DNA of 64,000 nucleotides, taken from NCBI RefSeq assembly GCF_000419585.1, contig NZ_ATTH01000001.1:704005-768004 (forward strand), written 5' to 3'. The notes beneath the pieces were generated by a model. The model was not told the origin of the DNA and ran no database searches. It saw only the letters and a program-made list of their open reading frames with translations. The stretch is from Salisaeta longa DSM 21114. GTDB taxonomy: Bacteria > Bacteroidota > Rhodothermia > Rhodothermales > Salinibacteraceae. Shown here piece by piece: positions 1-64,000 of the stretch; positions within the stretch are counted from its first letter, which is position 1; the number at the start of each line of letters is the position of its first letter. The position numbers and the translations under genes are program-made.

Positions 1-559
1 GCACCGGCGCGTAGCTGTACGTAAGCCCGACCGATTGCGTGAAATACGCAGGCGATAGAAACCGCGATATTACGACGGGGAGGTCGGCATCGGCCCGCGG
101 ATGACCGGCCGGATAGGGATTTTGGGAGAAGTTGAACCCTTTGGCGAACTGCGTGCGCGCGCTGGCTCCGAGCGTCGGGTTGAGGAGGTCGTCGATCGAG
201 TCGTTGGTGCGGTAATCGGACAGCACCTGAACGTGGATCACGTCATCGGCGGTTTGCAGCCGCTCCTCGTCGCGCCGCAGGACGCCAAATGCCAGGTGGC
301 TCTTGATGGTGGTGTGCCAGGGCTGCCCCGCATGCACCGCGCGGGCATCGAGGGCGCCTTTTAACATGAGGGAGCTTGTGCTTCCGCTCTGCCAGTTCCG
401 GTACGCCGCCTGCGAGCCCGCCACCTCGCCCGATAGACCAAACGACCAGGTAGTATCAGCGGGCATCGCGTAGAGCGGGCTGCTCAGAAAGCCACCGGCG
501 GCTAAGAGGAGCAGCCACAGGCGAACCAGCAAAGCGGTGCGAGGACGTGTGGGCACCAT
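1..559 (-). CDS. DUF3078 family secreted/outer-membrane protein (3' end beyond the window)
   Basis: The reading frame is open from an ATG at 559-557 to the left edge, giving 186 residues, so the C-terminus is missing. The first ~31 residues form a signal peptide with a leucine-rich core, ending near Leu-Tyr-Ala. The mature part opens with a motif around Ser-Gln-Ala-Ala-Tyr-Arg-Asn-Trp and Ser-Ser-Leu. Further on come an aromatic/hydrophobic strand pattern and a Phe-Leu-Ser-Pro-Ala-Tyr-Phe segment. These are hallmarks of DUF3078 proteins of Bacteroidota, thought to be beta-barrel-like surface proteins of unknown function. The family call is from remembered motifs and the function is unknown. 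The upstream neighbour is the histone-like gene on the same strand, separated by a hairpin, so it is probably transcribed separately. Confidence 0.7.
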   Translation of the reverse strand, partial: MVPTRPRTALLVRLWLLLLAAGGFLSSPLYAMPADTTWSFGLSGEVAGSQAAYRNWQSGSTSSLMLKGALDARAVHAGQPWHTTIKSHLAFGVLRRDEERLQTADDVIHVQVLSDYRTNDSIDDLLNPTLGASARTQFAKGFNFSQNPYPAGHPRADADLPVVISRFLSPAYFTQSVGLTYSYAPV

Positions 560-593
560 ACGTAGCAACGGTAGGGAGGAGAAGATACGCCAA

Positions 594-624
594 GGGGCCG
601 TGCCGATATGCTCGGCACAGCCCC
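594..624 (-). terminator. Hairpin terminator after the histone H1-like gene
   Basis: An inverted repeat pairs 594-606 with 612-624: five G/C pairs, one C-A mismatch, then seven pairs, around a 5-nt loop. It starts about 40 nt past the stop of the minus-strand histone gene. No T-run follows on the minus strand, so intrinsic termination is inferred from position and stem strength. Confidence 0.5.
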
Positions 625-665
625 CGGATCAAAACGCAGAGATGCCGAAGCATCCCGATACAAGC

Positions 666-857
666 TTAAAGCTCGTTGTTTTTGATGTCTTGGATCTCTT
701 GGCGAATCTCGTGGGCCAGCTTCTTGAGGGCCATCATGCTCTTACGGGCACGGGTCCCGGCAGCCTTGTTGCCCTTCTCGTAGAACTTCATGAGGTCCTC
801 TTCGGCCTCTTCTACGGTGTCTGTCAGCTCTGCGTAACGCTCTTCAAATTTGCTCAT
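666..857 (-). CDS. Histone H1-like nucleoid protein
   Basis: This is a 63-residue helical protein with alternating acidic and basic stretches. The N-terminal half is acidic (Glu-Glu-Ala-Glu-Glu-Asp). The centre carries the Phe-Tyr-Glu-Lys-Gly-Asn-Lys-Ala-Ala-Gly-Thr-Arg-Ala-Arg-Lys motif of short bacterial histone H1/Hc1-like proteins, followed by a Lys-Lys-Leu-Ala-His-Glu-Ile helix. Proteins of this type bind DNA non-specifically and help organise the nucleoid. The gene is monocistronic, with a canonical promoter at 915-943 and a strong GGAGG ribosome site at 868-872, ten bases before the ATG. That suggests high expression. Length and motif match the family. Confidence 0.85.
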   Translation of the reverse strand: MSKFEERYAELTDTVEEAEEDLMKFYEKGNKAAGTRARKSMMALKKLAHEIRQEIQDIKNNEL

Positions 858-914
858 ATGCGAGTCGCCTCCGGTAGTATGAATGGTTCGTTGGCTTGTG
901 AAAACGATAGAACG

Positions 915-943
915 AACCTAAGTGCGGGCTGAGCGGCTGTCAA
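915..943 (-). promoter_or_regulatory. Sigma70-like promoter of the histone H1-like gene
   Basis: Read on the minus strand, TTGACA (943-938) is followed after exactly 17 nt by TAGGTT (920-915). The ATG lies about 58 nt downstream, preceded by CCGGAGGCG. A perfect -35 box, ideal spacing and a consensus Shine-Dalgarno are unusual beside the other genes here, which mostly lack clear sites. Confidence 0.65.
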
Positions 944-1002
944 GGGGCATTGCCGCTTTTGGCGGCTATTTTCCAGGATTCGGGGGGTTCTTAGGCAAAG
1001 GT

Positions 1003-1716
1003 TCACTCCCCCACCGGCGTTTGAGACGCTGAATCGCCGTTCAGGAGGGCTTCGAGGCGTGTGAGGCGGATGGGCGCCGCGTGGAGGCACGACCGAACGA
1101 CGGCGGGCTCGCTGTATGCCGAGGCGTCGAGCGCATCGGCCGAGAGCCCATCGGGGACGGCGCTCCAGTCTGCCCGCTGAATGAAGGTGAGGACGGGCGC
1201 GTAGCGGTCGCTCCAGCCTTTGGCCAGCGCCTGCAGCACCTGCGCGGGGGCGGCCTCCTCGGCAGTGGACTGGTTGGCTTGGGGCGGCGCGAGCGTGGAC
1301 ATGACGGGCAACACATGCTGCGAGAGGAGCGCTTCCACCCAGCCGAGCGGGCCGGTGGTGAGGCCGCCGTCGTCGGTGCGCCGCAGCACCCCGCGGTCGG
1401 TGCCCTGGATGCCCACCGCGGGCACTACCTCATCGGCGAGGGCGCTCAAAATTTGTTTATTCGTCTCCCGCACGGCGCGCTCGACCAGTTGACGGTCGGC
1501 AGGGTCGGTTACGGGCAGGGTGCCGGCATCCGTGCGCTCGACGAGGCGGCCGTCGGCTTCAAGCGTGCGCTCTACCTTCTCGCCCGATCCATGCACGAGC
1601 ACCATGGGCGTGCGCTGGGCCGGGGGCACCTTCGCAAACGTTTGGGCCAAGGTGTTCAGAAACACCGGGTCGCTCAGGTGGTCGCGGTCGAGGTACACAA
1701 GGTGAAGCGTAGGCAT
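1003..1716 (-). CDS. Amino-acid-kinase-like protein (divergent acetylglutamate kinase homologue)
   Basis: A 237-residue protein. Residues 38-46 (Met-Val-Leu-Val-His-Gly-Ser-Gly-Glu), Thr-Asn-Lys at 85-87 and Val-Gly-Ile-Gln-Gly-Thr-Asp-Arg-Gly-Val-Leu at 101-111 line up with the HGGG, VNK and VGLSGxDGGL signatures of N-acetylglutamate kinase. The opening strand reads Leu-His-Leu-Val-Tyr-Leu-Asp, where active kinases have a Lys-x-Gly-Gly phosphate-binding motif, so the catalytic lysine seems absent. The C-terminal half is poorly conserved and the protein is somewhat short. It may be a non-catalytic relative or a highly diverged ArgB. No other arginine gene is adjacent. The ATG at 1716 was chosen because upstream codons look non-coding. 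Confidence 0.5.
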   Translation of the reverse strand: MPTLHLVYLDRDHLSDPVFLNTLAQTFAKVPPAQRTPMVLVHGSGEKVERTLEADGRLVERTDAGTLPVTDPADRQLVERAVRETNKQILSALADEVVPAVGIQGTDRGVLRRTDDGGLTTGPLGWVEALLSQHVLPVMSTLAPPQANQSTAEEAAPAQVLQALAKGWSDRYAPVLTFIQRADWSAVPDGLSADALDASAYSEPAVVRSCLHAAPIRLTRLEALLNGDSASQTPVGE

Positions 1717-1970
1717 AGGCGTGTGTAACGATTGACGTAAAGAGGGCAAGCCGCACAGCATCCTCCAACCGCAGCCGCAGTGCAGTGTGTCCGAGGGGCG
1801 ATGCGAACAATCTACGGAAAATGAGACCGGGCGTGCGCATCGGCGCCCACAAAAGAACAATCCGCCAGAGCGCGGGTAGGGCGGTTGTGCATTGAATGCA
1901 ACGAGCATGCAAACATGCGCACACGTGGCGCATGGTCGTCGTCCGCTTAATTTAGTAGAACGGTTTTCTC

Positions 1971-4061
1971 ATGGGTGTAATGATGCGGCTCCGGAAGAAC
2001 ACCGGGGTCATTCTTTGGATTCTCGTGATCGCGTTTGGCGTCATCTGGACGCTCCAGGATTCCAATGTGTTTAACGTTGTGGGGCAACCGACGCAAAATA
2101 TTGCGGTCGTCAACGGCGCGCCGGTGCCCTACGAGCAATACCAGCGCGCCCTGCAGCAACAGCGCCAGCAATTTCAGCAGCGCATGGGCGAGGTGTCGCC
2201 GGCCATGGAGGACATGATCCGGCAGCGCACGTTCGATCAGCTCGTGAGCCAGCAGCTTGTTGAGCAAGAGATGCAGCGGCTGGGCATTACCGTAACCGAC
2301 CAGGAAGTGCTGGACATGGTGTACGGCGAAAACCCGCACCCGATCATCCGCCAGCAGTTTGCCGACTCGACGGGCGCGATCAACCGGCAGATGATTCGCA
2401 ACCTGGCGCAAAATCCGCAGATGGCCGAGCGCTGGAAGCAGCTAGAAGAATTCCTGCGCCGCCAGCGCCGCCAGCAAAAGCTGCAAACCCTGCTCACCTC
2501 TACGGTGCTCGTGTCGAAGCAAGATGTAGCATCCTTCTACGAGCGGCAAAACACGACCGTCGACACGCGCTACGTATCCGTTCGCTACGCCACCGTGCCA
2601 GACGATTCCGTCACGGTCACGACGCAGGACCTGCGCGACTACTACGAGGCGAACAAAGAGGACTTCAAACAGCCCAAGACGTACAAGCTGTCGTACGTCA
2701 CGCGCTCGAAGAAAGCCACCGCGGCCGATAGCACGGCCATCGCGGAGGATTTGCGAGGCTACCGCGACGAATTTGCGGCGGCCGCGAACGACTCGGCCTT
2801 TGTTGCTGAGAACGCATCCGTCCGCTCGTTCTCTAGCGCCTATCTCACGCCCACCAACATGCAAGGGCCCATCGCCGACGCCATCTTTGCCGACGGCGAC
2901 GCGCAGCCGGGCGAAATCGTTGGTCCGGTGTTTGCCAACGAGCGCGGGCACCTCGTGAAGGTGATCGACGCGCGCCCCTCGGATGAGACGTTTGTGCACG
3001 CCCGCCACATCCTGATTCCGACCGACGGGCAAACGGGCGGCATGGAGGCGTTGGGCCTCATGCAGCGCCTGCGCGACAGCCTGCAAACCGGCGCGAGCTT
3101 TGCGGAGCTGGCCCGCGAGTATTCCGAAGATCCCGGCAGCGCCTCGCAAGGCGGCGACCTGGGCTGGTTTGGACGCGGCCGCATGGTGGCGGCCTTCAAC
3201 GACGCTGCGTTTGACGCGGCCCCCGGCGAGGTGGTGGGACCGGTAAAAACCCAGTTTGGCTATCACCTCATCAAGGTGGAAGCGCGCGCCGAGCAGGCGG
3301 TGCAGATTGCCGACCTGGCGTTCTCGCTCAATCCCAGCATGGCGACGCTCAACGATATTGAGGCCGACCTGGACGACCTGGCGTACTATGCGGAGCAAAA
3401 TGGAAACTTCGCTGCGGAGGCCAAGCGCCAAAACCTGGACGTCCAAACGGTGCAAATTGAGGCCGACCAGAACGCCGTGCCGGGCCTGGGCCGCAGCTAC
3501 GAGCTCACCAACTTCGTGCAGGGCGTGCAAGAAGGGGCCATCAGTCCGGTGCTGGAGTTTCAGAACCAGTTTGCCGTCGTAAAGGTGATGGGCGTGCAGC
3601 CGGAAGGCTACCGTGCATTTGCAGATGTGAAGGCGCAGGTCCGCTCGCAGGTTGAGCTGCAGAAGAAGCGCGACGTAGCGGTGGCCATGATGCGCCGCGC
3701 CTTGGCCGCCACCGGCAGCCTCGATGGCGTTGCGGAGGCACTGGGCACCCGTGTGCGCACGAAGCAGGACGTGACCTTCAACACGACCACCGTGGCCGGT
3801 ATTGGGCGCGATGCGGCGTTTGCCGGCGCGGCCATGGCCCTGCAACCCGGCGAGATGAGCAACGTCATCGGCGGAGACAACGCGGCCTTCGTGGTTCAGT
3901 GCACCGGCCGGAACGAGCCGGCGCCGCTCACGGCTGAGAAGCGGGAGGAACTGGAGCAGCAACTCCTGCAGCGTCAGCAGCAGCAGGTGGTGCAGCAATG
4001 GATTGCCAGCTTGCGCGACGCGGCCGAGATCCAAGACAACCGGTCGGAGATCCTCCGCTAA
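1971..4061 (+). CDS. PpiD/SurA-type membrane-anchored peptidyl-prolyl isomerase
   Basis: A 696-residue protein with a single N-terminal membrane anchor (about residues 11-30) and the rest predicted in the periplasm. A SurA-N/PpiD-like chaperone region rich in Gln and Arg follows. A complete PpiC (parvulin) domain spans about residues 340-438 (His-Ala-Arg-His-Ile-Leu, then Gly-Gly-Asp-Leu-Gly-Trp-Phe, then Phe-Gly-Tyr-His-Leu-Ile-Lys-Val). The C-terminal third resembles a second, degenerate rotamase/chaperone module. Such proteins help newly exported outer-membrane proteins fold. Another ATG four codons in (1980 or 1983) could also serve as start. A strong terminator follows at 4082-4117, so the gene is probably alone in its transcript. 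Confidence 0.9.
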
Positions 4062-4081
4062 CGACCCCGTGACGACGCGAT

Positions 4082-4117
4082 AGAGGCGGAGGCTCGCAAA
4101 CAAGCGCCTCCGCCTCT
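4082..4117 (+). terminator. Rho-independent-type terminator after the PPIase gene
   Basis: A perfect 12-bp inverted repeat pairs 4082-4093 (AGAGGCGGAGGC) with 4106-4117 around a 12-nt loop. A pyrimidine-rich TCTTCTGTT follows directly. It lies 20 nt after the PPIase stop and ends 27 nt before the folA ATG. Confidence 0.75.
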
Positions 4118-4144
4118 TCTTCTGTTGGCCTTTGATGTGTGTGT

Positions 4145-4648
4145 ATGCCCGACATTGTACTGATTGCAGCGGTTGCTGAGGAGAACCGCGTCATTGGAAA
4201 GGACAAAGATCTGCCGTGGCACCTGCCGGAAGATTTGAAGCGCTTCAAGCGCCTCACCACGGGCCACCCGCTGCTGATGGGCCGCCATACCTTCGAATCG
4301 GTGGTGCACCAGTTCGGCGGCCCGCTCCCCAACCGGCGGATGATGGTGCTCACCACGCAGGGCCTGCCCGACTATCCGGACATTGAGACCTATTCGTCCA
4401 TCGATGCGGCGATGGCGGCCGTGGCCGATGCCGACGTGGTGTACATTGGCGGCGGCGGCGACATCTACAAGCAGTTTCTGCCGCGCGCCGACCGCATGGA
4501 GCTGACGCTCGTGGAGGGGGCCCACGCGGGCGATACCTACTTTCCGCCGTTCAAGCATCTGGTGGGCGACGTCTTCACCGTCGCCCGCGAGGAGCCGCAC
4601 GATGGCTTTCGGTTCGTCACCTATGTGCGCGCCGATGGAACCGCTTAA
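4145..4648 (+). CDS. folA: Dihydrofolate reductase
   Basis: This 167-residue enzyme reduces dihydrofolate to tetrahydrofolate with NADPH. The N-terminus Ile-Val-Leu-Ile-Ala-Ala-Val-Ala-Glu-Glu-Asn-Arg-Val-Ile-Gly is diagnostic. Pro-Trp-His-Leu-Pro-Glu-Asp holds the catalytic acid (Asp30). Met-Gly-Arg-His-Thr-Phe-Glu-Ser binds cofactor, and a Tyr-Ile-Gly-Gly-Gly-Gly motif precedes the C-terminal strands. Length fits the family. The ATG at 4145 gives the usual DHFR N-terminus; a GTG two codons upstream is less likely. No thyA is adjacent. The 3' end overlaps the next gene by 14 nt, implying co-transcription. Confidence 0.96.
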   Translation: MPDIVLIAAVAEENRVIGKDKDLPWHLPEDLKRFKRLTTGHPLLMGRHTFESVVHQFGGPLPNRRMMVLTTQGLPDYPDIETYSSIDAAMAAVADADVVYIGGGGDIYKQFLPRADRMELTLVEGAHAGDTYFPPFKHLVGDVFTVAREEPHDGFRFVTYVRADGTA

Positions 4649-5090
4649 CCTGCCCGCATGCGACCTGCGCATTACGGAGACCGCGGGCCGCCGCATGGTG
4701 TACGATCGGTTTCGTGACCGCTACGTACGCCTGACGCCCGAGGAGTGGGTCCGCCAGCATTTTGCCCACTACCTTGTGGAAGTGCTTGCGGTGCCGCCGG
4801 GGCTGGTAGCTATTGAAGCCACCCTCACCGTGCACGATCAGGACCGGCGCGCCGACCTGGTGGTGTACACCCGGCGCGGCACGCCGCTGCTCGTCACCGA
4901 GTGCAAGGCGCCGCGCGTAGCCATTGCCCAAGCCGCGTTCGACCAGGGCGCGCAGTACAACCTGGCCCTCCAGGCCCCATACCTCGTGGTCACCAACGGA
5001 CGGCAGCACTACGCCTGCCGGGTGTCTGCCGACGGATACACGTTTCTCGACGATTTACCGCCATACAACGAACTGCTCGACGCCTGTTGA
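4635..5090 (+). CDS. Stand-alone HsdR N-terminal (PD-(D/E)xK-type) domain protein
   Basis: A 151-residue protein matching the small family related to the N-terminal nuclease domain of type I restriction HsdR. It starts Met-Glu-Pro-Leu-Asn-Leu-Pro and has the conserved Tyr-Val-Arg-Leu-Thr-Pro-Glu-Glu-Trp-Val-Arg-Gln-His stretch. The nuclease core Arg-Ala-Asp-Leu-Val-Val-Tyr...Thr-Glu-Cys-Lys contains Asp74, Glu89 and Lys91, the PD-(D/E)xK triad. A later Gln-Gly-Ala-Gln-Tyr-Asn helix follows. No helicase, HsdM or HsdS genes are nearby, so this is not a restriction system. The cellular role is unknown. The start lies inside the end of folA, suggesting translational coupling. Confidence 0.82.
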   Translation: MEPLNLPACDLRITETAGRRMVYDRFRDRYVRLTPEEWVRQHFAHYLVEVLAVPPGLVAIEATLTVHDQDRRADLVVYTRRGTPLLVTECKAPRVAIAQAAFDQGAQYNLALQAPYLVVTNGRQHYACRVSADGYTFLDDLPPYNELLDAC

Positions 5091-5120
5091 GCCGCCTGTA
5101 CTCACCAATCAATCTGCCTC

Positions 5121-6113
5121 ATGCCGACGTACGCCGATGAACGCGCCGTTGCCCTTCGGGCCGTGCGCGCTGCCGCCACCCTCTGCCAGACCGTGCAAGC
5201 ATCCATCGCGGGCAGCGTGCTCGAAAAAGACGACCGCACCCCCGTTACCGTCGCCGATTTTGGCAGTCAGGCGGTGATTTGCAAAGCCCTGCGGGATGCG
5301 TTCCCCAACGACCCGATCATTGCCGAGGAAGACAGCAGCGCGCTGCAAACCGAAGCCAACCGGTCCGTGCGCGAGCAGGTGGTGGCCCGCGTGCGGGCGC
5401 AGCATCCCGAGGCCACGGTGGACGACGTGTGCGCCTGGATTGATTACGGCAACGCCGGGGCGTACAGCGATCGCTTTTGGACGCTCGATCCCATCGATGG
5501 CACCAAAGGCTTTGTGCGCGGCGATCAGTACGCGATTGCGCTGGCGCTGGTGGTTGAGGGCACGCCGCAGGTAGCGGCGTTGTGCTGCCCCAACCTTCCT
5601 GACGATTTTGACGATCCCCACGCGGCCGGCCGAACGTTTGTGGCGGTGCGTGGCGCGGGCGCGTACCAAAAGGGACTGACGGAAGACGCGCCGTTGCAGC
5701 CCATCACGGCCAGCGACACGACCGATCCGGCGGGCGGGCGCTTTACCGATTCGTTTGTGTCGGCGCACAGCGCACACGACCGCGCGGTGTCGGTGGGGCG
5801 GCGCCTGGGCATTACCGAAGATCCGCTGCGGCTGGACAGTCAGGCCAAGTATGCGGCGGTGGCGCGCGGCGATGCCGACATCTACTTCCGGCTGCCCCGG
5901 CCCGGGAGCACGTATGTCGAAAAGATATGGGATCATGCCGCGGGCATGCTCATCGTGGAGGCGGCGGGCGGCACGGTGACCGACATGCACGGCGCGCCGC
6001 TCGACTTCACCGCGGCTCCGTTGCTTGAGCACAACACCGGCATCGTGGCCACGAATGGGGCCTTTCACGACCGCGTGCTCGCGGCCCTCGACGCGGATCT
6101 CTCAGACGAATAA
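5121..6113 (+). CDS. 3'(2'),5'-bisphosphate nucleotidase (Hal2/SAL1/CysQ type)
   Basis: A 330-residue inositol-monophosphatase-superfamily enzyme. Metal ligands are visible as Glu69-Glu70-Asp71 and Asp123-Pro-Ile-Asp126-Gly-Thr-Lys-Gly-Phe, with a later Trp270-Asp271-His-Ala-Ala-Gly. The form Asp-Gly-Thr-Lys-Gly-Phe-Val-Arg-Gly and the length point to the eukaryote-like Hal2/SAL1 branch rather than inositol monophosphatase. These enzymes hydrolyse PAP, the by-product of PAPS-dependent sulfation, to AMP, and the yeast enzyme is a salt-sensitive target. Two sulfotransferase genes lie at 59382 and 61485, which gives the activity a possible local purpose. It sits 30 nt after the HsdR-N gene on the same strand. 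Confidence 0.87.
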   Translation: MPTYADERAVALRAVRAAATLCQTVQASIAGSVLEKDDRTPVTVADFGSQAVICKALRDAFPNDPIIAEEDSSALQTEANRSVREQVVARVRAQHPEATVDDVCAWIDYGNAGAYSDRFWTLDPIDGTKGFVRGDQYAIALALVVEGTPQVAALCCPNLPDDFDDPHAAGRTFVAVRGAGAYQKGLTEDAPLQPITASDTTDPAGGRFTDSFVSAHSAHDRAVSVGRRLGITEDPLRLDSQAKYAAVARGDADIYFRLPRPGSTYVEKIWDHAAGMLIVEAAGGTVTDMHGAPLDFTAAPLLEHNTGIVATNGAFHDRVLAALDADLSDE

Positions 6114-6187
6114 CGCCGAGTGGGCTGCGGGCAACAGGCCGCGGCCTTCCTTCTCGATGGTATTGCTTATCTTCTCTTTTGCACCAC

Positions 6188-6658
6188 ATGAACGATACAC
6201 GCTGGATTCGTGAAGCCATTGACCGAGCGGTTGAGAATGTAAAGGCGGGACGCGGCGGGCCATTTGCCGCCCTCGTCGTCCGCGATGACACCATCGTGGG
6301 CGCCGGCACCAACCGCGTGACGACGATCCAAGACCCCACGGCACATGCGGAAGTGATGGCCATCCGGCACGCCTGCGACACGCTGGACGACTTCCAACTG
6401 ACCGGCTGCACGTTGTATGCGTCGTGCGAGCCGTGCCCGATGTGCCTGGGGGCGATCTACTGGGCCCGCCTCGACCGTGTGGTGTACGCCAGCACGCGGG
6501 CCGATGCGGCCGCTGCCGGGTTCGACGATGCGCACATCTACAACGAGATTGAGCGCGCCCCGAGCGAGCGCTCGCTTCCGATGCAGCCCCTGCTGCGCGA
6601 CGAGGGCCAGCGGGCGTTTGCCGTGTGGGACGATTTTGAGGAACGCGTGGAATACTGA
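6188..6658 (+). CDS. Nucleoside/guanine deaminase, CDA-fold zinc enzyme
   Basis: A 156-residue cytidine-deaminase-fold protein. The zinc site is complete: His53-Ala-Glu55 supplies a ligand and the proton-shuttling glutamate, and Pro-Cys83-Pro-Met-Cys86 supplies the two cysteines. The sequence (Gly-Gly-Pro-Phe-Ala-Ala-Leu-Val-Val near the N-terminus, Phe-Asp-Asp-Ala-His-Ile-Tyr later) most resembles GuaD-type guanine deaminases, which convert guanine to xanthine. A tRNA adenosine deaminase (TadA) is the main alternative. The ATG at 6188 was preferred to a TTG three codons earlier. It follows the phosphatase by 74 nt. Confidence 0.85.
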   Translation: MNDTRWIREAIDRAVENVKAGRGGPFAALVVRDDTIVGAGTNRVTTIQDPTAHAEVMAIRHACDTLDDFQLTGCTLYASCEPCPMCLGAIYWARLDRVVYASTRADAAAAGFDDAHIYNEIERAPSERSLPMQPLLRDEGQRAFAVWDDFEERVEY

Positions 6659-6770
6659 CGGGCCCGCGCCGCTGCGGCTGCTTCGAGGGCCTTAACACCA
6701 AATGAGTGAAACTGCTACTCTAGACGTGTCATAACAAGCAATCCAGACGTTGATTAACGTAGGAAATGAC

Positions 6771-7379
6771 ATGGGGCGCTTCATTGGCATTGCGATACTC
6801 GCGATCATCATGTTGGGGTGTCAGTCGGACGCGCCGCGGGTGATTGATCCGCTAGCGGACGCCTCGGTGACGCTCGTCACCCAAGACAGCCAGCGGGTGG
6901 TTTTTCCTACCGATTTTGAGGGCACACCGACGGTGGTGGGCGCCATCTACACACATTGCCCGGATGTTTGCCCGCTGATTACGGCCAACATGAAGGAAAT
7001 CCGCCGCGCGCTTGGCCCCGATACGGCGCGGGTTCAGTTCGTCTCGATCACGTTCGACCCGCAGCGCGACACGCCCCAGCGCTTGGCCGAATACCGCGCG
7101 CTGTATAGCATTCAGGACCCTCAGTGGCCCTTTCTGACGGGCGACACGTCGGCTATCAACCGCGCAATGGCAACGCTCAACATCGTACACAAGCCCGTGA
7201 CGCCCGCCGGCGATCCGGTAGATCCGGACACGGCCAGCGCATACACCTTTTTGCACACCGATCGTATCGTGGTGCTCGACGCGCAGGGCCGCCTAAGGGC
7301 GCGCTTCAGCGGGAGCCGCACGCCGCCCGACATGGTGGTGGAAACCATTGAAGCGCTACAATCGGAGTGGATGTTTTAA
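6771..7379 (+). CDS. SCO1/SenC-family copper chaperone lipoprotein
   Basis: A 202-residue protein with a lipoprotein signal ending at Leu-Gly-Cys17. The thioredoxin-fold copper site is intact: Cys63-Pro-Asp-Val-Cys67 plus His162 in Phe-Leu-His-Thr-Asp-Arg. SCO proteins deliver copper to, or reduce, the CuA centre of cytochrome oxidase subunit II. The ATG at 6771 is preceded by AGGA at a workable distance, so it is preferred to a TTG at 6750. The next two genes are also copper-related and follow without room for promoters, forming a likely three-gene operon. No oxidase subunit is in the window. Confidence 0.92.
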   Translation: MGRFIGIAILAIIMLGCQSDAPRVIDPLADASVTLVTQDSQRVVFPTDFEGTPTVVGAIYTHCPDVCPLITANMKEIRRALGPDTARVQFVSITFDPQRDTPQRLAEYRALYSIQDPQWPFLTGDTSAINRAMATLNIVHKPVTPAGDPVDPDTASAYTFLHTDRIVVLDAQGRLRARFSGSRTPPDMVVETIEALQSEWMF

Positions 7380-7396
7380 TTGGTTCTCCTGCACGT

Positions 7397-7867
7397 ATGC
7401 CCATTCGATCTGTTGTTCTCCTGTGCATCGGTCTATTCCTGAGCGGCTGCGGAGCAGAGTCTACCGCCCCGGCCGAGCCACCCCTTCCGGCCAATCGATT
7501 AACCATTGAGCAAGCCTGGGCCCGAATGGCGCCGGCTACGGGCACGAGCGCGCTCTACTTTCAGGTCGCAAATGGCACGCAGGCGGAAGATACGTTGCGC
7601 GCCGTGCGCACGCCTGCCGGTGCGGCATCATTGCATGAGACGTATACGGCCGGTGATTCGCTGATGGGCATGCGCGCCATTGACCACGTGGCCGTGCCGC
7701 CGCGCACGCGCATCGCCTTTGCGCCGGGCGGACGGCATGTGATGCTCAAAGCCCTTGCGCAGCCGCTGCAGCCGGGCGACACGCTCGTGGCCACCTTCGT
7801 GTTTGCCCAATCCGACACGCAGCGCGTCCAGGTTCCGGTTCGTCAATCGGCCCCCCCAGCGCCATGA
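7397..7867 (+). CDS. PCu(A)C copper chaperone lipoprotein (DUF461)
   Basis: A 156-residue periplasmic copper carrier. The signal peptide ends in Leu-Ser-Gly-Cys18, a lipobox. The copper ligands follow the family spacing H(M)x10Mx21HxM: His80, Met92, His114 and Met116 are all present, with Glu81 in place of the optional first Met. PCu(A)C hands Cu(I) to CuA or CuB sites together with SCO. It starts 17 nt after the SCO stop. Its TGA overlaps the next ATG, so the two are translationally coupled. Confidence 0.9.
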   Translation: MPIRSVVLLCIGLFLSGCGAESTAPAEPPLPANRLTIEQAWARMAPATGTSALYFQVANGTQAEDTLRAVRTPAGAASLHETYTAGDSLMGMRAIDHVAVPPRTRIAFAPGGRHVMLKALAQPLQPGDTLVATFVFAQSDTQRVQVPVRQSAPPAP

Positions 7868-8574
7868 TGGAGTGGATCGCTGCCGGGCTGGCGTTTGGGT
7901 TTGTGGGGAGCGTGCACTGCGTGGGCATGTGCGGCCCGCTGGCGCTTGGGCTGCCGGGTGCGCAGCATGCGCCCTGGCGGTTTTTGGCCGAGCGGCTGGT
8001 GTACAACAGCGGCCGCGTGGTGACCTACACCCTGCTTGGGGCGCTGGCGGGTACGGTGGGACTGGCGTTGTCGTTTGCGGGCCTGCAGCGCGTCGTGTCG
8101 GTGGCGGTGGGCGGCGGCATGATGGCGGCGGCCGTGGTGCCGTGGGTGCGGCAGCAATGGGGGCGCGTGGAGCGCGGGCCGGCGCAGTGGTTTGGTCCGC
8201 TGATGAAGCCGATCCAGCGCCTGTATGCCCGGGGCGGGTGGGTCGCCCTGCTGGGCGTGGGGCTCCTCAACGGCCTGCTTCCCTGCGGATTCGTCTACGC
8301 GGCGCTCGCTACGGCCGTGGCGGCCGGCTCGCTTGCCGGTAGCATGGCCTTTATGGCGGGCTTTGGGCTGGGCACCTTTCCCGCGATGCTCGCGGTGAGC
8401 CTGGCGGGGCGGGTGGCCTCGGCAACATGGCGCGAGCGCCTCACACGCTTTGCACCGATCGGCCTTTTTGTGGTGGGAGTGCTGCTCGTGCTGCGCGGAA
8501 CGGCCATGGGGGCACACATGCAGCACGCGGTGCACGCCCTGCAGCAGGCCATTGAAGGTAGCGTCGGCGGCTAA
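7864..8574 (+). CDS. TauE/SafE-like (DsbD-2 / UreH-type) membrane protein
   Basis: A 236-residue integral membrane protein with about six hydrophobic segments. The first helix carries His18-Cys19-Val-Gly-Met-Cys23-Gly-Pro, the family's conserved cysteine pair. A second signature, Leu-Asn-Gly-Leu-Leu-Pro-Cys-Gly-Phe-Val-Tyr, lies in the middle. Members are often found beside cytochrome oxidase assembly and copper/heavy-metal genes, where they are thought to move metal or reducing equivalents across the inner membrane. The ATGA overlap with the PCu(A)C gene supports a role in the same copper pathway. The gene ends tail-to-tail with the kinase gene, sharing bases 8571-8574. Confidence 0.83.
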   Translation: MMEWIAAGLAFGFVGSVHCVGMCGPLALGLPGAQHAPWRFLAERLVYNSGRVVTYTLLGALAGTVGLALSFAGLQRVVSVAVGGGMMAAAVVPWVRQQWGRVERGPAQWFGPLMKPIQRLYARGGWVALLGVGLLNGLLPCGFVYAALATAVAAGSLAGSMAFMAGFGLGTFPAMLAVSLAGRVASATWRERLTRFAPIGLFVVGVLLVLRGTAMGAHMQHAVHALQQAIEGSVGG

Positions 8575-11500
8575 TCAGAGGCGTCGGGCGCGTGGTCGGC
8601 AAGCGGCAGCTCAATCCAAAACGTCGTGCCGACGCCGGTTTCCGTCTCAAAGCCCATGCGCCCCCCGAGGGCATCAACAGCCCGCTGCGCGATGGCAAGT
8701 CCAAGGCCCGTGCCGCTGTTTTTGGTCGAAAAGTTGGGCTCAAAAATCTTGTCGCGGATATCGTCCGGCACGCCGGTCCCGGTATCTCGCACCGTGGCCC
8801 GCGCATGTGATGCACGCGTGGGTGCCTCCTGCGTCTGGATATGAACGGTGCCTTCGCCGTCTGGAAGCGCGTGGAGCGCGTTCTTGATGAGATTGATGAA
8901 GATGCGCCGCAGCTCCTCATGGTCGGCCGATACGATGAGCGGGCGATCGGCGAGCGTTTGGCGGATGGTGTCGGGCGGCGCGTCGGATTCCATCACGCGC
9001 ACGGCCTCCTGCACCACCGCGTTGAGGTCGAGGGGCTCGGCGACGCGCTTGGGCATGCGGGCGAAACTCGAAAACTCGTCGGCGATCCGAACGAGGGTGT
9101 CGGCCTGCTCGACGACCATGGCCGTCACGCGCGAAAACAGCTCAGCGAAGCGGGTCCAGGCGGGCGTGGATTCACCCTCCACCCGCTGAAAGGCCCGTTG
9201 CAGGTGCTGCACCGAGAGCTTCATGGGCGTCAGCGGGTTCTTGATTTCATGCGCCACCTGCCGGGCCATCTCGCGCCACGCCATCTCGCGCTCCTGGCGC
9301 GCCAGCTTCCGTCGGCTTTCGGAGAGCTGCGCGCGCATTTCGTTGAAGGTGTGCACGAGCGTACCAATCTCGTCGCGGGTTTCTACCGGAAGCGGCTGCA
9401 CGTAGCGGCCCTCGCCCACCGCTTCGAGCGCCGTTCTGAGGCGTCCGATGGGCCGCGTGAGGGCGTTTGCAAGGGGCAGCGCGGTCGCCAGGGCCGCTCC
9501 GACGAGCAGCAGCAAGCCCCCAAAGAAGTAGGCCAGCGTACGGGCGCGCTCCTCCTGAAGGCGCTCTTGCTGGGCGATGGTGGGGACAGCCACGATGTAG
9601 CGCGGCGTGCCGGTGTCGTCGAGCAGGGCCTGGTAACCCACCGCGTAGCGAAAGCTGCCGATGTCGGAGGGCGCGGTCACAAAGCGGTAGTGATCGTAAT
9701 AGATGCGGTGATAGATGGGCCCCGGCAGGCGGCGCTCCATGAGGCGGTCGCGTACGAGACGCGGGCGGCTGGTGGCCATGAGGCGGGCGTCGATGTAGAC
9801 GTTGAGGTCGAGTCCGGCCTGGGCAGCCAGCGAGTCCACATCGGTGCGGGCAAGGACTTCGTAAATGCGCTCTTCGGGACGCGCGCGGGCCGCGAGAAGC
9901 TCCTCGACACGGCTGAGCTGATCGTGCAGCCGATAGGTCACGTCACGAGCACTTTCCGTTGTGACGACCTGTACGCCCACAGCCCCAACGGCAATGACCG
10001 ACAGAACACCTACGCCGAGGAGGGCATTGAGCACTTTGTCGCGAAAACGGATGCGCGGTGCGGGCAGATAACCGGCGTCGTAGCGTACCGCCAACCCCAC
10101 CACGTACGCGAGCAGCGCGAGCAACATACCGGCGACCGAAAGTCGCAGCATGTAGTAGAGGTGGTCGAAGGGGCGCACCGACGGGATACGGACCGCAACA
10201 ACGGTTTGCGGCTGTACCTGAGCGTTTTGGTAGTAGGTGAGGTAGTCGGTTCCGCTGATGGTGGCCTGCCGCCACATCGGGGAGGTGGTTTGAAGCTGTT
10301 GCTGGAGCGGTTGGGGCAGGCGGGCCCAGTCGAAGTCGCGTCCTAGGCTGCGCGTGAGGAGGCCGTCTTGGAAGGCGGCCAACGACAACTCGGCGTAGAG
10401 ATCGGTGAAGGACCCGTCCGGCAGGAGCACGCGCGGCACGCCGGTGCCGGTGCCGGGCAGTAGGGGCCGCGGCTCGGCGCGCATCAAGAGCCACGTGCGG
10501 GGCCGCCCGGGCAGCGCCATGAGGCCCACGTACTGCGGGCGGAGGCGTTCGTCGTTGGCCGAGCGCCACCGCGATACGCGCCGCTCGCCCGGCGCCCACG
10601 AAGCCCCCGACGTCCACGCGCGAAACACGGCCTGATCGGCGCGTTGCATGCCGCCGCCCACGGTCGACGCGTACGCGAGCGGGGTGCCCGTGGCATCCAG
10701 CAGGGCGAGGGACGTGGCGTAGGTGGTAAGCGAAGCAAGTAGCGATTGCCGCAAGAGCTGCGTAACGGTAGAGTCGACCGTTGCGGGCGGTTGCGGGCGG
10801 CGCGGGAATACGTCGATGGCGGTATCGAAGACCTGCTCAATGGAAAAGAGCGCTCGCGGGTCGCGGCCCTCGTCAAACGCAAGGGCAGCCTCGCGCATGC
10901 GGCTGCGTCGCTGCTGGTCCATGCCCTCGTACAGTAGCGGATACAGCATGGCAGTAAGCACCAGCACGACCAGGAGCAGCCCGCGCATCACGAGCACGCC
11001 CATCGTAAAGGTATGCCGGGCCAAGAGCACCAAGCTCCCACTGCCGATGAGCGCGATCCACCCCAGCAGTACGCCAGGAGATACGGGCATCGCGGTGCTG
11101 TTCAAGAGGTACGCGCCGCCCACCGTTACGAGGGCCACCGCCAGGAGGCGCCCTAGCCCTTCCCATGTGCGCGGGCAACGGCGCACGAGCCAGGGGCCCG
11201 CGGCCCACACAGCCGCACCCCCCGTCATGAGACCAGCGGCGGTCAACAGGAGCAGTGCGCAGAGCACCACGAGTAGCAGCGGCTCCGGCAGCAGGCCCGA
11301 ACGCGCAAAAAAGTTTAGGGTACTATCCAGCACCGCCCGTTCAACGACGTGCGAGAGGCCCCAGCACAACCCGCCCATGAGTGAAGCGAGCACCGCGACG
11401 CCCCCGGCAAAGAGAAACGGGCGTGACGCATCTGAAGAGGTCGTGAGGGCGTGGCGCCACGTGGCGTAGCCGGTTGCGCGGAGGGTCCATCGCGTGCGGG

Positions 11501-12584
11501 CATGATACAGCAGCAAGGCGCTGAGGGCAAAAGCGACGAGGCCCGAGAGGAGCAAATCGCCCACCGAGCGCATCAGGCCCATACCCAGCGAAGAAGCGAG
11601 GTACGTAGGCTCAAAGAGCGCGTAGAGGGTTTGCTCGCGGCCGATCCACCGGGCGGGCACGTGGGCCCACAGGGCCCACACGCGTAATCCAATCAGCCCG
11701 CAGAGCATTCCGATAAGCCATCGGAGGCGGCGTGCAGCCGTGGCGGCGTGCACGTAGCCGTACAAAAGGCCGGTGAGCAGCCAGAGAAGGGCAAGGAGTC
11801 CGATGACCGAAAGCGCGTCGTCGAAGGACTGGGCCGCGCGCTCACGAAGCGCGTCCAGCGATGGTGCGCGGACGCTCAATGTGGCGAGGCGGTGTCCTTC
11901 CGCGGTGCGCACTACGGCTGTGGCGGACTGCGCGGCGGGCGCGGCAGGCGACGGCTGAACGATGAGGGCAACGGGCCAGGGCGTCTCGGCGCTCCAGGTT
12001 TCGGTGATGCTGTACGCCTGCAGGTAGCGGTTGCGGATGGGGGGCTCAAACCGAAGCACGCGCACCCACCGCACCACCCCGATCACCGCGCCGTTGCGCT
12101 GTATCGGCCACCACACCGCAAGCGCCGTGCGTATGTCGCCATCGGTAACGATGCGCACTTGCGGGCGCTCCAGGAAAGAGGCCGTGTTGGGCGCATCCGA
12201 TAGCGGAAGGCGTGGGCCGTTCCAGGCCAGCAGGCGCGGCGTGGGGGCATACACCTCAAGCGCCGTGCGCGCGGGCAGACGAGCGGTGCTTACGATGCGC
12301 ATCAGCGCGCCGGCGCCCTTGCCCTGTTCGGTGGCCTGCCACAGTTCACGCACAAGGGCGGGGCGCGTGGCCCACCGCTCGGCGGCCGTGCGCGTTTGGT
12401 GGATGACCTCCGCAAAGGCGCGTTGCGCATGGTGCAGCGCGTCCTGAACCTGCGCTTGCCGGTGCACCGCGGGGCGGGCCTCCAGGCGCGACAGCCACAC
12501 CGAGCGCGCGCCCCAGGTGGTTAGGGCTGCAATCAAGAGGAGCGCCCCGATGCCCATCCACCAGCGCGTCGGCGTGTTCTTCAT
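8571..12584 (-). CDS. NtrY-like multi-pass sensor histidine kinase
   Basis: A very large kinase of 1337 residues. After one N-terminal helix comes a first extracytoplasmic segment, then a block of about eight membrane helices. A second extracytoplasmic region, two more helices, a third (Cache-like) loop and a last helix follow. HAMP starts near residue 1043. The phosphoacceptor His1112 sits in Val-Ala-His-Glu-Ile-Lys-Asn-Pro-Leu-Thr-Pro, typical of NtrY. The ATPase N box (Asn-Leu-Ile-Lys-Asn-Ala-Leu) is near residue 1230, and the G boxes are intact. NtrY kinases are usually 700-750 residues, so the N-terminal sensory part is greatly enlarged. No response regulator is adjacent. The start at 12584 (Met-Lys-Asn-Thr) immediately precedes the first helix. 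Confidence 0.88.
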   Translation of the reverse strand: MKNTPTRWWMGIGALLLIAALTTWGARSVWLSRLEARPAVHRQAQVQDALHHAQRAFAEVIHQTRTAAERWATRPALVRELWQATEQGKGAGALMRIVSTARLPARTALEVYAPTPRLLAWNGPRLPLSDAPNTASFLERPQVRIVTDGDIRTALAVWWPIQRNGAVIGVVRWVRVLRFEPPIRNRYLQAYSITETWSAETPWPVALIVQPSPAAPAAQSATAVVRTAEGHRLATLSVRAPSLDALRERAAQSFDDALSVIGLLALLWLLTGLLYGYVHAATAARRLRWLIGMLCGLIGLRVWALWAHVPARWIGREQTLYALFEPTYLASSLGMGLMRSVGDLLLSGLVAFALSALLLYHARTRWTLRATGYATWRHALTTSSDASRPFLFAGGVAVLASLMGGLCWGLSHVVERAVLDSTLNFFARSGLLPEPLLLVVLCALLLLTAAGLMTGGAAVWAAGPWLVRRCPRTWEGLGRLLAVALVTVGGAYLLNSTAMPVSPGVLLGWIALIGSGSLVLLARHTFTMGVLVMRGLLLVVLVLTAMLYPLLYEGMDQQRRSRMREAALAFDEGRDPRALFSIEQVFDTAIDVFPRRPQPPATVDSTVTQLLRQSLLASLTTYATSLALLDATGTPLAYASTVGGGMQRADQAVFRAWTSGASWAPGERRVSRWRSANDERLRPQYVGLMALPGRPRTWLLMRAEPRPLLPGTGTGVPRVLLPDGSFTDLYAELSLAAFQDGLLTRSLGRDFDWARLPQPLQQQLQTTSPMWRQATISGTDYLTYYQNAQVQPQTVVAVRIPSVRPFDHLYYMLRLSVAGMLLALLAYVVGLAVRYDAGYLPAPRIRFRDKVLNALLGVGVLSVIAVGAVGVQVVTTESARDVTYRLHDQLSRVEELLAARARPEERIYEVLARTDVDSLAAQAGLDLNVYIDARLMATSRPRLVRDRLMERRLPGPIYHRIYYDHYRFVTAPSDIGSFRYAVGYQALLDDTGTPRYIVAVPTIAQQERLQEERARTLAYFFGGLLLLVGAALATALPLANALTRPIGRLRTALEAVGEGRYVQPLPVETRDEIGTLVHTFNEMRAQLSESRRKLARQEREMAWREMARQVAHEIKNPLTPMKLSVQHLQRAFQRVEGESTPAWTRFAELFSRVTAMVVEQADTLVRIADEFSSFARMPKRVAEPLDLNAVVQEAVRVMESDAPPDTIRQTLADRPLIVSADHEELRRIFINLIKNALHALPDGEGTVHIQTQEAPTRASHARATVRDTGTGVPDDIRDKIFEPNFSTKNSGTGLGLAIAQRAVDALGGRMGFETETGVGTTFWIELPLADHAPDASD

Positions 12585-12687
12585 AGCAGGCAAGGCGTAA
12601 TCATAAGCGAGCAGTACGCGGTGTGCAGGCAAGGTGCCAGCTCGTCCCTCCAACGGCTGAGCCACCCCATGGAGTTGCATTATCCGT

Positions 12688-12771
12688 GTTGAGACGAAAT
12701 CCGAAGCGTTTGAAACAGATCCCAAAGGGTTTGAGACGCCAGCCCAAGCTTCTGGAACAGATCTCCAAGCA
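12688..12771. repeat. Four imperfect 21-nt direct repeats
   Basis: Successive 21-nt units begin at 12688, 12709, 12730 and 12751. They share a pattern like TTTGAGACxxATCCCAAGC, best kept in the GA-AC and CCAAGC positions. The 21-bp period equals two helical turns and seven codons. The array lies about 100 bp upstream of the kinase start. It could be an operator array or the remnant of a heptad-encoding sequence. Confidence 0.5.
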
Positions 12772-12794
12772 TCTTTCCTGAGCCGCTCCTATCG

Positions 12795-12914
12795 TATGAC
12801 TGCAACATTGAGTACAACACGCGACATGCTGCCAAGCGCAGCGCAACGAAAGAAAACATTCCGAGACGACGTACTCGTGTTGCAGACGTCTCGAGGGGAC
12901 GATCAAACGTACTA
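12795..12914 (+). CDS. Candidate 39-residue small ORF or leader peptide
   Basis: An ATG-initiated frame of 39 codons ends at TAG 12912-12914, ten bases before a strong hairpin. The peptide is polar and basic in the middle (Gln-Arg-Lys-Lys-Thr-Phe-Arg) and ends Asp-Gln-Thr-Tyr. It has no run of Trp, Phe or Tyr codons, so classical aromatic attenuation is not evident. No Shine-Dalgarno is visible. It may be chance, a small gene with its own terminator, or a leader for the downstream DAHP synthase. Confidence 0.25.
12862..12893 (+). other. Hairpin in the DAHP synthase upstream region
   Basis: CGAGACG (12862-12868) pairs with CGTCTCG (12887-12893) around an 18-nt loop. It lies inside the small ORF and could compete with its translation or with the following hairpin. 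The stem is only 7 bp, so significance is uncertain. Confidence 0.3.
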
Positions 12915-12924
12915 GGGGGAGAAC

Positions 12925-12961
12925 AGAAGCCGTCGGGCCACACGCTGGTCCGGCGGCTTCT
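12925..12961 (+). terminator. Strong hairpin upstream of DAHP synthase (terminator or attenuator)
   Basis: A 16-bp stem pairs 12925-12940 (starting AGAAGCCG) with 12946-12961 (ending CGGCTTCT). It has two G-U wobbles and a 5-nt loop. No T-run follows. It may terminate the 39-codon ORF transcript or act as a leader attenuator for the DAHP synthase that starts 157 nt later. Confidence 0.5.
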
Positions 12962-13117
12962 GTCATGTGTAAACGGGCCCCGCGGACAGCGCCTCATCAT
13001 ACCGCGCCGGCCCAAGACAGCAGCCCACACCGAGAAGCGCTTTCAATAAACACTGAAACGCCGGGTTCGGGGCGCCGTTCAAACACTCCTTTAGTCTCTC
13101 GAATCCCTTCTGATGTT

Positions 13118-14476
13118 ATGGCACATTCTTCGGTGGCTGCCTGGGCGCCGGACTCGTGGACCAGCAAAACGATCCGGCAACAACCCACCTATCCCAATCC
13201 GGCGGCCCTTGATGACGTCGTGGACCATCTGACGACCCTTCCGCCCCTCGTCACCTCATGGGAGGTTGATGCGCTCCGTGAAGAGCTGGCAGCGGCCGCG
13301 CGCGGCGAGCGCTTTTTGCTGCAGGGCGGCGAGTGCGCCGAGTCGTTCCAAGATTGCACGGCCGACATCATCACCAGCCGGCTCAAAATTCTGCTGCAAA
13401 TGAGCCTCGTGCTCACCTACGGGCTCAACACCAAGGTGGTGCGGGTGGGGCGCTTTGCCGGGCAATACGCCAAGCCGCGGTCTTCGCCTACCGAAACGCG
13501 CGACGGCATTACGTTGCCCAGCTACCGTGGCGACATCATCAACAGCCCGGCGTTTACGGAAGAGGCGCGCACGCCCGACCCGCAACGGCTGAAGCGTGCC
13601 TACACCAAGTCGGGGCTGACGCTGAACCTCGTCCGGGCGCTTTCGGAGGGCGGCTTTGCCGATTTGCGTCATCCGGAGTACTGGAACGTGGACTTCATGC
13701 AGCATTCGCCCCTCGCGGACGAGTACCACGCCCTGGTGCAGGCCATTGAGGATTCGCTCCGGTTCATGGATGTGGTGGCCGACGGCACGCCCGGCTCGCT
13801 GGATCGCGTGCAGTTTTACACGAGCCACGAGGCGCTGCTGCTGCCGTACGAGACCGCCTTTACCCGTCACGTGCCGCATCAGAATGGCGTGTACAACCTG
13901 GGCACCCATCTGCCGTGGATTGGCAAACGCACCAATCACCTGGACGGCGCCCACGTGGAGTACATGCGTGGGCTGCGCAATCCCATCGGGCTGAAGGTGG
14001 GACCGAGCATGACGCGCACGAAGCTGCTCGACCTCATCGAGGTGCTCGACCCCGACGATACGCCCGGCCGCCTGACGCTCATCACGCGCTTCGGGGCCGA
14101 TGCCGTGGGCACCAAGCTGCCCCCGCTGCTGAAGGCGGTGCAGGCCACCGGGCGCACCGTGCTCTGGTGCTGCGACCCCATGCACGGCAATACCGAACGC
14201 ACCGAGGGCGGCCTCAAGACGCGGCGCTTCTCCAACATCTCGGCGGAACTCGAGCAAACGTTCGATATCCATGCAGCCGAAGGGTCCCACCTGGGCGGCG
14301 TCCACTTCGAGCTCACCGGCGAAGACGTTACCGAGTGCATCGGTGGCGCGCGCGGGCTTACCGAGCACGACCTGGAGCGCGCGTATCACTCGCGGGTCGA
14401 TCCGCGGCTCAATTACGAGCAAGCCCTTGAAATGGCGTTTAGCGTGGTGCGCAAGTACCGCCAACTTCATCAGTAA
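13118..14476 (+). CDS. Class II 3-deoxy-7-phosphoheptulonate (DAHP) synthase
   Basis: A 452-residue enzyme for the first shikimate-pathway step, condensing phosphoenolpyruvate with erythrose 4-phosphate. It is clearly the plant/actinobacterial class II type: Leu-Gln-Gly-Gly-Glu-Cys-Ala-Glu-Ser-Phe, then Arg-Phe-Ala-Gly-Gln-Tyr-Ala-Lys-Pro-Arg-Ser. Later come Tyr-Arg-Gly-Asp-Ile-Ile-Asn, Trp-Cys-Cys-Asp-Pro-Met-His-Gly-Asn-Thr, and Gly-Gly-Val-His-Phe-Glu-Leu-Thr-Gly. Length is normal. The ATG at 13118 gives a family-like N-terminus; the frame is open further upstream but looks non-coding. No other aromatic-pathway gene is next to it. Confidence 0.95.
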   Translation: MAHSSVAAWAPDSWTSKTIRQQPTYPNPAALDDVVDHLTTLPPLVTSWEVDALREELAAAARGERFLLQGGECAESFQDCTADIITSRLKILLQMSLVLTYGLNTKVVRVGRFAGQYAKPRSSPTETRDGITLPSYRGDIINSPAFTEEARTPDPQRLKRAYTKSGLTLNLVRALSEGGFADLRHPEYWNVDFMQHSPLADEYHALVQAIEDSLRFMDVVADGTPGSLDRVQFYTSHEALLLPYETAFTRHVPHQNGVYNLGTHLPWIGKRTNHLDGAHVEYMRGLRNPIGLKVGPSMTRTKLLDLIEVLDPDDTPGRLTLITRFGADAVGTKLPPLLKAVQATGRTVLWCCDPMHGNTERTEGGLKTRRFSNISAELEQTFDIHAAEGSHLGGVHFELTGEDVTECIGGARGLTEHDLERAYHSRVDPRLNYEQALEMAFSVVRKYRQLHQ

Positions 14477-14504
14477 CTGCTGTTCTCATCTCCTTCCAAA
14501 GCGT

Positions 14505-15971
14505 ATGAATAAGTATCTGTGGAGCGCTGTGGCGGCGCTGGGTGGTCTCGCGGCAACGGTTGTGGGACGTGCAGCGTGGGCCACGAGCCCCGAGCGGCCG
14601 TCGGTAGAAGCGGCCGATGTGACCATCAGCGATGAAGCCATGGAGCGGCTGGCGGGGGCCTTGCGCCACCGGACCATCACGGCCCGCGCGCCGGAGGACC
14701 GCGACGATGCGGCGTACGCGGACTTCCGGGCCTACCTGCGCGCGAAATATCCGCGGGTGCACGAGCACCTGACACGCTCCGTGGTGAACGGGCACAGCGT
14801 GCTGTACACGTGGCCCGGGAGCAATGCGGCGCGCGCACCGCTCGTGTTTATGGCTCACTACGATGTGGTGCCCGTGGATGAGCCCGCCGACTGGACGCAT
14901 CCCCCATTTGGCGGGGTGTACGACGGCACGCACGTGTGGGGGCGCGGCGCGCTGGATGATAAAGCAAGCGTGTGTGCGCTCTTCGAAGCCGTCGATCAGT
15001 TGCTCGCGGCCGGTTACCAGCCGCAGCGCACCATCCACCTGGCCATTGGGCACGATGAGGAAGTGGGCGGCGCGGCGGGCGCTTCGGCGGTGGCGGCCCG
15101 TATTGCTGCAGACGGCCCGCCGCCCGCGCTGGTAGTGGACGAGGGCGGTGCCCTTACCGAGGGGGCGTTGCCGGGCATCGACGCGCCCATTGCGTTCGTG
15201 GGCGTGGCCGAGAAGGGCTACTTGAGCTTAGCGCTGCGTGCGACGCATCCCGGCGGCCACTCTTCGGTGCCCACCACTCGCACGAGCGTCGACATCATCA
15301 CCGAGGCGGTGCAGCGCCTCCGCAACACGCCGCTTCCCGCACGCCTCGACGGCGTCACCGGAACGACGTTCGACACGCTAACGCCCGCGATGCCGTTTGT
15401 GGGGCGTCTCATCTTCGCGAATCGGTGGCTGTTCAACGGGCTGGCCAAAAAGCTGCTTGCCCGACGCGCGCCAAGCAACGCAGCCATCCGCACCACCACC
15501 GCCCCCACGCGGCTTACCGCCGGCGTAAAAGACAATGTGGTGCCGTCTACTGCGCGGGCCACGATGAATTTCCGCATTTTGCCCGGCCAATCGGTGGATG
15601 ATGTGCACGCGCATGTTGCCGATGTGCTGGAAGACCTGCCCATCGAAACGCACGTGGTGCAAGCAGGCGAGCCCACGCCCGTGGCCCCCACAACGTCCGA
15701 CGCGTTCGCCTTGGTTAAGGACGCCATTCATGCCACCGGCCCCCGCGATGTAGTGGTCGCGCCCTTCGTGGTGCCGGGCACTACCGACAGCCGCCACTAC
15801 GCGCCCTACACCGACCGTGTGTACCGCTTTGCGCCGTTCCGGCTTACGCCCGATGACCAGTCGCGCATTCACGGCGTTGACGAGCGCATATCGGCTGCCG
15901 ACGTGGCCCGCATGATTGCCTTCTACCGGTACCTGATGGCAGCGGGCGACGAGCTACCGGTTCGTGGGTAG
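14505..15971 (+). CDS. M20 family metallopeptidase (PM20D1-like)
   Basis: A 488-residue zinc peptidase or aminoacylase with an N-terminal hydrophobic segment (about residues 5-25) that is either a signal peptide or an anchor. Zinc-site motifs are intact: Met-Ala-His-Tyr-Asp-Val-Val-Pro-Val, Gly-Arg-Gly-Ala-Leu-Asp-Asp-Lys, His-Asp-Glu-Glu-Val-Gly-Gly and Val-Asp-Glu-Gly-Gly. A dimerisation-domain motif (His-Pro-Gly-Gly-His-Ser-Ser-Val-Pro) follows. The long form with a membrane leader resembles carboxypeptidase S/PM20D1. The substrate is unknown. It begins 28 nt after the DAHP synthase. Its end overlaps the convergent FAD oxidoreductase gene by 18 nt. Confidence 0.9.
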   Translation: MNKYLWSAVAALGGLAATVVGRAAWATSPERPSVEAADVTISDEAMERLAGALRHRTITARAPEDRDDAAYADFRAYLRAKYPRVHEHLTRSVVNGHSVLYTWPGSNAARAPLVFMAHYDVVPVDEPADWTHPPFGGVYDGTHVWGRGALDDKASVCALFEAVDQLLAAGYQPQRTIHLAIGHDEEVGGAAGASAVAARIAADGPPPALVVDEGGALTEGALPGIDAPIAFVGVAEKGYLSLALRATHPGGHSSVPTTRTSVDIITEAVQRLRNTPLPARLDGVTGTTFDTLTPAMPFVGRLIFANRWLFNGLAKKLLARRAPSNAAIRTTTAPTRLTAGVKDNVVPSTARATMNFRILPGQSVDDVHAHVADVLEDLPIETHVVQAGEPTPVAPTTSDAFALVKDAIHATGPRDVVVAPFVVPGTTDSRHYAPYTDRVYRFAPFRLTPDDQSRIHGVDERISAADVARMIAFYRYLMAAGDELPVRG

Positions 15972-17033
15972 GCGCACGTCAGAGGGGATGGTGGCGGGAT
16001 CGTGGATGTAGGTTGGCAACGCGCGGGCCAGCAGCGGTGCCGTAAGCAACCCCTTCGACCCGAGGGCCGTGAGCGTCCACACGCGCTCGTTTGTTTCGGG
16101 CAGCGGGCCAACCAGCGGCAGGTTGCTGCTGCGGTGCTTCACCCGAACGCCGGTGGTAACGGATTGCGGCGCTGCACCGGCCACGCCGGGTAGCATCTGG
16201 TTGGTCTTTTCCAAAATGTAGCGCGTATTCTCGGGGTCGGGCGCAAGCGAATCGAACGTGTGCGTGTAGCTGCTTCCCGCAATCAGCGTGTCGCCATTGG
16301 GCACGAGGTACCCGCGGCCCGACATGGGCACGAGCGGTCCGGTGCCCGTAGCCGCCGGGCGCGCCATACGCACGGTTTGCCCCTTGATGCCCTCCAGGTC
16401 GAGCGCCTCCAGCGCCGGATGCCCGGGATAGCCTTGGCCCAGGCACAGCACCACATGGCGGGCGCGGTAGGTGGCCGGGCCATCGCTGGTGCCGACCGTC
16501 ACCGTCGCCCCGGTGGCATCGGCGGTCCACGACGTCATGGGCGTGTGCGTAAGAACATCCGCCCCGCGCTGTTGTGCGGCCTGCAGGAGGCATCGCACAA
16601 AGGACGGGACGTCTACGGCGCCGCCCTGCGGGATGAAGAGCGCGCCGCCGCACGTCTGCACGTCAGGAAAGCGCGCGGCGACCTCCGCTTCCGAGAGCCA
16701 TGCGGTGAGCTCGGGAAATTCGTCGTGGCGCTCCTTGAAAAAGTCCACCTGCGCCGGTTCCACGGTGGGGCGCAGCACCCCGTCGTCCGAAAAGGTATGC
16801 TCTGCCGCGGCCCGCGCGATGAGCGACCGGGTGGCCGCCAACGCCTCGTGGAGGCGCCAGGTGGGATTCGCTTTGCGCCCCATCAGCGGGTTCACCAGCC
16901 CGGCGGCGGCCCCCGAGGCGCCCGCTGCGGGCGTCTGTGCCTCAAGCACGCGCACCGTTCCCTTCCTGCTCAACTCAAAGGCGGCACACGCACCGGCAAT
17001 GCCAGCGCCCACGACAATAAAATCGGTTTTCAT
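15954..17033 (-). CDS. FAD-dependent oxidoreductase, DAO family
   Basis: A 359-residue D-amino-acid-oxidase-fold protein. The N-terminal Rossmann signature is Val-Val-Gly-Ala-Gly-Ile-Ala-Gly-Ala-Cys-Ala-Ala-Phe-Glu-Leu, ending in a Glu that binds ribose. Ala-Ala-Gly-Leu-Val-Asn-Pro and the late Gly-Ser-Lys-Gly-Leu-Leu-Thr-Ala-Pro recall the oxidase domain of MnmC and related glycine or sarcosine oxidases. The substrate cannot be read from sequence. It is divergent from thiO with 123 bp between the two starts, and the proteins are distant paralogues. The ATG at 17033 is directly in front of the Rossmann fold. Confidence 0.85.
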   Translation of the reverse strand: MKTDFIVVGAGIAGACAAFELSRKGTVRVLEAQTPAAGASGAAAGLVNPLMGRKANPTWRLHEALAATRSLIARAAAEHTFSDDGVLRPTVEPAQVDFFKERHDEFPELTAWLSEAEVAARFPDVQTCGGALFIPQGGAVDVPSFVRCLLQAAQQRGADVLTHTPMTSWTADATGATVTVGTSDGPATYRARHVVLCLGQGYPGHPALEALDLEGIKGQTVRMARPAATGTGPLVPMSGRGYLVPNGDTLIAGSSYTHTFDSLAPDPENTRYILEKTNQMLPGVAGAAPQSVTTGVRVKHRSSNLPLVGPLPETNERVWTLTALGSKGLLTAPLLARALPTYIHDPATIPSDVRLPTNR

Positions 17034-17156
17034 GGCGAGAATGCGTTGCAAGAAAGCGGAATCGACCCCGACACATTGGGGCGGCACGCTCGTTATCGTA
17101 ACGACGCGCGCCTGTTTCTTGCGAGGCGGCAGTTATTCAAAAAACACAGGACGGAC

Positions 17157-18284
17157 ATGGCAGCACCATCGGTTGGCATTGTGGGCGGCGGGGCTATTGG
17201 ACTCGCCACCGGTTGGGTTCTCGCACAGCGCGGGGCGCACGTGACGGTGTGGGAGCGCGGGCGCGCCGGGCGGGGCACTTCGTGGTGGGCAGCAGGCATG
17301 CTGGCCCCCGATGCCGAGTTGCAGTTCGAGGAGCTGGAGCTCTACGCGCTCAATCGGGAAAGCCTGCGGCGTTGGCCCGATTTTGCACGGGACCTCGAAG
17401 CAGCCAGCGGCCAGTCGGTGGATTACCGTGACGAGGGCACGTTGCTGGTGGCCGACGACCACGACGCCGCTGAGCAGCTGCGTCGGCTTTACGCGTTTCA
17501 GCGCGAGCACGAGCTGGCAGTAGAGTGGTTGGATGGAAGCCAGGCGCGCGAGATTGAACCTTTTGTGGCACCGCGATTGTCGGCCGCCGTGTGGGTGCCC
17601 TCCGATCATCAGGTCGACAACCGAAAGCTCGTCCAGGCGTTACGGGCCGCGTTTGTGGATGCCGGGGGCACGCTGCATGAGGACGCGCCCGTCACGGCCG
17701 TTCAGCCCGACGGCAACGAGCCCGCCATCGTACCGACAGAGGGGACGCGCACGGCCTACGATACCGTGATCGTGGCCGCGGGCGTGTGGTCACGCGAAGT
17801 CGAAGGCCTCGTGCCGGCGCCGCCCATTCGTCCGGTGAAAGGGCAAAGCCTGCAACTGCGCATGGCGCTCCCGTTCGATATGCAGCACGTGGTGCGCGGC
17901 CCAGAGGCCTACCTGGCGCCCAAAAGCGACGGGCGGCTGGTGGTAGGCGCGACGAGCGAAGAGATGGGCTTCGACACCCGCGTGACGGCGGGCGGCATCT
18001 ACGATGTGTTGGAGGGCGCGTGGGAGGTGGTGCCGGGGATTCGCGAGCTGGAGGTGGAAGAGACGTGGGCCGGGCTGCGTCCGGCCAGCCGCGACCATGC
18101 GCCGCTGCTTGGCCGCGCGGCGCCGGGCGTGGTGTACGCCACGGGGCACTACCGCCACGGCATCTTGCTCACGCCGGTGACGGCCCAAGAGGTGGCGCGC
18201 CTCGTGCTGGCGGGAGAAACCTCCGAATGGATCGAGCCGTTTGCGCCGACGCGTTTTTCATCGGCAACCGCTTCGTCCCCATGA
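17157..18284 (+). CDS. thiO: Glycine oxidase ThiO
   Basis: A 375-residue FAD enzyme that oxidises glycine to iminoglycine for the thiazole half of thiamine. The dinucleotide fold reads Gly-Ile-Val-Gly-Gly-Gly-Ala-Ile-Gly-Leu-Ala-Thr-Gly-Trp. The ThiO hallmarks Thr-Ser-Trp-Trp-Ala-Ala-Gly-Met-Leu-Ala-Pro, Trp-Ala-Gly-Leu-Arg-Pro and Thr-Gly-His-Tyr-Arg-His-Gly-Ile-Leu-Leu-Thr-Pro are all present. The start at 17157 has an AGGA eight bases upstream. The TGA overlaps the ATG of thiS, so the pair is coupled. The remaining thiazole genes (thiG, thiF, thiH) are not here. Confidence 0.93.
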   Translation: MAAPSVGIVGGGAIGLATGWVLAQRGAHVTVWERGRAGRGTSWWAAGMLAPDAELQFEELELYALNRESLRRWPDFARDLEAASGQSVDYRDEGTLLVADDHDAAEQLRRLYAFQREHELAVEWLDGSQAREIEPFVAPRLSAAVWVPSDHQVDNRKLVQALRAAFVDAGGTLHEDAPVTAVQPDGNEPAIVPTEGTRTAYDTVIVAAGVWSREVEGLVPAPPIRPVKGQSLQLRMALPFDMQHVVRGPEAYLAPKSDGRLVVGATSEEMGFDTRVTAGGIYDVLEGAWEVVPGIRELEVEETWAGLRPASRDHAPLLGRAAPGVVYATGHYRHGILLTPVTAQEVARLVLAGETSEWIEPFAPTRFSSATASSP

Positions 18285-18511
18285 GTGCATCCGAACCAGC
18301 GATACCCGTAACGGTGAATGGCGAGCCGCGGGAAGTGCCGGCCGGCGCCACAGTCTCCGAGGTCCTCCGTCAGCTCGACATCGATCCGGAGGAAACGACA
18401 GGCGTGGCTGTGGCCGTCAACGAATCGGTCGTGCCACGCGGCAGGTGGGCCGAATCCACGATAGGCGCTGATGACACGGTCGAGGTCATACAGGCCCTGC
18501 AGGGCGGATGA
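18281..18511 (+). CDS. thiS: Sulfur carrier protein ThiS
   Basis: A 76-residue ubiquitin-fold carrier ending in the required Gly-Gly, which is adenylated and thiocarboxylated during thiazole synthesis. The body shows Val-Asn-Gly-Glu-Pro near the N-terminus, Val-Ala-Val-Ala-Val-Asn in the middle and Asp-Asp-Thr-Val-Glu-Val-Ile-Gln-Ala-Leu-Gln at the end, all typical. It is about ten residues longer than the shortest ThiS proteins. Its start overlaps the thiO stop (ATGA). Confidence 0.93.
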   Translation: MSASEPAIPVTVNGEPREVPAGATVSEVLRQLDIDPEETTGVAVAVNESVVPRGRWAESTIGADDTVEVIQALQGG

Positions 18512-18537
18512 CGGCTCAACCGTTGGTTTGACCGTCA
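18509..18537 (+). terminator. Possible imperfect terminator between thiS and the DUF1684 gene
   Basis: TGACGG at 18509-18514 pairs with CCGTCA ending at 18537, with a small internal loop and an inner 4-bp stem. It lies between convergent genes thiS and the DUF1684 lipoprotein and could serve both strands. No T-run is seen. Confidence 0.3.
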
Positions 18538-18574
18538 GCAGTTGCCCGATCCACCAAGAGGTTAGCGTCGTGCC

Positions 18575-19180
18575 TCAGTACGGATGAAGGCCGGAGCGCT
18601 TTTCGCCGACCGGAATGGCAATCGACAGCCGATTTTCGGGGGGAGGCAGCGGACAACTGAACCGTGGGTTGTAGTCGCACGTCGGGTTGTACGCCGTGTT
18701 GAAGTCGACCGTGACGGTGCTGTCGGGCTGTAGGGTGAGGTCTACATACCGCCCGCCCGGATAGGTCGTGGAGTCGTTGGTGGCATCGGTGAACGGCATC
18801 CACAGCGCGTTGGGCGGCTCGCCGCTCACATGAAAAACAGCCAGGCGGGCCGTATCCCGCCGAAAGGGCACGTGAACCCAGCCGACCTTCGCTTGCGCTT
18901 CTACGGCGCCGGTGTTGGTGAGCATCTGCACCGTGTCGGGCGGGCTGAGGGGGCGCAGCGGCAAGTTCTGGAAGCGGTAGGTAGAGTCGACCGGGTAGTA
19001 GTGCAGGCCCGTAAATGTTTTCCGCTGCTGGAGGTTGAGCGGGCTGCCGTCCTCACGCATCTCCAGGTCGCGCTCTACGCGCTCTTGCAAAATCCGTTGC
19101 CTGTACGAAGAGCGGGCGTCGGATGCGCAGCCTGCGATGAGGGCACTGGTGAGCAGGCCAAGGGCCAAAGCAATTCGCAT
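18575..19180 (-). CDS. DUF1684 lipoprotein
   Basis: A 201-residue protein with a lipoprotein signal (Leu-Ile-Ala-Gly-Cys18). The C-terminal half holds the DUF1684 core: Gly-Gly-Arg-Tyr-Val-Asp, Val-Asp-Phe-Asn-Thr-Ala-Tyr-Asn-Pro-Thr-Cys-Asp-Tyr, then Cys-Pro-Leu-Pro-Pro-Pro-Glu-Asn-Arg-Leu. The two conserved cysteines of that block are kept. The biochemical function is unknown. It lies 77 bp downstream of ftsI on the same strand, but nothing links it to division. Confidence 0.85.
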   Translation of the reverse strand: MRIALALGLLTSALIAGCASDARSSYRQRILQERVERDLEMREDGSPLNLQQRKTFTGLHYYPVDSTYRFQNLPLRPLSPPDTVQMLTNTGAVEAQAKVGWVHVPFRRDTARLAVFHVSGEPPNALWMPFTDATNDSTTYPGGRYVDLTLQPDSTVTVDFNTAYNPTCDYNPRFSCPLPPPENRLSIAIPVGEKRSGLHPY

Positions 19181-19257
19181 CGGTGAGCCGGTTTGGGCGG
19201 GAAGGAAAACGGTGCGTTGCGTTGTACCGAGGCCCGCTCGTTAGTTTCCGAGGCGCG

Positions 19258-21201
19258 TTAGGAGCGGGCGGTAAGAACGGCTTGGCGGCCCAGGGGCGCA
19301 CCGGCGGCGGGCGACTGATAATGCACGACGCCGTGGCCATGCACCTGCGGCTCGATGCCGTGGGCGCGTAGCCACCGCACAGCCGCCCGCACGCTCAGGC
19401 CGGTGAGGTCGGGCATCGTCGTGGTGCTGTCGGGAAGCGCGGGCGGCGAAAGGTGGGGCTCCTGCTGGATAATCGAATCGGCGGGGATGCCCTCGGCGAC
19501 CACCTGATGCATCACCGTTGGGAAGGTGCTCAGCCAGCGCTCCGCGATGCGGCGGAAGATGGGAGCAGCCACCTGTCCGCCGTACATGCTCGTCTGCGGA
19601 CTGCCAATGAGAACGAGCAGTGCAACTTTGGGGTCGTCGGCCGGAAAGAATCCCACAAACGACGCCCGCGCTTTTTCGGCGCTGTAGGATCCTTCCGAAA
19701 TGGCAAGCGCGGTGCCCGTCTTGCCGGCCACCTTCAGGTGCTGCACCTGCGCATTTTCCGCCGTCCCATCCTCAACAGCTTCCACAAACGCAGGCAGCAG
19801 TTTGCGCGCGGTGGCGCGTTTCATGACGCGACGCACCGAATCCGGGCGGTTCTGCCACAGCAGCGTGCCCAACGCGCTGCGCCGCTCGGCCACCACGTAC
19901 GGCTGCATGAGCACGCCATCGTTGGCTAACGCCGCGTAGGCCGCAAGCAGTTGCAGGGGCGTGACGGCCACCTCGTACCCGATGCTCATCGACGTTTGCG
20001 AGGTCTGGCTCCACGCGCTAGGCCGTTTCAGGACCCCGCGCACCTCGCCGGGTAAGTCAATCCAGGTCGATTGGCCGAAGCCAAAGTTGCGAGCGTATTG
20101 GTAAAAGGTGCCCGGATTGAGCTTCTGCACCGTTTTGGCGACGCCCACATTGCTTGAGAGGGCAATCACGTCGCGAAAAGGAATCGTGCCGTGCGCCGTA
20201 ACGTCTTTCATCGTGTAGCCATGAAAGACCGCCCAGCCATCGCCCGTCTCCACCGAGTCGTCTATGCTAATGATGCCTTGTTCGATGGCCGCCGTGGCGG
20301 CTACAAGCTTAAACGTGGAACCGGGTTCAAAGCGGTCGGTGATGGCCCGGTTGCGGCGCGCAGCGCTGCCGTAGGCCGCTGGTTGGTTGGGGTTGTAGGT
20401 GGGCACATTCGCCATGGCCAGGATAGCGCCCGTCTCGGGATTCATGGCAACGGCTGTGCCCCAAGCGGCGCCGGTGCGCGCTACGCCGCGGGCCAGCTCG
20501 TCTTCAAGTGCAGCCTGCCGGACCAGGTCGATGGTCAGGCGAAGGTTTTGGCCGTGTTTGGGCGGCACCACCGTTCCGCCTACCATCGCTTTGATGCGTC
20601 CGTGGCGGTCGCGCTGCACGACGCGGTAGCCATCCGTTCCGCTCAGCGCCTCGTTGTAGGCAAGCTCCAAGCCGGCGAGCCCCTGCCCATTGGCGCCCAC
20701 ATATCCCAGCACGTGGGCCGCGGTGGTTCCGTAGTTGTAGCGACGGTCGAACGTCGGCGACAGGATCACGCCGGGCACATCCCACGACACAATCTCGGTT
20801 TGCTGCCGGTCGGTGAGGCCGCGCTGCAGCAACACGTACTGCGGGCTGTAACGCTCCCGCACGGCTGTACGGAGCTCGCGGGCCGTGCGGTCGGGCAGCA
20901 AGGCCCCCAACTGGTGGTAGAACGAATCGGCACGGGCGGCAAAGCCCTCCACGGTTGGGTCGAGCGCCAGGTCGTAGCGCGCGGTGTTGATGGCAAGGGC
21001 CCGGCCGTTGGCATCCAGGATGGAACCGCGCATCGCGGGGATGTCAACAATCGAGCGGGCCTGGTCGCGCCCCGCCGCCTGCAGGGCGTTGCCCTCGCTC
21101 CAGTAGATGTGCAGCATCTGCCCAACAATGCCCACCGGCAGGCCGAAAAGCACGACCAGCATCAGGTACATCCGGGTGCGGGTTTCGTCAATCGGCGTCA
21201 C
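19258..21201 (-). CDS. ftsI: Division transpeptidase FtsI/PBP3-type penicillin-binding protein with PASTA domain
   Basis: A class B penicillin-binding protein of about 647 residues that cross-links septal peptidoglycan. It has one N-terminal membrane helix, a PBP dimer domain, then a transpeptidase domain. The transpeptidase shows all three signatures: Ser295-Thr-Phe-Lys298 (in Pro-Gly-Ser-Thr-Phe-Lys-Leu), Leu-Ser-Ser-Asn and Ala-Gly-Lys-Thr-Gly-Thr-Ala. A C-terminal PASTA-like domain (Met-Pro-Asp-Leu-Thr-Gly-Leu-Ser) follows. The start is uncertain: GTG at 21201 is used here, a TTG at 21216 follows a stop directly, and an ATG lies ten codons after the GTG. Order rsmH-ftsL-ftsI supports FtsI rather than PBP2. 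Confidence 0.92.
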   Translation of the reverse strand: MTPIDETRTRMYLMLVVLFGLPVGIVGQMLHIYWSEGNALQAAGRDQARSIVDIPAMRGSILDANGRALAINTARYDLALDPTVEGFAARADSFYHQLGALLPDRTARELRTAVRERYSPQYVLLQRGLTDRQQTEIVSWDVPGVILSPTFDRRYNYGTTAAHVLGYVGANGQGLAGLELAYNEALSGTDGYRVVQRDRHGRIKAMVGGTVVPPKHGQNLRLTIDLVRQAALEDELARGVARTGAAWGTAVAMNPETGAILAMANVPTYNPNQPAAYGSAARRNRAITDRFEPGSTFKLVAATAAIEQGIISIDDSVETGDGWAVFHGYTMKDVTAHGTIPFRDVIALSSNVGVAKTVQKLNPGTFYQYARNFGFGQSTWIDLPGEVRGVLKRPSAWSQTSQTSMSIGYEVAVTPLQLLAAYAALANDGVLMQPYVVAERRSALGTLLWQNRPDSVRRVMKRATARKLLPAFVEAVEDGTAENAQVQHLKVAGKTGTALAISEGSYSAEKARASFVGFFPADDPKVALLVLIGSPQTSMYGGQVAAPIFRRIAERWLSTFPTVMHQVVAEGIPADSIIQQEPHLSPPALPDSTTTMPDLTGLSVRAAVRWLRAHGIEPQVHGHGVVHYQSPAAGAPLGRQAVLTARS

Positions 21202-21284
21202 AACGCGTAGCAGCAATCAGTGAGCAGTGCGGAGCACATATGGAAACGAGCGCGCAGGGGGCGGCTTCGGTACCCCAAAAGCAC

Positions 21285-21722
21285 TTATTTGGGCACAACG
21301 ATGGCGTGTTCGGATGGCGGGGCTTCTTGCAGGCCAAGGGCCCGCGCCCGCCGATGGATGACCGATGGCCCCGTGGCCCGATCGTAGGCGCCCTTCACGC
21401 GGTTGTACCGCAAATGCAGCTCTTGGTTGAGTGTGCGGGCGCGTTCCAGGTTGTTGAGCAGCTCTTGGGTGGCTTGCACATGGCCTACATACGCGGTAAA
21501 CAGCACGCCGACGCACAACACCAGCAGTGCGAAGCGGCCGGTCGATAGGCCCTCAAAGAACGAGTCGCGGCGCGGGGGCGTCGTCCGCTCGCGCGCATGG
21601 TTTTGCGTGGAGCGTTCGATTTCCTTCCAGCCGGGCAGGGCCGTCCCGTGGCGCGTCCAGCGGGTGTGGCCGTTGCGGCCGTTACGGGGCGGCGACGAAA
21701 TGCGTGGCGGGCGATTTGGCAT
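21285..21722 (-). CDS. ftsL: Cell division protein FtsL
   Basis: A 145-residue bitopic protein with a basic, disordered N-terminal tail of about 60 residues, one membrane helix (about residues 63-82) and a short leucine-zipper-like periplasmic coiled coil. That topology is the FtsL/DivIC pattern of the divisome. Sequence conservation is low in this family, so the call rests on topology and on position between rsmH and ftsI. The N-terminal tail is longer than in E. coli FtsL. It starts 32 nt after the rsmH stop. Confidence 0.8.
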   Translation of the reverse strand: MPNRPPRISSPPRNGRNGHTRWTRHGTALPGWKEIERSTQNHARERTTPPRRDSFFEGLSTGRFALLVLCVGVLFTAYVGHVQATQELLNNLERARTLNQELHLRYNRVKGAYDRATGPSVIHRRARALGLQEAPPSEHAIVVPK

Positions 21723-21754
21723 ACGCGAGACTCAGGGCAGCACAAGAGGAACAG

Positions 21755-22726
21755 CTACTGGGGCATGGCCGGGCCAACATCCGCGGTGTCGCGGCGCTGC
21801 CCGACGCGCAAGCGCGCGCTGCGGGCCCGTGGATTGGCAGCCACCTCGTCATCGGTCGCAGTGGTTTCATGGACCGGCGTCCACGGGGCCACCCGATTTC
21901 CATACATATCGCGCCGCGGCGTTCCCTCAAAGTTGCCGTCGCGCAGGTAGCGCTTTACGCGCCGGTCTTCAAGCGAATGATAGGTGAGCACGGCCAGCCG
22001 CCCGCCAATGCGCACCACGTCGGTCGTTTGTTCAAGAACCGTTTCAAGCACATCCAGCTCGGCATTCACCGCGATGCGCAGGCCCTGAAACACGCGGGCC
22101 AGGGTTTTCTTCTCGTCGGGCGGCGGCACGCATCCGCGTACCACATGGGCCAAAGCCAGGGTCGTATCGAGGGGGCGCTCGCGGCAAATGGCACGGGCAA
22201 TGTTGTGCGCGCGGCGCTCTTCGCCATACTGACGCAGCACATCGCGCAGGTCGGCAAGGGGCCAGTTGTTTACGATTTGGTGGGCCGTGAGCCCGCGGGT
22301 CGGGTCCATGCGCATGTCGAGCGGACCGTTCTGCTGGAAGCTGAAGCCCCGGGCGGCTTCGTCAATCTGGTGCGAGGAAACGCCCAGGTCGAGCAGCACG
22401 CCATCGACCGAGGAAACGCCCGCGTCGGCAAGGAGCGCCGAGAGATTGCGGAAGTTTCCCCGCAGGAGGGTGCAGCGACCGGCGGCCCGCGCTTCGCTCA
22501 AGCGGTTGCGTGCGACGTCGAGCGCTTCAGGGTCTTGGTCGATCCCAATGACGTGGCCGTCGGGCCCGAGGGCGTCGAGCAGCGCGGCGGTGTGCCCGCC
22601 GCCGCCCAGCGTGCCGTCGACGTAGCACCCGGACGGGTCGTGCATGAGGTGCGCAACAACGGCGTCGCACAGCACCGGCGCATGATAGGCCGTAGCGTAC
22701 GGCGTGTGGGGGGCAGCGGTAGCCAT
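21755..22726 (-). CDS. rsmH: 16S rRNA (cytosine1402-N4)-methyltransferase RsmH
   Basis: A 323-residue SAM-dependent methyltransferase (formerly MraW). Diagnostic motifs are Tyr-His-Ala-Pro-Val-Leu, [10 protein letters not shown], Gly-Ile-Asp-Gln-Asp-Pro, [10 protein letters not shown], Arg-Gly-Phe-Ser-Phe, Asp-Met-Arg-Met-Asp and Tyr-His-Ser-Leu-Glu-Asp-Arg. Length is normal. It heads the three-gene division cluster. The expected upstream mraZ is absent, and Dps lies divergently in its place. The ATG at 22726 gives the usual N-terminus. Confidence 0.96.
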
Positions 22727-22925
22727 AACCAGGAGGATCCTACAAGAAGGCAGAAGGGCACTATATTGCAAGAAGCACCGGCACGTTGCGCAATGTCAAG
22801 GGCCGCACGTGTTCTCCATACCCTGCGCTGTTGAGCGGGCCGCGGGTATCGAACAAGTGTTACAAAACATGGGAATCTACTCCTGCGGCCTGAAGGTTCA
22901 CTACGTGTCATAATTTTTGTGCCCA

Positions 22926-23447
22926 ATGCCCGCTCCGAATATGGACATCCAACAACAGATTGTACCCGGTGATCATGGATCGCTGATCGATGATTTGAAC
23001 CGTATGCTGTCCAGCGCGCTGTACTTTGAAGATTTGTACAAGCGGTACCACTGGATGGTCACCGGGCCGCACTTTCTCCCGCTGCATGAGCTGTTCGATC
23101 AGCACATGGAGACGCTGGAGCAAGAAATTGACGGCCTCGCCGAGCGTATCCGTACGCTGGGCGGCACGCCGGTGTGGAACCCGAGCGAGTTTTCGAAGCA
23201 AGATATCCTGCCGGCGCCCGATGAGTCGCTGGCGGATGATTTGGCCATCGCGGGCGAAGCCTTCAAAATGGAGGTCGCCTACAGCCGGGCCCTCCGCAGC
23301 TTTGCCGAAGACGTGGAAGACATTGCGACCGAAGACTTGCTCATTGAGTACTTGCGCGTCCACGAGCAGCAAGCGTGGTTCCTCCGCGAGTTCATCCAAA
23401 AAGTTGGAATCGAGAGCTACGCGGGCGATGTGATGGATGGCTCGTAG
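22926..23447 (+). CDS. dps: Dps-family ferritin-like DNA-protection protein
   Basis: A 173-residue four-helix protein. All five inter-subunit ferroxidase ligands align with E. coli Dps by spacing: His42, His54, Asp58, Asp69 and Glu73. Leu-Tyr-Lys-Arg-Tyr-His-Trp-Met-Val-Thr-Gly-Pro-His-Phe is the signature helix. Dps forms a dodecamer that oxidises Fe(II) with peroxide and stores iron, with or without DNA binding. The N-terminal tail has no lysine, so DNA binding is doubtful. The start may be ATG 22926 or 22941. No clear Fur or OxyR site was recognised upstream. Confidence 0.9.
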   Translation: MPAPNMDIQQQIVPGDHGSLIDDLNRMLSSALYFEDLYKRYHWMVTGPHFLPLHELFDQHMETLEQEIDGLAERIRTLGGTPVWNPSEFSKQDILPAPDESLADDLAIAGEAFKMEVAYSRALRSFAEDVEDIATEDLLIEYLRVHEQQAWFLREFIQKVGIESYAGDVMDGS

Positions 23448-23475
23448 GCTTCGTGAAACGTAGCGCAAACAAAAA

Positions 23476-23522
23476 GCGCCGCCCTTCGAAGCGTCGATAC
23501 AGACGTTCCGAAGCGGCGGCGC
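23476..23522 (-). terminator. Terminator for the leftward beta-glucan hydrolase transcript
   Basis: GCGCCGCC (23476-23483) pairs with GGCGGCGC (23515-23522), extended by a CTTCG/CGAAG segment with a bulge. Read on the minus strand, the stem is followed by TTTTTGTTTG, as expected for intrinsic termination of the GH16/GH3 transcript. On the plus strand there is no T-run, although it could still cap the dps message. Confidence 0.65.
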
Positions 23523-23584
23523 GCGTATGTTGCCGGGGTAAGAAGCTGCTTCGCAGACGGTCTATCGCCTGTTTCCCCTGGCAT

Positions 23585-23747
23585 TAGGCTGTGTTTGAAA
23601 AATCAACGTGAGCGCGAGCCCGTGGTGGAAGCCGTAGCTGCAAGGCGTTCGAAGCAGCTGTAGCGGGCCTACCGCGATGCAGAACAACGCAGCAGCAGCG
23701 GCTGTCCAACCGGGCGTAGTCCGCGAGGTGTTTTTAAACACAGCCTA
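23585..23747. mobile_element. 163-bp MITE-like element with terminal inverted repeats
   Basis: The outer 12 bases, TAGGCTGTGTTT at 23585-23596, are repeated perfectly inverted at 23736-23747. Beyond them lies a further near-match of A-rich bases (GAAAAA against AAAAAC). If the outer TA is the target duplication, the element proper is 23587-23745 with GGCTGTGTTT ends. It has no ORF of useful length. Ends of this kind with a TA duplication occur in IS5-superfamily elements, so a non-autonomous derivative is likely. Its right end overlaps the GH16 stop codon. Confidence 0.65.
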
Positions 23748-24647
23748 GTCGTTGACGAGCGATTCCGGCTGATACACCCGCACGTAGTCGATGGCCATCG
23801 TGGCGGGAAAGGCATCCGGGTTCACGCCCTGGGCGCCGCCCCAGGTGCCGCCAACGGCAATGTTCATCAGCAGGTGAAACGGCTTGTCGAAGGGCCACTC
23901 TTCGTAGGTTGCGCTGGAGCTTACCTGGCGCTCGTTGGCGAAGCTAAAGTACTGTTCGCCGTTCACGTAGGCCCGAATTTCGTCTGGCGTCCACTCAATG
24001 GCATATACGTTGAACGCGTCGGTGGCATCAGGCACTTGTTTCGATGCGCCTACTTCGGTGCCGTCGGCATGGTTGTACGCCTCGGTGTGCACGGTGGCAT
24101 GCACAATGCCCGGGTCGTAGCCCACGTGCTCCATGATGTCAATTTCGCCGTTGTCGGGCCAGTAGGCATCGCCGTACGTATCCTGGCTGGCCAGCATCCA
24201 CAGCGCGGGCCACGTGCCCAAGCCCTCGGGCAGGCGCGCCCGAATTTCGAACCGCCCGTAGGTCCACGACGCGGCGGAATTGATCCGTGCAGAGGTGTAC
24301 TGGTTGCCGCCGTACGACTCGCGGCGCGCCTCAATGATGAGGTGGTCGCCGTCTACGCGCGTATTCTCGCGCCGGTCGGTGTAGTACTGCAGCTCCTGGT
24401 TGCCCCAGCCTCCGCCGCCGGTCTCAAAGGTCCATTTCGATCCGTTGAGGGCGCCCTGGTAGTCGAATTCGTCGCCCCACACATGCGTCCAGGTGACATC
24501 GTCGGGCCAGTTGTCGGACGGCGTAGGATCGTCGACGGGCTGGGCGCGCGTGCGTACCGGGTTGTCGCAGCCGGCGGTGATCAACAAGAGGCCCACCAGC
24601 GCCACAAGGAGCGCTGATGCGTGCAATCGCTTCTTTCGTAGAGTCAT
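23745..24647 (-). CDS. Glycoside hydrolase family 16 lipoprotein (laminarinase-like)
   Basis: A 300-residue surface or periplasmic endo-beta-1,3(4)-glucanase. The signal ends in Thr-Ala-Gly-Cys27. The catalytic motif Glu168-Ile-Asp170-Ile-Met-Glu173 has the nucleophile, helper acid and acid/base. Trp-Pro-Ala-Leu-Trp-Met-Leu before it and Asp-Tyr-Val-Arg-Val-Tyr-Gln near the end are typical. The extra Met and the overall pattern suggest the laminarinase branch. It is the last gene of the SusCD locus, 81 nt after the GH3 gene. The TAG stop (23747-23745) is formed by the end of the adjacent MITE-like element. The domain itself is complete. Confidence 0.93.
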   Translation of the reverse strand: MTLRKKRLHASALLVALVGLLLITAGCDNPVRTRAQPVDDPTPSDNWPDDVTWTHVWGDEFDYQGALNGSKWTFETGGGGWGNQELQYYTDRRENTRVDGDHLIIEARRESYGGNQYTSARINSAASWTYGRFEIRARLPEGLGTWPALWMLASQDTYGDAYWPDNGEIDIMEHVGYDPGIVHATVHTEAYNHADGTEVGASKQVPDATDAFNVYAIEWTPDEIRAYVNGEQYFSFANERQVSSSATYEEWPFDKPFHLLMNIAVGGTWGGAQGVNPDAFPATMAIDYVRVYQPESLVND

Positions 24648-24728
24648 GATCGTTGGCGTGTTTATGTACTGAAACAGAAGACAGCCGCTACAGGCAATAG
24701 TTTGGGGCCGGCACCAATCGAGGAGTGA

Positions 24729-27260
24729 TTAGCGGACGGCCTGTGAGGTCTGTAGGGAGTGCTTTTCGATGGTAAACTCGGTTTGTAGGCTATCGACCTG
24801 GATGATGAAGCGCCCGGGTTCGATCGTCGGTTGGGCATCGCGGCCGATGAAGCTGAAATCTTTAGCGGTGAGTGCGAAGGTGAGGGTCTTGGATTCGCCC
24901 GGGGCCAGGTCCACCTTGGCGAAGCGCTTCAGGCGCCGCACGGCTGGTGTAACGGAGGCCACGACGTCGCGCATGTACAGCTGCACGACGTCCTTTCCTG
25001 CGCGGGCGCCGGTGTTGGTGACGGTAACCTCTGCGCTTACGGCACGGCCGTTCTGGATGGCATCGAGCGAGGCCGCTGGGGCGCTCAGTTTGAGATCGCT
25101 GTAGGTAAACGTCGTGTATGAAGCACCAAATCCAAACGGAAAGAGCGGGTTGGCGCCCTCGTTTCCAAAGTTGGCCGCCAGCTGCTCGCTCGTTTTATGA
25201 TCGTACAAGGCGTAGCCGGTGGGCTGGTTCGGGTACGTGTAAGGCAAATGGCCCGACGGGTTCACATCGCCGTACAGCACTTCAGCGAGTGCTTGGCCGC
25301 CTTCTGTACCGGGGTTATGCGCCGCAATGATCCCCTCAACCCCTTCATGACTGTTCCCAAGCGTGCGCGGGCGCCCTTGTACCAACACAAGCACAACGGG
25401 CGTGCCGGTGGCCTCAATCTTCTGCAACAGCGCGCGTTGGGCGTCCGGAAGCATGAGCGATTCCAGGTTGCCAGCTGTCTCCGCGTACGCGCCTTCGCCA
25501 AGCGCCACCACGACTACATCGGAGGCTCTGGCCTCAGCAACCGCTTGGGCCATCCGATCGGGCTGTGTGAGCGTGCTCCCCGGTACGTAAGAAACGTGTT
25601 TCTCACGTGAGCGCCCTTTAATGGCTTCCATAAGCGTGGGGCGATCGGAGTGGAAAAACGACTGCGCGCGCCCGCCGCCCTGCCAGGTGTAGGTCCATCC
25701 GTTGTTGAGGGCCTGCATGGAGTGCGCGGTGGGGCCGGTGACCAACACGCGCTGATCGGGTTGTAGCGGCAGCACGTTGTTGGTATTGCGCAGCAGGGTA
25801 ATCGACTCGCGGGCCGCTTGGAGCGCCACCCGGCGGTCGGTTGCTGTGCCAGCGGAATCGGCAAGCGAGAGGCCCCGCAGCGGGTCAGCAAAGAGCCCCA
25901 GCGCAAACTTCAGCCGGAGGATGCGCCGTACCGATGCGTTGATGCGGGCTTCGGAGATCTCGCCGTCGCGCACCAAATCGGTTAGGTGATGGAAGAACGA
26001 AACGTCCGACGGCACCATGCTCATGTCGACGCCGGCCTGGATCGCCATTTTGGTGGCCTCACGCTCGTTGGCGGCCACGTGATGCAGCGACACCAGCTTC
26101 TTGATGTCGAGCCAATCGGAGACGACGAGGCCCTCAAAGCCGAGCTCGTTGCGCAGCACCTCCGTGAGCAGGTAGTGGCTGCTGTGCACCGGCACGCCGT
26201 TCACTTCGCCCGAGTTGACCATCACGGAGGCGGCGCCGGCCTCCACAGCGGCCCGAAACGGCGGCAGGTAGTGCTCGCGCAGCTCGATGTCGGAGATGCG
26301 GGCGGGCGTTCGGTCGCGGCCGCTTTCCGGTCCGGAGTAGCCGATGAAATGCTTCATGGTGGCGGCGACGTTTGTGCGGGCGCTCAGGTCGTCGCCTTGC
26401 AGGCCGCGGATGAGGGCGAGCCCCATGGCGGTTGTAAGGTGTGCATCTTCGCCCAAGGTTTCGTAGAGGCGCGGCCAGCGCGGGTCGCGGCCCACATCAA
26501 GCACGGGCGCAAAATTCCAGGGGATACCGCTCGCCCGTACGTCGTGCGCCGTAATTTCGGCGGCGCGGGTGGCGAGGGGAAGGTTCCACGTAGCGGCCAA
26601 CCCCTGATTTTGCGGAAAGAGAACCGCCTCGCGGGTGTAGTTGGCCCCGTGGACGGCATCGATGCCATACAGCACCGGAATGCCAAGACGCGTTTGGGCG
26701 GCTTCCGCCTGGATCTTGGTCATGAGGCTGCGCCAGTGGTCGAGCGTAAACGCTGCATTAACCACGTTGAGCAACGAGCCCACGTGATATTCGCGGATCA
26801 CACGCCGGAGCTTTTCCTCGTTGATCGTTTGGGGGTAGGTATCGCGGTTGGTGGCCATGCCCAGCTCCAGCTGCATCATCTGGCCCACCTTTTCCTCCAG
26901 TGTCATCAGCGCCAGCACGGAATCTACGCGGGCGTCGATGTTGGGGATCGAAGTGCCGGCACTATCGGCGATGATACGGTTGGCAAACGCCTGGCTCGAC
27001 TGCCCGCTTACAGCAACCGGCGCGCCGGGTGCATCGATGAGCGACACCGAGCGGTTGAGCGGCATCGGAGCGCCTTCTTCCGGCGCACGGGCGCCCGTCT
27101 GACTAAGCGTGCTTGAGCCGTCGCTTGTTGCTGGCGACGCTTCATCAGCCGGCGCTGTCGTTGTCGATTGGGTGTGCGTGCATCCAAAGAAAACGAGACT
27201 GCCCATGAGCAGAAGCGACGCGAGGGTGCGGGCCAGCGAGGGGCCGTTCGAGGTAAGCAT
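24729..27260 (-). CDS. Glycoside hydrolase family 3 beta-glucosidase lipoprotein (BglX-like)
   Basis: An 843-residue exo-acting beta-glucosidase. The lipobox Phe-Phe-Gly-Cys puts it in a membrane. Domains in order are the GH3 N-terminal barrel with Lys-His-Phe-Ile-Gly-Tyr-Ser-Gly-Pro-Glu-Ser-Gly-Arg-Asp-Arg-Thr, the nucleophile Asp382 in Leu-Val-Val-Ser-Asp-Trp, the GH3 C-terminal domain, and a fibronectin-III-like domain ending in Ala-Pro-Gly-Glu-Ser. Linker Ser/Thr/Ala residues fill about 30-60. It would release glucose from oligosaccharides made by the neighbouring GH16 enzyme. A terminator lies directly upstream, so it may have its own promoter. Confidence 0.94.
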   Translation of the reverse strand: MLTSNGPSLARTLASLLLMGSLVFFGCTHTQSTTTAPADEASPATSDGSSTLSQTGARAPEEGAPMPLNRSVSLIDAPGAPVAVSGQSSQAFANRIIADSAGTSIPNIDARVDSVLALMTLEEKVGQMMQLELGMATNRDTYPQTINEEKLRRVIREYHVGSLLNVVNAAFTLDHWRSLMTKIQAEAAQTRLGIPVLYGIDAVHGANYTREAVLFPQNQGLAATWNLPLATRAAEITAHDVRASGIPWNFAPVLDVGRDPRWPRLYETLGEDAHLTTAMGLALIRGLQGDDLSARTNVAATMKHFIGYSGPESGRDRTPARISDIELREHYLPPFRAAVEAGAASVMVNSGEVNGVPVHSSHYLLTEVLRNELGFEGLVVSDWLDIKKLVSLHHVAANEREATKMAIQAGVDMSMVPSDVSFFHHLTDLVRDGEISEARINASVRRILRLKFALGLFADPLRGLSLADSAGTATDRRVALQAARESITLLRNTNNVLPLQPDQRVLVTGPTAHSMQALNNGWTYTWQGGGRAQSFFHSDRPTLMEAIKGRSREKHVSYVPGSTLTQPDRMAQAVAEARASDVVVVALGEGAYAETAGNLESLMLPDAQRALLQKIEATGTPVVLVLVQGRPRTLGNSHEGVEGIIAAHNPGTEGGQALAEVLYGDVNPSGHLPYTYPNQPTGYALYDHKTSEQLAANFGNEGANPLFPFGFGASYTTFTYSDLKLSAPAASLDAIQNGRAVSAEVTVTNTGARAGKDVVQLYMRDVVASVTPAVRRLKRFAKVDLAPGESKTLTFALTAKDFSFIGRDAQPTIEPGRFIIQVDSLQTEFTIEKHSLQTSQAVR

Positions 27261-27296
27261 TATCGCAACTAAAAATCAGAGGTCTACAAAAAGGAT

Positions 27297-27327
27297 GAGG
27301 CGACGCGCTGTTGGTGCGCGCCGCCTC
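27297..27327 (-). terminator. Terminator between the PKD lipoprotein and GH3 genes
   Basis: A 12-bp stem pairs 27297-27308 with 27316-27327 (one G-U pair on the minus-strand RNA), with a 7-nt loop. On the minus strand it is followed by ATCCTTTTTG. It sits 19 nt after the PKD gene stop and before the GH3 start, so it would end or reduce transcription between the uptake and hydrolase genes. Confidence 0.7.
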
Positions 27328-27346
27328 GATGCATCGACAGCACAGG

Positions 27347-29098
27347 TCAGTTGCCCGCCAGCGGGTCAGTGGAGAAGACGATGTCGTCAACCGACAGCGT
27401 GTAGTCGGCTCCGTTGATGCCGCCAATGGCAAAGACAATGTTCAGAATCGAACTGGAAAGCGTGCCATCGCCGCCGTTGTTTACAGCGTTGTCATCGGCA
27501 AAGTCGCCAATCGGAATGCTCACGAGCGTGTAGCCACTCCCGGACGTTGCCTCGTAGACGTACTGGAACTCGTCGTCCACCGCGCCGCTGCCATCGAACG
27601 TGCCGTTGCCGTCCTGGTCTTCCTGGAGGTTGATCTCCAGCGAAAATGCGGTGGCGGCGCTGGTGCGCACGTAGAAGTTCATGTAGCGCGTGGTACCGCT
27701 GAGCGTGCTAAGGTCGGTGAGCGATGTTTTCCCGAAGCCCGCGAAGCCGTCGCTTCCGCCCGTGATGGTGGCCTGTAGCGCCGTGGTACCGCTCGATCCG
27801 CTCGGTACGTCGCTGATGGTCGCCAGCTGAATGGATGCGCCGCCGCCCGAGAACGTGAAGTATTCATCGGTTTGCAAGCCGTCCTCGAAGTCATCGAAGA
27901 CCAGCTCCGAGGTGTTGCCGGTGTTTTCTTGCACCGTAATGGAGCGTGTGACCTCGGCAGTGGCCCCGTCGTTGTCAGTGACGGTAAGCCCCACGGTGTA
28001 CGTGCCCGCTGCGCTGTAGGTGTGCGTGGGCGACGGTCCGTTGCCGGTTGCGCCATCGCCGAAGTCCCATGCGTACGATGCGATGGTACCGTCGGGATCG
28101 GAGGAATCATCTGTGAACGAGACCTCAGCGCCGGGGGCCGGCGTCGTTGGGCTAAAGCTGAAGGCCGCCGTGGGCGCCTGGTTGGCGATGTCGGCGTCAT
28201 CGGGAATGTCGGGGCGGCGCACGATGCTGTCGATGTACAACGTGCCGGTAAAGGTGTCGGCGATGTTGTCGTTGAACAGCAGCACCAGCTCGCTGATATT
28301 GCCCGGATCGACCGGTTGGCCGTCGAACTGCACGAAGTTGTTGCGGAAATCGAAGTAGTACGTCCGGTATTCGCCGTCGGCCGGTATGTTGGCCAGCAAC
28401 TCGGGCACCGTGGCGTTGGCATCGGGCAGATCGCCGGCCTGGTTGAGGGCCGCGCGCACCCGCAGCGGGCCGTCGCTGTCTGTGGTAACCTTCATGCGGA
28501 TGGCTAGGACGGGCGTCGGCTCGAAGTTGAGGGGCTGGTCGAACGCCGTGAACATACCCGGGAAGACGCCCGTGCCGCCGACGTTGCTGGCTTCCATAAC
28601 CAACTGCTCATTTTCGAGGCTTAGGCTGATGGCGCCGTTAAAAGGCGTGAAGCCCGTTTCGTTACCGCTAAAGTCGGTGATGGGCTGCGGGCCGCCGGTG
28701 GCAAAGCCGGCAAGCCGGATGGTCACAGCTGCTGTGCCGGCGCGAAAGACGAGCGGCCGCGCATACGAGCCGGCCTCGTCGGGCGCGGTGAACGTCACCC
28801 GAAACGTGCTGGAGCCGTCCTCGGGCGTTCCGGTATCTTCGGTACGCTCAATGGTGTAGTACTGCAGCTCGGTTTCTTCGGGCGCTGGGCGCTCGCTCAA
28901 CTTCTGGTAGACCAAGGTGAGCTCCTGCGTTTGCGTCTCGCCCGATTCCACTTCAAAGTTAAGGGCTGACGTATTGGGGACCATAAAATTGCTGGCTATG
29001 CCGCTTCCGCCGCCCGAGTCGCAGCCGGTAAGGAGGCCCATAAGGCCAACGAGGGTAAGAACAGCGAGCGAGCGGAAGGCAAAAGGGTGCATGGTCAT
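27347..29098 (-). CDS. PKD-domain lipoprotein, probable surface glycan-binding protein
   Basis: A 583-residue lipoprotein (Leu-Leu-Thr-Gly-Cys). The N-terminal 300 residues are beta-rich and include a carbohydrate-binding-like jelly-roll. A PKD domain lies about residues 305-395, recognised by Asp-Pro-Asp-Gly-Thr-Ile, Tyr-Ala-Trp-Asp-Phe-Gly-Asp-Gly and the Gly-Thr-Tyr-Thr-Val-Gly-Leu-Thr-Val-Thr-Asp strand. A C-terminal domain with Phe-Asp-Asp-Phe-Glu-Asp-Gly and Asp-Asp-Ile-Val-Phe resembles sugar-binding modules. It follows SusD, the slot where SusE/SusF-type surface glycan-binding lipoproteins usually sit. No catalytic residues were seen. ATG 29098 and 29092 are both possible starts. Confidence 0.8.
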   Translation of the reverse strand: MTMHPFAFRSLAVLTLVGLMGLLTGCDSGGGSGIASNFMVPNTSALNFEVESGETQTQELTLVYQKLSERPAPEETELQYYTIERTEDTGTPEDGSSTFRVTFTAPDEAGSYARPLVFRAGTAAVTIRLAGFATGGPQPITDFSGNETGFTPFNGAISLSLENEQLVMEASNVGGTGVFPGMFTAFDQPLNFEPTPVLAIRMKVTTDSDGPLRVRAALNQAGDLPDANATVPELLANIPADGEYRTYYFDFRNNFVQFDGQPVDPGNISELVLLFNDNIADTFTGTLYIDSIVRRPDIPDDADIANQAPTAAFSFSPTTPAPGAEVSFTDDSSDPDGTIASYAWDFGDGATGNGPSPTHTYSAAGTYTVGLTVTDNDGATAEVTRSITVQENTGNTSELVFDDFEDGLQTDEYFTFSGGGASIQLATISDVPSGSSGTTALQATITGGSDGFAGFGKTSLTDLSTLSGTTRYMNFYVRTSAATAFSLEINLQEDQDGNGTFDGSGAVDDEFQYVYEATSGSGYTLVSIPIGDFADDNAVNNGGDGTLSSSILNIVFAIGGINGADYTLSVDDIVFSTDPLAGN

Positions 29099-29174
29099 GA
29101 CAGTCGTGGATTGAGGCATACGGAAACGAACCAGCGGGGCGCGTCAGGCATCCGCGGGAGCCCCGTGGGAGCGC

Positions 29175-29208
29175 GCGGGGCGGCCCGGGTTGAGGAGGCC
29201 GGCCCCGC
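29175..29208 (-). other. Intercistronic GC-rich hairpin between SusD and PKD genes
   Basis: GCGGGGC (29175-29181) pairs with GCCCCGC (29202-29208), extended by an inner GGCC pair past a one-base bulge. No T-run follows on the minus strand. It may be an mRNA stability element rather than a terminator. Confidence 0.35.
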
Positions 29209-29255
29209 TGCGCAGTGCACGGGCCGCGCGAACGGTAACGACGCGCGGTGCGCGG

Positions 29256-30767
29256 TTAGTAGCCAGGATTCTGGGTGATGACGCCGTTGCTAAGGTCAAT
29301 TTGCAGCTGCGGAATTGGCAGGCGCTCGTGCTTGCCTTCCTGGAAGGGTTTGCCGAATGCTTGCATCACTTCGGCCGCGCGACCTTGACGCACAAGCGTA
29401 AAGTAGCGGTGGTACTCCATCGCCAACTCAACCCGCTGCTCGCGATAAATGAGGGTGCGCAGCTGCGCCTGATCCGTTGTGGTAATGTCGGGCAGCACGC
29501 CGGCCGGATCGTTGGTCGGGTCGGCGTCGGCATCGCGGGCCCGTCGTCGCACGCGGTTCAGCGACTCCAGGGCTTCCATCGGATGGCCGTTTTCGTTGGC
29601 CGCCTCGGCGTGCCACAGCAGCACCTGTGCGAGACGAATGAAGCGCCGGTTCGTGGGACCATCGAGCACGTCGCCGCCGGCGTTTTGGGGCCACGCGCTT
29701 TGCGGAATCCATATTTTTTCGTTGTAATAGCCGGTGGGGCTTGCTCCGGTATCAATGGTGGATCCGTCGGGCATCATTTCGCCATCGAAGATGACGGTCG
29801 CCTCAAGGCGCGGATCGTTCGCTTCGTAGGCATCCACCAGGCTCTCGGTGGGGCAGTTAAAGCCGTAGCCCCAGGTGCTGCGGCTGGTTTGGTACACCGT
29901 TGCATCGGTGCCTTCCGCCTGCGCGCTGATGTTGGCGTAGTTGATTTCGAAGATGGAGCCCGGCCCGTATTCGCCCTCCAGCGTAAAGATGGAACTGTAA
30001 TCGGGCGCTAGGCTGTAGGGGCCGGCGATGACGTTCTCGGCCATGGCTTCGGCCGCGGCCCACTTCTCCTGAAACATGTAGGCTTTTACCAACAGCGCTT
30101 GCGCGGCCCCACGGGTGGCGCGGCCTACGTTGGCGGCCGAATAGGTCGCGGGCAAGACCGCAGCAGCCTCGGTGAGATCCTGTTCAATTTGGGCCCACAC
30201 CTCATCTTCAGGCGTCTTGGGCACATCGGCCTCTTCATTTTGCACCGGTTCTAAGATGAGCGGAACGCCTTCGCCTTCCAGACCAAAGAGCAGGAGCAAG
30301 TAATGGTAGTAGTAGGCACGTAAGAACTTCGCCTCGGCCACGAACCGTTCGCGGCGCGCGGTGTCCATGTCGATAGTTGGGATGTTCGCGATGGCGAGGT
30401 TGGCCAGGTGAACGCCCGCATACAGTTCGTCCCAGGCCAGGTCGACATATCCGTTGGACGGATTATGGACGAAGTTCTGGATGGATTGGATGTCCGGCTG
30501 GTCATTCCCACTTTCGCCGCCCTTTGCCGCATTGTCGGAGGCAACGCCACCAAACACAATCGGATAGGGCAGGAGGTAGTCGGCGGGATCTTGCAGGCCG
30601 CTGTAGGCCGCTGCGATGGCCTTTTCGGCATCCGCGGCGCTGCGGTAGAAGTTAGCGGTTGTCAGTTGGCCCTGGGGCGTGACCTCCAAGAAGCTGTCGC
30701 AGCCAATAAGCAGGCTCATGCTAAGGAGGAGCGCGAAGGCAACGCGAAAAGGTGTGAGAGTACGCAT
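29256..30767 (-). CDS. SusD/RagB-family outer-membrane lipoprotein
   Basis: A 503-residue lipoprotein (Leu-Ile-Gly-Cys-Asp-Ser-Phe-Leu-Glu-Val). The family opening Pro-Gln-Gly-Gln-Leu-Thr-Thr-Ala-Asn-Phe-Tyr and the TPR-like helices (Ala-Tyr-Ser-Gly-Leu-Gln, Arg-Ala-Tyr-Tyr-Tyr-His-Tyr-Leu-Leu) are clear. The C-terminal Arg-Arg-Arg-Ala-Arg-Asp and Tyr-Arg-Glu-Gln-Arg-Val-Glu-Leu-Ala are typical. SusD caps the SusC barrel and binds the oligosaccharide substrate. It lies 51 nt after susC. With GH16 and GH3 downstream the likely ligand is a beta-1,3-glucan. The ATG at 30767 gives the correct signal. Confidence 0.95.
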   Translation of the reverse strand: MRTLTPFRVAFALLLSMSLLIGCDSFLEVTPQGQLTTANFYRSAADAEKAIAAAYSGLQDPADYLLPYPIVFGGVASDNAAKGGESGNDQPDIQSIQNFVHNPSNGYVDLAWDELYAGVHLANLAIANIPTIDMDTARRERFVAEAKFLRAYYYHYLLLLFGLEGEGVPLILEPVQNEEADVPKTPEDEVWAQIEQDLTEAAAVLPATYSAANVGRATRGAAQALLVKAYMFQEKWAAAEAMAENVIAGPYSLAPDYSSIFTLEGEYGPGSIFEINYANISAQAEGTDATVYQTSRSTWGYGFNCPTESLVDAYEANDPRLEATVIFDGEMMPDGSTIDTGASPTGYYNEKIWIPQSAWPQNAGGDVLDGPTNRRFIRLAQVLLWHAEAANENGHPMEALESLNRVRRRARDADADPTNDPAGVLPDITTTDQAQLRTLIYREQRVELAMEYHRYFTLVRQGRAAEVMQAFGKPFQEGKHERLPIPQLQIDLSNGVITQNPGY

Positions 30768-30818
30768 GGGTTCAAAAGCGATCATCAATCAGAAAAAACG
30801 GGACGGCTGCGGAGTGCG

Positions 30819-33800
30819 CTAGAACGTCAGGTTTAGGCCCACCGTGTAGATGCGCGGCTGCGGGTAGGTCGCGCGGTCGATGCCGCGGTCGAGCGTAGCC
30901 GCCTCGTCGTCGCCCACACCAATTTCAGGCGTGTAGCCGTCGTATCCCGTGATGGTAAGCAGATTTTGTGCGCCTACGTACACGCGCGCCTTCTGCAGGC
31001 CGCCGATGCGGGTAAGGAGCGACGTGGGCAGCGTGTAGCCCAGTTGTACATTTTTCAGCCGCAGGTACGACCCGTCTTCCACGTAGCGATCGGAGATGCG
31101 CGTATTTTGGTTCGGGTCGTTGGCCGTCAGGCGCGGCATGGTGTTGCTCGTGCCGGGGCCCGTCCACCGATCCAGCGCGGCCTCCGAGAGGTTAAAGAGT
31201 GCAGCGCCTTCGGTGTAGTACTTGTAGGCTGCGAAGATTTCATTCCCCTGCGTGCCCTGCAGAAAGAGGCTTAGGCTAAGCCCGCGGAACGAAAGACGTG
31301 ACGTAAACCCGTAGGAGAAGTCGGGCGTCGGGCTGCCGATGAAGGTCCGATCTTCGTCATTCACCCGGCCGTCGCCGTTCAGGTCTTTGAAGCGGATGTC
31401 GCCGGGACGCGCATCGGGTTGATACGGTGTGCTGGCGTCGCCGTCGCGGGCGTTGGCTTCCTCAATGGCCTGTTGCGTCTGGAAGATGCCGTCGGTCACC
31501 CAGCCATAGAACGCACCAACGTCGCTTCCGGCCTGCGTGAGTGTGATGGCGCCCTGACGGTAAAAGCCCTGCACGATGTCTACGCCTTCTACCAGGCGTA
31601 TGACCTCATTGTCCAGCGCCGAGAAGTTAACGCCCACGTCGTACGTGAAGTCGCCATCGAGCGCCTCACCGTAGTAGTTGACCGATGCTTCGAAGCCGCG
31701 GTTCTCGATCTTGCCGATGTTGGACGGCGAGAGCGAGGTAAGGCCGCTCGTGGGGATGTTGGGCGGGTACAAGAGCACGTCATCCGTGGTCTTGATGAAG
31801 TAGTCGAGCGTCACGTTAAAGCGTTGGTCCAACAGCGACGCATCGAGCCCGATGTTCGACTGGGTGGTGGTTTCCCACTTCAGGTCGGGCGCCGGAGCGC
31901 CGAGCGGGGCCGATCCCGGAACGCGCGACTCGCCCGTGCCCAGCGGATAGTCTTGCCCCGAGGTGATGAGGGCGGCAAAGGTGTAATCGCCCACCTCCTG
32001 ATTGCCGTTTTGTCCCCATCCAACGCGCAGCTTCAGGTCGCTGACGACGTCCGTTTCGGGGAAGAACGGCTCATTGGAGACGCGCCAGGCGGCCGATACC
32101 GACGGGAAGAAGGCAAACCGGTTCTGCGATCCAAAGCGCGACGAGCCGTCATAGCGGGCCACGAGCGTGAGCAGGTACCGGTTGCTGTAGTTGTAATTGG
32201 CGCGTCCGAAGAAGGAAAGCAGGCGCGAGTTCGAGGCGCTGCCTGCGGCGCCGTTTATTTGCGTGCCTGAAGACAGGTACCGCAGCGACGGATCGTTGCT
32301 GGGCGTACCGAGCGTTGAGGCATCGATGAACTGGTAGTTATTGGTTTCTACGGTGGTGCCCCCCAAAAGCGTCATATCGTGGCTCCCGAACGCGCGGGTA
32401 TAGGTGGCGGTGTTGTTCCAGACAATGGAACGTACCCGGTCTGAGTAGCGCGCCACCACGCTGTTCGGGTTCGTGAAGTCGGGGCTTACGTTGTAGGTCG
32501 GCAGGAAGTAGTAGTTGTTGCCGTACCGCACATCGAGGCCCACATCCGAGCGGACGGTCAGCCCATCCAGGGGCGTAAGCTCCGCAAAGGCGTTCCCCAC
32601 GAAACGGTTGATGCGAAACGTATTGTTGTTAAAGTCGATCACGGCCACCGGATTCTGCGTGTTTGAGAACCGGGGGGCGGTGTACGATCCGTCGGCATTA
32701 AAGACGGGCACCGTGGGGTCCATCTGAAGCGTTTGGATCATGATGTTGCGCACGTCATCGGTCTCCGGCAAGGTTTGCCGGGCCGAGTTGGTCAGCGTGA
32801 TGCGCTCGCCTACGGTAAGGAGCGGACTCACATCGAAGGTCGAGTTGAGTTGCACGTTGTAGCGCTCGTAGCTCGATCCTTCAATGATGCCGCCTTCGCG
32901 CATGTATGAGCCGCTGAGGCGGTAGGTGAAGCTCTCCTCTCCGCCCGACACGGCCAAGCCGTAGTCCTGAATCAGGCCGGTGCGGAAGATCGCGTTCTGC
33001 CAGTTGGTGCTTCGTCCCACAAACTCAGCCGGATTCGAGTAGGCGGGCGGGCTCCCGTCGTTGATGAGGGCTTCGTTCCGCAACGTTGCGTACTGCGCAG
33101 CCGAGAGCATATCGATGGTGCGCGGGGTTTCCTGCACCCCCAACGAACTCCGAAATGTTACGGAGCGCTCGCCGGGATTTCCGCTTTTGGTGGTGATGAG
33201 CACCGCGCCGTTTGCGGCCTGCGTCCCATAAATGGCCGCGGACGCCGCGCCTTTCAGGACGTCGATGGAGGCAATGTCATTCGGGTTCAAATAGCTGATG
33301 TCGCCATTTACCGGGATGCCATCCACCACGTACAGCGGTGTGTTGTTGCCAATGGTGCCGGTGCCACGAATCCGAACGGTAAAGGCCGAGCCCGGGCTCC
33401 CCGAGTTCTGCACAATGTTAATGCCGGCTGCTTTGCCCTGAAGGGCCTCCTCTACGCTCTCAATCGGCCGATCTTCAATCTCCTCTGCAGAAACAGAGGC
33501 CACCGACCCGGTCAGGTTGCGCCGCTCTTGCTCGCCGTATCCCACTACCACCATCTCATCGAGCTGCATGCCGGTTTGCATGGCAAAGTTGACGGTGGTG
33601 GTTTCGCCGGCCGTCACCACAATCGCTTCCTTGAGCTCGGTGCGGTATCCGACAAACGATGCCTGTAGGGTGTAGGTACCGGGCGCAACAGAAAATGAAT
33701 ACCGCCCCTCGGCATTGGTGCTTGCGCCGTTGGTGGTTCCAACGACCACGACGTTAGCGCCGGGCAACGGCGCGCCGCCTTCAGCTTCGGTAACGACGCC

Positions 33801-33899
33801 GGATATGGTGCCAGATTGCGCGTGAGCAGCCGTGGAGGGAAGCGCGGCAGCGCCAAGCGCAAACCACACCACAAGTGAAAGTAGCCTCTTCCAGAGCAT
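30819..33899 (-). CDS. SusC/RagA-family TonB-dependent outer-membrane transporter
   Basis: A 1026-residue barrel transporter. It has a signal peptide ending in Ala-His-Ala, then a carboxypeptidase-like regulatory domain (Gly-Thr-Ile-Ser-Gly-Val-Val-Thr...Gly-Tyr-Arg-Thr). The SusC TonB-box region Met-Val-Val-Val-Gly-Tyr-Gly follows, then a plug with Gly-Thr-Gly-Thr-Ile-Gly-Asn-Asn-Thr-Pro-Leu-Tyr-Val-Val-Asp-Gly-Ile-Pro-Val. The barrel ends in Val-Gly-Leu-Asn-Leu-Thr-Phe with the terminal Phe expected of outer-membrane proteins. With SusD it imports glycan fragments using TonB energy. Two LacI-type operators lie 144-190 bp upstream. Confidence 0.97.
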   Translation of the reverse strand: MLWKRLLSLVVWFALGAAALPSTAAHAQSGTISGVVTEAEGGAPLPGANVVVVGTTNGASTNAEGRYSFSVAPGTYTLQASFVGYRTELKEAIVVTAGETTTVNFAMQTGMQLDEMVVVGYGEQERRNLTGSVASVSAEEIEDRPIESVEEALQGKAAGINIVQNSGSPGSAFTVRIRGTGTIGNNTPLYVVDGIPVNGDISYLNPNDIASIDVLKGAASAAIYGTQAANGAVLITTKSGNPGERSVTFRSSLGVQETPRTIDMLSAAQYATLRNEALINDGSPPAYSNPAEFVGRSTNWQNAIFRTGLIQDYGLAVSGGEESFTYRLSGSYMREGGIIEGSSYERYNVQLNSTFDVSPLLTVGERITLTNSARQTLPETDDVRNIMIQTLQMDPTVPVFNADGSYTAPRFSNTQNPVAVIDFNNNTFRINRFVGNAFAELTPLDGLTVRSDVGLDVRYGNNYYFLPTYNVSPDFTNPNSVVARYSDRVRSIVWNNTATYTRAFGSHDMTLLGGTTVETNNYQFIDASTLGTPSNDPSLRYLSSGTQINGAAGSASNSRLLSFFGRANYNYSNRYLLTLVARYDGSSRFGSQNRFAFFPSVSAAWRVSNEPFFPETDVVSDLKLRVGWGQNGNQEVGDYTFAALITSGQDYPLGTGESRVPGSAPLGAPAPDLKWETTTQSNIGLDASLLDQRFNVTLDYFIKTTDDVLLYPPNIPTSGLTSLSPSNIGKIENRGFEASVNYYGEALDGDFTYDVGVNFSALDNEVIRLVEGVDIVQGFYRQGAITLTQAGSDVGAFYGWVTDGIFQTQQAIEEANARDGDASTPYQPDARPGDIRFKDLNGDGRVNDEDRTFIGSPTPDFSYGFTSRLSFRGLSLSLFLQGTQGNEIFAAYKYYTEGAALFNLSEAALDRWTGPGTSNTMPRLTANDPNQNTRISDRYVEDGSYLRLKNVQLGYTLPTSLLTRIGGLQKARVYVGAQNLLTITGYDGYTPEIGVGDDEAATLDRGIDRATYPQPRIYTVGLNLTF

Positions 33900-34042
33900 G
33901 ATGGTTGGAGAACTCTTCGTGCGAAGGGTAACGGATGGCTTGGATAGGGGCGACTGTGTGCAAAGCGCTTCCGAAAAGACCGCGTATCGATGCGGGCGTA
34001 TGTGCCTCGTTCAGCGAACAATCTGCTCCCGAAACCCAAGGG

Positions 34043-34056
34043 TGAAACCGGTTACA
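34043..34056. promoter_or_regulatory. LacI-family operator, proximal half-perfect copy
   Basis: TGAAACCGGTTACA is a near-palindrome with the central CCGG typical of LacI/GalR operators. Its centre is 31 bp (three helical turns) from the centre of the perfect operator upstream, which suits side-by-side binding of dimers on one DNA face. Confidence 0.7.
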
Positions 34057-34071
34057 ATGCGTAGCAAAAAA

Positions 34072-34089
34072 AATGAAACCGGTTTCATT
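34072..34089. promoter_or_regulatory. LacI-family operator, perfect 18-bp palindrome
   Basis: AATGAAACCGGTTTCATT reads identically on both strands. It has the LacI-family form with a central C-G step. It lies 128 bp past the lacI stop and 173 bp before susC. The adjacent LacI-family gene is the obvious ligand-responsive regulator. Confidence 0.8.
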
Positions 34090-34216
34090 ACTGGAAATAA
34101 TGATAGTGTTACGCGGGTCACAATTGCAAGTCGGCCCGGCGTTTTTCTCGAATCGAAGCGCTGGGGCGGCGCTAGATGTTCGTTATGGGCCGCACAAGTG
34201 CCTGAAGACGGTGGGC

Positions 34217-35212
34217 TTAGGTGCTCGTGCGCACGACGAGCTCGGACGGCATGGTGGTATGCAGCGGGGCCTCGGCAACGGAGGCGCCGAGCATGGCAAT
34301 GAGCCGCTCGGCGGCGCGGCGCCCTAGCTCGTACACCGGCACGCGGACGGTAGTGAGCGATGGGGTGGTGTACTGCGCGCTCGGAATATCGTCGAATCCG
34401 ACGATGGCCAGGTCGTCTGGAATCACGATGCCCTCCTTTTGGAGCGCGGCCATCGCGCCGATCGCCATGTAGTCGTTGCAAGCAAAGACGGCATCCGGGA
34501 GGGTATCGAGCGCCAGGAGCTGACGGCCGGCGTCGAACCCGCTGGCCTGTGTAAAGTCGCCTTCTATGACGGGCTGCGCGTCGGGGTCGCGTCCTGCCGC
34601 CGCGAGGGCCGCGCGATAGCCCGCAACCCGTTCCTGAACATCGTGGCTGTCCCGAGGCCCCAAGATGATGCCGATGTGGCGATAGCCCCGGTCGATGAGG
34701 TGCTGCGTAGCGGCTTGCGCGCCGCCCCTGTTTTCGATCTGGAACGACGGGTACGGCGAGGCCTCCACCGGGCTATTCATGAACACAACCGGGATGTCGA
34801 TCGCGTATCGGTCGAGCAGCTCGGCCTGAGCCTGCACGTGGGTCGTCATGACGAGAAGCCCATCGACGCGCCCCTGCAGCGACTGCAGGGCCACCTCACT
34901 TTCTTCCAGGCTGTAGTGTGCGCTCGAAATGAGAAGGTAGTGCTCAGACTGTTGGGCGACCTCGTCGGCCGCGCGGATGATTTCCGAAAAGAACTCGCCG
35001 TGTGGCGCGGGTACGATAATGCCAATGGTTTGGGTACGTCCGTGGCTTAGGCTTTTGGCGGTGGCGTTGGGCCGGTAGCCCATCCGGTTGGCCACGGCTT
35101 GCACGCGTTCCTGCGTTTGCTTGGTAACCAAGTCGCTGTGGTTGAACACGCGCGAGACGGTTGTTGCCGAGACGCCGGCAGCTTTGGCAACATCGCGTAT
35201 GGTAACGGCCAT
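34217..35212 (-). CDS. LacI-family transcriptional regulator of the glucan locus
   Basis: A 331-residue repressor or activator. The N-terminal helix-turn-helix is classic (Thr-Ile-Arg-Asp-Val-Ala-Lys-Ala-Ala-Gly-Val-Ser-Ala-Thr-Thr-Val-Ser-Arg-Val-Phe-Asn), followed by the hinge helix Asn-Ala-Thr-Ala-Lys-Ser-Leu. The periplasmic-binding-protein-like sugar domain includes Ile-Gly-Ile-Ile-Val-Pro and Val-Gly-Phe-Asp-Asp-Ile-Pro. The effector is unknown but is probably a sugar from the glucan. It is directly upstream of susC on the same strand. ATG 35212 was chosen since it gives the conserved N-terminus. Confidence 0.94.
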   Translation of the reverse strand: MAVTIRDVAKAAGVSATTVSRVFNHSDLVTKQTQERVQAVANRMGYRPNATAKSLSHGRTQTIGIIVPAPHGEFFSEIIRAADEVAQQSEHYLLISSAHYSLEESEVALQSLQGRVDGLLVMTTHVQAQAELLDRYAIDIPVVFMNSPVEASPYPSFQIENRGGAQAATQHLIDRGYRHIGIILGPRDSHDVQERVAGYRAALAAAGRDPDAQPVIEGDFTQASGFDAGRQLLALDTLPDAVFACNDYMAIGAMAALQKEGIVIPDDLAIVGFDDIPSAQYTTPSLTTVRVPVYELGRRAAERLIAMLGASVAEAPLHTTMPSELVVRTST

Positions 35213-35394
35213 GGCACAGAAACAAAACCTAACACAGTGAGAAGTGAACAGATGACACGTAAGCTGTATTGCGCGGTTTCGGAAGCGCTCGGGGCACAAG
35301 CTTCCAGCCGGTAGCTGGTTTGTGCGTGAACGCAGCTCGTGCGCGTTCTGCGCAAACGCGTCGGCCGCTCCCCACGACGGGTGGGGCCATACAC

Positions 35395-35428
35395 AAAAAG
35401 CGATGCCCGCGCAATGCGAGCACCGCTT
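35395..35428 (-). terminator. Terminator of the tRNA-Met transcript
   Basis: A 13-bp stem (two G-U pairs) is formed by 35398-35410 and 35416-35428. The minus strand continues into TTTTTGTG. It begins 13 nt after the tRNA 3' end. Confidence 0.75.
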
Positions 35429-35441
35429 CAGGCCTTAACGG

Positions 35442-35515
35442 TGGCGTGGGAGAGATTCGAACTCTCGACCTCCGGGTTATGAATCCGACGCTCTAACCGC
35501 CTGAGCTACCACGCC
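35442..35515 (-). tRNA. tRNA-Met (anticodon CAT), probably elongator
   Basis: The minus strand folds into a complete cloverleaf. The 7-bp acceptor is GGCGTGG/CCACGCC, the D-stem GCTC/GAGC, the anticodon loop TTCATAA (anticodon at 35481-35479), and the T-arm contains GTTCGAATC. The discriminator is A and is followed by CCG, so the 3' CCA is not encoded. The top pair of the anticodon stem (31-39) would be A-C. A CAT anticodon can also be tRNA-Ile2 or initiator, but the acceptor pairs normally at position 1-72, arguing against initiator. The overall form fits elongator Met. Confidence 0.9.
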
Positions 35516-35609
35516 GTTTTCGTCGTGCAGCGTGCGCTTGAATGCGACGAGACCGCCGGGTTGTTTCCGCGGCGTCGTGAAGAAGCAGTGGACCCCCGCG
35601 GGCCGCGCA

Positions 35610-36845
35610 CTACTGCTCAGAGGCATCGTTGGAGGACGATTCGGCGGGCTCCATAGGGGCGTCGTCGGTGGGGGGCGCGTCGGCCGGGGCGTCGTCCGGC
35701 GTGCTGTAGCGGGCGTGGCGTGGCGCAACCGATGCCTCCGAGGCTTCTTGCTCCGAAACCATCCCAAGTTTTTGTGCGCGCCGGAACCACTGCTGCCGCG
35801 CCAGGGCCTGCATGTCTTCCACCGAGTCGGCTTCGTCGACGATTTCGAGGCCCAGCAGCGTCTCCACCACGTCCTCCATCGTCACAATGCCGGCCACGCC
35901 GCCGTACTCGTCCACCACAAGCGCCACATGCTCCAGCCGATCGAGCAAGCGCTCCAGCAGATCCGGCAGCGGCAGCGTTTCGTGCACTACCAAAATGTCG
36001 CGTCGCATCTCGCGCAGCTTTACATCGAGCTCTTCCTGCGCCGCGCGTAGCAGCAACTCGTCTTTCAAGATGTAGCCCGTTACGTCGTCGCGTTTCCGGT
36101 CGTACACCGGAATGCGGGAGAAGCGAAACTCGTTGTACGTATCCACCACCTCCCCGATGGTGTGGCTCTCCGGCAGGTCAAACATCACCGTGCGCGGCGT
36201 CATCACATCCTTCACGCGCAGCGAGTTGAAGCGAAACAGATTCTTGAGGATGCGCGATTCCTTCTCCTCGAAGACGCCCTCCTCTTTGCCGATTTCCGCC
36301 AGTGCTGTAAATTCCTCGCGGCTAAAGGTGTTGGTCGACTCGTCGCTGGAAAGCAGGTGCGTGATGCCCTTCGAGAGCTTCACGAGCGGCCACATCAAGA
36401 TGATGATAACGGCCAGCATGCGCGTGACGGCCGGAGCCAGCTGTCGCCAGTACATCGCACCAAGCGTCTTCGGAATAATTTCCGATAGGACGAGGATGAG
36501 AAGCGTAAGCACGGCCGATATGACGCCCACGTATGCCTCGCCAAAGTACGCGGCGGCTTCGGCCCCGGCGCCCGCGGCGCCCGCGGTGTGTGCAATGGTG
36601 TTGAGGCTCAGAATGGCAGCCAGTGGCCGATCAATGTCGCTTTTGAACGCATGCAAGCGCTGGCCAAAGTCGTGGCCCTCCTGCTCGAGGGCCGCGACAT
36701 ACGAGGGCGTTACGCTCAGCAAGACGGCTTCCATCATCGAGCACAAAAACGAGACACCCAGTGCCAGGGCGATGTACACCGTTAGAAGCGTGAGGCTTCC
36801 ATCGGGGGGGACCATCAGAAAAAGAGCAGGGAAAGACAAATCCAT
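35610..36845 (-). CDS. CNNM/CorC-type membrane protein with DUF21 and CBS pair
   Basis: A 411-residue protein. Four hydrophobic segments in residues 15-170 form a DUF21 (CNNM transmembrane) domain, with Ser-Glu-Ile-Ile-Pro-Lys-Thr-Leu-Gly as its signature. Two CBS domains follow (Val-Met-Thr-Pro-Arg-Thr; Phe-Ser-Arg-Ile-Pro-Val-Tyr; Val-Asp-Glu-Tyr-Gly-Gly-Val-Ala-Gly-Ile-Val-Thr-Met-Glu-Asp). The C-terminal tail is acidic, Pro/Ala-rich and disordered in place of the usual CorC/HlyC domain. Relatives export Mg2+/Co2+ or sodium. The start may be ATG 36845 or 36815; a run of seven C lies between them. Confidence 0.9.
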   Translation of the reverse strand: MDLSFPALFLMVPPDGSLTLLTVYIALALGVSFLCSMMEAVLLSVTPSYVAALEQEGHDFGQRLHAFKSDIDRPLAAILSLNTIAHTAGAAGAGAEAAAYFGEAYVGVISAVLTLLILVLSEIIPKTLGAMYWRQLAPAVTRMLAVIIILMWPLVKLSKGITHLLSSDESTNTFSREEFTALAEIGKEEGVFEEKESRILKNLFRFNSLRVKDVMTPRTVMFDLPESHTIGEVVDTYNEFRFSRIPVYDRKRDDVTGYILKDELLLRAAQEELDVKLREMRRDILVVHETLPLPDLLERLLDRLEHVALVVDEYGGVAGIVTMEDVVETLLGLEIVDEADSVEDMQALARQQWFRRAQKLGMVSEQEASEASVAPRHARYSTPDDAPADAPPTDDAPMEPAESSSNDASEQ

Positions 36846-37258
36846 TCGACAGCGAAGAACAATTGCACGGCAACGAGTGCTGTAACGCGCCGGTCAGCAC
36901 CGAAGCGTTTGTAGCTGACTTAGCCGCATCAAGGCCCAAAGACCGCCGGGCAAGCTACGTAGGACCGGATGTATCGCTGTTCGATGATGCATTGAAGGTA
37001 CATGCAAACAAAAGGCCGTAGGACAAACGCGTACGGCGGGAAGCGTTCCAGGTTTTCGGCGATTCATGCACCGCGCCGGGGCAACGGGCATGCGATTCGC
37101 CAATGGGCAGCGCCTCAGCGCATCTGTGAGCCCTTGCGGCGTGCTTAACAGCTTATTTACGCAGCCGCGGAATCTTTTCCATGCAAAGTGACGAATCATT
37201 CATCACGTGACCGGGTAGTCACCTACTGACTGATTGTTCATAATTTCGCTATACGTCT
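36846..37258. other. 413-bp divergent intergenic region
   Basis: It separates the CNNM gene (minus) from tetR (plus). The only recognisable signal is a pair of overlapping inverted repeats at 37207-37231 near tetR. No ORF with coding character, tRNA or convincing terminator was seen in the rest. Confidence 0.5.
37207..37231. promoter_or_regulatory. Overlapping inverted repeats, candidate TetR operator
   Basis: GTGAC-N6-GTCAC (37207-37222) overlaps AGTCA-N5-TGACT (37217-37231), forming interleaved palindromes 28 bp before the tetR ATG. TetR-family repressors commonly bind such sites next to their own gene, so autoregulation and control of the downstream pump genes are inferred. Confidence 0.5.
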
Positions 37259-37966
37259 ATGTCGCGTACCTCGAACGGTTCGGCCTCCGATGCGCTCTCG
37301 CGGCGCGAACGCGAGCGCCGGGCCCGCCGCCATGCCATGCTCGACGCGGCCCGCGCCGTGTTCGCCGAAAAGGGGTACGCGCGTGCCACCATCGACGAAA
37401 TTGCCACGCGTGCCGAGTTTGGGAAGGGCACCCTCTACAACTACTTCGACGGCGGCAAGGAGGCCATTTTGTATGCCATCTTCGATGAGCTGTACGACGA
37501 CGTGTGCGATCTTCTGCAGACGTCATTTAACGAGGCGGCAGTAGAGGAAAACGGCCTTCGCGCGGCTTTTCGTGAGTTTGTGAAAGAAGCGTTTTCTTTT
37601 TTCAGGGCCCGCGAAGATCTGTTTCTGATCTTGACGAAAGAAGCGTATCGGTTGGCTTTTAGCGAAGACCCCGAGCGCGCGGCCTACTTTCGGGCGCAGC
37701 AAGAGCGCATGGTAGGCATGCTTGTGCCGGTGCTTGAGCAGGCGATGGAGGCGGGCACCATCCGCACGCTGCCCCCCCGGTCCGTCGCCCACATGCTGCT
37801 CGAAAACGTAAACGGCATGGTGGTGCACCGCTGCCTTACCGAACGCATGCAGCAGGCGCAATCCGAGGATCTGCCGTCCGTCTGTACCCCGTCTGGGCTG
37901 CTCGATCGTCCATCCGATGCGGCCGACTTCGTGACGGCCATGTTGTTTGATGGGCTGCAGCTGTAA
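37259..37966 (+). CDS. TetR-family regulator of the efflux operon
   Basis: A 235-residue repressor. The DNA-binding domain at about residues 24-75 is standard: Ala-Ala-Arg-Ala-Val-Phe-Ala-Glu-Lys-Gly-Tyr, Thr-Ile-Asp-Glu-Ile-Ala, then Gly-Thr-Leu-Tyr-Asn-Tyr-Phe. The ligand domain is all-helical and unremarkable. The N-terminal tail is strongly basic (Arg-Arg-Glu-Arg-Glu-Arg-Arg-Ala-Arg-Arg). It precedes tolC by 15 nt on the same strand, so it most likely controls the tripartite pump and is co-transcribed with it. Confidence 0.93.
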   Translation: MSRTSNGSASDALSRRERERRARRHAMLDAARAVFAEKGYARATIDEIATRAEFGKGTLYNYFDGGKEAILYAIFDELYDDVCDLLQTSFNEAAVEENGLRAAFREFVKEAFSFFRAREDLFLILTKEAYRLAFSEDPERAAYFRAQQERMVGMLVPVLEQAMEAGTIRTLPPRSVAHMLLENVNGMVVHRCLTERMQQAQSEDLPSVCTPSGLLDRPSDAADFVTAMLFDGLQL

Positions 37967-37981
37967 CCCGCAAACCACCCC

Positions 37982-39634
37982 ATGAACGAATCCCCACCGT
38001 CTGACGTCTCTATGACCGTATTCGCTCCTCCGCGCTGGTTGCTGGCATGTGTACTCGTCGCCGCATGGCTGCCGGTGCACCCAATGGCTGTAGCGGCCCA
38101 GAACCTGCTTCCATCTGCGCCCGACTCGTCGCTCACGCTCACCTTTGAGCGCGCGCTGCGGGTGGCTTTTGCCAACAACCATGCCCTGCGTAGCGCCTCT
38201 CTGGATGTGCGCACCGCCGATGCCCAGGTGCGTGAAGCATGGGGCAGCGTACTGCCGTCCATTGATGTGACCAGCAGCTACACGCGCAACGTGGTGACGG
38301 CCAACCCCTTTGCTGGCAGCGACGTGGCGAGCTTCTTGGGCGGCGGCGGGCAAGCCGATTGGGTGGCCTTCAACGAGCGCCGGCGACTCGACAGCGATCC
38401 GGCCACCGACCCCATTACGTTTCAGGAATTCGTTGAGCGACAGAACGACAGCCTGCGCGCCATTGGTGTGAATCCGAATGCCAGTGCGGGCAACCCCTTC
38501 GGCGTAGACAATGAGTTTTTGACGGGCGTGCAGCTGACGCAAACGCTGTATAACGGAAGCGCCTTTTCCGCCATTGAAGGCGCGCAGTCCTTCAAAAACG
38601 TCAGTCAGCTGGCGCGCGTGCGGCAGCGGCAGCAGGTGGCGCAGTCGGTGTACGAGGCGTTCTACGGTGCGATGTTGGCGCAGGCGCAGGCGAAGGTTGC
38701 GGAGGAGCGCGTGCAGCGGTCGCGCGAGACACTTCAGGAAATTACCCTGCAGGTAAAACAGGGCACCATCCCCAAGTACCAGCGCCTGAGCGCCAGGGTG
38801 CAGCTGGCCAACCAGAAGACGCAGCTCATTCAGGCACGCAACAACGCGCAGCGGGCCCTAGACAATCTGAAGCGTGTGCTTGGCGTGGGCGCCGATTTGA
38901 ACGTGGCCGTACGCGGAGCGCTGCAGGTGAACGACCCGCAGCGCTTTCAACAGGTCTCACTCACGCAAGCCCTGGACATTGCAGAAATGCAGCGGGCCGA
39001 CCTGGAGCGGGCCAGGCTGAACATCGAGCTGCAGCGCGTCCAGAAAGATATCACCCAAGCGCAGTATTTCCCGCGCCTTTCCGCCGTGGCCAACTTTGCG
39101 TACAGCGGTCGCGTGCCCGACGACCGCACCAGCATTGTATCGGACCCGCTCGACCCCTTCGCATTCCAGCGAACCTCCAGCGACTTTTTCGCCGATTCGT
39201 ATTGGAATCCGTCCTTCAGCGTAGGCTTGCAGCTTACGTGGAATATCTTTAACGGATTTCAAACCAGCGCCCGCGTGCAACAGGACGAAATTGCCATCAG
39301 CCAGGCGCAGGTGCAGTACGACCGCCTGCAGCAAACCATTCGCATTGAGGTGCGGCAGGCCCTGCGAAACCTTGCCGCCGCCCGCCAGCGCCTGCAGGCG
39401 CAGCAGCAAAATGTGGAGACGGCCCAAACCAACTACCGCTACGTGGCACAGCGCGTGCGCACAGGCGTCTCGACCCAATTGGAGCTGCGCGAGGCCTCCG
39501 ATCAGCTTGACCAGAGCCGCCTCAACTACTTGCAGGCCGCCTACGATCTCCGCGTGGCGCGCGCCAGCCTACGCACCGCGCTCGGCGTATCGCTCACCGC
39601 ACCGGCGCCCGAGATCCTGACCACCCAGCGCTAA
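37982..39634 (+). CDS. TolC-family outer-membrane efflux protein
   Basis: A 550-residue outer-membrane channel. A signal peptide ends near Ala-Val-Ala-Ala-Gln. Two OEP repeats are visible as long amphipathic helices, with Phe-Glu-Arg-Ala-Leu-Arg-Val-Ala-Phe-Ala-Asn-Asn at the start. The C-terminal helices read Arg-Gln-Ala-Leu-Arg-Asn-Leu-Ala-Ala-Ala-Arg-Gln-Arg and Thr-Gln-Leu-Glu-Leu-Arg-Glu-Ala. It forms the exit duct for the adjacent adaptor and RND pump. Its TAA overlaps the adaptor ATG by one base. Confidence 0.93.
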   Translation: MNESPPSDVSMTVFAPPRWLLACVLVAAWLPVHPMAVAAQNLLPSAPDSSLTLTFERALRVAFANNHALRSASLDVRTADAQVREAWGSVLPSIDVTSSYTRNVVTANPFAGSDVASFLGGGGQADWVAFNERRRLDSDPATDPITFQEFVERQNDSLRAIGVNPNASAGNPFGVDNEFLTGVQLTQTLYNGSAFSAIEGAQSFKNVSQLARVRQRQQVAQSVYEAFYGAMLAQAQAKVAEERVQRSRETLQEITLQVKQGTIPKYQRLSARVQLANQKTQLIQARNNAQRALDNLKRVLGVGADLNVAVRGALQVNDPQRFQQVSLTQALDIAEMQRADLERARLNIELQRVQKDITQAQYFPRLSAVANFAYSGRVPDDRTSIVSDPLDPFAFQRTSSDFFADSYWNPSFSVGLQLTWNIFNGFQTSARVQQDEIAISQAQVQYDRLQQTIRIEVRQALRNLAAARQRLQAQQQNVETAQTNYRYVAQRVRTGVSTQLELREASDQLDQSRLNYLQAAYDLRVARASLRTALGVSLTAPAPEILTTQR

Positions 39635-40875
39635 TGTCGACTTTCGTGTACCGAACAACCCCCGAACCGTTGATGCCTTCGCTCATGCCTTCTCGCCTTC
39701 TTGTTATCCTGCTGCTCGCAGCGCCTGTGCTGTGGACGGCCTGCTCAAGCGGTCCACCGGCCGATGCCACCGCCGCGCCCGACAACCGGACGCGCGTCGA
39801 GACGCTGCGCCTGACGCCCACGTCGTTTCAGGATGCTATTGAAATTACCGGCAGCGTTGAGTCGCTAAACGACGTACGAATTTCGGCACAAGCAGCCGGC
39901 ACCGTCGAGCGCTTGCGCCGCCTTGGCACGTTTTTGCAAACCGGCGACACGCTGGCCGTGCTCGACCAAGACATTGCGCGCGCCAACACGCAGCAGGCAC
40001 AGGCCAATTACGAGGCCGCCCAGGCGCAATTTGACCTGGCAGAAGACAGCTACCAGCGGCAACTGCCGCTCTACAAGGATTCAATCTTGAGCGCGCTGGA
40101 GTTTCAGCAGGTGCGCACCAACTACCAGCAGGCGCGGGCCCAGCTGGTACAAGCCAAGGCGGCCGTGGCCCAGGCCCAAAAGCAGCTGCGCAACACCGTG
40201 GTGCTGGCGCCCTTCAGCGGTACGGTTGAGGAGCACTTCATCGAGGTGGGCGAGCAAGCCGGAGCCGGTGCGCCGCTGGTGCGTCTGGTAAGCACACAGC
40301 GCGTGCGGGTACGCGTCGGTGTGCCGGAGCGATACGCCAGCGACATTGAGGAAGGTACGTCGGTAAAGGTAGCCTTTCAGGCCTACGGCATTGCGCCGCG
40401 CACGGCGCCCGTGACGTTTGTGGGGCGTACCATCAATCCCCAGAGCCGTACCTTTCCGATTGAGATTGAGCTGGAGAACCCCGGCGGCCTCCTGAAGCCC
40501 GAGATGGTCGCACGCGTGGTGCTCCCGCGTAACGAGCTGCAAAACGCGCTGGTCATCCCGCGGGCCGCGGTGATCCGTAGCGAAAACGGCAACAGCGTAT
40601 TCACCGTCAAGGCCACCGACAGCACAAAGGTCGCGCAACGACAGCCGGTGCAGCTGGGGCCCGCCTACGGCGGCGCCGTGGTGGTCGCCCAGGGCCTGCA
40701 GCCCAGCGACGAAGTGGTGGTGCTGGGTCAAACCGACCTTACCGAAGGCGTTGCCGTGGAGGTGGTGCAGCAGTACACAAGCATCGAAGAGGCCGCCAAC
40801 AGCTTCCGCCCGCGCACGCCCGCACCCGAAACGGCGCTCCCCGCGCCTACGCAACCGGCCCCCTCGGCCCAGTAG
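39634..40875 (+). CDS. RND efflux periplasmic adaptor (membrane-fusion) lipoprotein
   Basis: A protein of about 413 residues with a lipoprotein signal ending Trp-Thr-Ala-Cys. The order is barrel-sandwich half, alpha-helical hairpin (Gln-Ala-Gln-Ala-Asn-Tyr-Glu-Ala-Ala-Gln-Ala-Gln-Phe), second lipoyl half (Ala-Pro-Phe-Ser-Gly-Thr-Val-Glu), beta-barrel, then a C-terminal membrane-proximal domain. A Pro/Ala-rich tail ends it. It bridges TolC and RND. The ATG at 39634 overlaps the tolC stop, while the ATG at 39673 would give a tidier signal peptide; either is possible. Confidence 0.92.
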   Translation: MSTFVYRTTPEPLMPSLMPSRLLVILLLAAPVLWTACSSGPPADATAAPDNRTRVETLRLTPTSFQDAIEITGSVESLNDVRISAQAAGTVERLRRLGTFLQTGDTLAVLDQDIARANTQQAQANYEAAQAQFDLAEDSYQRQLPLYKDSILSALEFQQVRTNYQQARAQLVQAKAAVAQAQKQLRNTVVLAPFSGTVEEHFIEVGEQAGAGAPLVRLVSTQRVRVRVGVPERYASDIEEGTSVKVAFQAYGIAPRTAPVTFVGRTINPQSRTFPIEIELENPGGLLKPEMVARVVLPRNELQNALVIPRAAVIRSENGNSVFTVKATDSTKVAQRQPVQLGPAYGGAVVVAQGLQPSDEVVVLGQTDLTEGVAVEVVQQYTSIEEAANSFRPRTPAPETALPAPTQPAPSAQ

Positions 40876-40917
40876 TCGCCCGCTTGCCGCGTTCATTCAC
40901 CGATTCCTCCTGCTGCT

Positions 40918-43900
40918 ATGCAGATCATCAATACATCCATCAAGTACCGCACCAGCGTCTTTGTGCTGACGGTACTCTTTGCGCTGGGCGGCCTTTACAG
41001 CTACCTCACGCTGCCGAAGGAGTCGTTCCCGTCCATCGAAATTCCAAACATCGTCGTCACGACGATTTATCCGGGCGCCAGTCCCGACGACATCGCATCG
41101 CTGGTAACCCAGCCGGTCGAGCAGGAGATACAAGGCATTAACGGGATCAAGGAGATCCGCTCGACCTCCACCGAAGGCGTCTCGACCGTCATCGTGGAGT
41201 TTACGCCGGACATCTCGATGGACGAGGCCTACCAAAAGGTGCGCGACAAGGTGGACGTGGCCAAGTCGGAGCTGCCGGAGGATGCCGAGGAGCCCCTCGT
41301 CAATGAGATCAACACCTCCGAGATTCCCATCATGACCGTCAACCTCGCGGCGGACTACCCGCTGTCGCGGTTGAAGGAGGTGGCCGAGGATTTACAGGAC
41401 GAGCTGGAGAAGATTCCGAGCATCCTGGAGGCACCGCTGATTGGCGGCATTGAGCAGGAGGTGCAGGTCAATGTGGATCTGACGGCGCTGAAGGCGTACA
41501 ACCTCACGTTTGCCGACATTACGCGCATCATCCAGCAGGAGAACGCCAACATACCAGGGGGCTCCATCGATGTTGATCGGTTGAACTACCTGGTGCGCGT
41601 GAACGGGCAGTTTGACGATCCGGCCCAGGAGATTGGCGACCTGGTGGTGAAGACCCCGCCCGGCGGCGCGCCCATCTACGTGCGCGACGTCGCCGATGTG
41701 GTGTTTGGCTACAAGGAGCGATCGAGCTACGCCCGGCTGCGCATTCTGAAGCGCGAAAACGCCGAGGGCGAGCTGGTGGCCGTGCAAGATACCAGCACGC
41801 GGCAGGTCATTAGCCTGAACATCACGAAGCGTTCCGGCGAGAACATCCTGGAGACGGCGGCCAAGATTCGCAGCACGCTCGACGAATTTCCGTTTCCCCC
41901 GGGCACCCAAACGCTGATTACCGGCGACCGCAGCGAAAATGTGGAGACGCTGGTGAAAGACCTGGAGAATAACATCATCAGCGGGCTGATCTTTGTGGTG
42001 GCGGTGCTGCTGTTTTTCTTGGGCGTGCGCACCGCTACGCTGGTGGGCATTGCCATTCCGCTGTCGATGATGGTGTCGTTTGTCGTCTTTCAGGCGCTGG
42101 GCTACACGCTCAACTTCATCATCCTGTTTTCGCTGATCATCGCGCTGGGCATGCTGGTGGATAACGCCATCGTGATCGTCGAAAACATCTACCGCTTTCG
42201 CGAGGAAGGCTACAGCCGCTGGGAGGCGGCGAAGCTGGGCGCGCTTGAAGTGGGCGGTCCGGTAGTGGCGGCAACGGCCACCACGGTGGCCGCGTTTGCG
42301 CCGATGCTCTTTTGGCCGGGCATCACGGGCGAGTTTATGAGCTACATGCCGCTTACGCTCATCATTACGCTCACGTCGTCGCTGTTTGTGGCGCTGGTGA
42401 TGAATCCTGTGGTGACGGGCTACTTCGTGAAGCTGGAAACTGAAGAGACGGAGCCATGGACGCGGGCCCAGAAGATTACGGCGGGCGCCATTGCGGGCCT
42501 CGCGGCGCTCACATTGGGGCTGGCGAATTGGAAGACGCTCGTGGTTGTGGCCGTGCTCGTGCCCACGCTCTACGTCGTGCACACACGGTTCTTTAAACCG
42601 CTGGGCGACTGGTTCATTTCCAGTGGGCTGCCGGCGATCATTGCGCGGTACCGAACCTTTTTGGAATGGATGCTGACCCGCGACTACAACGTAAAGCATG
42701 CGCTGTTGCGTAACGTGGCTGCACTGGCCGCGTTTAGTGCAGGTGTGCTGGTGCTCATTGTGGGCGGCCTAGTGGCCGGGCTCATGAGCATGCCCCCGGC
42801 CTGGCCGCTGCTTATCATAGGCGGCGTGTTGGCGGGACTGGGCGTGTTGGGCATTGTGGTACACACCCTGGAGAGCGTCTACCTCGGCCGCCGCGCCAGC
42901 GTGGTGATTGGCGGCGTGCTGGCGCTGGTCGTGGGCGGCATCACGGGCCTTCAGTACCTCACGGGCGGTGACGTCACGCTGACCACCATCGGGCAGCTCT
43001 TGCTGTTGCCCGCGCTCATTGTGGGCGTCGGGCTGCTGGGGCTGCTGTTTGCGCGGTCCGATTACTTGCTGCTTACCGACAACCGGGCGCGCCTGCTGAA
43101 CGGCTCGCTGGGTGCGCTGCTGGGCATCATCGGGCTGTTTGCCATTGCGCCCACAGGCACGTCGTTCTTCCCGAGCACCGACCCGAACCTCATCCGCATC
43201 ACCGCCGAGGCGCCGCTGGGCACCAACATTGACGCGTCGAACAACCTCGCAAAGGAACTGCAAGACCGCATCAGCACGCTGCTGCGCACCAACCCCGATT
43301 CGCGCACCAACGTGAAGAACATGCTGGTCAATGTAGGTGTGGGCGGCGATCAGCAGTTTGGCGGCGGCGCCTCTAGCCCCGAGCGCTCGCGTGTTACCCT
43401 CAACCTGATCGACTTTGTGGAGCGCCCCGAGCGAAGCACGCAAACCATGCGCAAGCTGCGCAATAACCTGACGGGCGTGCCGGGCGTGGAAATTGAGTTC
43501 ACGCAGGACGAGAGCGGGCCGCCGACGGGGCCCCCGATAAACATTGAGGTGACGGGCGAAAACTTCGACCGCGTGGCGCAAATTGCCAGCGAGATTCGGC
43601 GCAAGCTGGAACAGGGCGTGAAAGCCGGCAAGCTGCCTGGCCTCGTTGACGTGCGCGACAACCTGAACAAGGGCCGCCCCGAACTGGAAGTGGCCATCGA
43701 CCGCGACCGTGCCGGGCGCTTTGGGCTCTCGACCGCGCAGATTGGAAACACCGTGCGTGCGGCGATCAATGGCGTGGAGGCGTCGAAGTACCGCGCCGGC
43801 GAGAAGGAATACGACATCCGCGTCCGCTTGAAGAAAGGCGACCGTGACAACCTGGAGAGCCTGAAGAACCTCACCATTTTACACGAGGGGCAACAGATTC

Positions 43901-44808
43901 CGCTGGTTGCTGTGGCCGATTTGCGTACGCAGAGTGGGCTGGGTTCCATCACGCGGCTCGACCTGCAGCCTACCGTGACGGTGCAGGGCGACGCGGCCCC
44001 GGGGTATACCGGGCAGCAGGTGCTGCAAACCGTGCAACAGTACTTGAAGACGTACCGGCAAGAGCTGCCGCCAAGCTACAGCATGAGCTACACCGGCGAA
44101 AATCAGGATCAGCAGGAGGCCTTTCAGTTCCTGGCAACGGCGCTGCTGGTGGGCATTGCCCTCATCTTCCTGATTATGGTGGCGCAGTTTAACACCGTTA
44201 GCGCACCGTTCATCATCATGGTGGGCGTTGGGCTTAGCCTTGTGGGCGTGCTGTTGGGCCTCATCCTCACACGCACGCCGTTCAGCCTGTTCACCTTTAT
44301 CGGGGTGATCTCGCTTGCGGGGATTGTGGTGAACAACGGCATCGTGCTGATCGACTACACGATGCAACTGCGCGAGCGTGGCCTCGACAAGCGCGAGGCC
44401 GTGGTGGAAGCCGGTGCCACGCGCCTGCGGCCGGTGCTGCTGACAGCGCTTACGACCGTCATCGGTCTTATTCCGCTGACGTTCGGCATCAACATCGACT
44501 TTGTGGGGCTTCTCGCGGACTTCGATCCGGCGTTTGCCATTGGCTCGGAGAATACGCAGTTCTGGGGACCGATGGGCACGGCCATCATCAGCGGCCTCAC
44601 CTTTGGCACGTTCCTGACGCTCGTCATTGTGCCGGTGATGTATTCCGCCTTCGATTCGCTGAGCTTACGCTTGCAGCGGCTCTTTGGCGGGCCCGGCGTC
44701 GATCCGGAGGGCATCACCTCGGCGACGATGGCTGGAAACGGTGCGGTGCCCGCAGGCGATGGGGCGGAGCCGACGCCCGCGCCCCAAGTGGCCCCCGATA
44801 AGGCCTAA
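40918..44808 (+). CDS. RND efflux permease (AcrB-like) with an extra inserted membrane domain
   Basis: A 1296-residue inner-membrane pump, about 250 longer than AcrB. TM1 (about residues 11-31) precedes the first porter loop, and TM2-TM6 span about 340-505. TM4 carries Leu-Val-Asp415-Asn-Ala-Ile-Val-Ile-Val-Glu-Asn, so only the first of the usual two Asp residues is present. TM10 has Val-Val-Asn-Asn-Gly-Ile-Val near 1137-1143, with no Lys. Between TM6 and TM7 (about 515-730) lie roughly 200 extra residues with about six to eight further hydrophobic stretches. The second porter loop begins after Phe-Phe-Pro-Ser-Thr-Asp near 745. The substrate is unknown. A ~50-residue Gly/Ala/Pro tail ends the protein. 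Confidence 0.94.
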   Translation: MQIINTSIKYRTSVFVLTVLFALGGLYSYLTLPKESFPSIEIPNIVVTTIYPGASPDDIASLVTQPVEQEIQGINGIKEIRSTSTEGVSTVIVEFTPDISMDEAYQKVRDKVDVAKSELPEDAEEPLVNEINTSEIPIMTVNLAADYPLSRLKEVAEDLQDELEKIPSILEAPLIGGIEQEVQVNVDLTALKAYNLTFADITRIIQQENANIPGGSIDVDRLNYLVRVNGQFDDPAQEIGDLVVKTPPGGAPIYVRDVADVVFGYKERSSYARLRILKRENAEGELVAVQDTSTRQVISLNITKRSGENILETAAKIRSTLDEFPFPPGTQTLITGDRSENVETLVKDLENNIISGLIFVVAVLLFFLGVRTATLVGIAIPLSMMVSFVVFQALGYTLNFIILFSLIIALGMLVDNAIVIVENIYRFREEGYSRWEAAKLGALEVGGPVVAATATTVAAFAPMLFWPGITGEFMSYMPLTLIITLTSSLFVALVMNPVVTGYFVKLETEETEPWTRAQKITAGAIAGLAALTLGLANWKTLVVVAVLVPTLYVVHTRFFKPLGDWFISSGLPAIIARYRTFLEWMLTRDYNVKHALLRNVAALAAFSAGVLVLIVGGLVAGLMSMPPAWPLLIIGGVLAGLGVLGIVVHTLESVYLGRRASVVIGGVLALVVGGITGLQYLTGGDVTLTTIGQLLLLPALIVGVGLLGLLFARSDYLLLTDNRARLLNGSLGALLGIIGLFAIAPTGTSFFPSTDPNLIRITAEAPLGTNIDASNNLAKELQDRISTLLRTNPDSRTNVKNMLVNVGVGGDQQFGGGASSPERSRVTLNLIDFVERPERSTQTMRKLRNNLTGVPGVEIEFTQDESGPPTGPPINIEVTGENFDRVAQIASEIRRKLEQGVKAGKLPGLVDVRDNLNKGRPELEVAIDRDRAGRFGLSTAQIGNTVRAAINGVEASKYRAGEKEYDIRVRLKKGDRDNLESLKNLTILHEGQQIPLVAVADLRTQSGLGSITRLDLQPTVTVQGDAAPGYTGQQVLQTVQQYLKTYRQELPPSYSMSYTGENQDQQEAFQFLATALLVGIALIFLIMVAQFNTVSAPFIIMVGVGLSLVGVLLGLILTRTPFSLFTFIGVISLAGIVVNNGIVLIDYTMQLRERGLDKREAVVEAGATRLRPVLLTALTTVIGLIPLTFGINIDFVGLLADFDPAFAIGSENTQFWGPMGTAIISGLTFGTFLTLVIVPVMYSAFDSLSLRLQRLFGGPGVDPEGITSATMAGNGAVPAGDGAEPTPAPQVAPDKA

Positions 44809-44929
44809 ACGCGGATGCAAGACCCACGGCCCGTTGCAGCATTACAACAAGTGCTGCAGCGGCTGCTGTGGATCTGCCGGTAGCGGCTTGTTATGCTACA
44901 ATGCATCGATTTCAATTTCATTCTCTATT

Positions 44930-45739
44930 ATGTCCGAACAAACTGCAACACCATCTGCACCAACTGACACTGCGCGCCTTCAGCAGTCTACCTTCAAGGA
45001 TCGTGATGACAGCCTGGGGCGTCGCCTCGGACAAAAAGCCATCCATAGCCTCGACTGGCTGTTTGGACGGTTCTCGCGTGTAGGCGATCGTCCGGTGCAC
45101 GACCCGGCACAGTTTCCATGGACGCAGCACCTAGAGGCGCACTGGGAGGAGATTCGGGACGAGCTGGAGGCCATCTTGCAGTACCGCGAGGCGCTGCCCA
45201 GCTTTCACGACATTGCCGAGGACGCATCCACGATCTCCGACGAAAAGTGGAAGACGTTTTTCTTTTATGGCTATGGCACGAAAGCCGAAGAAAATTGCGC
45301 CCGCTGCCCACGCACCACTGAGTTGATTGAGCGTGTGCCGGGCATGACGACGGCCTTCTTTTCGATTTTGGCTCCCGGTAAGCACATTCCCGCGCATCGC
45401 GGCCCGTACAAGGGCGTGCTGCGGTACCACCTGGGGCTAAAAGTGCCCGAGCCTGCATCGCAGTGCCGCATCCGCATAGCCGATGAGGTGGTGCATTGGG
45501 CGGAAGGCAAAAGCCTTGTGTTTGACGACACCTACAACCACGAGGTGTGGAACGCGACGAGCGGCGAGCGCGCCATTCTCTTTCTGGATGTGAAGCGCCC
45601 GCTCCCGCAGCCGCTGCATGCGCTCAACAGCGGCCTCATCAGCCTTGCGCAGCATACCTCGGTGGTGCAAGACGCGACGACCAATCAGCAGCAATGGTCG
45701 AAGCGCCTTGAGGAGGCGGAAGCCATGGAGCAGGGATGA
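44930..45739 (+). CDS. Aspartyl/asparaginyl beta-hydroxylase-domain protein (LpxO-like)
   Basis: A 269-residue Fe(II)/2-oxoglutarate dioxygenase. The double-stranded beta-helix core has iron ligands His156 (Pro-Ala-His-Arg-Gly-Pro-Tyr) and His204 (Tyr-Asn-His-Glu-Val-Trp-Asn). The core also has Leu-Arg-Tyr-His-Leu-Gly-Leu and a 2-oxoglutarate arginine near Glu-Arg-Ala-Ile-Leu-Phe. The same fold includes LpxO, which hydroxylates lipid A acyl chains, and human aspartyl hydroxylase, so the substrate is open. No membrane anchor is seen, unlike LpxO. The stop overlaps the next ATG (ATGA). Confidence 0.85.
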   Translation: MSEQTATPSAPTDTARLQQSTFKDRDDSLGRRLGQKAIHSLDWLFGRFSRVGDRPVHDPAQFPWTQHLEAHWEEIRDELEAILQYREALPSFHDIAEDASTISDEKWKTFFFYGYGTKAEENCARCPRTTELIERVPGMTTAFFSILAPGKHIPAHRGPYKGVLRYHLGLKVPEPASQCRIRIADEVVHWAEGKSLVFDDTYNHEVWNATSGERAILFLDVKRPLPQPLHALNSGLISLAQHTSVVQDATTNQQQWSKRLEEAEAMEQG

Positions 45740-46374
45740 CGGCACGAGGCAACGACGCGGTGCCGGACCGGCTGGTGCTGATCGCCGATGGGTTTGTCGA
45801 TCCGGCGCGCGCGGCCATTGTGCGCGATGTTTTAGCAGCGGGCGTCGTGCGGTGGGTGCACCTGCGGGCACACGATGCCTCAGTAGCCGCATTCGCCGAA
45901 GCAGCGAAGGCCCTTCAGCCCGCAGCGCGCGAAGCGGGCGCGCATGTGTCCGTGAACAGCCGGCTGGCGGTGGCCGCGGCCCTCGGGAGCGGGTTCCATA
46001 CCGGCGCGCACGGTCCGCCAGTGGCTGCTGCGCGGCGCCGGTTGGGCCCGGCCGCGCAAATTGGGTGCTCCGCGCATGCCGTGGCGGACCTGACCGCGTC
46101 GCAGCGGGCTGCCGACTATTTCTTTTTCAGTCCGGTGTTTCCTACGTCGAGCAAGCCGGGCCATCCAGGCGCGGGCGTCGGGGCGCTGGCGCAGTTCTGT
46201 GCCGCCGCACCGCAGCCCGTCATGGCCCTCGGGGGCATCACGCCCACGCGCGTGGCGGCGTGTTGCACCGCGGGCGCCGCGGGCGTTGCGGTGCTCTCGG
46301 GCATCATGGACGCCGCCGACCCGGTCGCCGCGGCGCGCGCCTATCAACAGGCGTTGGCGGCGGCCGCGCAATGA
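45736..46374 (+). CDS. ThiE/TenI-family thiamine protein, probably TenI-like
   Basis: A 212-residue TIM-barrel protein. The phosphate-binding end Met-Ala-Leu-Gly-Gly-Ile and the Asp-Tyr-Phe-Phe-Phe-Ser-Pro-Val-Phe-Pro-Thr strand are kept. Two synthase signatures are altered: Leu-Arg-Glu-Lys is Leu-Arg-Ala-His, and Val-Asn-Asp-Arg is Val-Asn-Ser-Arg (residues 73-76). ThiE needs those residues for pyrophosphate chemistry. TenI, a thiazole tautomerase, lacks some of them. A tautomerase role is therefore more likely, though divergent ThiE cannot be excluded. It overlaps the hydroxylase gene by four bases. Confidence 0.8.
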   Translation: MTARGNDAVPDRLVLIADGFVDPARAAIVRDVLAAGVVRWVHLRAHDASVAAFAEAAKALQPAAREAGAHVSVNSRLAVAAALGSGFHTGAHGPPVAAARRRLGPAAQIGCSAHAVADLTASQRAADYFFFSPVFPTSSKPGHPGAGVGALAQFCAAAPQPVMALGGITPTRVAACCTAGAAGVAVLSGIMDAADPVAAARAYQQALAAAAQ

Positions 46375-46542
46375 CGCTGCACCGGTGGAAGCACGCGCGA
46401 ACGCGAGGGCCACCCCCAAGCACCGGCCGGCGTGTGTGCCCGGGTCGCTGCGCGAATCTTTCCCAAACACTGCGTGTTAACGTCGTGTTCATACAAGTAT
46501 TCATACGGCTCGCTTCTACCGCACACTAGACGCATCGCCGGC

Positions 46543-47313
46543 ATGCCCATCGACACCCTCAAGGCCGCCAAACGTCTGCAGGAAGGCGGTACCTTCTCCT
46601 CCGATCAGGCCGAACGCATTGCCGAGATTCTGGCTGATACGGACGCGGCTTCTGTAACGAAGGACGACTTGGCAGCCACCGAAACGGCCCTCCGAAGTGA
46701 TATCGCATCGTTGCGCGAGGAGGTGAAGGCTGAAAACGCCTCGCTTCGGGAGGAGATGAAGGCAGCAAATGCCTCGCTTCGGGAGGAGATGAAGGCAGCA
46801 AATGCCTCGCTTCGGGAGGAGATGAAGGCAGCAAATGCCTCGCTTCGGGAGGATATGGAGGCTGCAAACGCCTCGCTCCGAGAGGATATGGAGGCTGCAA
46901 ACGCCTCGCTCCGAGAGGATATGGAGGCTGCAAACGTCTCGCTCCGAGAGGATATGGAGGCTGCAAACGTCTCGTTGCGCAAGCAATACACCTCGTTGCG
47001 CGAGGAGATGCAAGCGGCAAACACTGCGCTTCGTGAGGATATGGAGGCCGCAAACGCATCGCTCCGTAAAGACATGGAGGCGGCAAACAAAGCATTGCGT
47101 GAAGATATGACAGCGTTGGGGGAAGAGCTTCGGGCAGAGATGAAGGAAATGGAAGGGCGCCTGCGGCATTACGTGTTGGAGACGGAGAACCGCCTGGAGC
47201 AGCGGATCGAGACCGTAGCGGCCCAGCTCCGTTCCGAGCGGTACCAGATGGCTGCCACGATTATCATTGCAACGAGTGCACTCGTCACGCTGCTTGACTA
47301 CTTGATTGCCTGA
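46543..47313 (+). CDS. Coiled-coil protein with C-terminal membrane helix (DUF1640/MCUR1-like)
   Basis: A 256-residue protein. The N-terminus (Pro-Ile-Asp-Thr-Leu-Lys-Ala-Ala-Lys-Arg-Leu; Gln-Ala-Glu-Arg-Ile-Ala-Glu) matches the head of DUF1640 proteins. Residues 57-206 are built from 11-residue repeats of the form Leu-Arg-Glu-(Glu/Asp)-Met-x-Ala-Ala-Asn-Ala-Ser, interrupted once at 145-151 by a 7-residue unit. Such hendecads favour a long, slightly right-handed coiled coil. One hydrophobic helix (about 236-255) closes the protein, giving a tail anchor. No enzymatic motif is present. The function of bacterial members is unknown. The near-identical DNA of the repeats suggests recent copy-number change. 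Confidence 0.75.
   Translation: MPIDTLKAAKRLQEGGTFSSDQAERIAEILADTDAASVTKDDLAATETALRSDIASLREEVKAENASLREEMKAANASLREEMKAANASLREEMKAANASLREDMEAANASLREDMEAANASLREDMEAANVSLREDMEAANVSLRKQYTSLREEMQAANTALREDMEAANASLRKDMEAANKALREDMTALGEELRAEMKEMEGRLRHYVLETENRLEQRIETVAAQLRSERYQMAATIIIATSALVTLLDYLIA
46711..46974 (+). repeat. Eight 33-bp tandem repeats inside a coding region
   Basis: Eight consecutive 33-bp units start at 46711, 46744 and so on. Three central units encode the identical peptide with Glu-Glu-Met-Lys, and the next four encode Glu-Asp-Met-Glu, ending Asn-Ala-Ser or Asn-Val-Ser. Adjacent units within each group are almost identical in DNA. More degenerate units continue to about 47160. Confidence 0.85.
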
Positions 47314-47499
47314 GTGCGTGCGCATCGCTCCGGCGCGCGAGGTGCGCGAGCGGCTTCAATCGGCTGCGGCCCGGTGCGGCAAACCGCCAGCGATGGCTTC
47401 TGTGGCAGCCTGCACGAGGCGGTAGGAACCATCGCAGGCCGTCGTTGCGTAGCGGGTGCGACGATCAAACGCGTATCTTCTTTCCTTTTCACCCGTCGT

Positions 47500-48369
47500 A
47501 TGGGCTTTTCACTGGAGGACCTTCTGGCGCTGTTGGACTTGGAGCGCATCGAGCACAATATCTTTCGCGGGCAGAGCGTAGACATCGGGTCGGGCAGCGT
47601 GTACGGCGGACAGGCGCTGGCGCAGTCGCTGGTGGCTGCGCGCTACACGGTGGGCGACGACACCCGCCGCGCACACTCCATGCACGGCTACTTTATTCTC
47701 GCGGGCGACGTGGCCGCGCCCATCGTGTACGATGTAGACCGCCTGCGGGATGGCAACAGCTTTGCCACGCGTCGCATTGTTGCGATTCAGCACGGCCGCG
47801 CGATCTTCAATATGGCGGCTTCCTTTCAGAGTCCCGAGGACGGCGCGAGCCATCAGACCGAGATGCCCGATGTGCCGGGCCCCGAGGGACTGACGGCCGA
47901 GCTGGACCTGCTCCGCGCCATCGCCGACCGCATTCCGCCCAAGGTGCGCCACTTCTACACCCGCGAGCGGCCCATCGAGGTGCGGCCCGTTGACCCCGTC
48001 AACCCGTTCGACCCTGCGCCCACCACGCCCGTGAGCTATCGCTGGCTGCGCACCCACGGCCCCATGCCCGATGATCCGTTATTGCATCAAGCCGTACTGG
48101 CTTACGCATCGGACTACGGGCTGCTCGGCACAGCGCTGCGTCCGCACGGGCTCTCGTTCGTGCAGCCGAACCTGCAGCTTGCCTCGCTCGACCACGCGAT
48201 CTGGTTTCATCGGCCGTTTCGTACCGACGAGTGGCTACTGTACGCCATGGACAGTCCGGCCGCCGACCAGGCCCGCGGCTTTACGCGGGGGCAGATCTTT
48301 GCCCAAGACGGCACGCTCGTGGCTTCGGTAGCGCAAGAAGGGCTGATGCGCGTGTGGGAGGACACCTGA
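47500..48369 (+). CDS. tesB: Acyl-CoA thioesterase II
   Basis: A 289-residue double hot-dog thioesterase that hydrolyses medium- and long-chain acyl-CoA. Motifs include Phe-Arg-Gly-Gln-Ser, Val-Tyr-Gly-Gly-Gln-Ala-Leu-Ala-Gln-Ser, His-Ser-Met-His-Gly-Tyr-Phe, Ala-Ser-Leu-Asp-His-Ala-Ile-Trp-Phe-His and Gly-Gln-Ile-Phe-Ala-Gln-Asp-Gly-Thr-Leu-Val-Ala-Ser. These cover the Asp, Ser/Thr and Gln catalytic positions. Length is normal. The ATG at 47500 begins the conserved part. It is likely monocistronic, with 186 bp upstream. Confidence 0.95.
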   Translation: MGFSLEDLLALLDLERIEHNIFRGQSVDIGSGSVYGGQALAQSLVAARYTVGDDTRRAHSMHGYFILAGDVAAPIVYDVDRLRDGNSFATRRIVAIQHGRAIFNMAASFQSPEDGASHQTEMPDVPGPEGLTAELDLLRAIADRIPPKVRHFYTRERPIEVRPVDPVNPFDPAPTTPVSYRWLRTHGPMPDDPLLHQAVLAYASDYGLLGTALRPHGLSFVQPNLQLASLDHAIWFHRPFRTDEWLLYAMDSPAADQARGFTRGQIFAQDGTLVASVAQEGLMRVWEDT

Positions 48370-48542
48370 TGCATGCAACGTCATCGGACGGCGGCTTCAA
48401 TGATCAGAAGGCGTACGGTGCCAATCCTTTGAACATTTGAACCTGTTTCCTCAGGCGAAAGCCTACACCAGCCCACGCCCTGCTCGCCTGCTGTGGGAGT
48501 AACACCGTGCGCTGCGCGTGACTGCAGGAACCTGTCGTGTTT

Positions 48543-48558
48543 GCTTGTCCTTACAAGC
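48543..48558. promoter_or_regulatory. Palindrome upstream of the GntR-family gene
   Basis: GCTTGT-CCTT-ACAAGC is a 6+6 inverted repeat 33 bp before the gntR ATG. Size and position fit an autoregulatory operator of a HutC-type GntR regulator. The specific sequence is not one of the well-known consensus sites. Confidence 0.45.
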
Positions 48559-48591
48559 GTGACAGGTACCTCAGAAACGCAAGCACATAGC

Positions 48592-49392
48592 ATGGAACTT
48601 GAATCGGGCCGCCCGCGCCACGAACAAATCAGCGATTGGCTCCGCGCGCGCATCACAGATGAAACGTACGGCGTCGATGAGCAGCTTCCTTCGGAGAAAG
48701 CGCTCGGCGAGATGTTCGGTGTAAGCCGCGTGACGGTGCGCCGCGCGCTGCAAACCCTTGAGCACGAAGGACTCATCTACCGCCAGCAGGGCCTCGGCTC
48801 GTTCGTCCAAGAGCGCCGTCCGCCGCAGGGGTTGGTGCGCCTCACCGACTTCGCGCAAGACATGGCGCAGGCGGGACTGGAGGCTCGTTCGGTCGTCAAG
48901 CATCAGGCCCCCGAACCGGTGCCCGCAGCCGTGGCACGGCGCCTCGATGTAGCGCCCGATACGACCGTCATTCGGCTCGACCGCCTGCGCCTGGGCGACG
49001 AACAACCCATTGCCTTCGACCGGACGTGGCTGCCGCCGTTCTATGCGCAGCTGCTGGAAGGGCACGACCTGGCGCGCGAGACGATCTACGGCATCCTGGA
49101 AGGATCGTACGACATCCCGGTGCTGCGCGGCCGCTATCGCATTGGCGCGGCCCACGCGGATGACGAGGCTGCGGCGGCCCTCGATGTACCGTCTGGGCAG
49201 GCCGTGCTCCAAATTGATCGCTGCTCGTTCACAACAGCCGACAAGCCGATCTACTTTCAAACGCGCTACTACCGCAGCGATCGCGTGGCCTACATCGTGG
49301 AACTGGAGCGCACGGCCTCGGAGGCCTACGATGCGGGCATGCCCCTCCGCGACTTCGAACCTGTCTTCCAGTCCGACACGAGCGACGCATGA
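48592..49392 (+). CDS. GntR-family (HutC/UTRA) transcriptional regulator
   Basis: A 266-residue regulator. The winged helix-turn-helix spans about residues 10-75: Leu-Pro-Ser-Glu-Lys-Ala-Leu-Gly-Glu-Met-Phe-Gly-Val-Ser-Arg-Val-Thr-Val-Arg-Arg-Ala-Leu, then Gly-Leu-Ile-Tyr-Arg-Gln-Gln-Gly-Leu-Gly-Ser-Phe-Val. A UTRA ligand-binding domain follows (Ala-Pro-Asp-Thr-Thr-Val-Ile-Arg-Leu-Asp-Arg-Leu-Arg; Tyr-Phe-Gln-Thr-Arg-Tyr-Tyr-Arg). The ligand is unknown. Its stop overlaps the rhodanese start (ATGA), so the pair is co-translated. Confidence 0.93.
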   Translation: MELESGRPRHEQISDWLRARITDETYGVDEQLPSEKALGEMFGVSRVTVRRALQTLEHEGLIYRQQGLGSFVQERRPPQGLVRLTDFAQDMAQAGLEARSVVKHQAPEPVPAAVARRLDVAPDTTVIRLDRLRLGDEQPIAFDRTWLPPFYAQLLEGHDLARETIYGILEGSYDIPVLRGRYRIGAAHADDEAAAALDVPSGQAVLQIDRCSFTTADKPIYFQTRYYRSDRVAYIVELERTASEAYDAGMPLRDFEPVFQSDTSDA

Positions 49393-49916
49393 CCTTTCGC
49401 GGATGGGCGACCACCATGGCCTGCGGTGCCTTGCTGTGGGTTGGGTGCTCGGATGAACTAAGCTGGAAAGCCGTGCACGCCATGATTGACGCCACGTACG
49501 GCGCGGTGCCGACGCTGACGACCGACGCGCTCGCCCAGCGGCTCGCCGACACCACCCGGGCGGCGCCGGTGCTGCTGGATGCCCGCACGCCCGAGGAGTT
49601 TGCCGTGAGCCATCTGCCGGGCGCCCGGCGCATCGACCCAGGGGCGACAAACTATAAGGCTCTCCAAGACACCCTGGCGCGCGATACGCCGGTGGTGGTT
49701 TACTGCTCGGTGGGCTACCGGTCGGCCGGCGTGGTGCAGCAGCTGCGGCAACAGGGCTTTACCAACGTCTACAATCTGCGGGGCTCTATCTTTCAATGGG
49801 CCAACGAAGGACGCCCTGTGTATCGCCGCGGGCGCCGGGTGCAGGCGGTGCACCCGTACGACGCTACGTGGGGGCGGCTTCTTGCGGACTCATTGCGGGC
49901 CTACACCGTCGAGTGA
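49389..49916 (+). CDS. Rhodanese-like domain lipoprotein
   Basis: A 175-residue single-domain rhodanese. The signal peptide ends Leu-Trp-Val-Gly-Cys20, so it is lipid-anchored outside the cytoplasm. The active loop is Val-Val-Tyr-Cys106-Ser-Val-Gly-Tyr-Arg-Ser with the persulfide cysteine present. Val-Leu-Leu-Asp-Ala-Arg-Thr-Pro-Glu-Glu-Phe and the Gly-His-Leu-Pro-Gly-Ala-like Ser-His-Leu-Pro-Gly-Ala are standard. The substrate is unknown. Coupling to a GntR regulator is unusual and suggests an inducible function. Confidence 0.9.
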   Translation: MTFRGWATTMACGALLWVGCSDELSWKAVHAMIDATYGAVPTLTTDALAQRLADTTRAAPVLLDARTPEEFAVSHLPGARRIDPGATNYKALQDTLARDTPVVVYCSVGYRSAGVVQQLRQQGFTNVYNLRGSIFQWANEGRPVYRRGRRVQAVHPYDATWGRLLADSLRAYTVE

Positions 49917-50137
49917 GCTGCGGGGCAGAACGCCCGACCACTTTTCAATGCAGCATACGTTTCTAGGGCCGTCCGGAGAGAATCGCACGGAATTATTCGG
50001 CGTGCGCTGTATTCATCCGGGATTAACCGCCCGCGTTCTTGCTGATGGCAGCGCGCCTTGGTACTTTGCGATCTGGAACGTGCGCCCGTTGCACGCTCTT
50101 CGCTCCCTCCGTTCACCGAACCCAGCACGCGCGGTTT

Positions 50138-50647
50138 ATGGCCTCTCCATTCCTGTTTTTTCTGCTGGCCGCTCTTGCCATTGTGGCATCGATAGGGATG
50201 CTGGTTGCGCGCAGCCCCGTCAGCAGTGCGCTCTGGCTGGTCCTTACCATGTTCAGCCTCTCGGGCATCTACCTGACCCTGAATGCGACCTTCATCGGGG
50301 TCATCCAGATCTTGGTGTACGCCGGGGCCATCATGGTGCTGTTTCTGTTTGTGATCATGCTGCTGAACCTGTCGGCCCTTCCCCAACTGGGCGATCTCGA
50401 CGGTACGAAGATCCTGGGCTTCATACTGGGTGTTGCCATCCTTGCGCAGCTGCTGTATGTGCTTGCGCTGGGGTTCGACCTTCCCATCGCACCGGTTACG
50501 CCAGCAATGGCAGCCGAGGGGGGCGACGCAGGCACCCTGGGCAAAGCGCTCTTTACGCGGTATGCCTTGCACCTTGAAATTGCCGGGATCCTGTTGCTTG
50601 CAGCAACCATCGGCGCGGTGATGCTCGCGCAACGCCGCTTTCAATAA
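50138..50647 (+). CDS. nuoJ: NADH-quinone oxidoreductase subunit J
   Basis: A 169-residue membrane subunit of complex I with five hydrophobic helices. Asn-Ala-Thr-Phe-Ile-Gly-Val-Ile-Gln-Ile-Leu-Val-Tyr-Ala-Gly-Ala-Ile-Met-Val-Leu-Phe is the conserved pi-bulge helix of NuoJ/ND6. The start at 50138 gives the usual N-terminus. It opens a cluster of proton-pumping-arm genes. The nuoA-I genes are not in the window. Confidence 0.94.
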   Translation: MASPFLFFLLAALAIVASIGMLVARSPVSSALWLVLTMFSLSGIYLTLNATFIGVIQILVYAGAIMVLFLFVIMLLNLSALPQLGDLDGTKILGFILGVAILAQLLYVLALGFDLPIAPVTPAMAAEGGDAGTLGKALFTRYALHLEIAGILLLAATIGAVMLAQRRFQ

Positions 50648-50687
50648 CGTTCCCTTGTCGTTCCGACTCGTTTAACTCCCCATTGGT

Positions 50688-50993
50688 ATGGAAGTCGCCC
50701 TGAACTGGTACCTTGCGCTCGGCGCCCTGCTGTTCACGATTGGCACCCTTGGCGTCCTGTTTAAGCGCAACGCCATCGTTCTGCTCATGTCCATCGAACT
50801 CATGCTGAATGCCGTCAACCTGACGCTGGTGGCCTTTAGCCAATTTATGGGCGACGCCGACGGCCAAATACTGGTCCTCTTTTCGATTGCGGTGGCTGCA
50901 GCCGAGGCGGCCGTTGGATTAGCGATTGTCATTGCCATCTTTCGTGGGAAGTCGACGGTCGACATTACCGAGATCAACCTGTTCAAGCATTGA
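50688..50993 (+). CDS. nuoK: NADH-quinone oxidoreductase subunit K
   Basis: A 101-residue subunit with three membrane helices, of standard NuoK/ND4L size. The key carboxylates are present: Glu in [11 protein letters not shown] and Glu in [10 protein letters not shown]. Both form part of the central proton axis. It lies 40 nt after nuoJ. Confidence 0.96.
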
Positions 50994-51070
50994 CGCCCTC
51001 GCGCTAACTGCCAGAGCGAAGTGCGCCCTGGCCTGTGTACGCCTTTCGCCTGTTGCCTTTGCTTTCGTCT

Positions 51071-53080
51071 ATGAAAACCGACCTGATCGTTCGCCTCATT
51101 CTGCTCCTGCCCTTGCTCGGGGCCCTCGTCAACGGGCTTGTGCCGCTCTTTCTGCCGCGTTTTCGGCGCAAAGAGGGCCTGATCGGCGCCATTGGCACAG
51201 CAGTCGTCGCGATTCCTTTTGCGCTGGCGGTGTACCTGTTTGCAACGTACGGCGGCGATCCGGTGGTGGCAAACTACTTTACGTGGCTGCAGGCCGGCGA
51301 CCTGTCGGTCGACTTTGCGTATCGGGTCGATGAACTCTCGCTGATCATGCTGCTGGTGGTCACCGGCGTGGGGAGCCTGATCCACGTCTACTCCACCGGC
51401 TACATGCACGGCGATCCGGGGTACTGGCGCTTCTTCGCCTACCTCAACCTGTTCATCTTTGCGATGCTGAACCTCATCCTGGCCAACAACCTGTTGGTGC
51501 TGTTTCTGGGATGGGAAGGCGTGGGACTGTGCTCGTATCTGCTCATTGGCTTCTGGTACACCGATCTCAAGAACAGCGCCGCGGCCAACAAGGCGTTCAT
51601 CGTGAACCGCGTGGGCGACTTTGCCTTCCTGATGGCCATGTTCTTGATCTTTCAGCAGGTGGGCAGCCTCAGCTTCGATGTGCTGCTCGACCTGGGGCAG
51701 CCCGGCGGCAGCGTGTCGATGTCGAGTACGGCGCTGCTGTGGGCGGTGGGCTTGCTATTCATTGGGGCGACGGGCAAAAGCGCCCAAATTCCGCTCTTTG
51801 TGTGGCTGCCCGATGCCATGGCCGGCCCCACCCCGGTGTCCGCGCTGATCCACGCGGCGACGATGGTGACCAGCGGCTTGTACCTGCTCGCCCGCCTCTC
51901 GCCCCTCGTGCTCGGCGCGCCCGAGATTATGGTGGCCATTGGCGTCATCGGGGCGCTCACCTCGTTTATGGCTGCAACGATTGCCATCGCCCAAAACGAC
52001 ATCAAGAAGGTACTGGCATACTCCACCGTCTCGCAGCTTGGCTACATGTTTATGGCGGCCGGCGTGGGGGCCTTCTTCGTGAGCATCTTCCATGTGGTGA
52101 CGCACGCATTCTTTAAGGCCTGCCTCTTCTTGGGGTCGGGCAGCGTGATCCATGCGATGGAGCATGTGGAGCACGACCTGGAAGACAAAGGCCACGACAT
52201 GTCCGATTTCGATCCGCAGGATATGCGCACGATGGGCGGCCTGAAGCAGTACATGCCCTCGACGAGCAAGACGTATCTGCTGGCCACCATGGCTATCTCG
52301 GGCATTCCGCTGTTCGCCGGCTTCTTCTCGAAGGACGAGATTCTGTTTAAGGCGTTTGCATATGGCTACGACGGCCATCCCTATGCCTGGATGGTGTGGG
52401 GGCTGGGCATCGTGACCGCGGCGCTGACGGCGTTCTACATGACGCGCTCGTACATCCTAACGTTTGAGGGCACGCCCCGCTGGCCCGAGGCCGATACGGT
52501 GCACGCCCACGAGTCGGCCTCGTCGATGACTATTCCGCTCTGGATATTGGGCGGGCTGTCGGTGGTGGGTGGCTTTATTGGGCTGCCGGCCGTCATTGCG
52601 CACGGCAAGTGGAACTGGATTCACCACTACCTAGGGATGGAGTACGGCGGGCCGGTCGCGGAGGCGGCGATGAATGCCCACGTGCCGCTGGCGCTGGAAT
52701 GGGGGCTGATTGCGCTTAGCGCACTCATTGCCGTAGGCACCGTGGCATTTGCCTGGCGGGCCTACAAGGCACACGGCGTGGCGTACGACGAGACGCTGAA
52801 GCAACGCCTGGGCGGCCTCTACCGGGTCTTCCGCGGAAAGTACTACTGGGACGAGTTCTACGACCGCACGGTCGTGGGGCCGCTCATCCACCGCGGCGCG
52901 CGCAAGGTGCTGGCGCCGTTTGACGCTCGCATCGTGGATGGCATCGTCAATGGCCTTGCCATCCTGTCGCAATACATCAGCCGCCTGCTGGGCAAGCTGC
53001 AAACCGGCGTGGTGCAGACGTACGCGCTTGCGTTTGTGGTGGGCGTCACGCTCGTGGTGTATCTCATGATCTTCGGATAA
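51071..53080 (+). CDS. nuoL: NADH-quinone oxidoreductase subunit L
   Basis: A 669-residue antiporter-like subunit at the tip of the complex I membrane arm. It has the Leu-Leu-Val-Leu-Phe-Leu-Gly-Trp-Glu-Gly-Val-Gly-Leu-Cys-Ser-Tyr helix with the key Glu. Gly-Lys-Ser-Ala-Gln-Ile-Pro-Leu-Phe-Val-Trp-Leu-Pro-Asp-Ala-Met and His-Ala-Ala-Thr-Met-Val follow, then the long lateral amphipathic helix near the end. A His/Asp-rich loop follows TM10 (Glu-His-Val-Glu-His-Asp-Leu-Glu-Asp). The ATG at 51071 gives a typical N-terminus. Confidence 0.97.
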   Translation: MKTDLIVRLILLLPLLGALVNGLVPLFLPRFRRKEGLIGAIGTAVVAIPFALAVYLFATYGGDPVVANYFTWLQAGDLSVDFAYRVDELSLIMLLVVTGVGSLIHVYSTGYMHGDPGYWRFFAYLNLFIFAMLNLILANNLLVLFLGWEGVGLCSYLLIGFWYTDLKNSAAANKAFIVNRVGDFAFLMAMFLIFQQVGSLSFDVLLDLGQPGGSVSMSSTALLWAVGLLFIGATGKSAQIPLFVWLPDAMAGPTPVSALIHAATMVTSGLYLLARLSPLVLGAPEIMVAIGVIGALTSFMAATIAIAQNDIKKVLAYSTVSQLGYMFMAAGVGAFFVSIFHVVTHAFFKACLFLGSGSVIHAMEHVEHDLEDKGHDMSDFDPQDMRTMGGLKQYMPSTSKTYLLATMAISGIPLFAGFFSKDEILFKAFAYGYDGHPYAWMVWGLGIVTAALTAFYMTRSYILTFEGTPRWPEADTVHAHESASSMTIPLWILGGLSVVGGFIGLPAVIAHGKWNWIHHYLGMEYGGPVAEAAMNAHVPLALEWGLIALSALIAVGTVAFAWRAYKAHGVAYDETLKQRLGGLYRVFRGKYYWDEFYDRTVVGPLIHRGARKVLAPFDARIVDGIVNGLAILSQYISRLLGKLQTGVVQTYALAFVVGVTLVVYLMIFG

Positions 53081-53138
53081 GCGCTACCGCCCTGCTAGCC
53101 CGGCCCTGCAACGCGTTCACTCAATTACTCTAAGGTAG

Positions 53139-54773
53139 ATGAACATCCCGTACCTGCTTTCGCTGGTCATCTTTCTTCCGGCCGTTGGTGCCCTCGCCGT
53201 GGCGGCGATGCGCAATGCGCGGGCGATCCGGTGGACGGCCCTGGGCACGACGAGCGTCACGTTTGTCTTGTCGCTGGGGCTGTGGTTTGGGTACGACCCG
53301 GCCGTGGCTACGTCGCACATGCCGCAACTGGCCACCCACGTGGCGTGGCTGCCGGCCATGTTCGACATCTCCTACTTTGTGGGCATCGATGGGCTGAACA
53401 TTCTCCTCATTCTGCTTACAACGCTGCTGGGCCCCATCGTTGTGCTCTCGTCGTGGACGTACATCGGCGAGAAGGAGCGCGGATACTACGGGCTGTTGCT
53501 GCTTCTGCAAACGGGCATTACGGGCGTGTTTGCGTCGTTCGACCTGCTGCTGTTCTACGTCTTCTTTGAGCTTACGCTCATCCCGATGTACTTCATCATC
53601 GGCGTGTGGGGCGGCGAAGACCGCGTGTATGCGGCGATCAAGTTTGTGCTGTACACGCTCGTGGGCTCGCTCCTGATGCTGGCGGGCATTCTCTACCTGG
53701 GCTACAGCGCGGGCGAAGCCATTAACGGCGGGGTGTTTACAACCGACTGGTACAAGCTGCTGCAGTACAATGTGCCGCTGGCGGATCAGGGGTGGCTGTT
53801 CTTCTTGTTTGCGCTGTCGTTTGCCATTAAGGTGCCGCTCTTTCCGCTGCATACCTGGCTGCCGGATGCGCACGTGCAGGCTCCTACCGGCGGGTCGGTC
53901 ATTCTGGCGGGCGTGCTGCTGAAGATGGGGACTTATGGCCTCGTGCGGTTCTGCTTGCCGTTCTTTCCGAGTGCGGCCTTCGAGGCGGCGATGTTCATCG
54001 CGGTGCTTGCTGTCATTGGCATTGTGTACGGTGCCCTCGTGGCCCGCGTGCAGCCCGATGCGAAAAAGCTGGTCGCCTACTCCTCGGTGGCCCACCTGGG
54101 CTTTGTAGTGCTGGGCATCTTCGCGTTTACCACCGAAGCGATGCAAGGCGCCGTCATCCAGATGGTGAACCACGGCATCTCCACCGGCGCCCTCTTTTTG
54201 CTCGTGGGCATGCTGTATGAACGCCGCCACACGCGCCTGATGGAAGAGTATGGCGGATTGGCGACGTCCGTGCCCATTCTCACGACACTCATGATTTTCT
54301 CGGTGCTGGCGTCGGCTGGCTTGCCCGGCCTCAACGGCTTCGTGGGCGAGTTCATGATTCTGCTGGGGGCGTTTAAGAGCCAGGTGATTGGCGATCCGGT
54401 GCTCATCGGCGTGGCCACCACCGGCGTCATCCTCGCGGCGGTGTACCTGCTGCACATGGTGTACAAAACCTTCTTTGGTGAACTGACCAACGAAGCGAAT
54501 CGCACGATGGACGACGTGAACGGCCGCGAGTTTGGCCTGATGGCCCCGCTCGTGGTGCTCATGCTCGTGATGGGCTTCTACCCGCAACCGTTTCTCGCGC
54601 GCACTGCGCCCACCACCGACTTTCTGCTCGATGTGGTACACGAGAAACAAGAGCTTGCGGAGACGGATAACGCCCGCCCCGAGGCGCCGAAGGCCGTGCA
54701 GACTGCACCGCCGCACGCCCAGCGCCTGCCGCTCGACGCCCGCGTTTCTTCGCTCAGCGTTCGCACCCCGTAG
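53139..54773 (+). CDS. nuoM: NADH-quinone oxidoreductase subunit M
   Basis: A 544-residue antiporter-like complex I subunit. Diagnostic segments are Phe-Phe-Glu-Leu-Thr-Leu-Ile-Pro-Met-Tyr-Phe-Ile-Ile-Gly (catalytic Glu), Ala-Ile-Lys-Val-Pro-Leu-Phe-Pro-Leu-His-Thr-Trp-Leu-Pro-Asp-Ala-His, Gly-Gly-Ser-Val-Ile-Leu-Ala-Gly-Val-Leu-Leu-Lys-Met-Gly and Tyr-Ser-Ser-Val-Ala-His-Leu-Gly-Phe-Val. The C-terminal 50 residues form a polar extension beyond the last helix, longer than usual. It is followed by phhB rather than nuoN. Confidence 0.97.
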   Translation: MNIPYLLSLVIFLPAVGALAVAAMRNARAIRWTALGTTSVTFVLSLGLWFGYDPAVATSHMPQLATHVAWLPAMFDISYFVGIDGLNILLILLTTLLGPIVVLSSWTYIGEKERGYYGLLLLLQTGITGVFASFDLLLFYVFFELTLIPMYFIIGVWGGEDRVYAAIKFVLYTLVGSLLMLAGILYLGYSAGEAINGGVFTTDWYKLLQYNVPLADQGWLFFLFALSFAIKVPLFPLHTWLPDAHVQAPTGGSVILAGVLLKMGTYGLVRFCLPFFPSAAFEAAMFIAVLAVIGIVYGALVARVQPDAKKLVAYSSVAHLGFVVLGIFAFTTEAMQGAVIQMVNHGISTGALFLLVGMLYERRHTRLMEEYGGLATSVPILTTLMIFSVLASAGLPGLNGFVGEFMILLGAFKSQVIGDPVLIGVATTGVILAAVYLLHMVYKTFFGELTNEANRTMDDVNGREFGLMAPLVVLMLVMGFYPQPFLARTAPTTDFLLDVVHEKQELAETDNARPEAPKAVQTAPPHAQRLPLDARVSSLSVRTP

Positions 54774-54807
54774 TTCGTGCTCTCCTGCATCCATTGTACA
54801 TACTGTT

Positions 54808-55104
54808 ATGCCAAACGCAACCCCCCTTTCCGACGCTGACCTGCAGGATGCGCTTGCAGGCCTCGACGGCTGGTCGCACACCGACGACCAGCTGGTCAAG
54901 TCGTTCACCTTTACGGATTTTCGTGCCGCCATCAGCTTCATCGTGCGGCTGAGCTTCTATGCCGAGGAGCTCAATCATCACCCCGAGCTGACCAACGTCT
55001 ACAACGAAGTGACCGTGGCCCTCACGACGCACGATGCGGGCAACGTGGTGACCGACCTGGACGTGCAGCTCGCCGAAGCGATTGAAGAATTTGCCTGGGC
55101 CTGA
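54808..55104 (+). CDS. phhB: 4a-hydroxytetrahydrobiopterin (pterin-4a-carbinolamine) dehydratase
   Basis: A 98-residue PhhB/DCoH protein. The active-site motif Glu-Leu-Asn-His57-His58-Pro-Glu is intact, and Leu-Thr-Thr-His-Asp-Ala-Gly-Asn-Val-Val-Thr-Asp-Leu-Asp gives the third region. These enzymes dehydrate the pterin carbinolamine made by aromatic amino acid hydroxylases; some serve molybdopterin metabolism. No hydroxylase gene is present here. It sits 34 nt after nuoM and 47 nt before nuoN on the same strand, so it is carried within the complex I operon. Confidence 0.92.
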   Translation: MPNATPLSDADLQDALAGLDGWSHTDDQLVKSFTFTDFRAAISFIVRLSFYAEELNHHPELTNVYNEVTVALTTHDAGNVVTDLDVQLAEAIEEFAWA

Positions 55105-55151
55105 CGCGCCCCGTTTCGTCGGCTCCTCTCCTTTAGATTGTAGCGCTACGT

Positions 55152-56654
55152 ATGGAACTCTCTGACGCTTTTTCTGCAATGGCCGCCGACTTGCCGGCGA
55201 TTTCCTCGATCCTCCTGGTAGGGGTGATGGGCATGGCAATGGTGGTACTTGATGCGTTCCGCAACGACGCCCGCTCCATTCCGTGGCTGGGCGTGGGCAC
55301 GCTCACGGTGGCGGCGGTGTGGGAAGCGTTTCACTTTGGCGCGGCCCCCGGGACGGCGTTCTTGGGGTCGGTGCGCACCGGCGGCTTTGCGGCGTTCATC
55401 AACACCATCGTACTGGGCGCGGGTGCGCTCAGCCTGTTGCTGGTCGAGCCGTACCTGCGCCGCATGCGCCGCAACTACGGCGAGGTGTACGCCCTCGTGA
55501 TGTTTGCCGTGGTGGGCATGCTGCTGCTGGGAACGGCCAACAACCTGATTTCCATCTTTGTGGGCCTCGAAACGATGTCGGTGTGCCTGTACGTACTGAC
55601 GGGCCTAGTGCGCGAGGACGAAGGCGCGATCGAAAGCGCCCTCAAGTACTTTCTGCTGGGGGCCTTCTCAACCGGCTTTTTCTTGTACGGCATGGCGCTC
55701 ATCTACGGCGCCACCGGCACGATGTATCTCCCGGAGATGACCAACGCGCTGCAGGCCGGGGGCGCGCCGCTGCTTTTTTGGGCGGGCGTTGCGCTGCTCT
55801 TCATCGGGTTCATGTTTAAGGTGAGTGCAGCGCCGTTCCATATGTGGACGCCGGATGTGTATCAGGGGTCGCCGACGCCCCTAACGGGCTTTATGTCGAC
55901 GGCAGCGAAGGCTTCGGCGTTTGCATCGCTGATTTTGGTGCTGTTCTACGCCCTGCCGTCTGAACGCTGGAGCAGCGTGCTGGCGGTGGTGGCTGTGCTC
56001 ACGATGGTGATTGGCAACGTGCTGGCGCTTTCGCAGGCCAACGTGAAGCGCATGCTGGCGTACTCGTCGGTCGCCCACGCGGGCTACGTACTCGTGGGCC
56101 TAAGTGCCGGAACGGCTGAAGGATACGGCGGCGCGATGTTCTACCTGCTGGTGTACACCCTCATGAACATCGGCGCGTTTGGCGTGATGGCCCTGCTGGA
56201 ATGGGATGGGAAGGAAGGCCGCGAGCAGACGCTCGATTCACTCGCGGGCATCGGATACAAGCGGCCCGTGCTGGGCGTGGCGATGGGCGTTTTCATGTTT
56301 AGCCTCACCGGCTTTCCGCCGTTAGGAGGCTTCATGGGGAAGGTGGCCGTGTTTGGCCCGGCCGTTGATGCGGGCGCCATCGGGTTGGTGGTTACGGCGC
56401 TTCTGATGAGTGCGTTGAGCGCCTACTATTACCTGCGCGTGGTGTACGTCTTTTGGATGCAGGCGCCGGAATCGCTCGCTGCAACGCAGGAATCCGCCGA
56501 TGCACAGCTGCCGCGCGTAACGCCTAGCGCACTCGCGGTGTTGTCGCTCTGCACGGTGCTGCTGCTGGTACTGGGACTCTTTCCCGGGGGCCTCATGGAG
56601 ACCACCACCGGGTTCTTTGAAGCGGCCCAAGCCATGGCCACCACAATGCCCTAA
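55152..56654 (+). CDS. nuoN: NADH-quinone oxidoreductase subunit N
   Basis: A 500-residue antiporter-like complex I subunit with about 14 helices. Features are Phe-Val-Gly-Leu-Glu-Thr-Met-Ser-Val-Cys-Leu-Tyr-Val-Leu (Glu), Lys-Tyr-Phe-Leu-Leu-Gly-Ala-Phe-Ser-Thr-Gly-Phe, Phe-Lys-Val-Ser-Ala-Ala-Pro-Phe-His-Met-Trp-Thr-Pro-Asp-Val-Tyr and Tyr-Ser-Ser-Val-Ala-His-Ala-Gly-Tyr. It completes the nuoJKLMN membrane-arm set. The following gene starts 12 nt later, so the transcript may continue. Confidence 0.97.
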   Translation: MELSDAFSAMAADLPAISSILLVGVMGMAMVVLDAFRNDARSIPWLGVGTLTVAAVWEAFHFGAAPGTAFLGSVRTGGFAAFINTIVLGAGALSLLLVEPYLRRMRRNYGEVYALVMFAVVGMLLLGTANNLISIFVGLETMSVCLYVLTGLVREDEGAIESALKYFLLGAFSTGFFLYGMALIYGATGTMYLPEMTNALQAGGAPLLFWAGVALLFIGFMFKVSAAPFHMWTPDVYQGSPTPLTGFMSTAAKASAFASLILVLFYALPSERWSSVLAVVAVLTMVIGNVLALSQANVKRMLAYSSVAHAGYVLVGLSAGTAEGYGGAMFYLLVYTLMNIGAFGVMALLEWDGKEGREQTLDSLAGIGYKRPVLGVAMGVFMFSLTGFPPLGGFMGKVAVFGPAVDAGAIGLVVTALLMSALSAYYYLRVVYVFWMQAPESLAATQESADAQLPRVTPSALAVLSLCTVLLLVLGLFPGGLMETTTGFFEAAQAMATTMP

Positions 56655-56666
56655 CGATTGCGCCCC

Positions 56667-57221
56667 ATGCACACGCTCGTTCGTGAACATATTCCGCATG
56701 CGCCGCAGATGGGGCTGTACGTGGCGCCGGATGTGCCGGCGGACCGCCTACAGAATGCTATTGCCGACTATGCGCCGGCGGTTGATCCGGCGGATGTGCT
56801 GGCGCTGTACGACGCGACGCTTTCCGGCAATGCGAAAGACGGGGCCCTCTTCACCGCCGAGGGGTTCGTCTTTCAGAATACCAATTTGCAGGCTCCGCAG
56901 TCGATTGGGTACACCAACGTGGTCGAGGTGAAGGCCAAGAAACGGTGGCTGGGGCTGGGCGGTGCGAAGGTCGAGCTTACGGTGAACCGCGGGCGGGCCA
57001 CGTTCGATCTGTCGATGGACTTCTCGGGCCAGCCGGAGGCGGCTCCCTACATCGCCCGCTTCCTCTCGGAGGCCATGCTGCATGAACCGGCAGCGGCTGA
57101 CGACGCATCTACCGGCACCGACGTGCGGGCCGTAGAGCACGCGCTGCAGGCCCTCCGCGACGAGGGCAAGCTCGCGGGCCCCGACTATGAGCGCCTCATG
57201 CGCGTGCTGCACGACGCATAG
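56667..57221 (+). CDS. Hypothetical protein with PH-like beta domain
   Basis: A 184-residue soluble protein of unknown function. Residues about 50-120 look like a bacterial PH-like beta barrel (Ala-Leu-Phe-Thr-Ala-Glu-Gly-Phe-Val-Phe-Gln-Asn; Ile-Gly-Tyr-Thr-Asn-Val-Val-Glu-Val-Lys). The C-terminal 35 residues form a charged helix pair resembling SHOCT-type tails (Leu-Gln-Ala-Leu-Arg-Asp-Glu-Gly-Lys-Leu). No signal peptide is seen. It is 12 nt after nuoN on the same strand. The ATG at 56667 was chosen over a TTG three codons earlier. Confidence 0.65.
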   Translation: MHTLVREHIPHAPQMGLYVAPDVPADRLQNAIADYAPAVDPADVLALYDATLSGNAKDGALFTAEGFVFQNTNLQAPQSIGYTNVVEVKAKKRWLGLGGAKVELTVNRGRATFDLSMDFSGQPEAAPYIARFLSEAMLHEPAAADDASTGTDVRAVEHALQALRDEGKLAGPDYERLMRVLHDA

Positions 57222-57289
57222 CGCGAACCCCGCCTCCCGTCTCGCGTTGGCGCGCTGCATCGTACCTCTGACTTTTCTGCTTGCTGCTC

Positions 57290-58228
57290 ATGCATCGCCT
57301 GTTTCGCTGCACGCGCCTCGTGGCCTGTGTCGTCGTTGCCCTTCTCTTCATGTCGGTGGGATGCACCCCGTCCGACGCCCAGCAATCGTCCGACGATGCC
57401 CTCTCAACGGAGCGGATCGTTGAAAACCTGAAGCTCGAAATTCCGCAGTTACGCGCGGCCAACCCCACCCTTCGCGACGTGCGCGCCAGCACCGTGAAGG
57501 GCTTTAAGCGCGCCACGCTGCAGGTGGGCCAGCGGCAGCTGCCCGTCCTCATTAGCAGCGACGGTACGCAACTGCTCCTCTTGGCCAGCGAGCCGCTCGA
57601 TGTGAGCCGCACGATTCAGGAAATCGACGCGCAGCAGTCGGCGCAAAAAGCCGAGCGCATGAAGCGGCTTGCCAACGTGATGGCCGGCATGCCCGCCCGC
57701 GGCCCGTCCGATGCCCCGGTGACGGTGGTGGAGTTCTCCGAGTTTCAATGCCCGTACTGCCAGCGCGCCCAGTCGTCGATCGATCGCCTCCTGAAGGCCT
57801 ATCCCGACAAGGTACGGCTGGTGTACCTGCACTTTCCGTTGCCGATGCATGGGTGGGCCGAGCCCGCAGCGATCGCATCGCAGTGCGCGGCGCGCCAAAG
57901 CGAAGCGGCGTTCTGGACGCTCCACGACGCGCTGTTTACCCATCAGGGCAGCATCACAAAGCAAAACCTGACCGAGAAGGCAGCTACGTATCTGCAAGGG
58001 ACGAGCATCGACATGCAACAGTGGCGCACCTGCGCGACCGATCCGTCGTCGGCAGCCCACAAGGAAGCGCAGCGCACCGTGCGCGCCACACACAGCACGG
58101 GCCGCGCGCTGGGCGTTCAAGGGACGCCGGCGTTCTTCATCAACGGTACGATGGTCGAGGGCGCGCAGCCGTTTTCCGTGCTGAAGCAGCACGTGGAGGA
58201 AGCCCTGAAGGAATCGTCCGATTCGTAG
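57290..58228 (+). CDS. DsbA-family thiol oxidoreductase lipoprotein
   Basis: A 312-residue exported thioredoxin-fold protein. The signal ends Ser-Val-Gly-Cys25, suggesting lipidation. An N-terminal domain of about 110 residues resembles DsbC/DsbG dimerisation regions. The catalytic domain has Phe-Gln-Cys154-Pro-Tyr-Cys157, with a cis-proline in Gly-Val-Gln-Gly-Thr-Pro-Ala-Phe-Phe-Ile-Asn-Gly near residue 275. The Ser-Glu-Phe-Gln-Cys-Pro-Tyr form is typical of DsbA-like proteins of the BdbD/SCO2-like group. It could oxidise or isomerise disulfides in exported proteins. It ends 2 bp from the convergent DUF123 gene. Confidence 0.9.
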   Translation: MHRLFRCTRLVACVVVALLFMSVGCTPSDAQQSSDDALSTERIVENLKLEIPQLRAANPTLRDVRASTVKGFKRATLQVGQRQLPVLISSDGTQLLLLASEPLDVSRTIQEIDAQQSAQKAERMKRLANVMAGMPARGPSDAPVTVVEFSEFQCPYCQRAQSSIDRLLKAYPDKVRLVYLHFPLPMHGWAEPAAIASQCAARQSEAAFWTLHDALFTHQGSITKQNLTEKAATYLQGTSIDMQQWRTCATDPSSAAHKEAQRTVRATHSTGRALGVQGTPAFFINGTMVEGAQPFSVLKQHVEEALKESSDS

Positions 58229-58230
58229 GG

Positions 58231-58692
58231 CTACGTCGGCATCCACCGGTGCACCGTGAGGGAGGCGGCTGCAGATGCGTCGCTGAGTAGAGTGCGCGAC
58301 GGCATCGGCGCATTCCAGCGGATGAAGTGTGTCGGGCAGGCACAATCGGAGCTGCCCAGGCCCTTGCGCGGACTCGTGGCCACCGGGTGGGTGCGCAGCG
58401 CCGCTGCCCAGGTGCACTCGTGCGACGAGGCATCGTAGGCCAGCCAGACGGTGCGTAGGGTCAGCGCTTCACGCAGGTAATCGATGTGCCAGTGCGCGTT
58501 CTTTTGGCGTCGCGCGTGGCGCTGGACTCGGGCCCGCAGACCGCCCGGCCCGCGGGCACTGCCCACATACGCGTACCAGCCCGGTTGTAGCGTCACCGGG
58601 CCCCGCGCGCCCACCGTTACGGTGCGGACGCTGTCGGCGTGCAACCACAGCACGTAAGTGCCCGGCGCGTTGCGTAGCAGTGCAGCCATCAT
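58231..58692 (-). CDS. DUF123 GIY-YIG-type nuclease-family protein
   Basis: A 153-residue protein. It begins with Gly-Thr-Tyr-Val-Leu-Trp-Leu and holds Gly-Trp-Tyr-Ala-Tyr-Val-Gly-Ser-Ala, the DUF123 version of the GIY-YIG motif. Gly-Gly-Leu-Arg-Ala-Arg-Val-Gln-Arg-His and His-Trp-His-Ile-Asp-Tyr-Leu follow. Cys residues and a final Phe-Ile-Arg-Trp region complete the family pattern. Nuclease activity is not established for all members. Its ATG overlaps the DinB gene stop (ATGA), so the two are co-translated. Confidence 0.85.
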   Translation of the reverse strand: MMAALLRNAPGTYVLWLHADSVRTVTVGARGPVTLQPGWYAYVGSARGPGGLRARVQRHARRQKNAHWHIDYLREALTLRTVWLAYDASSHECTWAAALRTHPVATSPRKGLGSSDCACPTHFIRWNAPMPSRTLLSDASAAASLTVHRWMPT

Positions 58693-59252
58693 CCCCGGAC
58701 CACTGCGAGCGTTTGCCGGGCTTGCTTCAGATGCCGCCGCTCGTGCTGAATCGTCGCTTCAAACCAGGCCCCCAGGCTAATGCGTAGGAAGGGCACCACC
58801 GGCGACGTAACCCGAATGCTACGCAAATCCAGACCCTCCGCCGCCGCGCAGCACGCCACAAAGCGCTCCTGCATGTCCGCAAAGTCCGTTGCAAGCCGCG
58901 ACGGCGCACAGTTGCTAATGGGCTCCGGGCGGTAGCCTTCCGGCGCGGGAAACTTCCACCGGCTCTCGGGGCGCAACAGGCGCACCATCAGGCGGCTCAC
59001 AAAGCCGTATTGAAACGGCGGATCGGCAAAGGGGCCGGACGCTTTCGCCGTTTCGATGGCCGCTTCCAGGCGCGGAAGCAGTAGCCGTCCGGCCTCGTCC
59101 AGGTGATCGATGCACTGGGCCGCCGACCACTCCCCGCGGCCGGGTTTGGCATTCAGGGCATCGGCGGGCGTGCGTTCGAGGAGGGCCTGCACCTCGTCGT
59201 TCAAGGAGCGGAGCTGCGTGCTGTAGGACGCAAGCGGTTCGGGTAGCGCCAT
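58689..59252 (-). CDS. DinB-like four-helix metal-binding protein
   Basis: A 187-residue DinB superfamily protein. The metal-binding histidines appear in Gln-Cys-Ile-Asp-His-Leu-Asp-Glu-Ala and the C-terminal His-Glu-Arg-Arg-His-Leu-Lys-Gln-Ala. Gly-Glu-Trp-Ser-Ala-Ala-Gln is a typical first-helix signature. Members include damage-induced proteins and bacillithiol or mycothiol S-transferases, but the substrate here is unknown. The start at 59252 was chosen because the upstream frame looks non-coding. It is in the same direction as the sulfotransferase cassette, 129 bp downstream of it. Confidence 0.87.
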   Translation of the reverse strand: MALPEPLASYSTQLRSLNDEVQALLERTPADALNAKPGRGEWSAAQCIDHLDEAGRLLLPRLEAAIETAKASGPFADPPFQYGFVSRLMVRLLRPESRWKFPAPEGYRPEPISNCAPSRLATDFADMQERFVACCAAAEGLDLRSIRVTSPVVPFLRISLGAWFEATIQHERRHLKQARQTLAVVRG

Positions 59253-59381
59253 AGAAAAGACCAAGGCAGCTAGAAGACACAATGAGCCACATGAACGAGC
59301 AACCAGCGGCGAGGTGCACGCTCCACCGTATTTTAATGCACGGAGGGGCTCCGCGGTACATCCATCATCCGTGACCACCCA

Positions 59382-60341
59382 TCAGAGGTATCCGTACAGC
59401 GCAAGCGTCTCGCCAGCCACGCGCTCGGCGGCCGCAATTTCCTCGGGCGGGCGCTGCTCATGCTTGCCGATGGACGTGGTGCGGGCCTTGGCCAGTTGGC
59501 GGCGGAAGGAGCGGGTGGGGGCCACGCCGTAGTGTGCCAAAATGGCTTCGCCGGTGGCCACCGGATCGCGCACAAAGTCCTCGTAGCGGATGGTGAGCAC
59601 GCGTCCGCTATCGCTCACGGCGGGTGCAGTGAACGCCTCGTGGCAGCGCCGCAGCATGTAGCTCCACATCCAGATGGCACGCACGTACGGCGTGGCGCCA
59701 AGGAATGCCTCCGACTCTTCCGCAGGCACCCACCACGGCACGTACCGATCGCCTACGCGCCGCCCGATGCGCATCTCGGAGCCCTGGAGCGTGGTGAGGG
59801 CCTCGTCGGTGAGCACGTTGTACGTTTTGACGAGCGAGTTGGCGACGTCGCGCCCGTCGCGGTAGATGTGCACGATCTTGGCCGCGGGCAGGGCATCGAG
59901 CACAAACTCGGGTGCAAAGCTTAGGAACGGCTCTTTGTACACGAACAATGACTCGGTGCGCTCGCTGCGCCAGGCACGGCGCAGGCCGGCGAGTCCGCTG
60001 GGCGCACGCACCCACTTTTGGAGCGCCGCGGCCCGCGACCGGTAGCGCCCGGAATGCAGATACGCATCCAGCGCCCGCTCAAATCCAACCGCAAGCGCGT
60101 CGTACACGTCCGGGGAAATGTCCTGGTTCACCACGTGTGGGATGGCCGTGGGCAAGACGGTGCCCGTGAGGGCCTCTACCGCGGGCAAGCTGTTGAAGAC
60201 GCTCATGAGGTAGGTGGTGCCCGAGCGCGGCGCGCCCAGTACGATGCCGTAGCGCATGGCGCGGGCGTTGGAGGCCGCAGCGGCGGTTGTCGCGGGGCGG
60301 GCGGCGGTAGGCGCGGAGGAAAGCACTGTTGGGGGGGTCAT
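59382..60341 (-). CDS. PAPS-dependent sulfotransferase family protein (A)
   Basis: A 319-residue sulfotransferase. The 5'-phosphosulfate loop Gly-Ala-Pro-Arg39-Ser-Gly-Thr-Thr-Tyr-Leu and the 3'-phosphate motif Ile-Tyr-Arg-Asp-Gly-Arg-Asp-Val-Ala-Asn-Ser are clear. Tyr-Glu-Asp-Phe-Val-Arg-Asp-Pro follows. This resembles carbohydrate-type sulfotransferases. The acceptor cannot be told. The first 28 residues are Pro/Ala/Thr-rich, with a run of seven C in codons 2-5 (60332-60338). An alternative start at 60257 would omit this tail. The ATG overlaps the preceding glycosyltransferase stop (ATGA). It is the last gene of the four-gene cassette. Confidence 0.9.
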   Translation of the reverse strand: MTPPTVLSSAPTAARPATTAAAASNARAMRYGIVLGAPRSGTTYLMSVFNSLPAVEALTGTVLPTAIPHVVNQDISPDVYDALAVGFERALDAYLHSGRYRSRAAALQKWVRAPSGLAGLRRAWRSERTESLFVYKEPFLSFAPEFVLDALPAAKIVHIYRDGRDVANSLVKTYNVLTDEALTTLQGSEMRIGRRVGDRYVPWWVPAEESEAFLGATPYVRAIWMWSYMLRRCHEAFTAPAVSDSGRVLTIRYEDFVRDPVATGEAILAHYGVAPTRSFRRQLAKARTTSIGKHEQRPPEEIAAAERVAGETLALYGYL

Positions 60342-61480
60342 GGGGCGGTGGGGTGCAAGGTGAGCGGGTGGACGGCGTCGTACTGCCGATGAACGGCCGT
60401 TACGAACGCGTCCATGCTGAAGGTGGTGGCGGCATGGCGGAGCCCGGCGCGGCCCATCTCGTTGGCGCGTGGAGCATTGTGGGCCAGTAAGGCAATGGTG
60501 CGAGCCAGCCCGGCCCGGTCGCGTGGGGGCACAAGGAGCGAAAAATCGGGGTCGGCATATTCGGGGATGCCGCCCACCGCGCTGGCCACGACGGGGCGTC
60601 CGGCCGCGGCCGCTTCGAGGGTGACGAGGCCCGCCGGTTCGTGCCAGACCGACGGCACGGCCACCATGCGAGCACGCTGAAACAGAACGGCAAGGCGCTC
60701 GGGCGCGCACCAGCCATGAAATGTCACGCGGTCGGTGCACCCCAGCTGCTGGGCGAGGGCCTGGAGGTCGTCCATGGCCGCCCCGGTGCCGGCAATGTCG
60801 AGGTGCACATCGGGCACGTCGTTGCACGCCTTCGTCAGCCAATCGACGCCCTTTTGGGGCGAGAGGCGGCCCAAAAACAGCACCCGGGGCGGCCCGTCGG
60901 TTGGAACGGGCACAAACGCGGAGCGGGGCGCGGGCGCTGGGGAGGGCACCACGTGGAGCTGCTCCGCCGGCAGGCCGGCCTGCACCATGCGCTCTTTTAG
61001 GAAGTGACTCACCGGCAGGGTGCGAATGTGCGCGGCCTGCGAGCGTTCGTGCAGCCAGTTCGTCCAGTGCGACGCCACAGCGGTGCGTTGCTCGCAGCGG
61101 TCGACAAAATGCCCCCACACGCAGCCTGCAACCGACGGGGTACGGTTGCAGGGCCTGCCGGTGCGCGACAGGTAGCGCGACCCAGCGGGGCAGTTGCCCT
61201 GATTGCCGTGCATGGTGCGTACGACCGGCAGATTGGCGGGCGGGCGAAGCGCCAGCGGCTTGTGCAGGTGCAGCACATCGACGCCGAGGTCGCGCGCGGC
61301 CTGAACGACGGCTTGATCAGACGCAAACGTGCGCGTTCCGTCGGGGGCGTCGGGCGGGGCCTGGTGGCAAAAAAAGTGGACGGTGTGCCCCCGGGCGCGC
61401 TGCGCATGGGCCAGGCGACGCACGTACGTTGCAATGCCGCCGGGAGCCCACAGGTCGGGAGCGAAATGCGCGATATGCAT
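60338..61480 (-). CDS. GT4-family glycosyltransferase (second of the cassette)
   Basis: A 380-residue GT-B glycosyltransferase of the GT4 type. The N-terminal half starts His-Phe-Ala-Pro-Asp-Leu-Trp-Ala-Pro-Gly-Gly-Ile-Ala-Thr-Tyr-Val. The C-terminal half has Val-Leu-Phe-Leu-Gly-Arg-Leu-Ser-Pro-Gln-Lys-Gly and Trp-His-Glu-Pro-Ala-Gly-Leu-Val-Thr-Leu-Glu-Ala, the Ex7E nucleotide-sugar site. A Cys-rich loop (Asn-Cys-Pro-Ala...Cys-Asn...Gly-Cys-Val...Asp-Arg-Cys) around residues 110-140 recalls GT4 enzymes that act with sulfotransferases. Donor and acceptor are unknown. It begins 4 nt after the upstream sulfotransferase ends. Confidence 0.92.
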   Translation of the reverse strand: MHIAHFAPDLWAPGGIATYVRRLAHAQRARGHTVHFFCHQAPPDAPDGTRTFASDQAVVQAARDLGVDVLHLHKPLALRPPANLPVVRTMHGNQGNCPAGSRYLSRTGRPCNRTPSVAGCVWGHFVDRCEQRTAVASHWTNWLHERSQAAHIRTLPVSHFLKERMVQAGLPAEQLHVVPSPAPAPRSAFVPVPTDGPPRVLFLGRLSPQKGVDWLTKACNDVPDVHLDIAGTGAAMDDLQALAQQLGCTDRVTFHGWCAPERLAVLFQRARMVAVPSVWHEPAGLVTLEAAAAGRPVVASAVGGIPEYADPDFSLLVPPRDRAGLARTIALLAHNAPRANEMGRAGLRHAATTFSMDAFVTAVHRQYDAVHPLTLHPTAP

Positions 61481-61484
61481 GGCG

Positions 61485-62366
61485 TTACCAGGATTGGTTG
61501 GAAGCATAGCCCAGCCGGACGAGCAGGTCGCCGTAGCGTGCTTTGAAGGCGTCGGTGACGGCGGGGGTAAAGTGATTGGCCCAGTCGCCCGGCACGCCTT
61601 TGCGGTAGTGGCTGGACCGCTTCTCCTCTCCGCGCGCGCGGCCCCCGGAGAGCTTCTTAAAGCTCTTCGCCTCAAGAATGCGCACCAGCTGATCGTGCGG
61701 CATGGACGCGAGGCGCCGGCGCGGCAGCGGCAGCAGGGGCCAGCCGCCGGTGAGGCGCTTGCCCTTGTGGCTGAGGCGGTTCCACCGCAGTTGGGCCTGA
61801 CGCACGGTTTTGCGGACGCCGCCTGCGGGCGCATCCAGCCAGCCAAAGAAGTCGGCGATTTGGGTGAAGCCATCCAGCGGCGCGGCCGTCAGTACTTCCA
61901 TCTTGAGCTCAAGCACGTGGGCCTGGCCGTAGTCCCACGCGGCCATCGCATCGAAGACGTCCTGGCTGAACGCAAGCTCCAACAGCAGTCCTTCGTCCTT
62001 ATCGGCTGCCTGCAGGGCCGCGCGGTGCGGCTGAAGCGCGGGCCACTCGTCGGTGGGGTGCGAGCGCAGGTGCGAGAAGTACGCCGACACGAGCACGTCG
62101 CGCGGGTCGCGCACCACGTGCACGCCGCGGTGGGCCGGCAGCGTACGGGCCTGGGCATGGGTGGCATTGGTGTAGAAGAGCAGGTCGGGCTGTCGCGTCG
62201 CCACGCGGCCCCCCAAATTCCCATGCGGCGCAATATCGCTTGGGAGGTGGACGATGTCGTGACGGAGGCCGAGGTGAAAGGCGCATTCGCGCATGATCTC
62301 GGTGATCCAGCCGGTGGCGCACTTGTGGTGGCCGTACACTACGCGAAGGGAAGGCAAGCGGGTCAT
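61485..62366 (-). CDS. PAPS-dependent sulfotransferase (B)
   Basis: A 293-residue sulfotransferase. The 5'-PSB loop is Gly-His-His-Lys-Cys-Ala-Thr-Gly-Trp-Ile with the catalytic Lys. The 3'-PB motif is Val-Val-Arg-Asp-Pro-Arg-Asp-Val-Leu-Val-Ser-Ala. The C-terminal Arg-Lys-Gly-Val-Pro-Gly-Asp-Trp-Ala-Asn-His-Phe-Thr binds the nucleotide phosphate as in cytosolic SULT enzymes. It differs clearly from sulfotransferase A, so they probably modify different positions. Its ATG overlaps the upstream GT4 stop (ATGA). Confidence 0.92.
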   Translation of the reverse strand: MTRLPSLRVVYGHHKCATGWITEIMRECAFHLGLRHDIVHLPSDIAPHGNLGGRVATRQPDLLFYTNATHAQARTLPAHRGVHVVRDPRDVLVSAYFSHLRSHPTDEWPALQPHRAALQAADKDEGLLLELAFSQDVFDAMAAWDYGQAHVLELKMEVLTAAPLDGFTQIADFFGWLDAPAGGVRKTVRQAQLRWNRLSHKGKRLTGGWPLLPLPRRRLASMPHDQLVRILEAKSFKKLSGGRARGEEKRSSHYRKGVPGDWANHFTPAVTDAFKARYGDLLVRLGYASNQSW

Positions 62367-63469
62367 GATGCAGGTAGGGGCGCTGGGGGAGAAGGGGTGA
62401 GGGCGGGCAACAGCGACGTTGTAGCGGCCAGGGGACGGCGGCGCAGCATCTGCAGGTGGTCGATGAGAGCGGCGGTGTCTCCGGTGGGCACCACGTATCC
62501 ATTGTCGCCCGGTTGCACGTACTCTTTCATGCCGGTGTCTTCGGTCACGATGACCGGAACGCCGCAGGCAAGGGCCTCCATGGGAGCGTAGCCAAAGCCA
62601 TCTTCGTAGGTCGGATGCACAAAGACATCGGCGCGATGCAGGGCGGGCAGCGGGTCGCCGGGGGCCACGGTGAGGTTTGGGTGGGTCTGCTGCGCGCGTT
62701 CAAGGTAGCGGCGCATCGGGCGGCCCGTCCATCCGCCCACGAGCGTGAGCTCGGCCGTCGGGTCGTTGAGGGCCGCAAAGGCTTCCACGAGGTGCGTGAT
62801 GCCCTTGGTTGCATCGAGGCGGCCCACGTACACCATGCGGAAGCGCCCGTCTGCAGGGCGGGCCGCGGGGGGCGCAAAGCGCGGGTGGGGGCGCAGCACG
62901 GTGCGCACCAGCTTGTGCGACGGAATGCCCGCAGCAACGAAGCTTGCCCGCACATAGTTGGAATGCACGTAGATCCGGTCGGCCAGGGCGTACTCGGCGC
63001 GCGTGGCCCGGCGCTGGGCGTCATTGAGCCACGAATCATGGAGGCCGGTGGCCCGGGCGGCGGTGCGGTGCTGGCGCATGACTTGGTCGACGTGGCTGTT
63101 GGCGGCCACGAGCTCCAGCGTCTCGTAGCCTTGTGCGCGGGCCGCGCGAAACGTGTGCAGCGACTTGCCCACAAAGCCCATGTAGGCCGATGCACCGTCG
63201 GGGAGGCGACGGGCCATGTGGCGATCGAACAAGGTGTTCAGCGTCCAGCTCTTCCAGCCGGGCGACCAGCGCAGCGGCGGCACCTGAAGCAGCGTGTGCC
63301 ACCACGAGGGCCGCGCAATGGGCGCCCCCAGCACATCGGCGGCGGGAATGTTGCCGGGGGTGTAGTAGCGATACAGCAGACCCGCCGCCCGCGATTCCTC
63401 TACGAGCTGCGCAAAATGCTGCCCAATGCCGCCCTGCTCATACGGCGAGTTGCACGCGAGAACGCGCAT
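62363..63469 (-). CDS. GT4-family glycosyltransferase (first of the cassette)
   Basis: A 368-residue GT-B enzyme. It starts Leu-Ala-Cys-Asn-Ser-Pro-Tyr-Glu-Gln-Gly-Gly-Ile-Gly-Gln-His, a GT4 acceptor-side motif. The donor half has Met-Val-Tyr-Val-Gly-Arg-Leu-Asp-Ala-Thr-Lys-Gly and Tyr-Glu-Asp-Gly-Phe-Gly-Tyr-Ala-Pro-Met-Glu-Ala-Leu-Ala-Cys-Gly (Ex7E). It heads the four-gene cassette. The divergent hydrolase start is 215 bp away, so the promoter must lie at 63470-63684. The other GT4 protein differs enough that they probably make two separate linkages. Confidence 0.92.
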   Translation of the reverse strand: MRVLACNSPYEQGGIGQHFAQLVEESRAAGLLYRYYTPGNIPAADVLGAPIARPSWWHTLLQVPPLRWSPGWKSWTLNTLFDRHMARRLPDGASAYMGFVGKSLHTFRAARAQGYETLELVAANSHVDQVMRQHRTAARATGLHDSWLNDAQRRATRAEYALADRIYVHSNYVRASFVAAGIPSHKLVRTVLRPHPRFAPPAARPADGRFRMVYVGRLDATKGITHLVEAFAALNDPTAELTLVGGWTGRPMRRYLERAQQTHPNLTVAPGDPLPALHRADVFVHPTYEDGFGYAPMEALACGVPVIVTEDTGMKEYVQPGDNGYVVPTGDTAALIDHLQMLRRRPLAATTSLLPALTPSPPAPLPAS

Positions 63470-63684
63470 AGCCTGTGTGTTTGGATGGACGGAACGTACG
63501 AACTGCGCACAACCTACCGGCGTACGCAAGAGGCGGCGCACCGGATTTGGCGCAACCAGAACAGACCTTTGGATGACCGACGGGCGATGTTTGGGGCTAT
63601 CGCGCCAGTGCGCCCGCGCCCGGTGCCAACGTCTGGTGCGGTGCTGCGTGTAACCACCGATTTTTATCACCAAACCGCTGCTTT

Positions 63685-64000
63685 ATGCTTCGCGCTTTTG
63701 TTTTGGCTTGTTGCGTGCTCGCAGGATCAGTCGCGCCCGCCGGGGCGCAGTCCGCGGGCCCCGATTCGTCGCTTGTGGGCACCTGGATGGGACGCCTTTC
63801 GCTGCAGGGCACGTCGCTACGGGTGGTGTTTCATCTCCGCCCGGCCGCTGGCGATTCGCTCACCGGCACCATGGATAGCCCCGACCAGGGCGCTACGGGC
63901 ATTCCGCTAACGGACGTTGCCCGCCAGTCCGACACGCTCCGCGTTGCGGTGGGCTCCATTGCGGGGCGTTTTGAAGGCGTGATTGGCGACAGCCTACGGG
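63685..64000 (+). CDS. Secreted protein, N-terminal part of an alpha/beta-hydrolase-type protein (cut by the window)
   Basis: The frame is open from ATG 63685 to the right edge, giving 105 residues. A signal peptide ends near Ala-Gly-Ala-Gln (about residue 22). The following 80 residues contain Gly-Thr-Trp-Met-Gly-Arg-Leu, Leu-Arg-Val-Val-Phe-His-Leu and Thr-Met-Asp-Ser-Pro-Asp-Gln-Gly-Ala. This is a beta-sandwich segment often placed in front of alpha/beta-hydrolases in Bacteroidota. The catalytic domain is outside the window, so the enzyme class is inferred. It is divergent from the GT4/sulfotransferase cassette. Confidence 0.65.
   Translation, partial: MLRAFVLACCVLAGSVAPAGAQSAGPDSSLVGTWMGRLSLQGTSLRVVFHLRPAAGDSLTGTMDSPDQGATGIPLTDVARQSDTLRVAVGSIAGRFEGVIGDSLR

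Follow-up and report, generated by a model that had tools for sequence, protein, structure and literature searches.

A glycosyltransferase-sulfotransferase cassette of Salisaeta longa as a probable block of a dispersed pathway for a sulfated surface polysaccharide

Two glycosyltransferases of family GT4 and two sulfotransferases are encoded in alternation by four genes of Salisaeta longa DSM 21114, which are surrounded by a DinB-like gene, nuo genes and a hydrolase gene with no transporter or polymerase nearby. What does this cassette make, and why does it stand alone? The window in which it was found, the whole stretch of DNA that was analysed, covers 64,000 nucleotides of contig NZ_ATTH01000001.1 (positions 704,005 to 768,004).

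Genes, junctions and encoded proteins

All four genes lie on the minus strand. GT4A, the first gene of the cassette (positions 62363..63469, 368 aa), and GT4B (60338..61480, 380 aa, with a four-cysteine insertion) match PF00534 with E-values of 1.4e-27 and 4.6e-32, respectively. The PAPS-dependent sulfotransferases STA (61485..62366, 293 aa) and STB (59382..60341, 319 aa) match PF00685 (E = 5.3e-11) and PF13469 (E = 7.6e-21), respectively. The four reading frames are intact, with the coordinates and strand given in the preliminary description. On the minus strand, GT4A and STA share an ATGA overlap (62363-62366), STA and GT4B are separated by a 4-nt gap (CGCC, 61481-61484), and GT4B and STB share a second ATGA overlap (60338-60341). 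The third ATGA overlap that had been counted earlier was a miscount, since four genes have three junctions. It is found downstream of the cassette, at 58689-58692, and joins the DinB-like gene, whose start lies ~120 nt beyond the end of the cassette, to the next gene.

The GC content of the cassette is 0.68, compared with 0.64 for the window. A foreign origin is unsupported by composition; the GC content is above that of the window, but the GC3 of the cassette genes is like that of the adjacent genes (0.81-0.84). Scans for promoters, terminators and RNAs at the cassette locus gave no matches, no curated NCBIfam model was matched at cut-off by any of the four proteins, and none of the four has a predicted membrane segment.

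The Glycos_transf_1 domain was scored at 96.8 bits in GT4A and 111.4 bits in GT4B against a Pfam cut-off of 26.4, and both proteins also contain an EX7E-type acid pair, the two features expected of CAZy family GT4. The motif of GT4B is normal (E281...E289), and E281 with its context and the cysteines C97, C111, C120, and C129 are invariant in an alignment of 14 sequences. In GT4A, the motif reads EDGFGYAPME, in which Asp290 (or a shifted Glu289) serves as the first EX7E acid; E289, D290, and E298 are all invariant among 12 orthologs, which are 45-60% identical and retain the motifs without change.

STA belongs to Sulfotransfer_1 and STB to Sulfotransfer_3, both above the Pfam cut-off. Each has the domain, the 5'-phosphosulfate loop, the 3'-phosphate motif and the fold of a PAPS-dependent sulfotransferase. 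The motifs of STA are KCATGW at 15, RDPRDVLVS at 86 (R86-S94), and RKGVPGDW at 255; those of STB are GAPRSGTT at 36 and RDGRDVANS at 161. The core motif residues are invariant or near-invariant in 12-sequence ortholog alignments. The predicted structure of STA (pLDDT 80) is closest in the PDB to cytosolic sulfotransferases and that of STB (pLDDT 84, with the first 26 residues predicted to be disordered) to tyrosylprotein and mycobacterial sulfotransferases. The TM-scores against PAPS sulfotransferases are about 0.4-0.6, and the acceptor specificity is therefore unreadable from the fold matches; a sequence search of the PDB returned remote relatives only. The catalytic motifs of all four proteins look intact, as had been suggested, and the four genes appear to be functional.

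Gene order in other Rhodothermia and in Salisaeta longa

The preliminary description proposed that the conservation of the order be checked, and GT4A-STA-GT4B-STB was indeed found again in genomes from several families of the order. The full order is present in genomes G000, G174, G154, and G161, representing four families, with a contig break falling within GT4A in G161. The order STA-GT4B-STB is found in G183, and G149, from a fifth family, has a GT-ST-GT-ST arrangement with a different second GT4. Because the same gene order recurs in several families, the arrangement is not due to chance. GT4A is present in 13 of the 245 genomes of the class. It occurs together with GT4B at 11 of its 15 loci and is solitary at three of them, and STB adjoins GT4B or is one gene removed in 10 of 12 genomes. 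STA and STB are optional in the loci of the relatives, whereas the GT4A-GT4B pair is mostly kept. The DinB-like gene and the hydrolase gene that flank the cassette are nowhere adjacent in 26 genomes of the family, and a recent insertion is thus not distinguishable from a rearrangement by flank synteny.

In the relatives, the cassette resides within a cluster of 15-20 kb that also encodes a putative polymerase resembling Wzy, an ABC transporter of the MsbA type, a GT47 enzyme, and additional GT4 enzymes and sulfotransferases. The ABC transporter and sulfotransferase genes are on one side of the cassette and the GT47, GTg, Wzy-like, and GT4 genes are on the other. In Salinivenus iranica, the cluster comprises ABC, ST1, ST1b, GT4A, GT4B, an acyltransferase, STB, GT47, GTg, Wzy, GT, GT535, and GTend; no clear ortholog of STA is present in Salinivenus. 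The Wzy-like protein of a relative matches Wzy_C at E = 1.9e-5, under the curated cut-off. No Wzx (MATE-like) flippase was found among the profiled cluster genes in the gene maps of the relatives, and the MsbA-type ABC half-transporter seems to take this role. The protein distances of GT4A, GT4B, STB, and GTg co-vary across genomes, but those of the ABC protein show a poor correlation with GT4A (r = 0.17) and with GTg (r = -0.04), which speaks against a common pathway, the number of genomes being small. A cyanobacterial homolog of STB (46%) has in its vicinity both a chain-length-determinant-like protein and an ABC homolog (46%).

The partners of the cassette in the genome of Salisaeta longa were sought by family searches and one concatenated-protein query. 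Orthologs of the relatives' cluster genes were located in three further blocks: ABC (52-56%), GT61, and ST1 at C1:101.4-105.2 kb; GTg (46-51%), a Wzy-like protein (40-44%), and three GT4 enzymes at C1:165.6-171.8 kb; and GT47 (43-50%) and ST1b (48-56%) at C1:485.9-488.0 kb. With the cassette at 763-767 kb, the four blocks, when joined, correspond to the single cluster of the relatives; the pieces are separate yet still ordered. The Wzy-like protein of Salisaeta longa is hydrophobic and has no Pfam matches. The genome also contains one priming transferase (PF02397, C1:1685523), one outer-membrane polysaccharide export protein (PF02563, C1:2018620), and an APS kinase; the first two are components expected of a Wzx/Wzy-dependent polysaccharide pathway. 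The isolated appearance of the cassette, with no linked flippase or polymerase, would follow from the fragmentation of the cluster into four pieces.

Proposed pathway and alternative readings

We propose that the cassette is probably the central block of a pathway, conserved among Rhodothermia, that would make a sulfated surface polysaccharide, and that the ancestral cluster has been split in four in Salisaeta longa. This proposal is drawn from sequence comparisons, and it builds directly on the observed gene content, the conserved order, the intact motifs and the remaining components located elsewhere in the genome. A priming transferase would initiate a lipid-linked repeat unit, to which GT4A and GT4B would each add one sugar in the cytoplasm, and the soluble STA and STB would transfer sulfate from PAPS to the sugars so added. 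The unit would be completed by other glycosyltransferases (GT47 and GT4 enzymes) and further sulfotransferases, flipped by the MsbA-type ABC half-transporter, and polymerized by the Wzy-like membrane protein, and the polymer would exit through the outer-membrane export protein. We infer that the four blocks still cooperate and that the product is polymeric; the identity of the sugars and the sites of sulfation are likewise predictions. Because the ancestral cluster was broken into four blocks, the cassette would stand alone here, and it is probably not independent, although its physical dispersal weakens the functional link to its partners.

The stepwise addition and sulfation of sugars, as described at the outset, remains the natural reading of the gene set. 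The separate pathway that had been attached to it, in which the two GT4 enzymes and two sulfotransferases would make a sulfated oligosaccharide on a lipid without a polymer, agrees with the surroundings of the cassette and with the persistence of a solitary GT4A at three loci. We regard it as unlikely, since genes for an ABC transporter and for a Wzy-like polymerase accompany the cassette in the relatives and both have orthologs in Salisaeta longa, so that a sulfated surface polysaccharide is the likelier product. The lack of a linked flippase or polymerase, once taken as a sign of a glycolipid, loses this meaning with the two orthologs present at other loci. In addition, the best match of the cassette sulfotransferases to the Stf0 sulfoglycolipid family (PF09037) is that of STB, with E = 0.051 and 13.5 bits, below the cut-off of 22.

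The cassette could instead serve other clusters of glycosyltransferases and sulfotransferases, which are found near 2.34, 2.85, and 3.09 Mb; a paralog of STA (~39% identity) is encoded in one of them. It would then have been recruited, after separation from its ancestral partners, for the modification or extension of another polymer or of a glycoprotein. This is improbable in our judgment, since the main remaining ancestral blocks are intact elsewhere in the genome and a new partner is therefore unnecessary. That the cassette is a decaying, functionless remnant heading for loss, as the broken cluster and the lack of a clear ortholog of ST3 and some glycosyltransferases of the relatives in this genome might suggest, is very unlikely given that all four frames are full length and closely joined, with catalytic residues that are conserved and a GC3 like that of the host.

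Beyond the sulfated polysaccharide pathway proposed for Salisaeta longa, we tentatively suggest an old, order-wide Rhodothermia pathway for a multiply sulfated heteropolysaccharide. It would use alternating GT4/sulfotransferase pairs, an MsbA-type ABC half-transporter for flipping, and a Wzy-like enzyme for polymerization, with sulfotransferases swapped on a fixed GT4A-GT4B backbone and the sulfation pattern varying as a result. The cluster might be partly shared with cyanobacteria, and the pathway may outlive the split of its operon into four ordered blocks.

Significance and comparison with known systems

Phage susceptibility of Salinibacter-like brine bacteria is thought to be governed by surface glycans, and the pathway would supply a genetic basis for the diversity of sulfated and glycosylated metabolites in these organisms. 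A conserved cluster with multiple sulfotransferases in halophilic Rhodothermia, including cultured Salinivenus species, is a candidate new source that can be tested, and it offers carbohydrate sulfotransferases with matched glycosyltransferases. The broken cluster is also a clear example of how linkage alone can mislead annotation. In publications of 2021 and even 2026, cyanobacteria were still named as the only bacteria with sulfated polysaccharides (PMC8205485, PMC13125312), a claim contradicted by a Vibrio capsule (PMC11641403) and by Pontiella exopolymers (PMC7356697).

Synechan, a sulfated exopolysaccharide, is described in a report that attributes sulfated polysaccharides mostly to cyanobacteria of saline habitats (PMC8205485). 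In its xss cluster, from Synechocystis 6803, flippase and polymerase functions are accompanied by several glycosyltransferases and by two or more dissimilar sulfotransferases. The same combination, at least two sulfotransferases within a cluster of this kind, is found in the relatives, and in Salisaeta longa its parts lie over four loci. The xss cluster differs in having a Wzx flippase and the regulators XssQ/R/S (PMC8205485); the transporter of the Rhodothermia cluster is an MsbA-type ABC protein, and the present genes belong to Rhodothermia and are dispersed in Salisaeta longa. In a plasmid collection, which may not include the synechan plasmid, STB had no match and STA had only 24% matches from Ruegeria/Rhodobacteraceae.

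The capsule of Vibrio sp. KMM 8419 is a chemically proven sulfated polysaccharide with several glycosyltransferases, sulfotransferases, and an ABC transporter (PMC11641403). It differs in being an ABC-exported capsule of another phylum with the PAPS genes inside the cluster, and the sections of that report used here describe no alternating GT4-ST-GT4-ST block. The Pontiella cluster, also non-cyanobacterial, is a putative one with GT2/GT4 enzymes and a PF13469 sulfotransferase, described for a putatively glycosaminoglycan-like product together with the detection of a sulfated exopolymer (PMC7356697). Pontiella belongs to another phylum and has a single sulfotransferase in the cluster, and GT4-ST alternation is not reported in the portion of the source considered.

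The earlier statement that little is known of sulfated glycans in this bacterial group is weakened by the published genomic islands of Salinibacter ruber, which are rich in sulfotransferases and glycosyltransferases and whose strains differ correspondingly in sulfonated and glycosylated metabolites (PMC3669384, PMC6060240). The literature searched yielded no structure or pathway. The surface polysaccharide islands belong to the same bacterial group, with both enzyme classes, ABC transporters, and a putative polymerase; they are strain-variable with no defined pathway, whereas the order of the cassette is conserved across families (PMC3669384, PMC6060240, PMC2800850).

The GT4-sulfotransferase cassette

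All four genes of the cassette that the preliminary description proposed for a sulfated glycan or glycolipid are present and intact on the minus strand: the glycosyltransferases GT4A (62363-63469) and GT4B (60338-61480) and the sulfotransferases STA (61485-62366) and STB (59382-60341). The junctions, in the order GT4A-STA-GT4B-STB, are an ATGA overlap, a 4-nt gap, and an ATGA overlap; the third ATGA overlap claimed for the cassette instead joins a DinB-like gene further downstream to its neighbor (58689-58692). The four proteins score above the curated Pfam cut-offs, and NCBIfam names none of them. The catalytic motifs were found to be intact, as described, and are conserved across orthologs. 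GT4A has Asp290 at the usual site of the first Glu of the EX7E motif, and this residue is invariant within the GT4A family. The insertion in GT4B (residues 91-129) contains C97, C111, C120, and C129, which are invariant in 14 of 14 aligned orthologs together with a conserved His91, and it is possibly metal-binding or disulfide-linked. The AlphaFold models of STB and STA (pLDDT of 84 and 80, respectively) match PAPS sulfotransferases in the PDB with TM-scores of only about 0.4-0.6. No membrane segment was found in any of the four proteins, so all four should, judging from their sequences, act in the cytoplasm.

Conservation across the class

GT4A was found at 15 loci in 13 of the 245 genomes of the class (E ≤ 1e-30; two contig-end pieces in G161 counted as one), and STB in 12 (E ≤ 1e-20). 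GT4A and GT4B adjoin, directly or around STA, at 11 of the 15 loci; GT4A is solitary in G187, G188, and at one locus of G154. In 10 of the 12 genomes with STB, it adjoins GT4B or has a single gene in between; the exceptions are one at a contig edge and G149, which retains the GT4-ST-GT4-ST order with a different second GT4. The complete order, whose conservation had been left to be checked, is found in members of four families (Salisaeta longa, G174, G154, and G161). STA is absent from the cassettes of both Salinivenus species, where an OpgC/HGSNAT-like membrane acyltransferase lies between GT4B and STB (L067:9157-10371 and L068:8515-9729); its matches in Salinivenus lutea are only weak and partial, and Salinivenus iranica gave none. 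STB is missing from G199 and one G186 locus. Because these variants exist, the GT4A-GT4B pair would be the stable core, and, judged by gene content, the sulfotransferases resemble decorations that can be exchanged for one another. Such content fits each sulfotransferase modifying a sugar added by the pair. The Salinivenus arrangement, with an acyltransferase and no clear STA, suggests that one backbone is decorated by sulfation and acylation in alternation.

PF00685 matched ten places in the Salisaeta longa genome. Further regions with sulfotransferases and glycosyltransferases on its contig C1 are located at 2333000-2352000, which holds an STA paralog (about 39% identity), 2843000-2855000, and 3076000-3095000. 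Three loci of family f8 (L054, L055, and L056) repeat a trio of UDP-GlcNAc 2-epimerase-like (by eye), GT4-like, and STA-homologous genes, and the GT/STA-type pairing is therefore wider than the cassette. Four STA-like genes stand in tandem in G169 (L064:8382-12018), a local expansion. Elsewhere in the window, a small pterin-4a-carbinolamine dehydratase-like gene (54808-55104) was noted by eye between nuoM-like and nuoN-like genes of the complex I region.

One cluster in relatives, four blocks in Salisaeta longa

In long-contig relatives the cassette lies within a single collinear cluster, whose named carriers are Salinivenus lutea, Salinivenus iranica, and Rhodothermaceae/Rhodothermales MAGs. 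Its order is an ABC half-transporter, between one and three sulfotransferases (among them ST1 and ST1b), GT4A-STA-GT4B-STB, GT47 (exostosin type), the GT4-like GTg, a Wzy-like membrane protein, and GT4s; several clusters hold a further sulfotransferase, ST3. Genes in these maps were called by codon usage with a simple ORF finder, which got one locus wrong (L052), and were labeled by BLAST; several relatives are fragmented MAGs. A chain-length tyrosine kinase piece was seen by eye ahead of the ABC gene in G174.

The Salisaeta longa genome (3.40 Mb in 3 contigs; window at C1:704005-768004) has the parts of this cluster, yet scattered in four blocks: ABC, GT61, and ST1 (C1:101.4-105.2 kb); GT47 and ST1b (C1:485.9-488.0 kb); the cassette (C1:763.4-767.5 kb); and GTg, the Wzy-like gene, and three GT4 genes (C1:165.6-171.8 kb). 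An assembly gap was ruled out as the source of the dispersal, since C1 is one 3.19 Mb contig. The block 2 pair flanks the cassette in relatives and is reversed in order here. Nothing in the relatives' clusters corresponds to GT61; ST3 and two of their glycosyltransferases have no clear ortholog in Salisaeta longa by the concatenated query, with approximate E-values, that was used to seek the partner genes in this genome. In Salinivenus iranica the orthologs form one run: ABC and ST1 (block 1), ST1b (block 2), GT4A, GT4B, and STB (block 3), GT47 (block 2), and GTg, Wzy, GT535, and GTend (block 4). The cassette limits originally drawn therefore coincide with an evolutionary block.

Proposed pathway and known systems

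The best reading is that a lipid-linked repeat unit would be assembled and sulfated in the cytoplasm, flipped by the ABC protein, and polymerized by the Wzy-like protein before export. The parts, gene order, and motifs are observed. We infer the acceptor sugars, the number of sulfates, that the four blocks cooperate, and that a polymer is made. Also encoded in the genome are a priming transferase, an outer-membrane polysaccharide export protein, and an APS kinase (for PAPS). The ABC protein is by sequence a B-family half-transporter like MsbA; among only 6-9 genomes its divergence did not track that of GT4A or GTg. The Wzy-like protein is tentatively a polymerase, and no Wzx was seen in the gene maps. 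An MsbA-like half-transporter with a Wzy-like polymerase and without Wzx would be an unusual combination. In cf. Phormidesmis LEGE 11477 (L086), homologs of STB and ABC (46% each) lie close together, which suggests gene transfer between cyanobacteria and Rhodothermia. A further sulfotransferase-like gene and a chain-length-determinant-like protein were noted by eye near that STB homolog.

Sulfated polysaccharide clusters as such are already known, from synechan (PMC8205485), a Vibrio capsule (PMC11641403), and Pontiella exopolymers (PMC7356697); two papers still confine sulfated bacterial polysaccharides to cyanobacteria (PMC8205485, PMC13125312). Islands enriched in sulfotransferases and glycosyltransferases (PMC3669384, PMC6060240) and surface-polysaccharide islands (PMC2800850) have been reported in Salinibacter ruber. 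No literature linking Rhodothermales to a sulfotransferase was found in searchable full text. The conserved alternating GT4/sulfotransferase module, its combination with an ABC transporter and a Wzy-like protein, and the way it has been split into ordered blocks all appear to be undescribed in the searchable literature.
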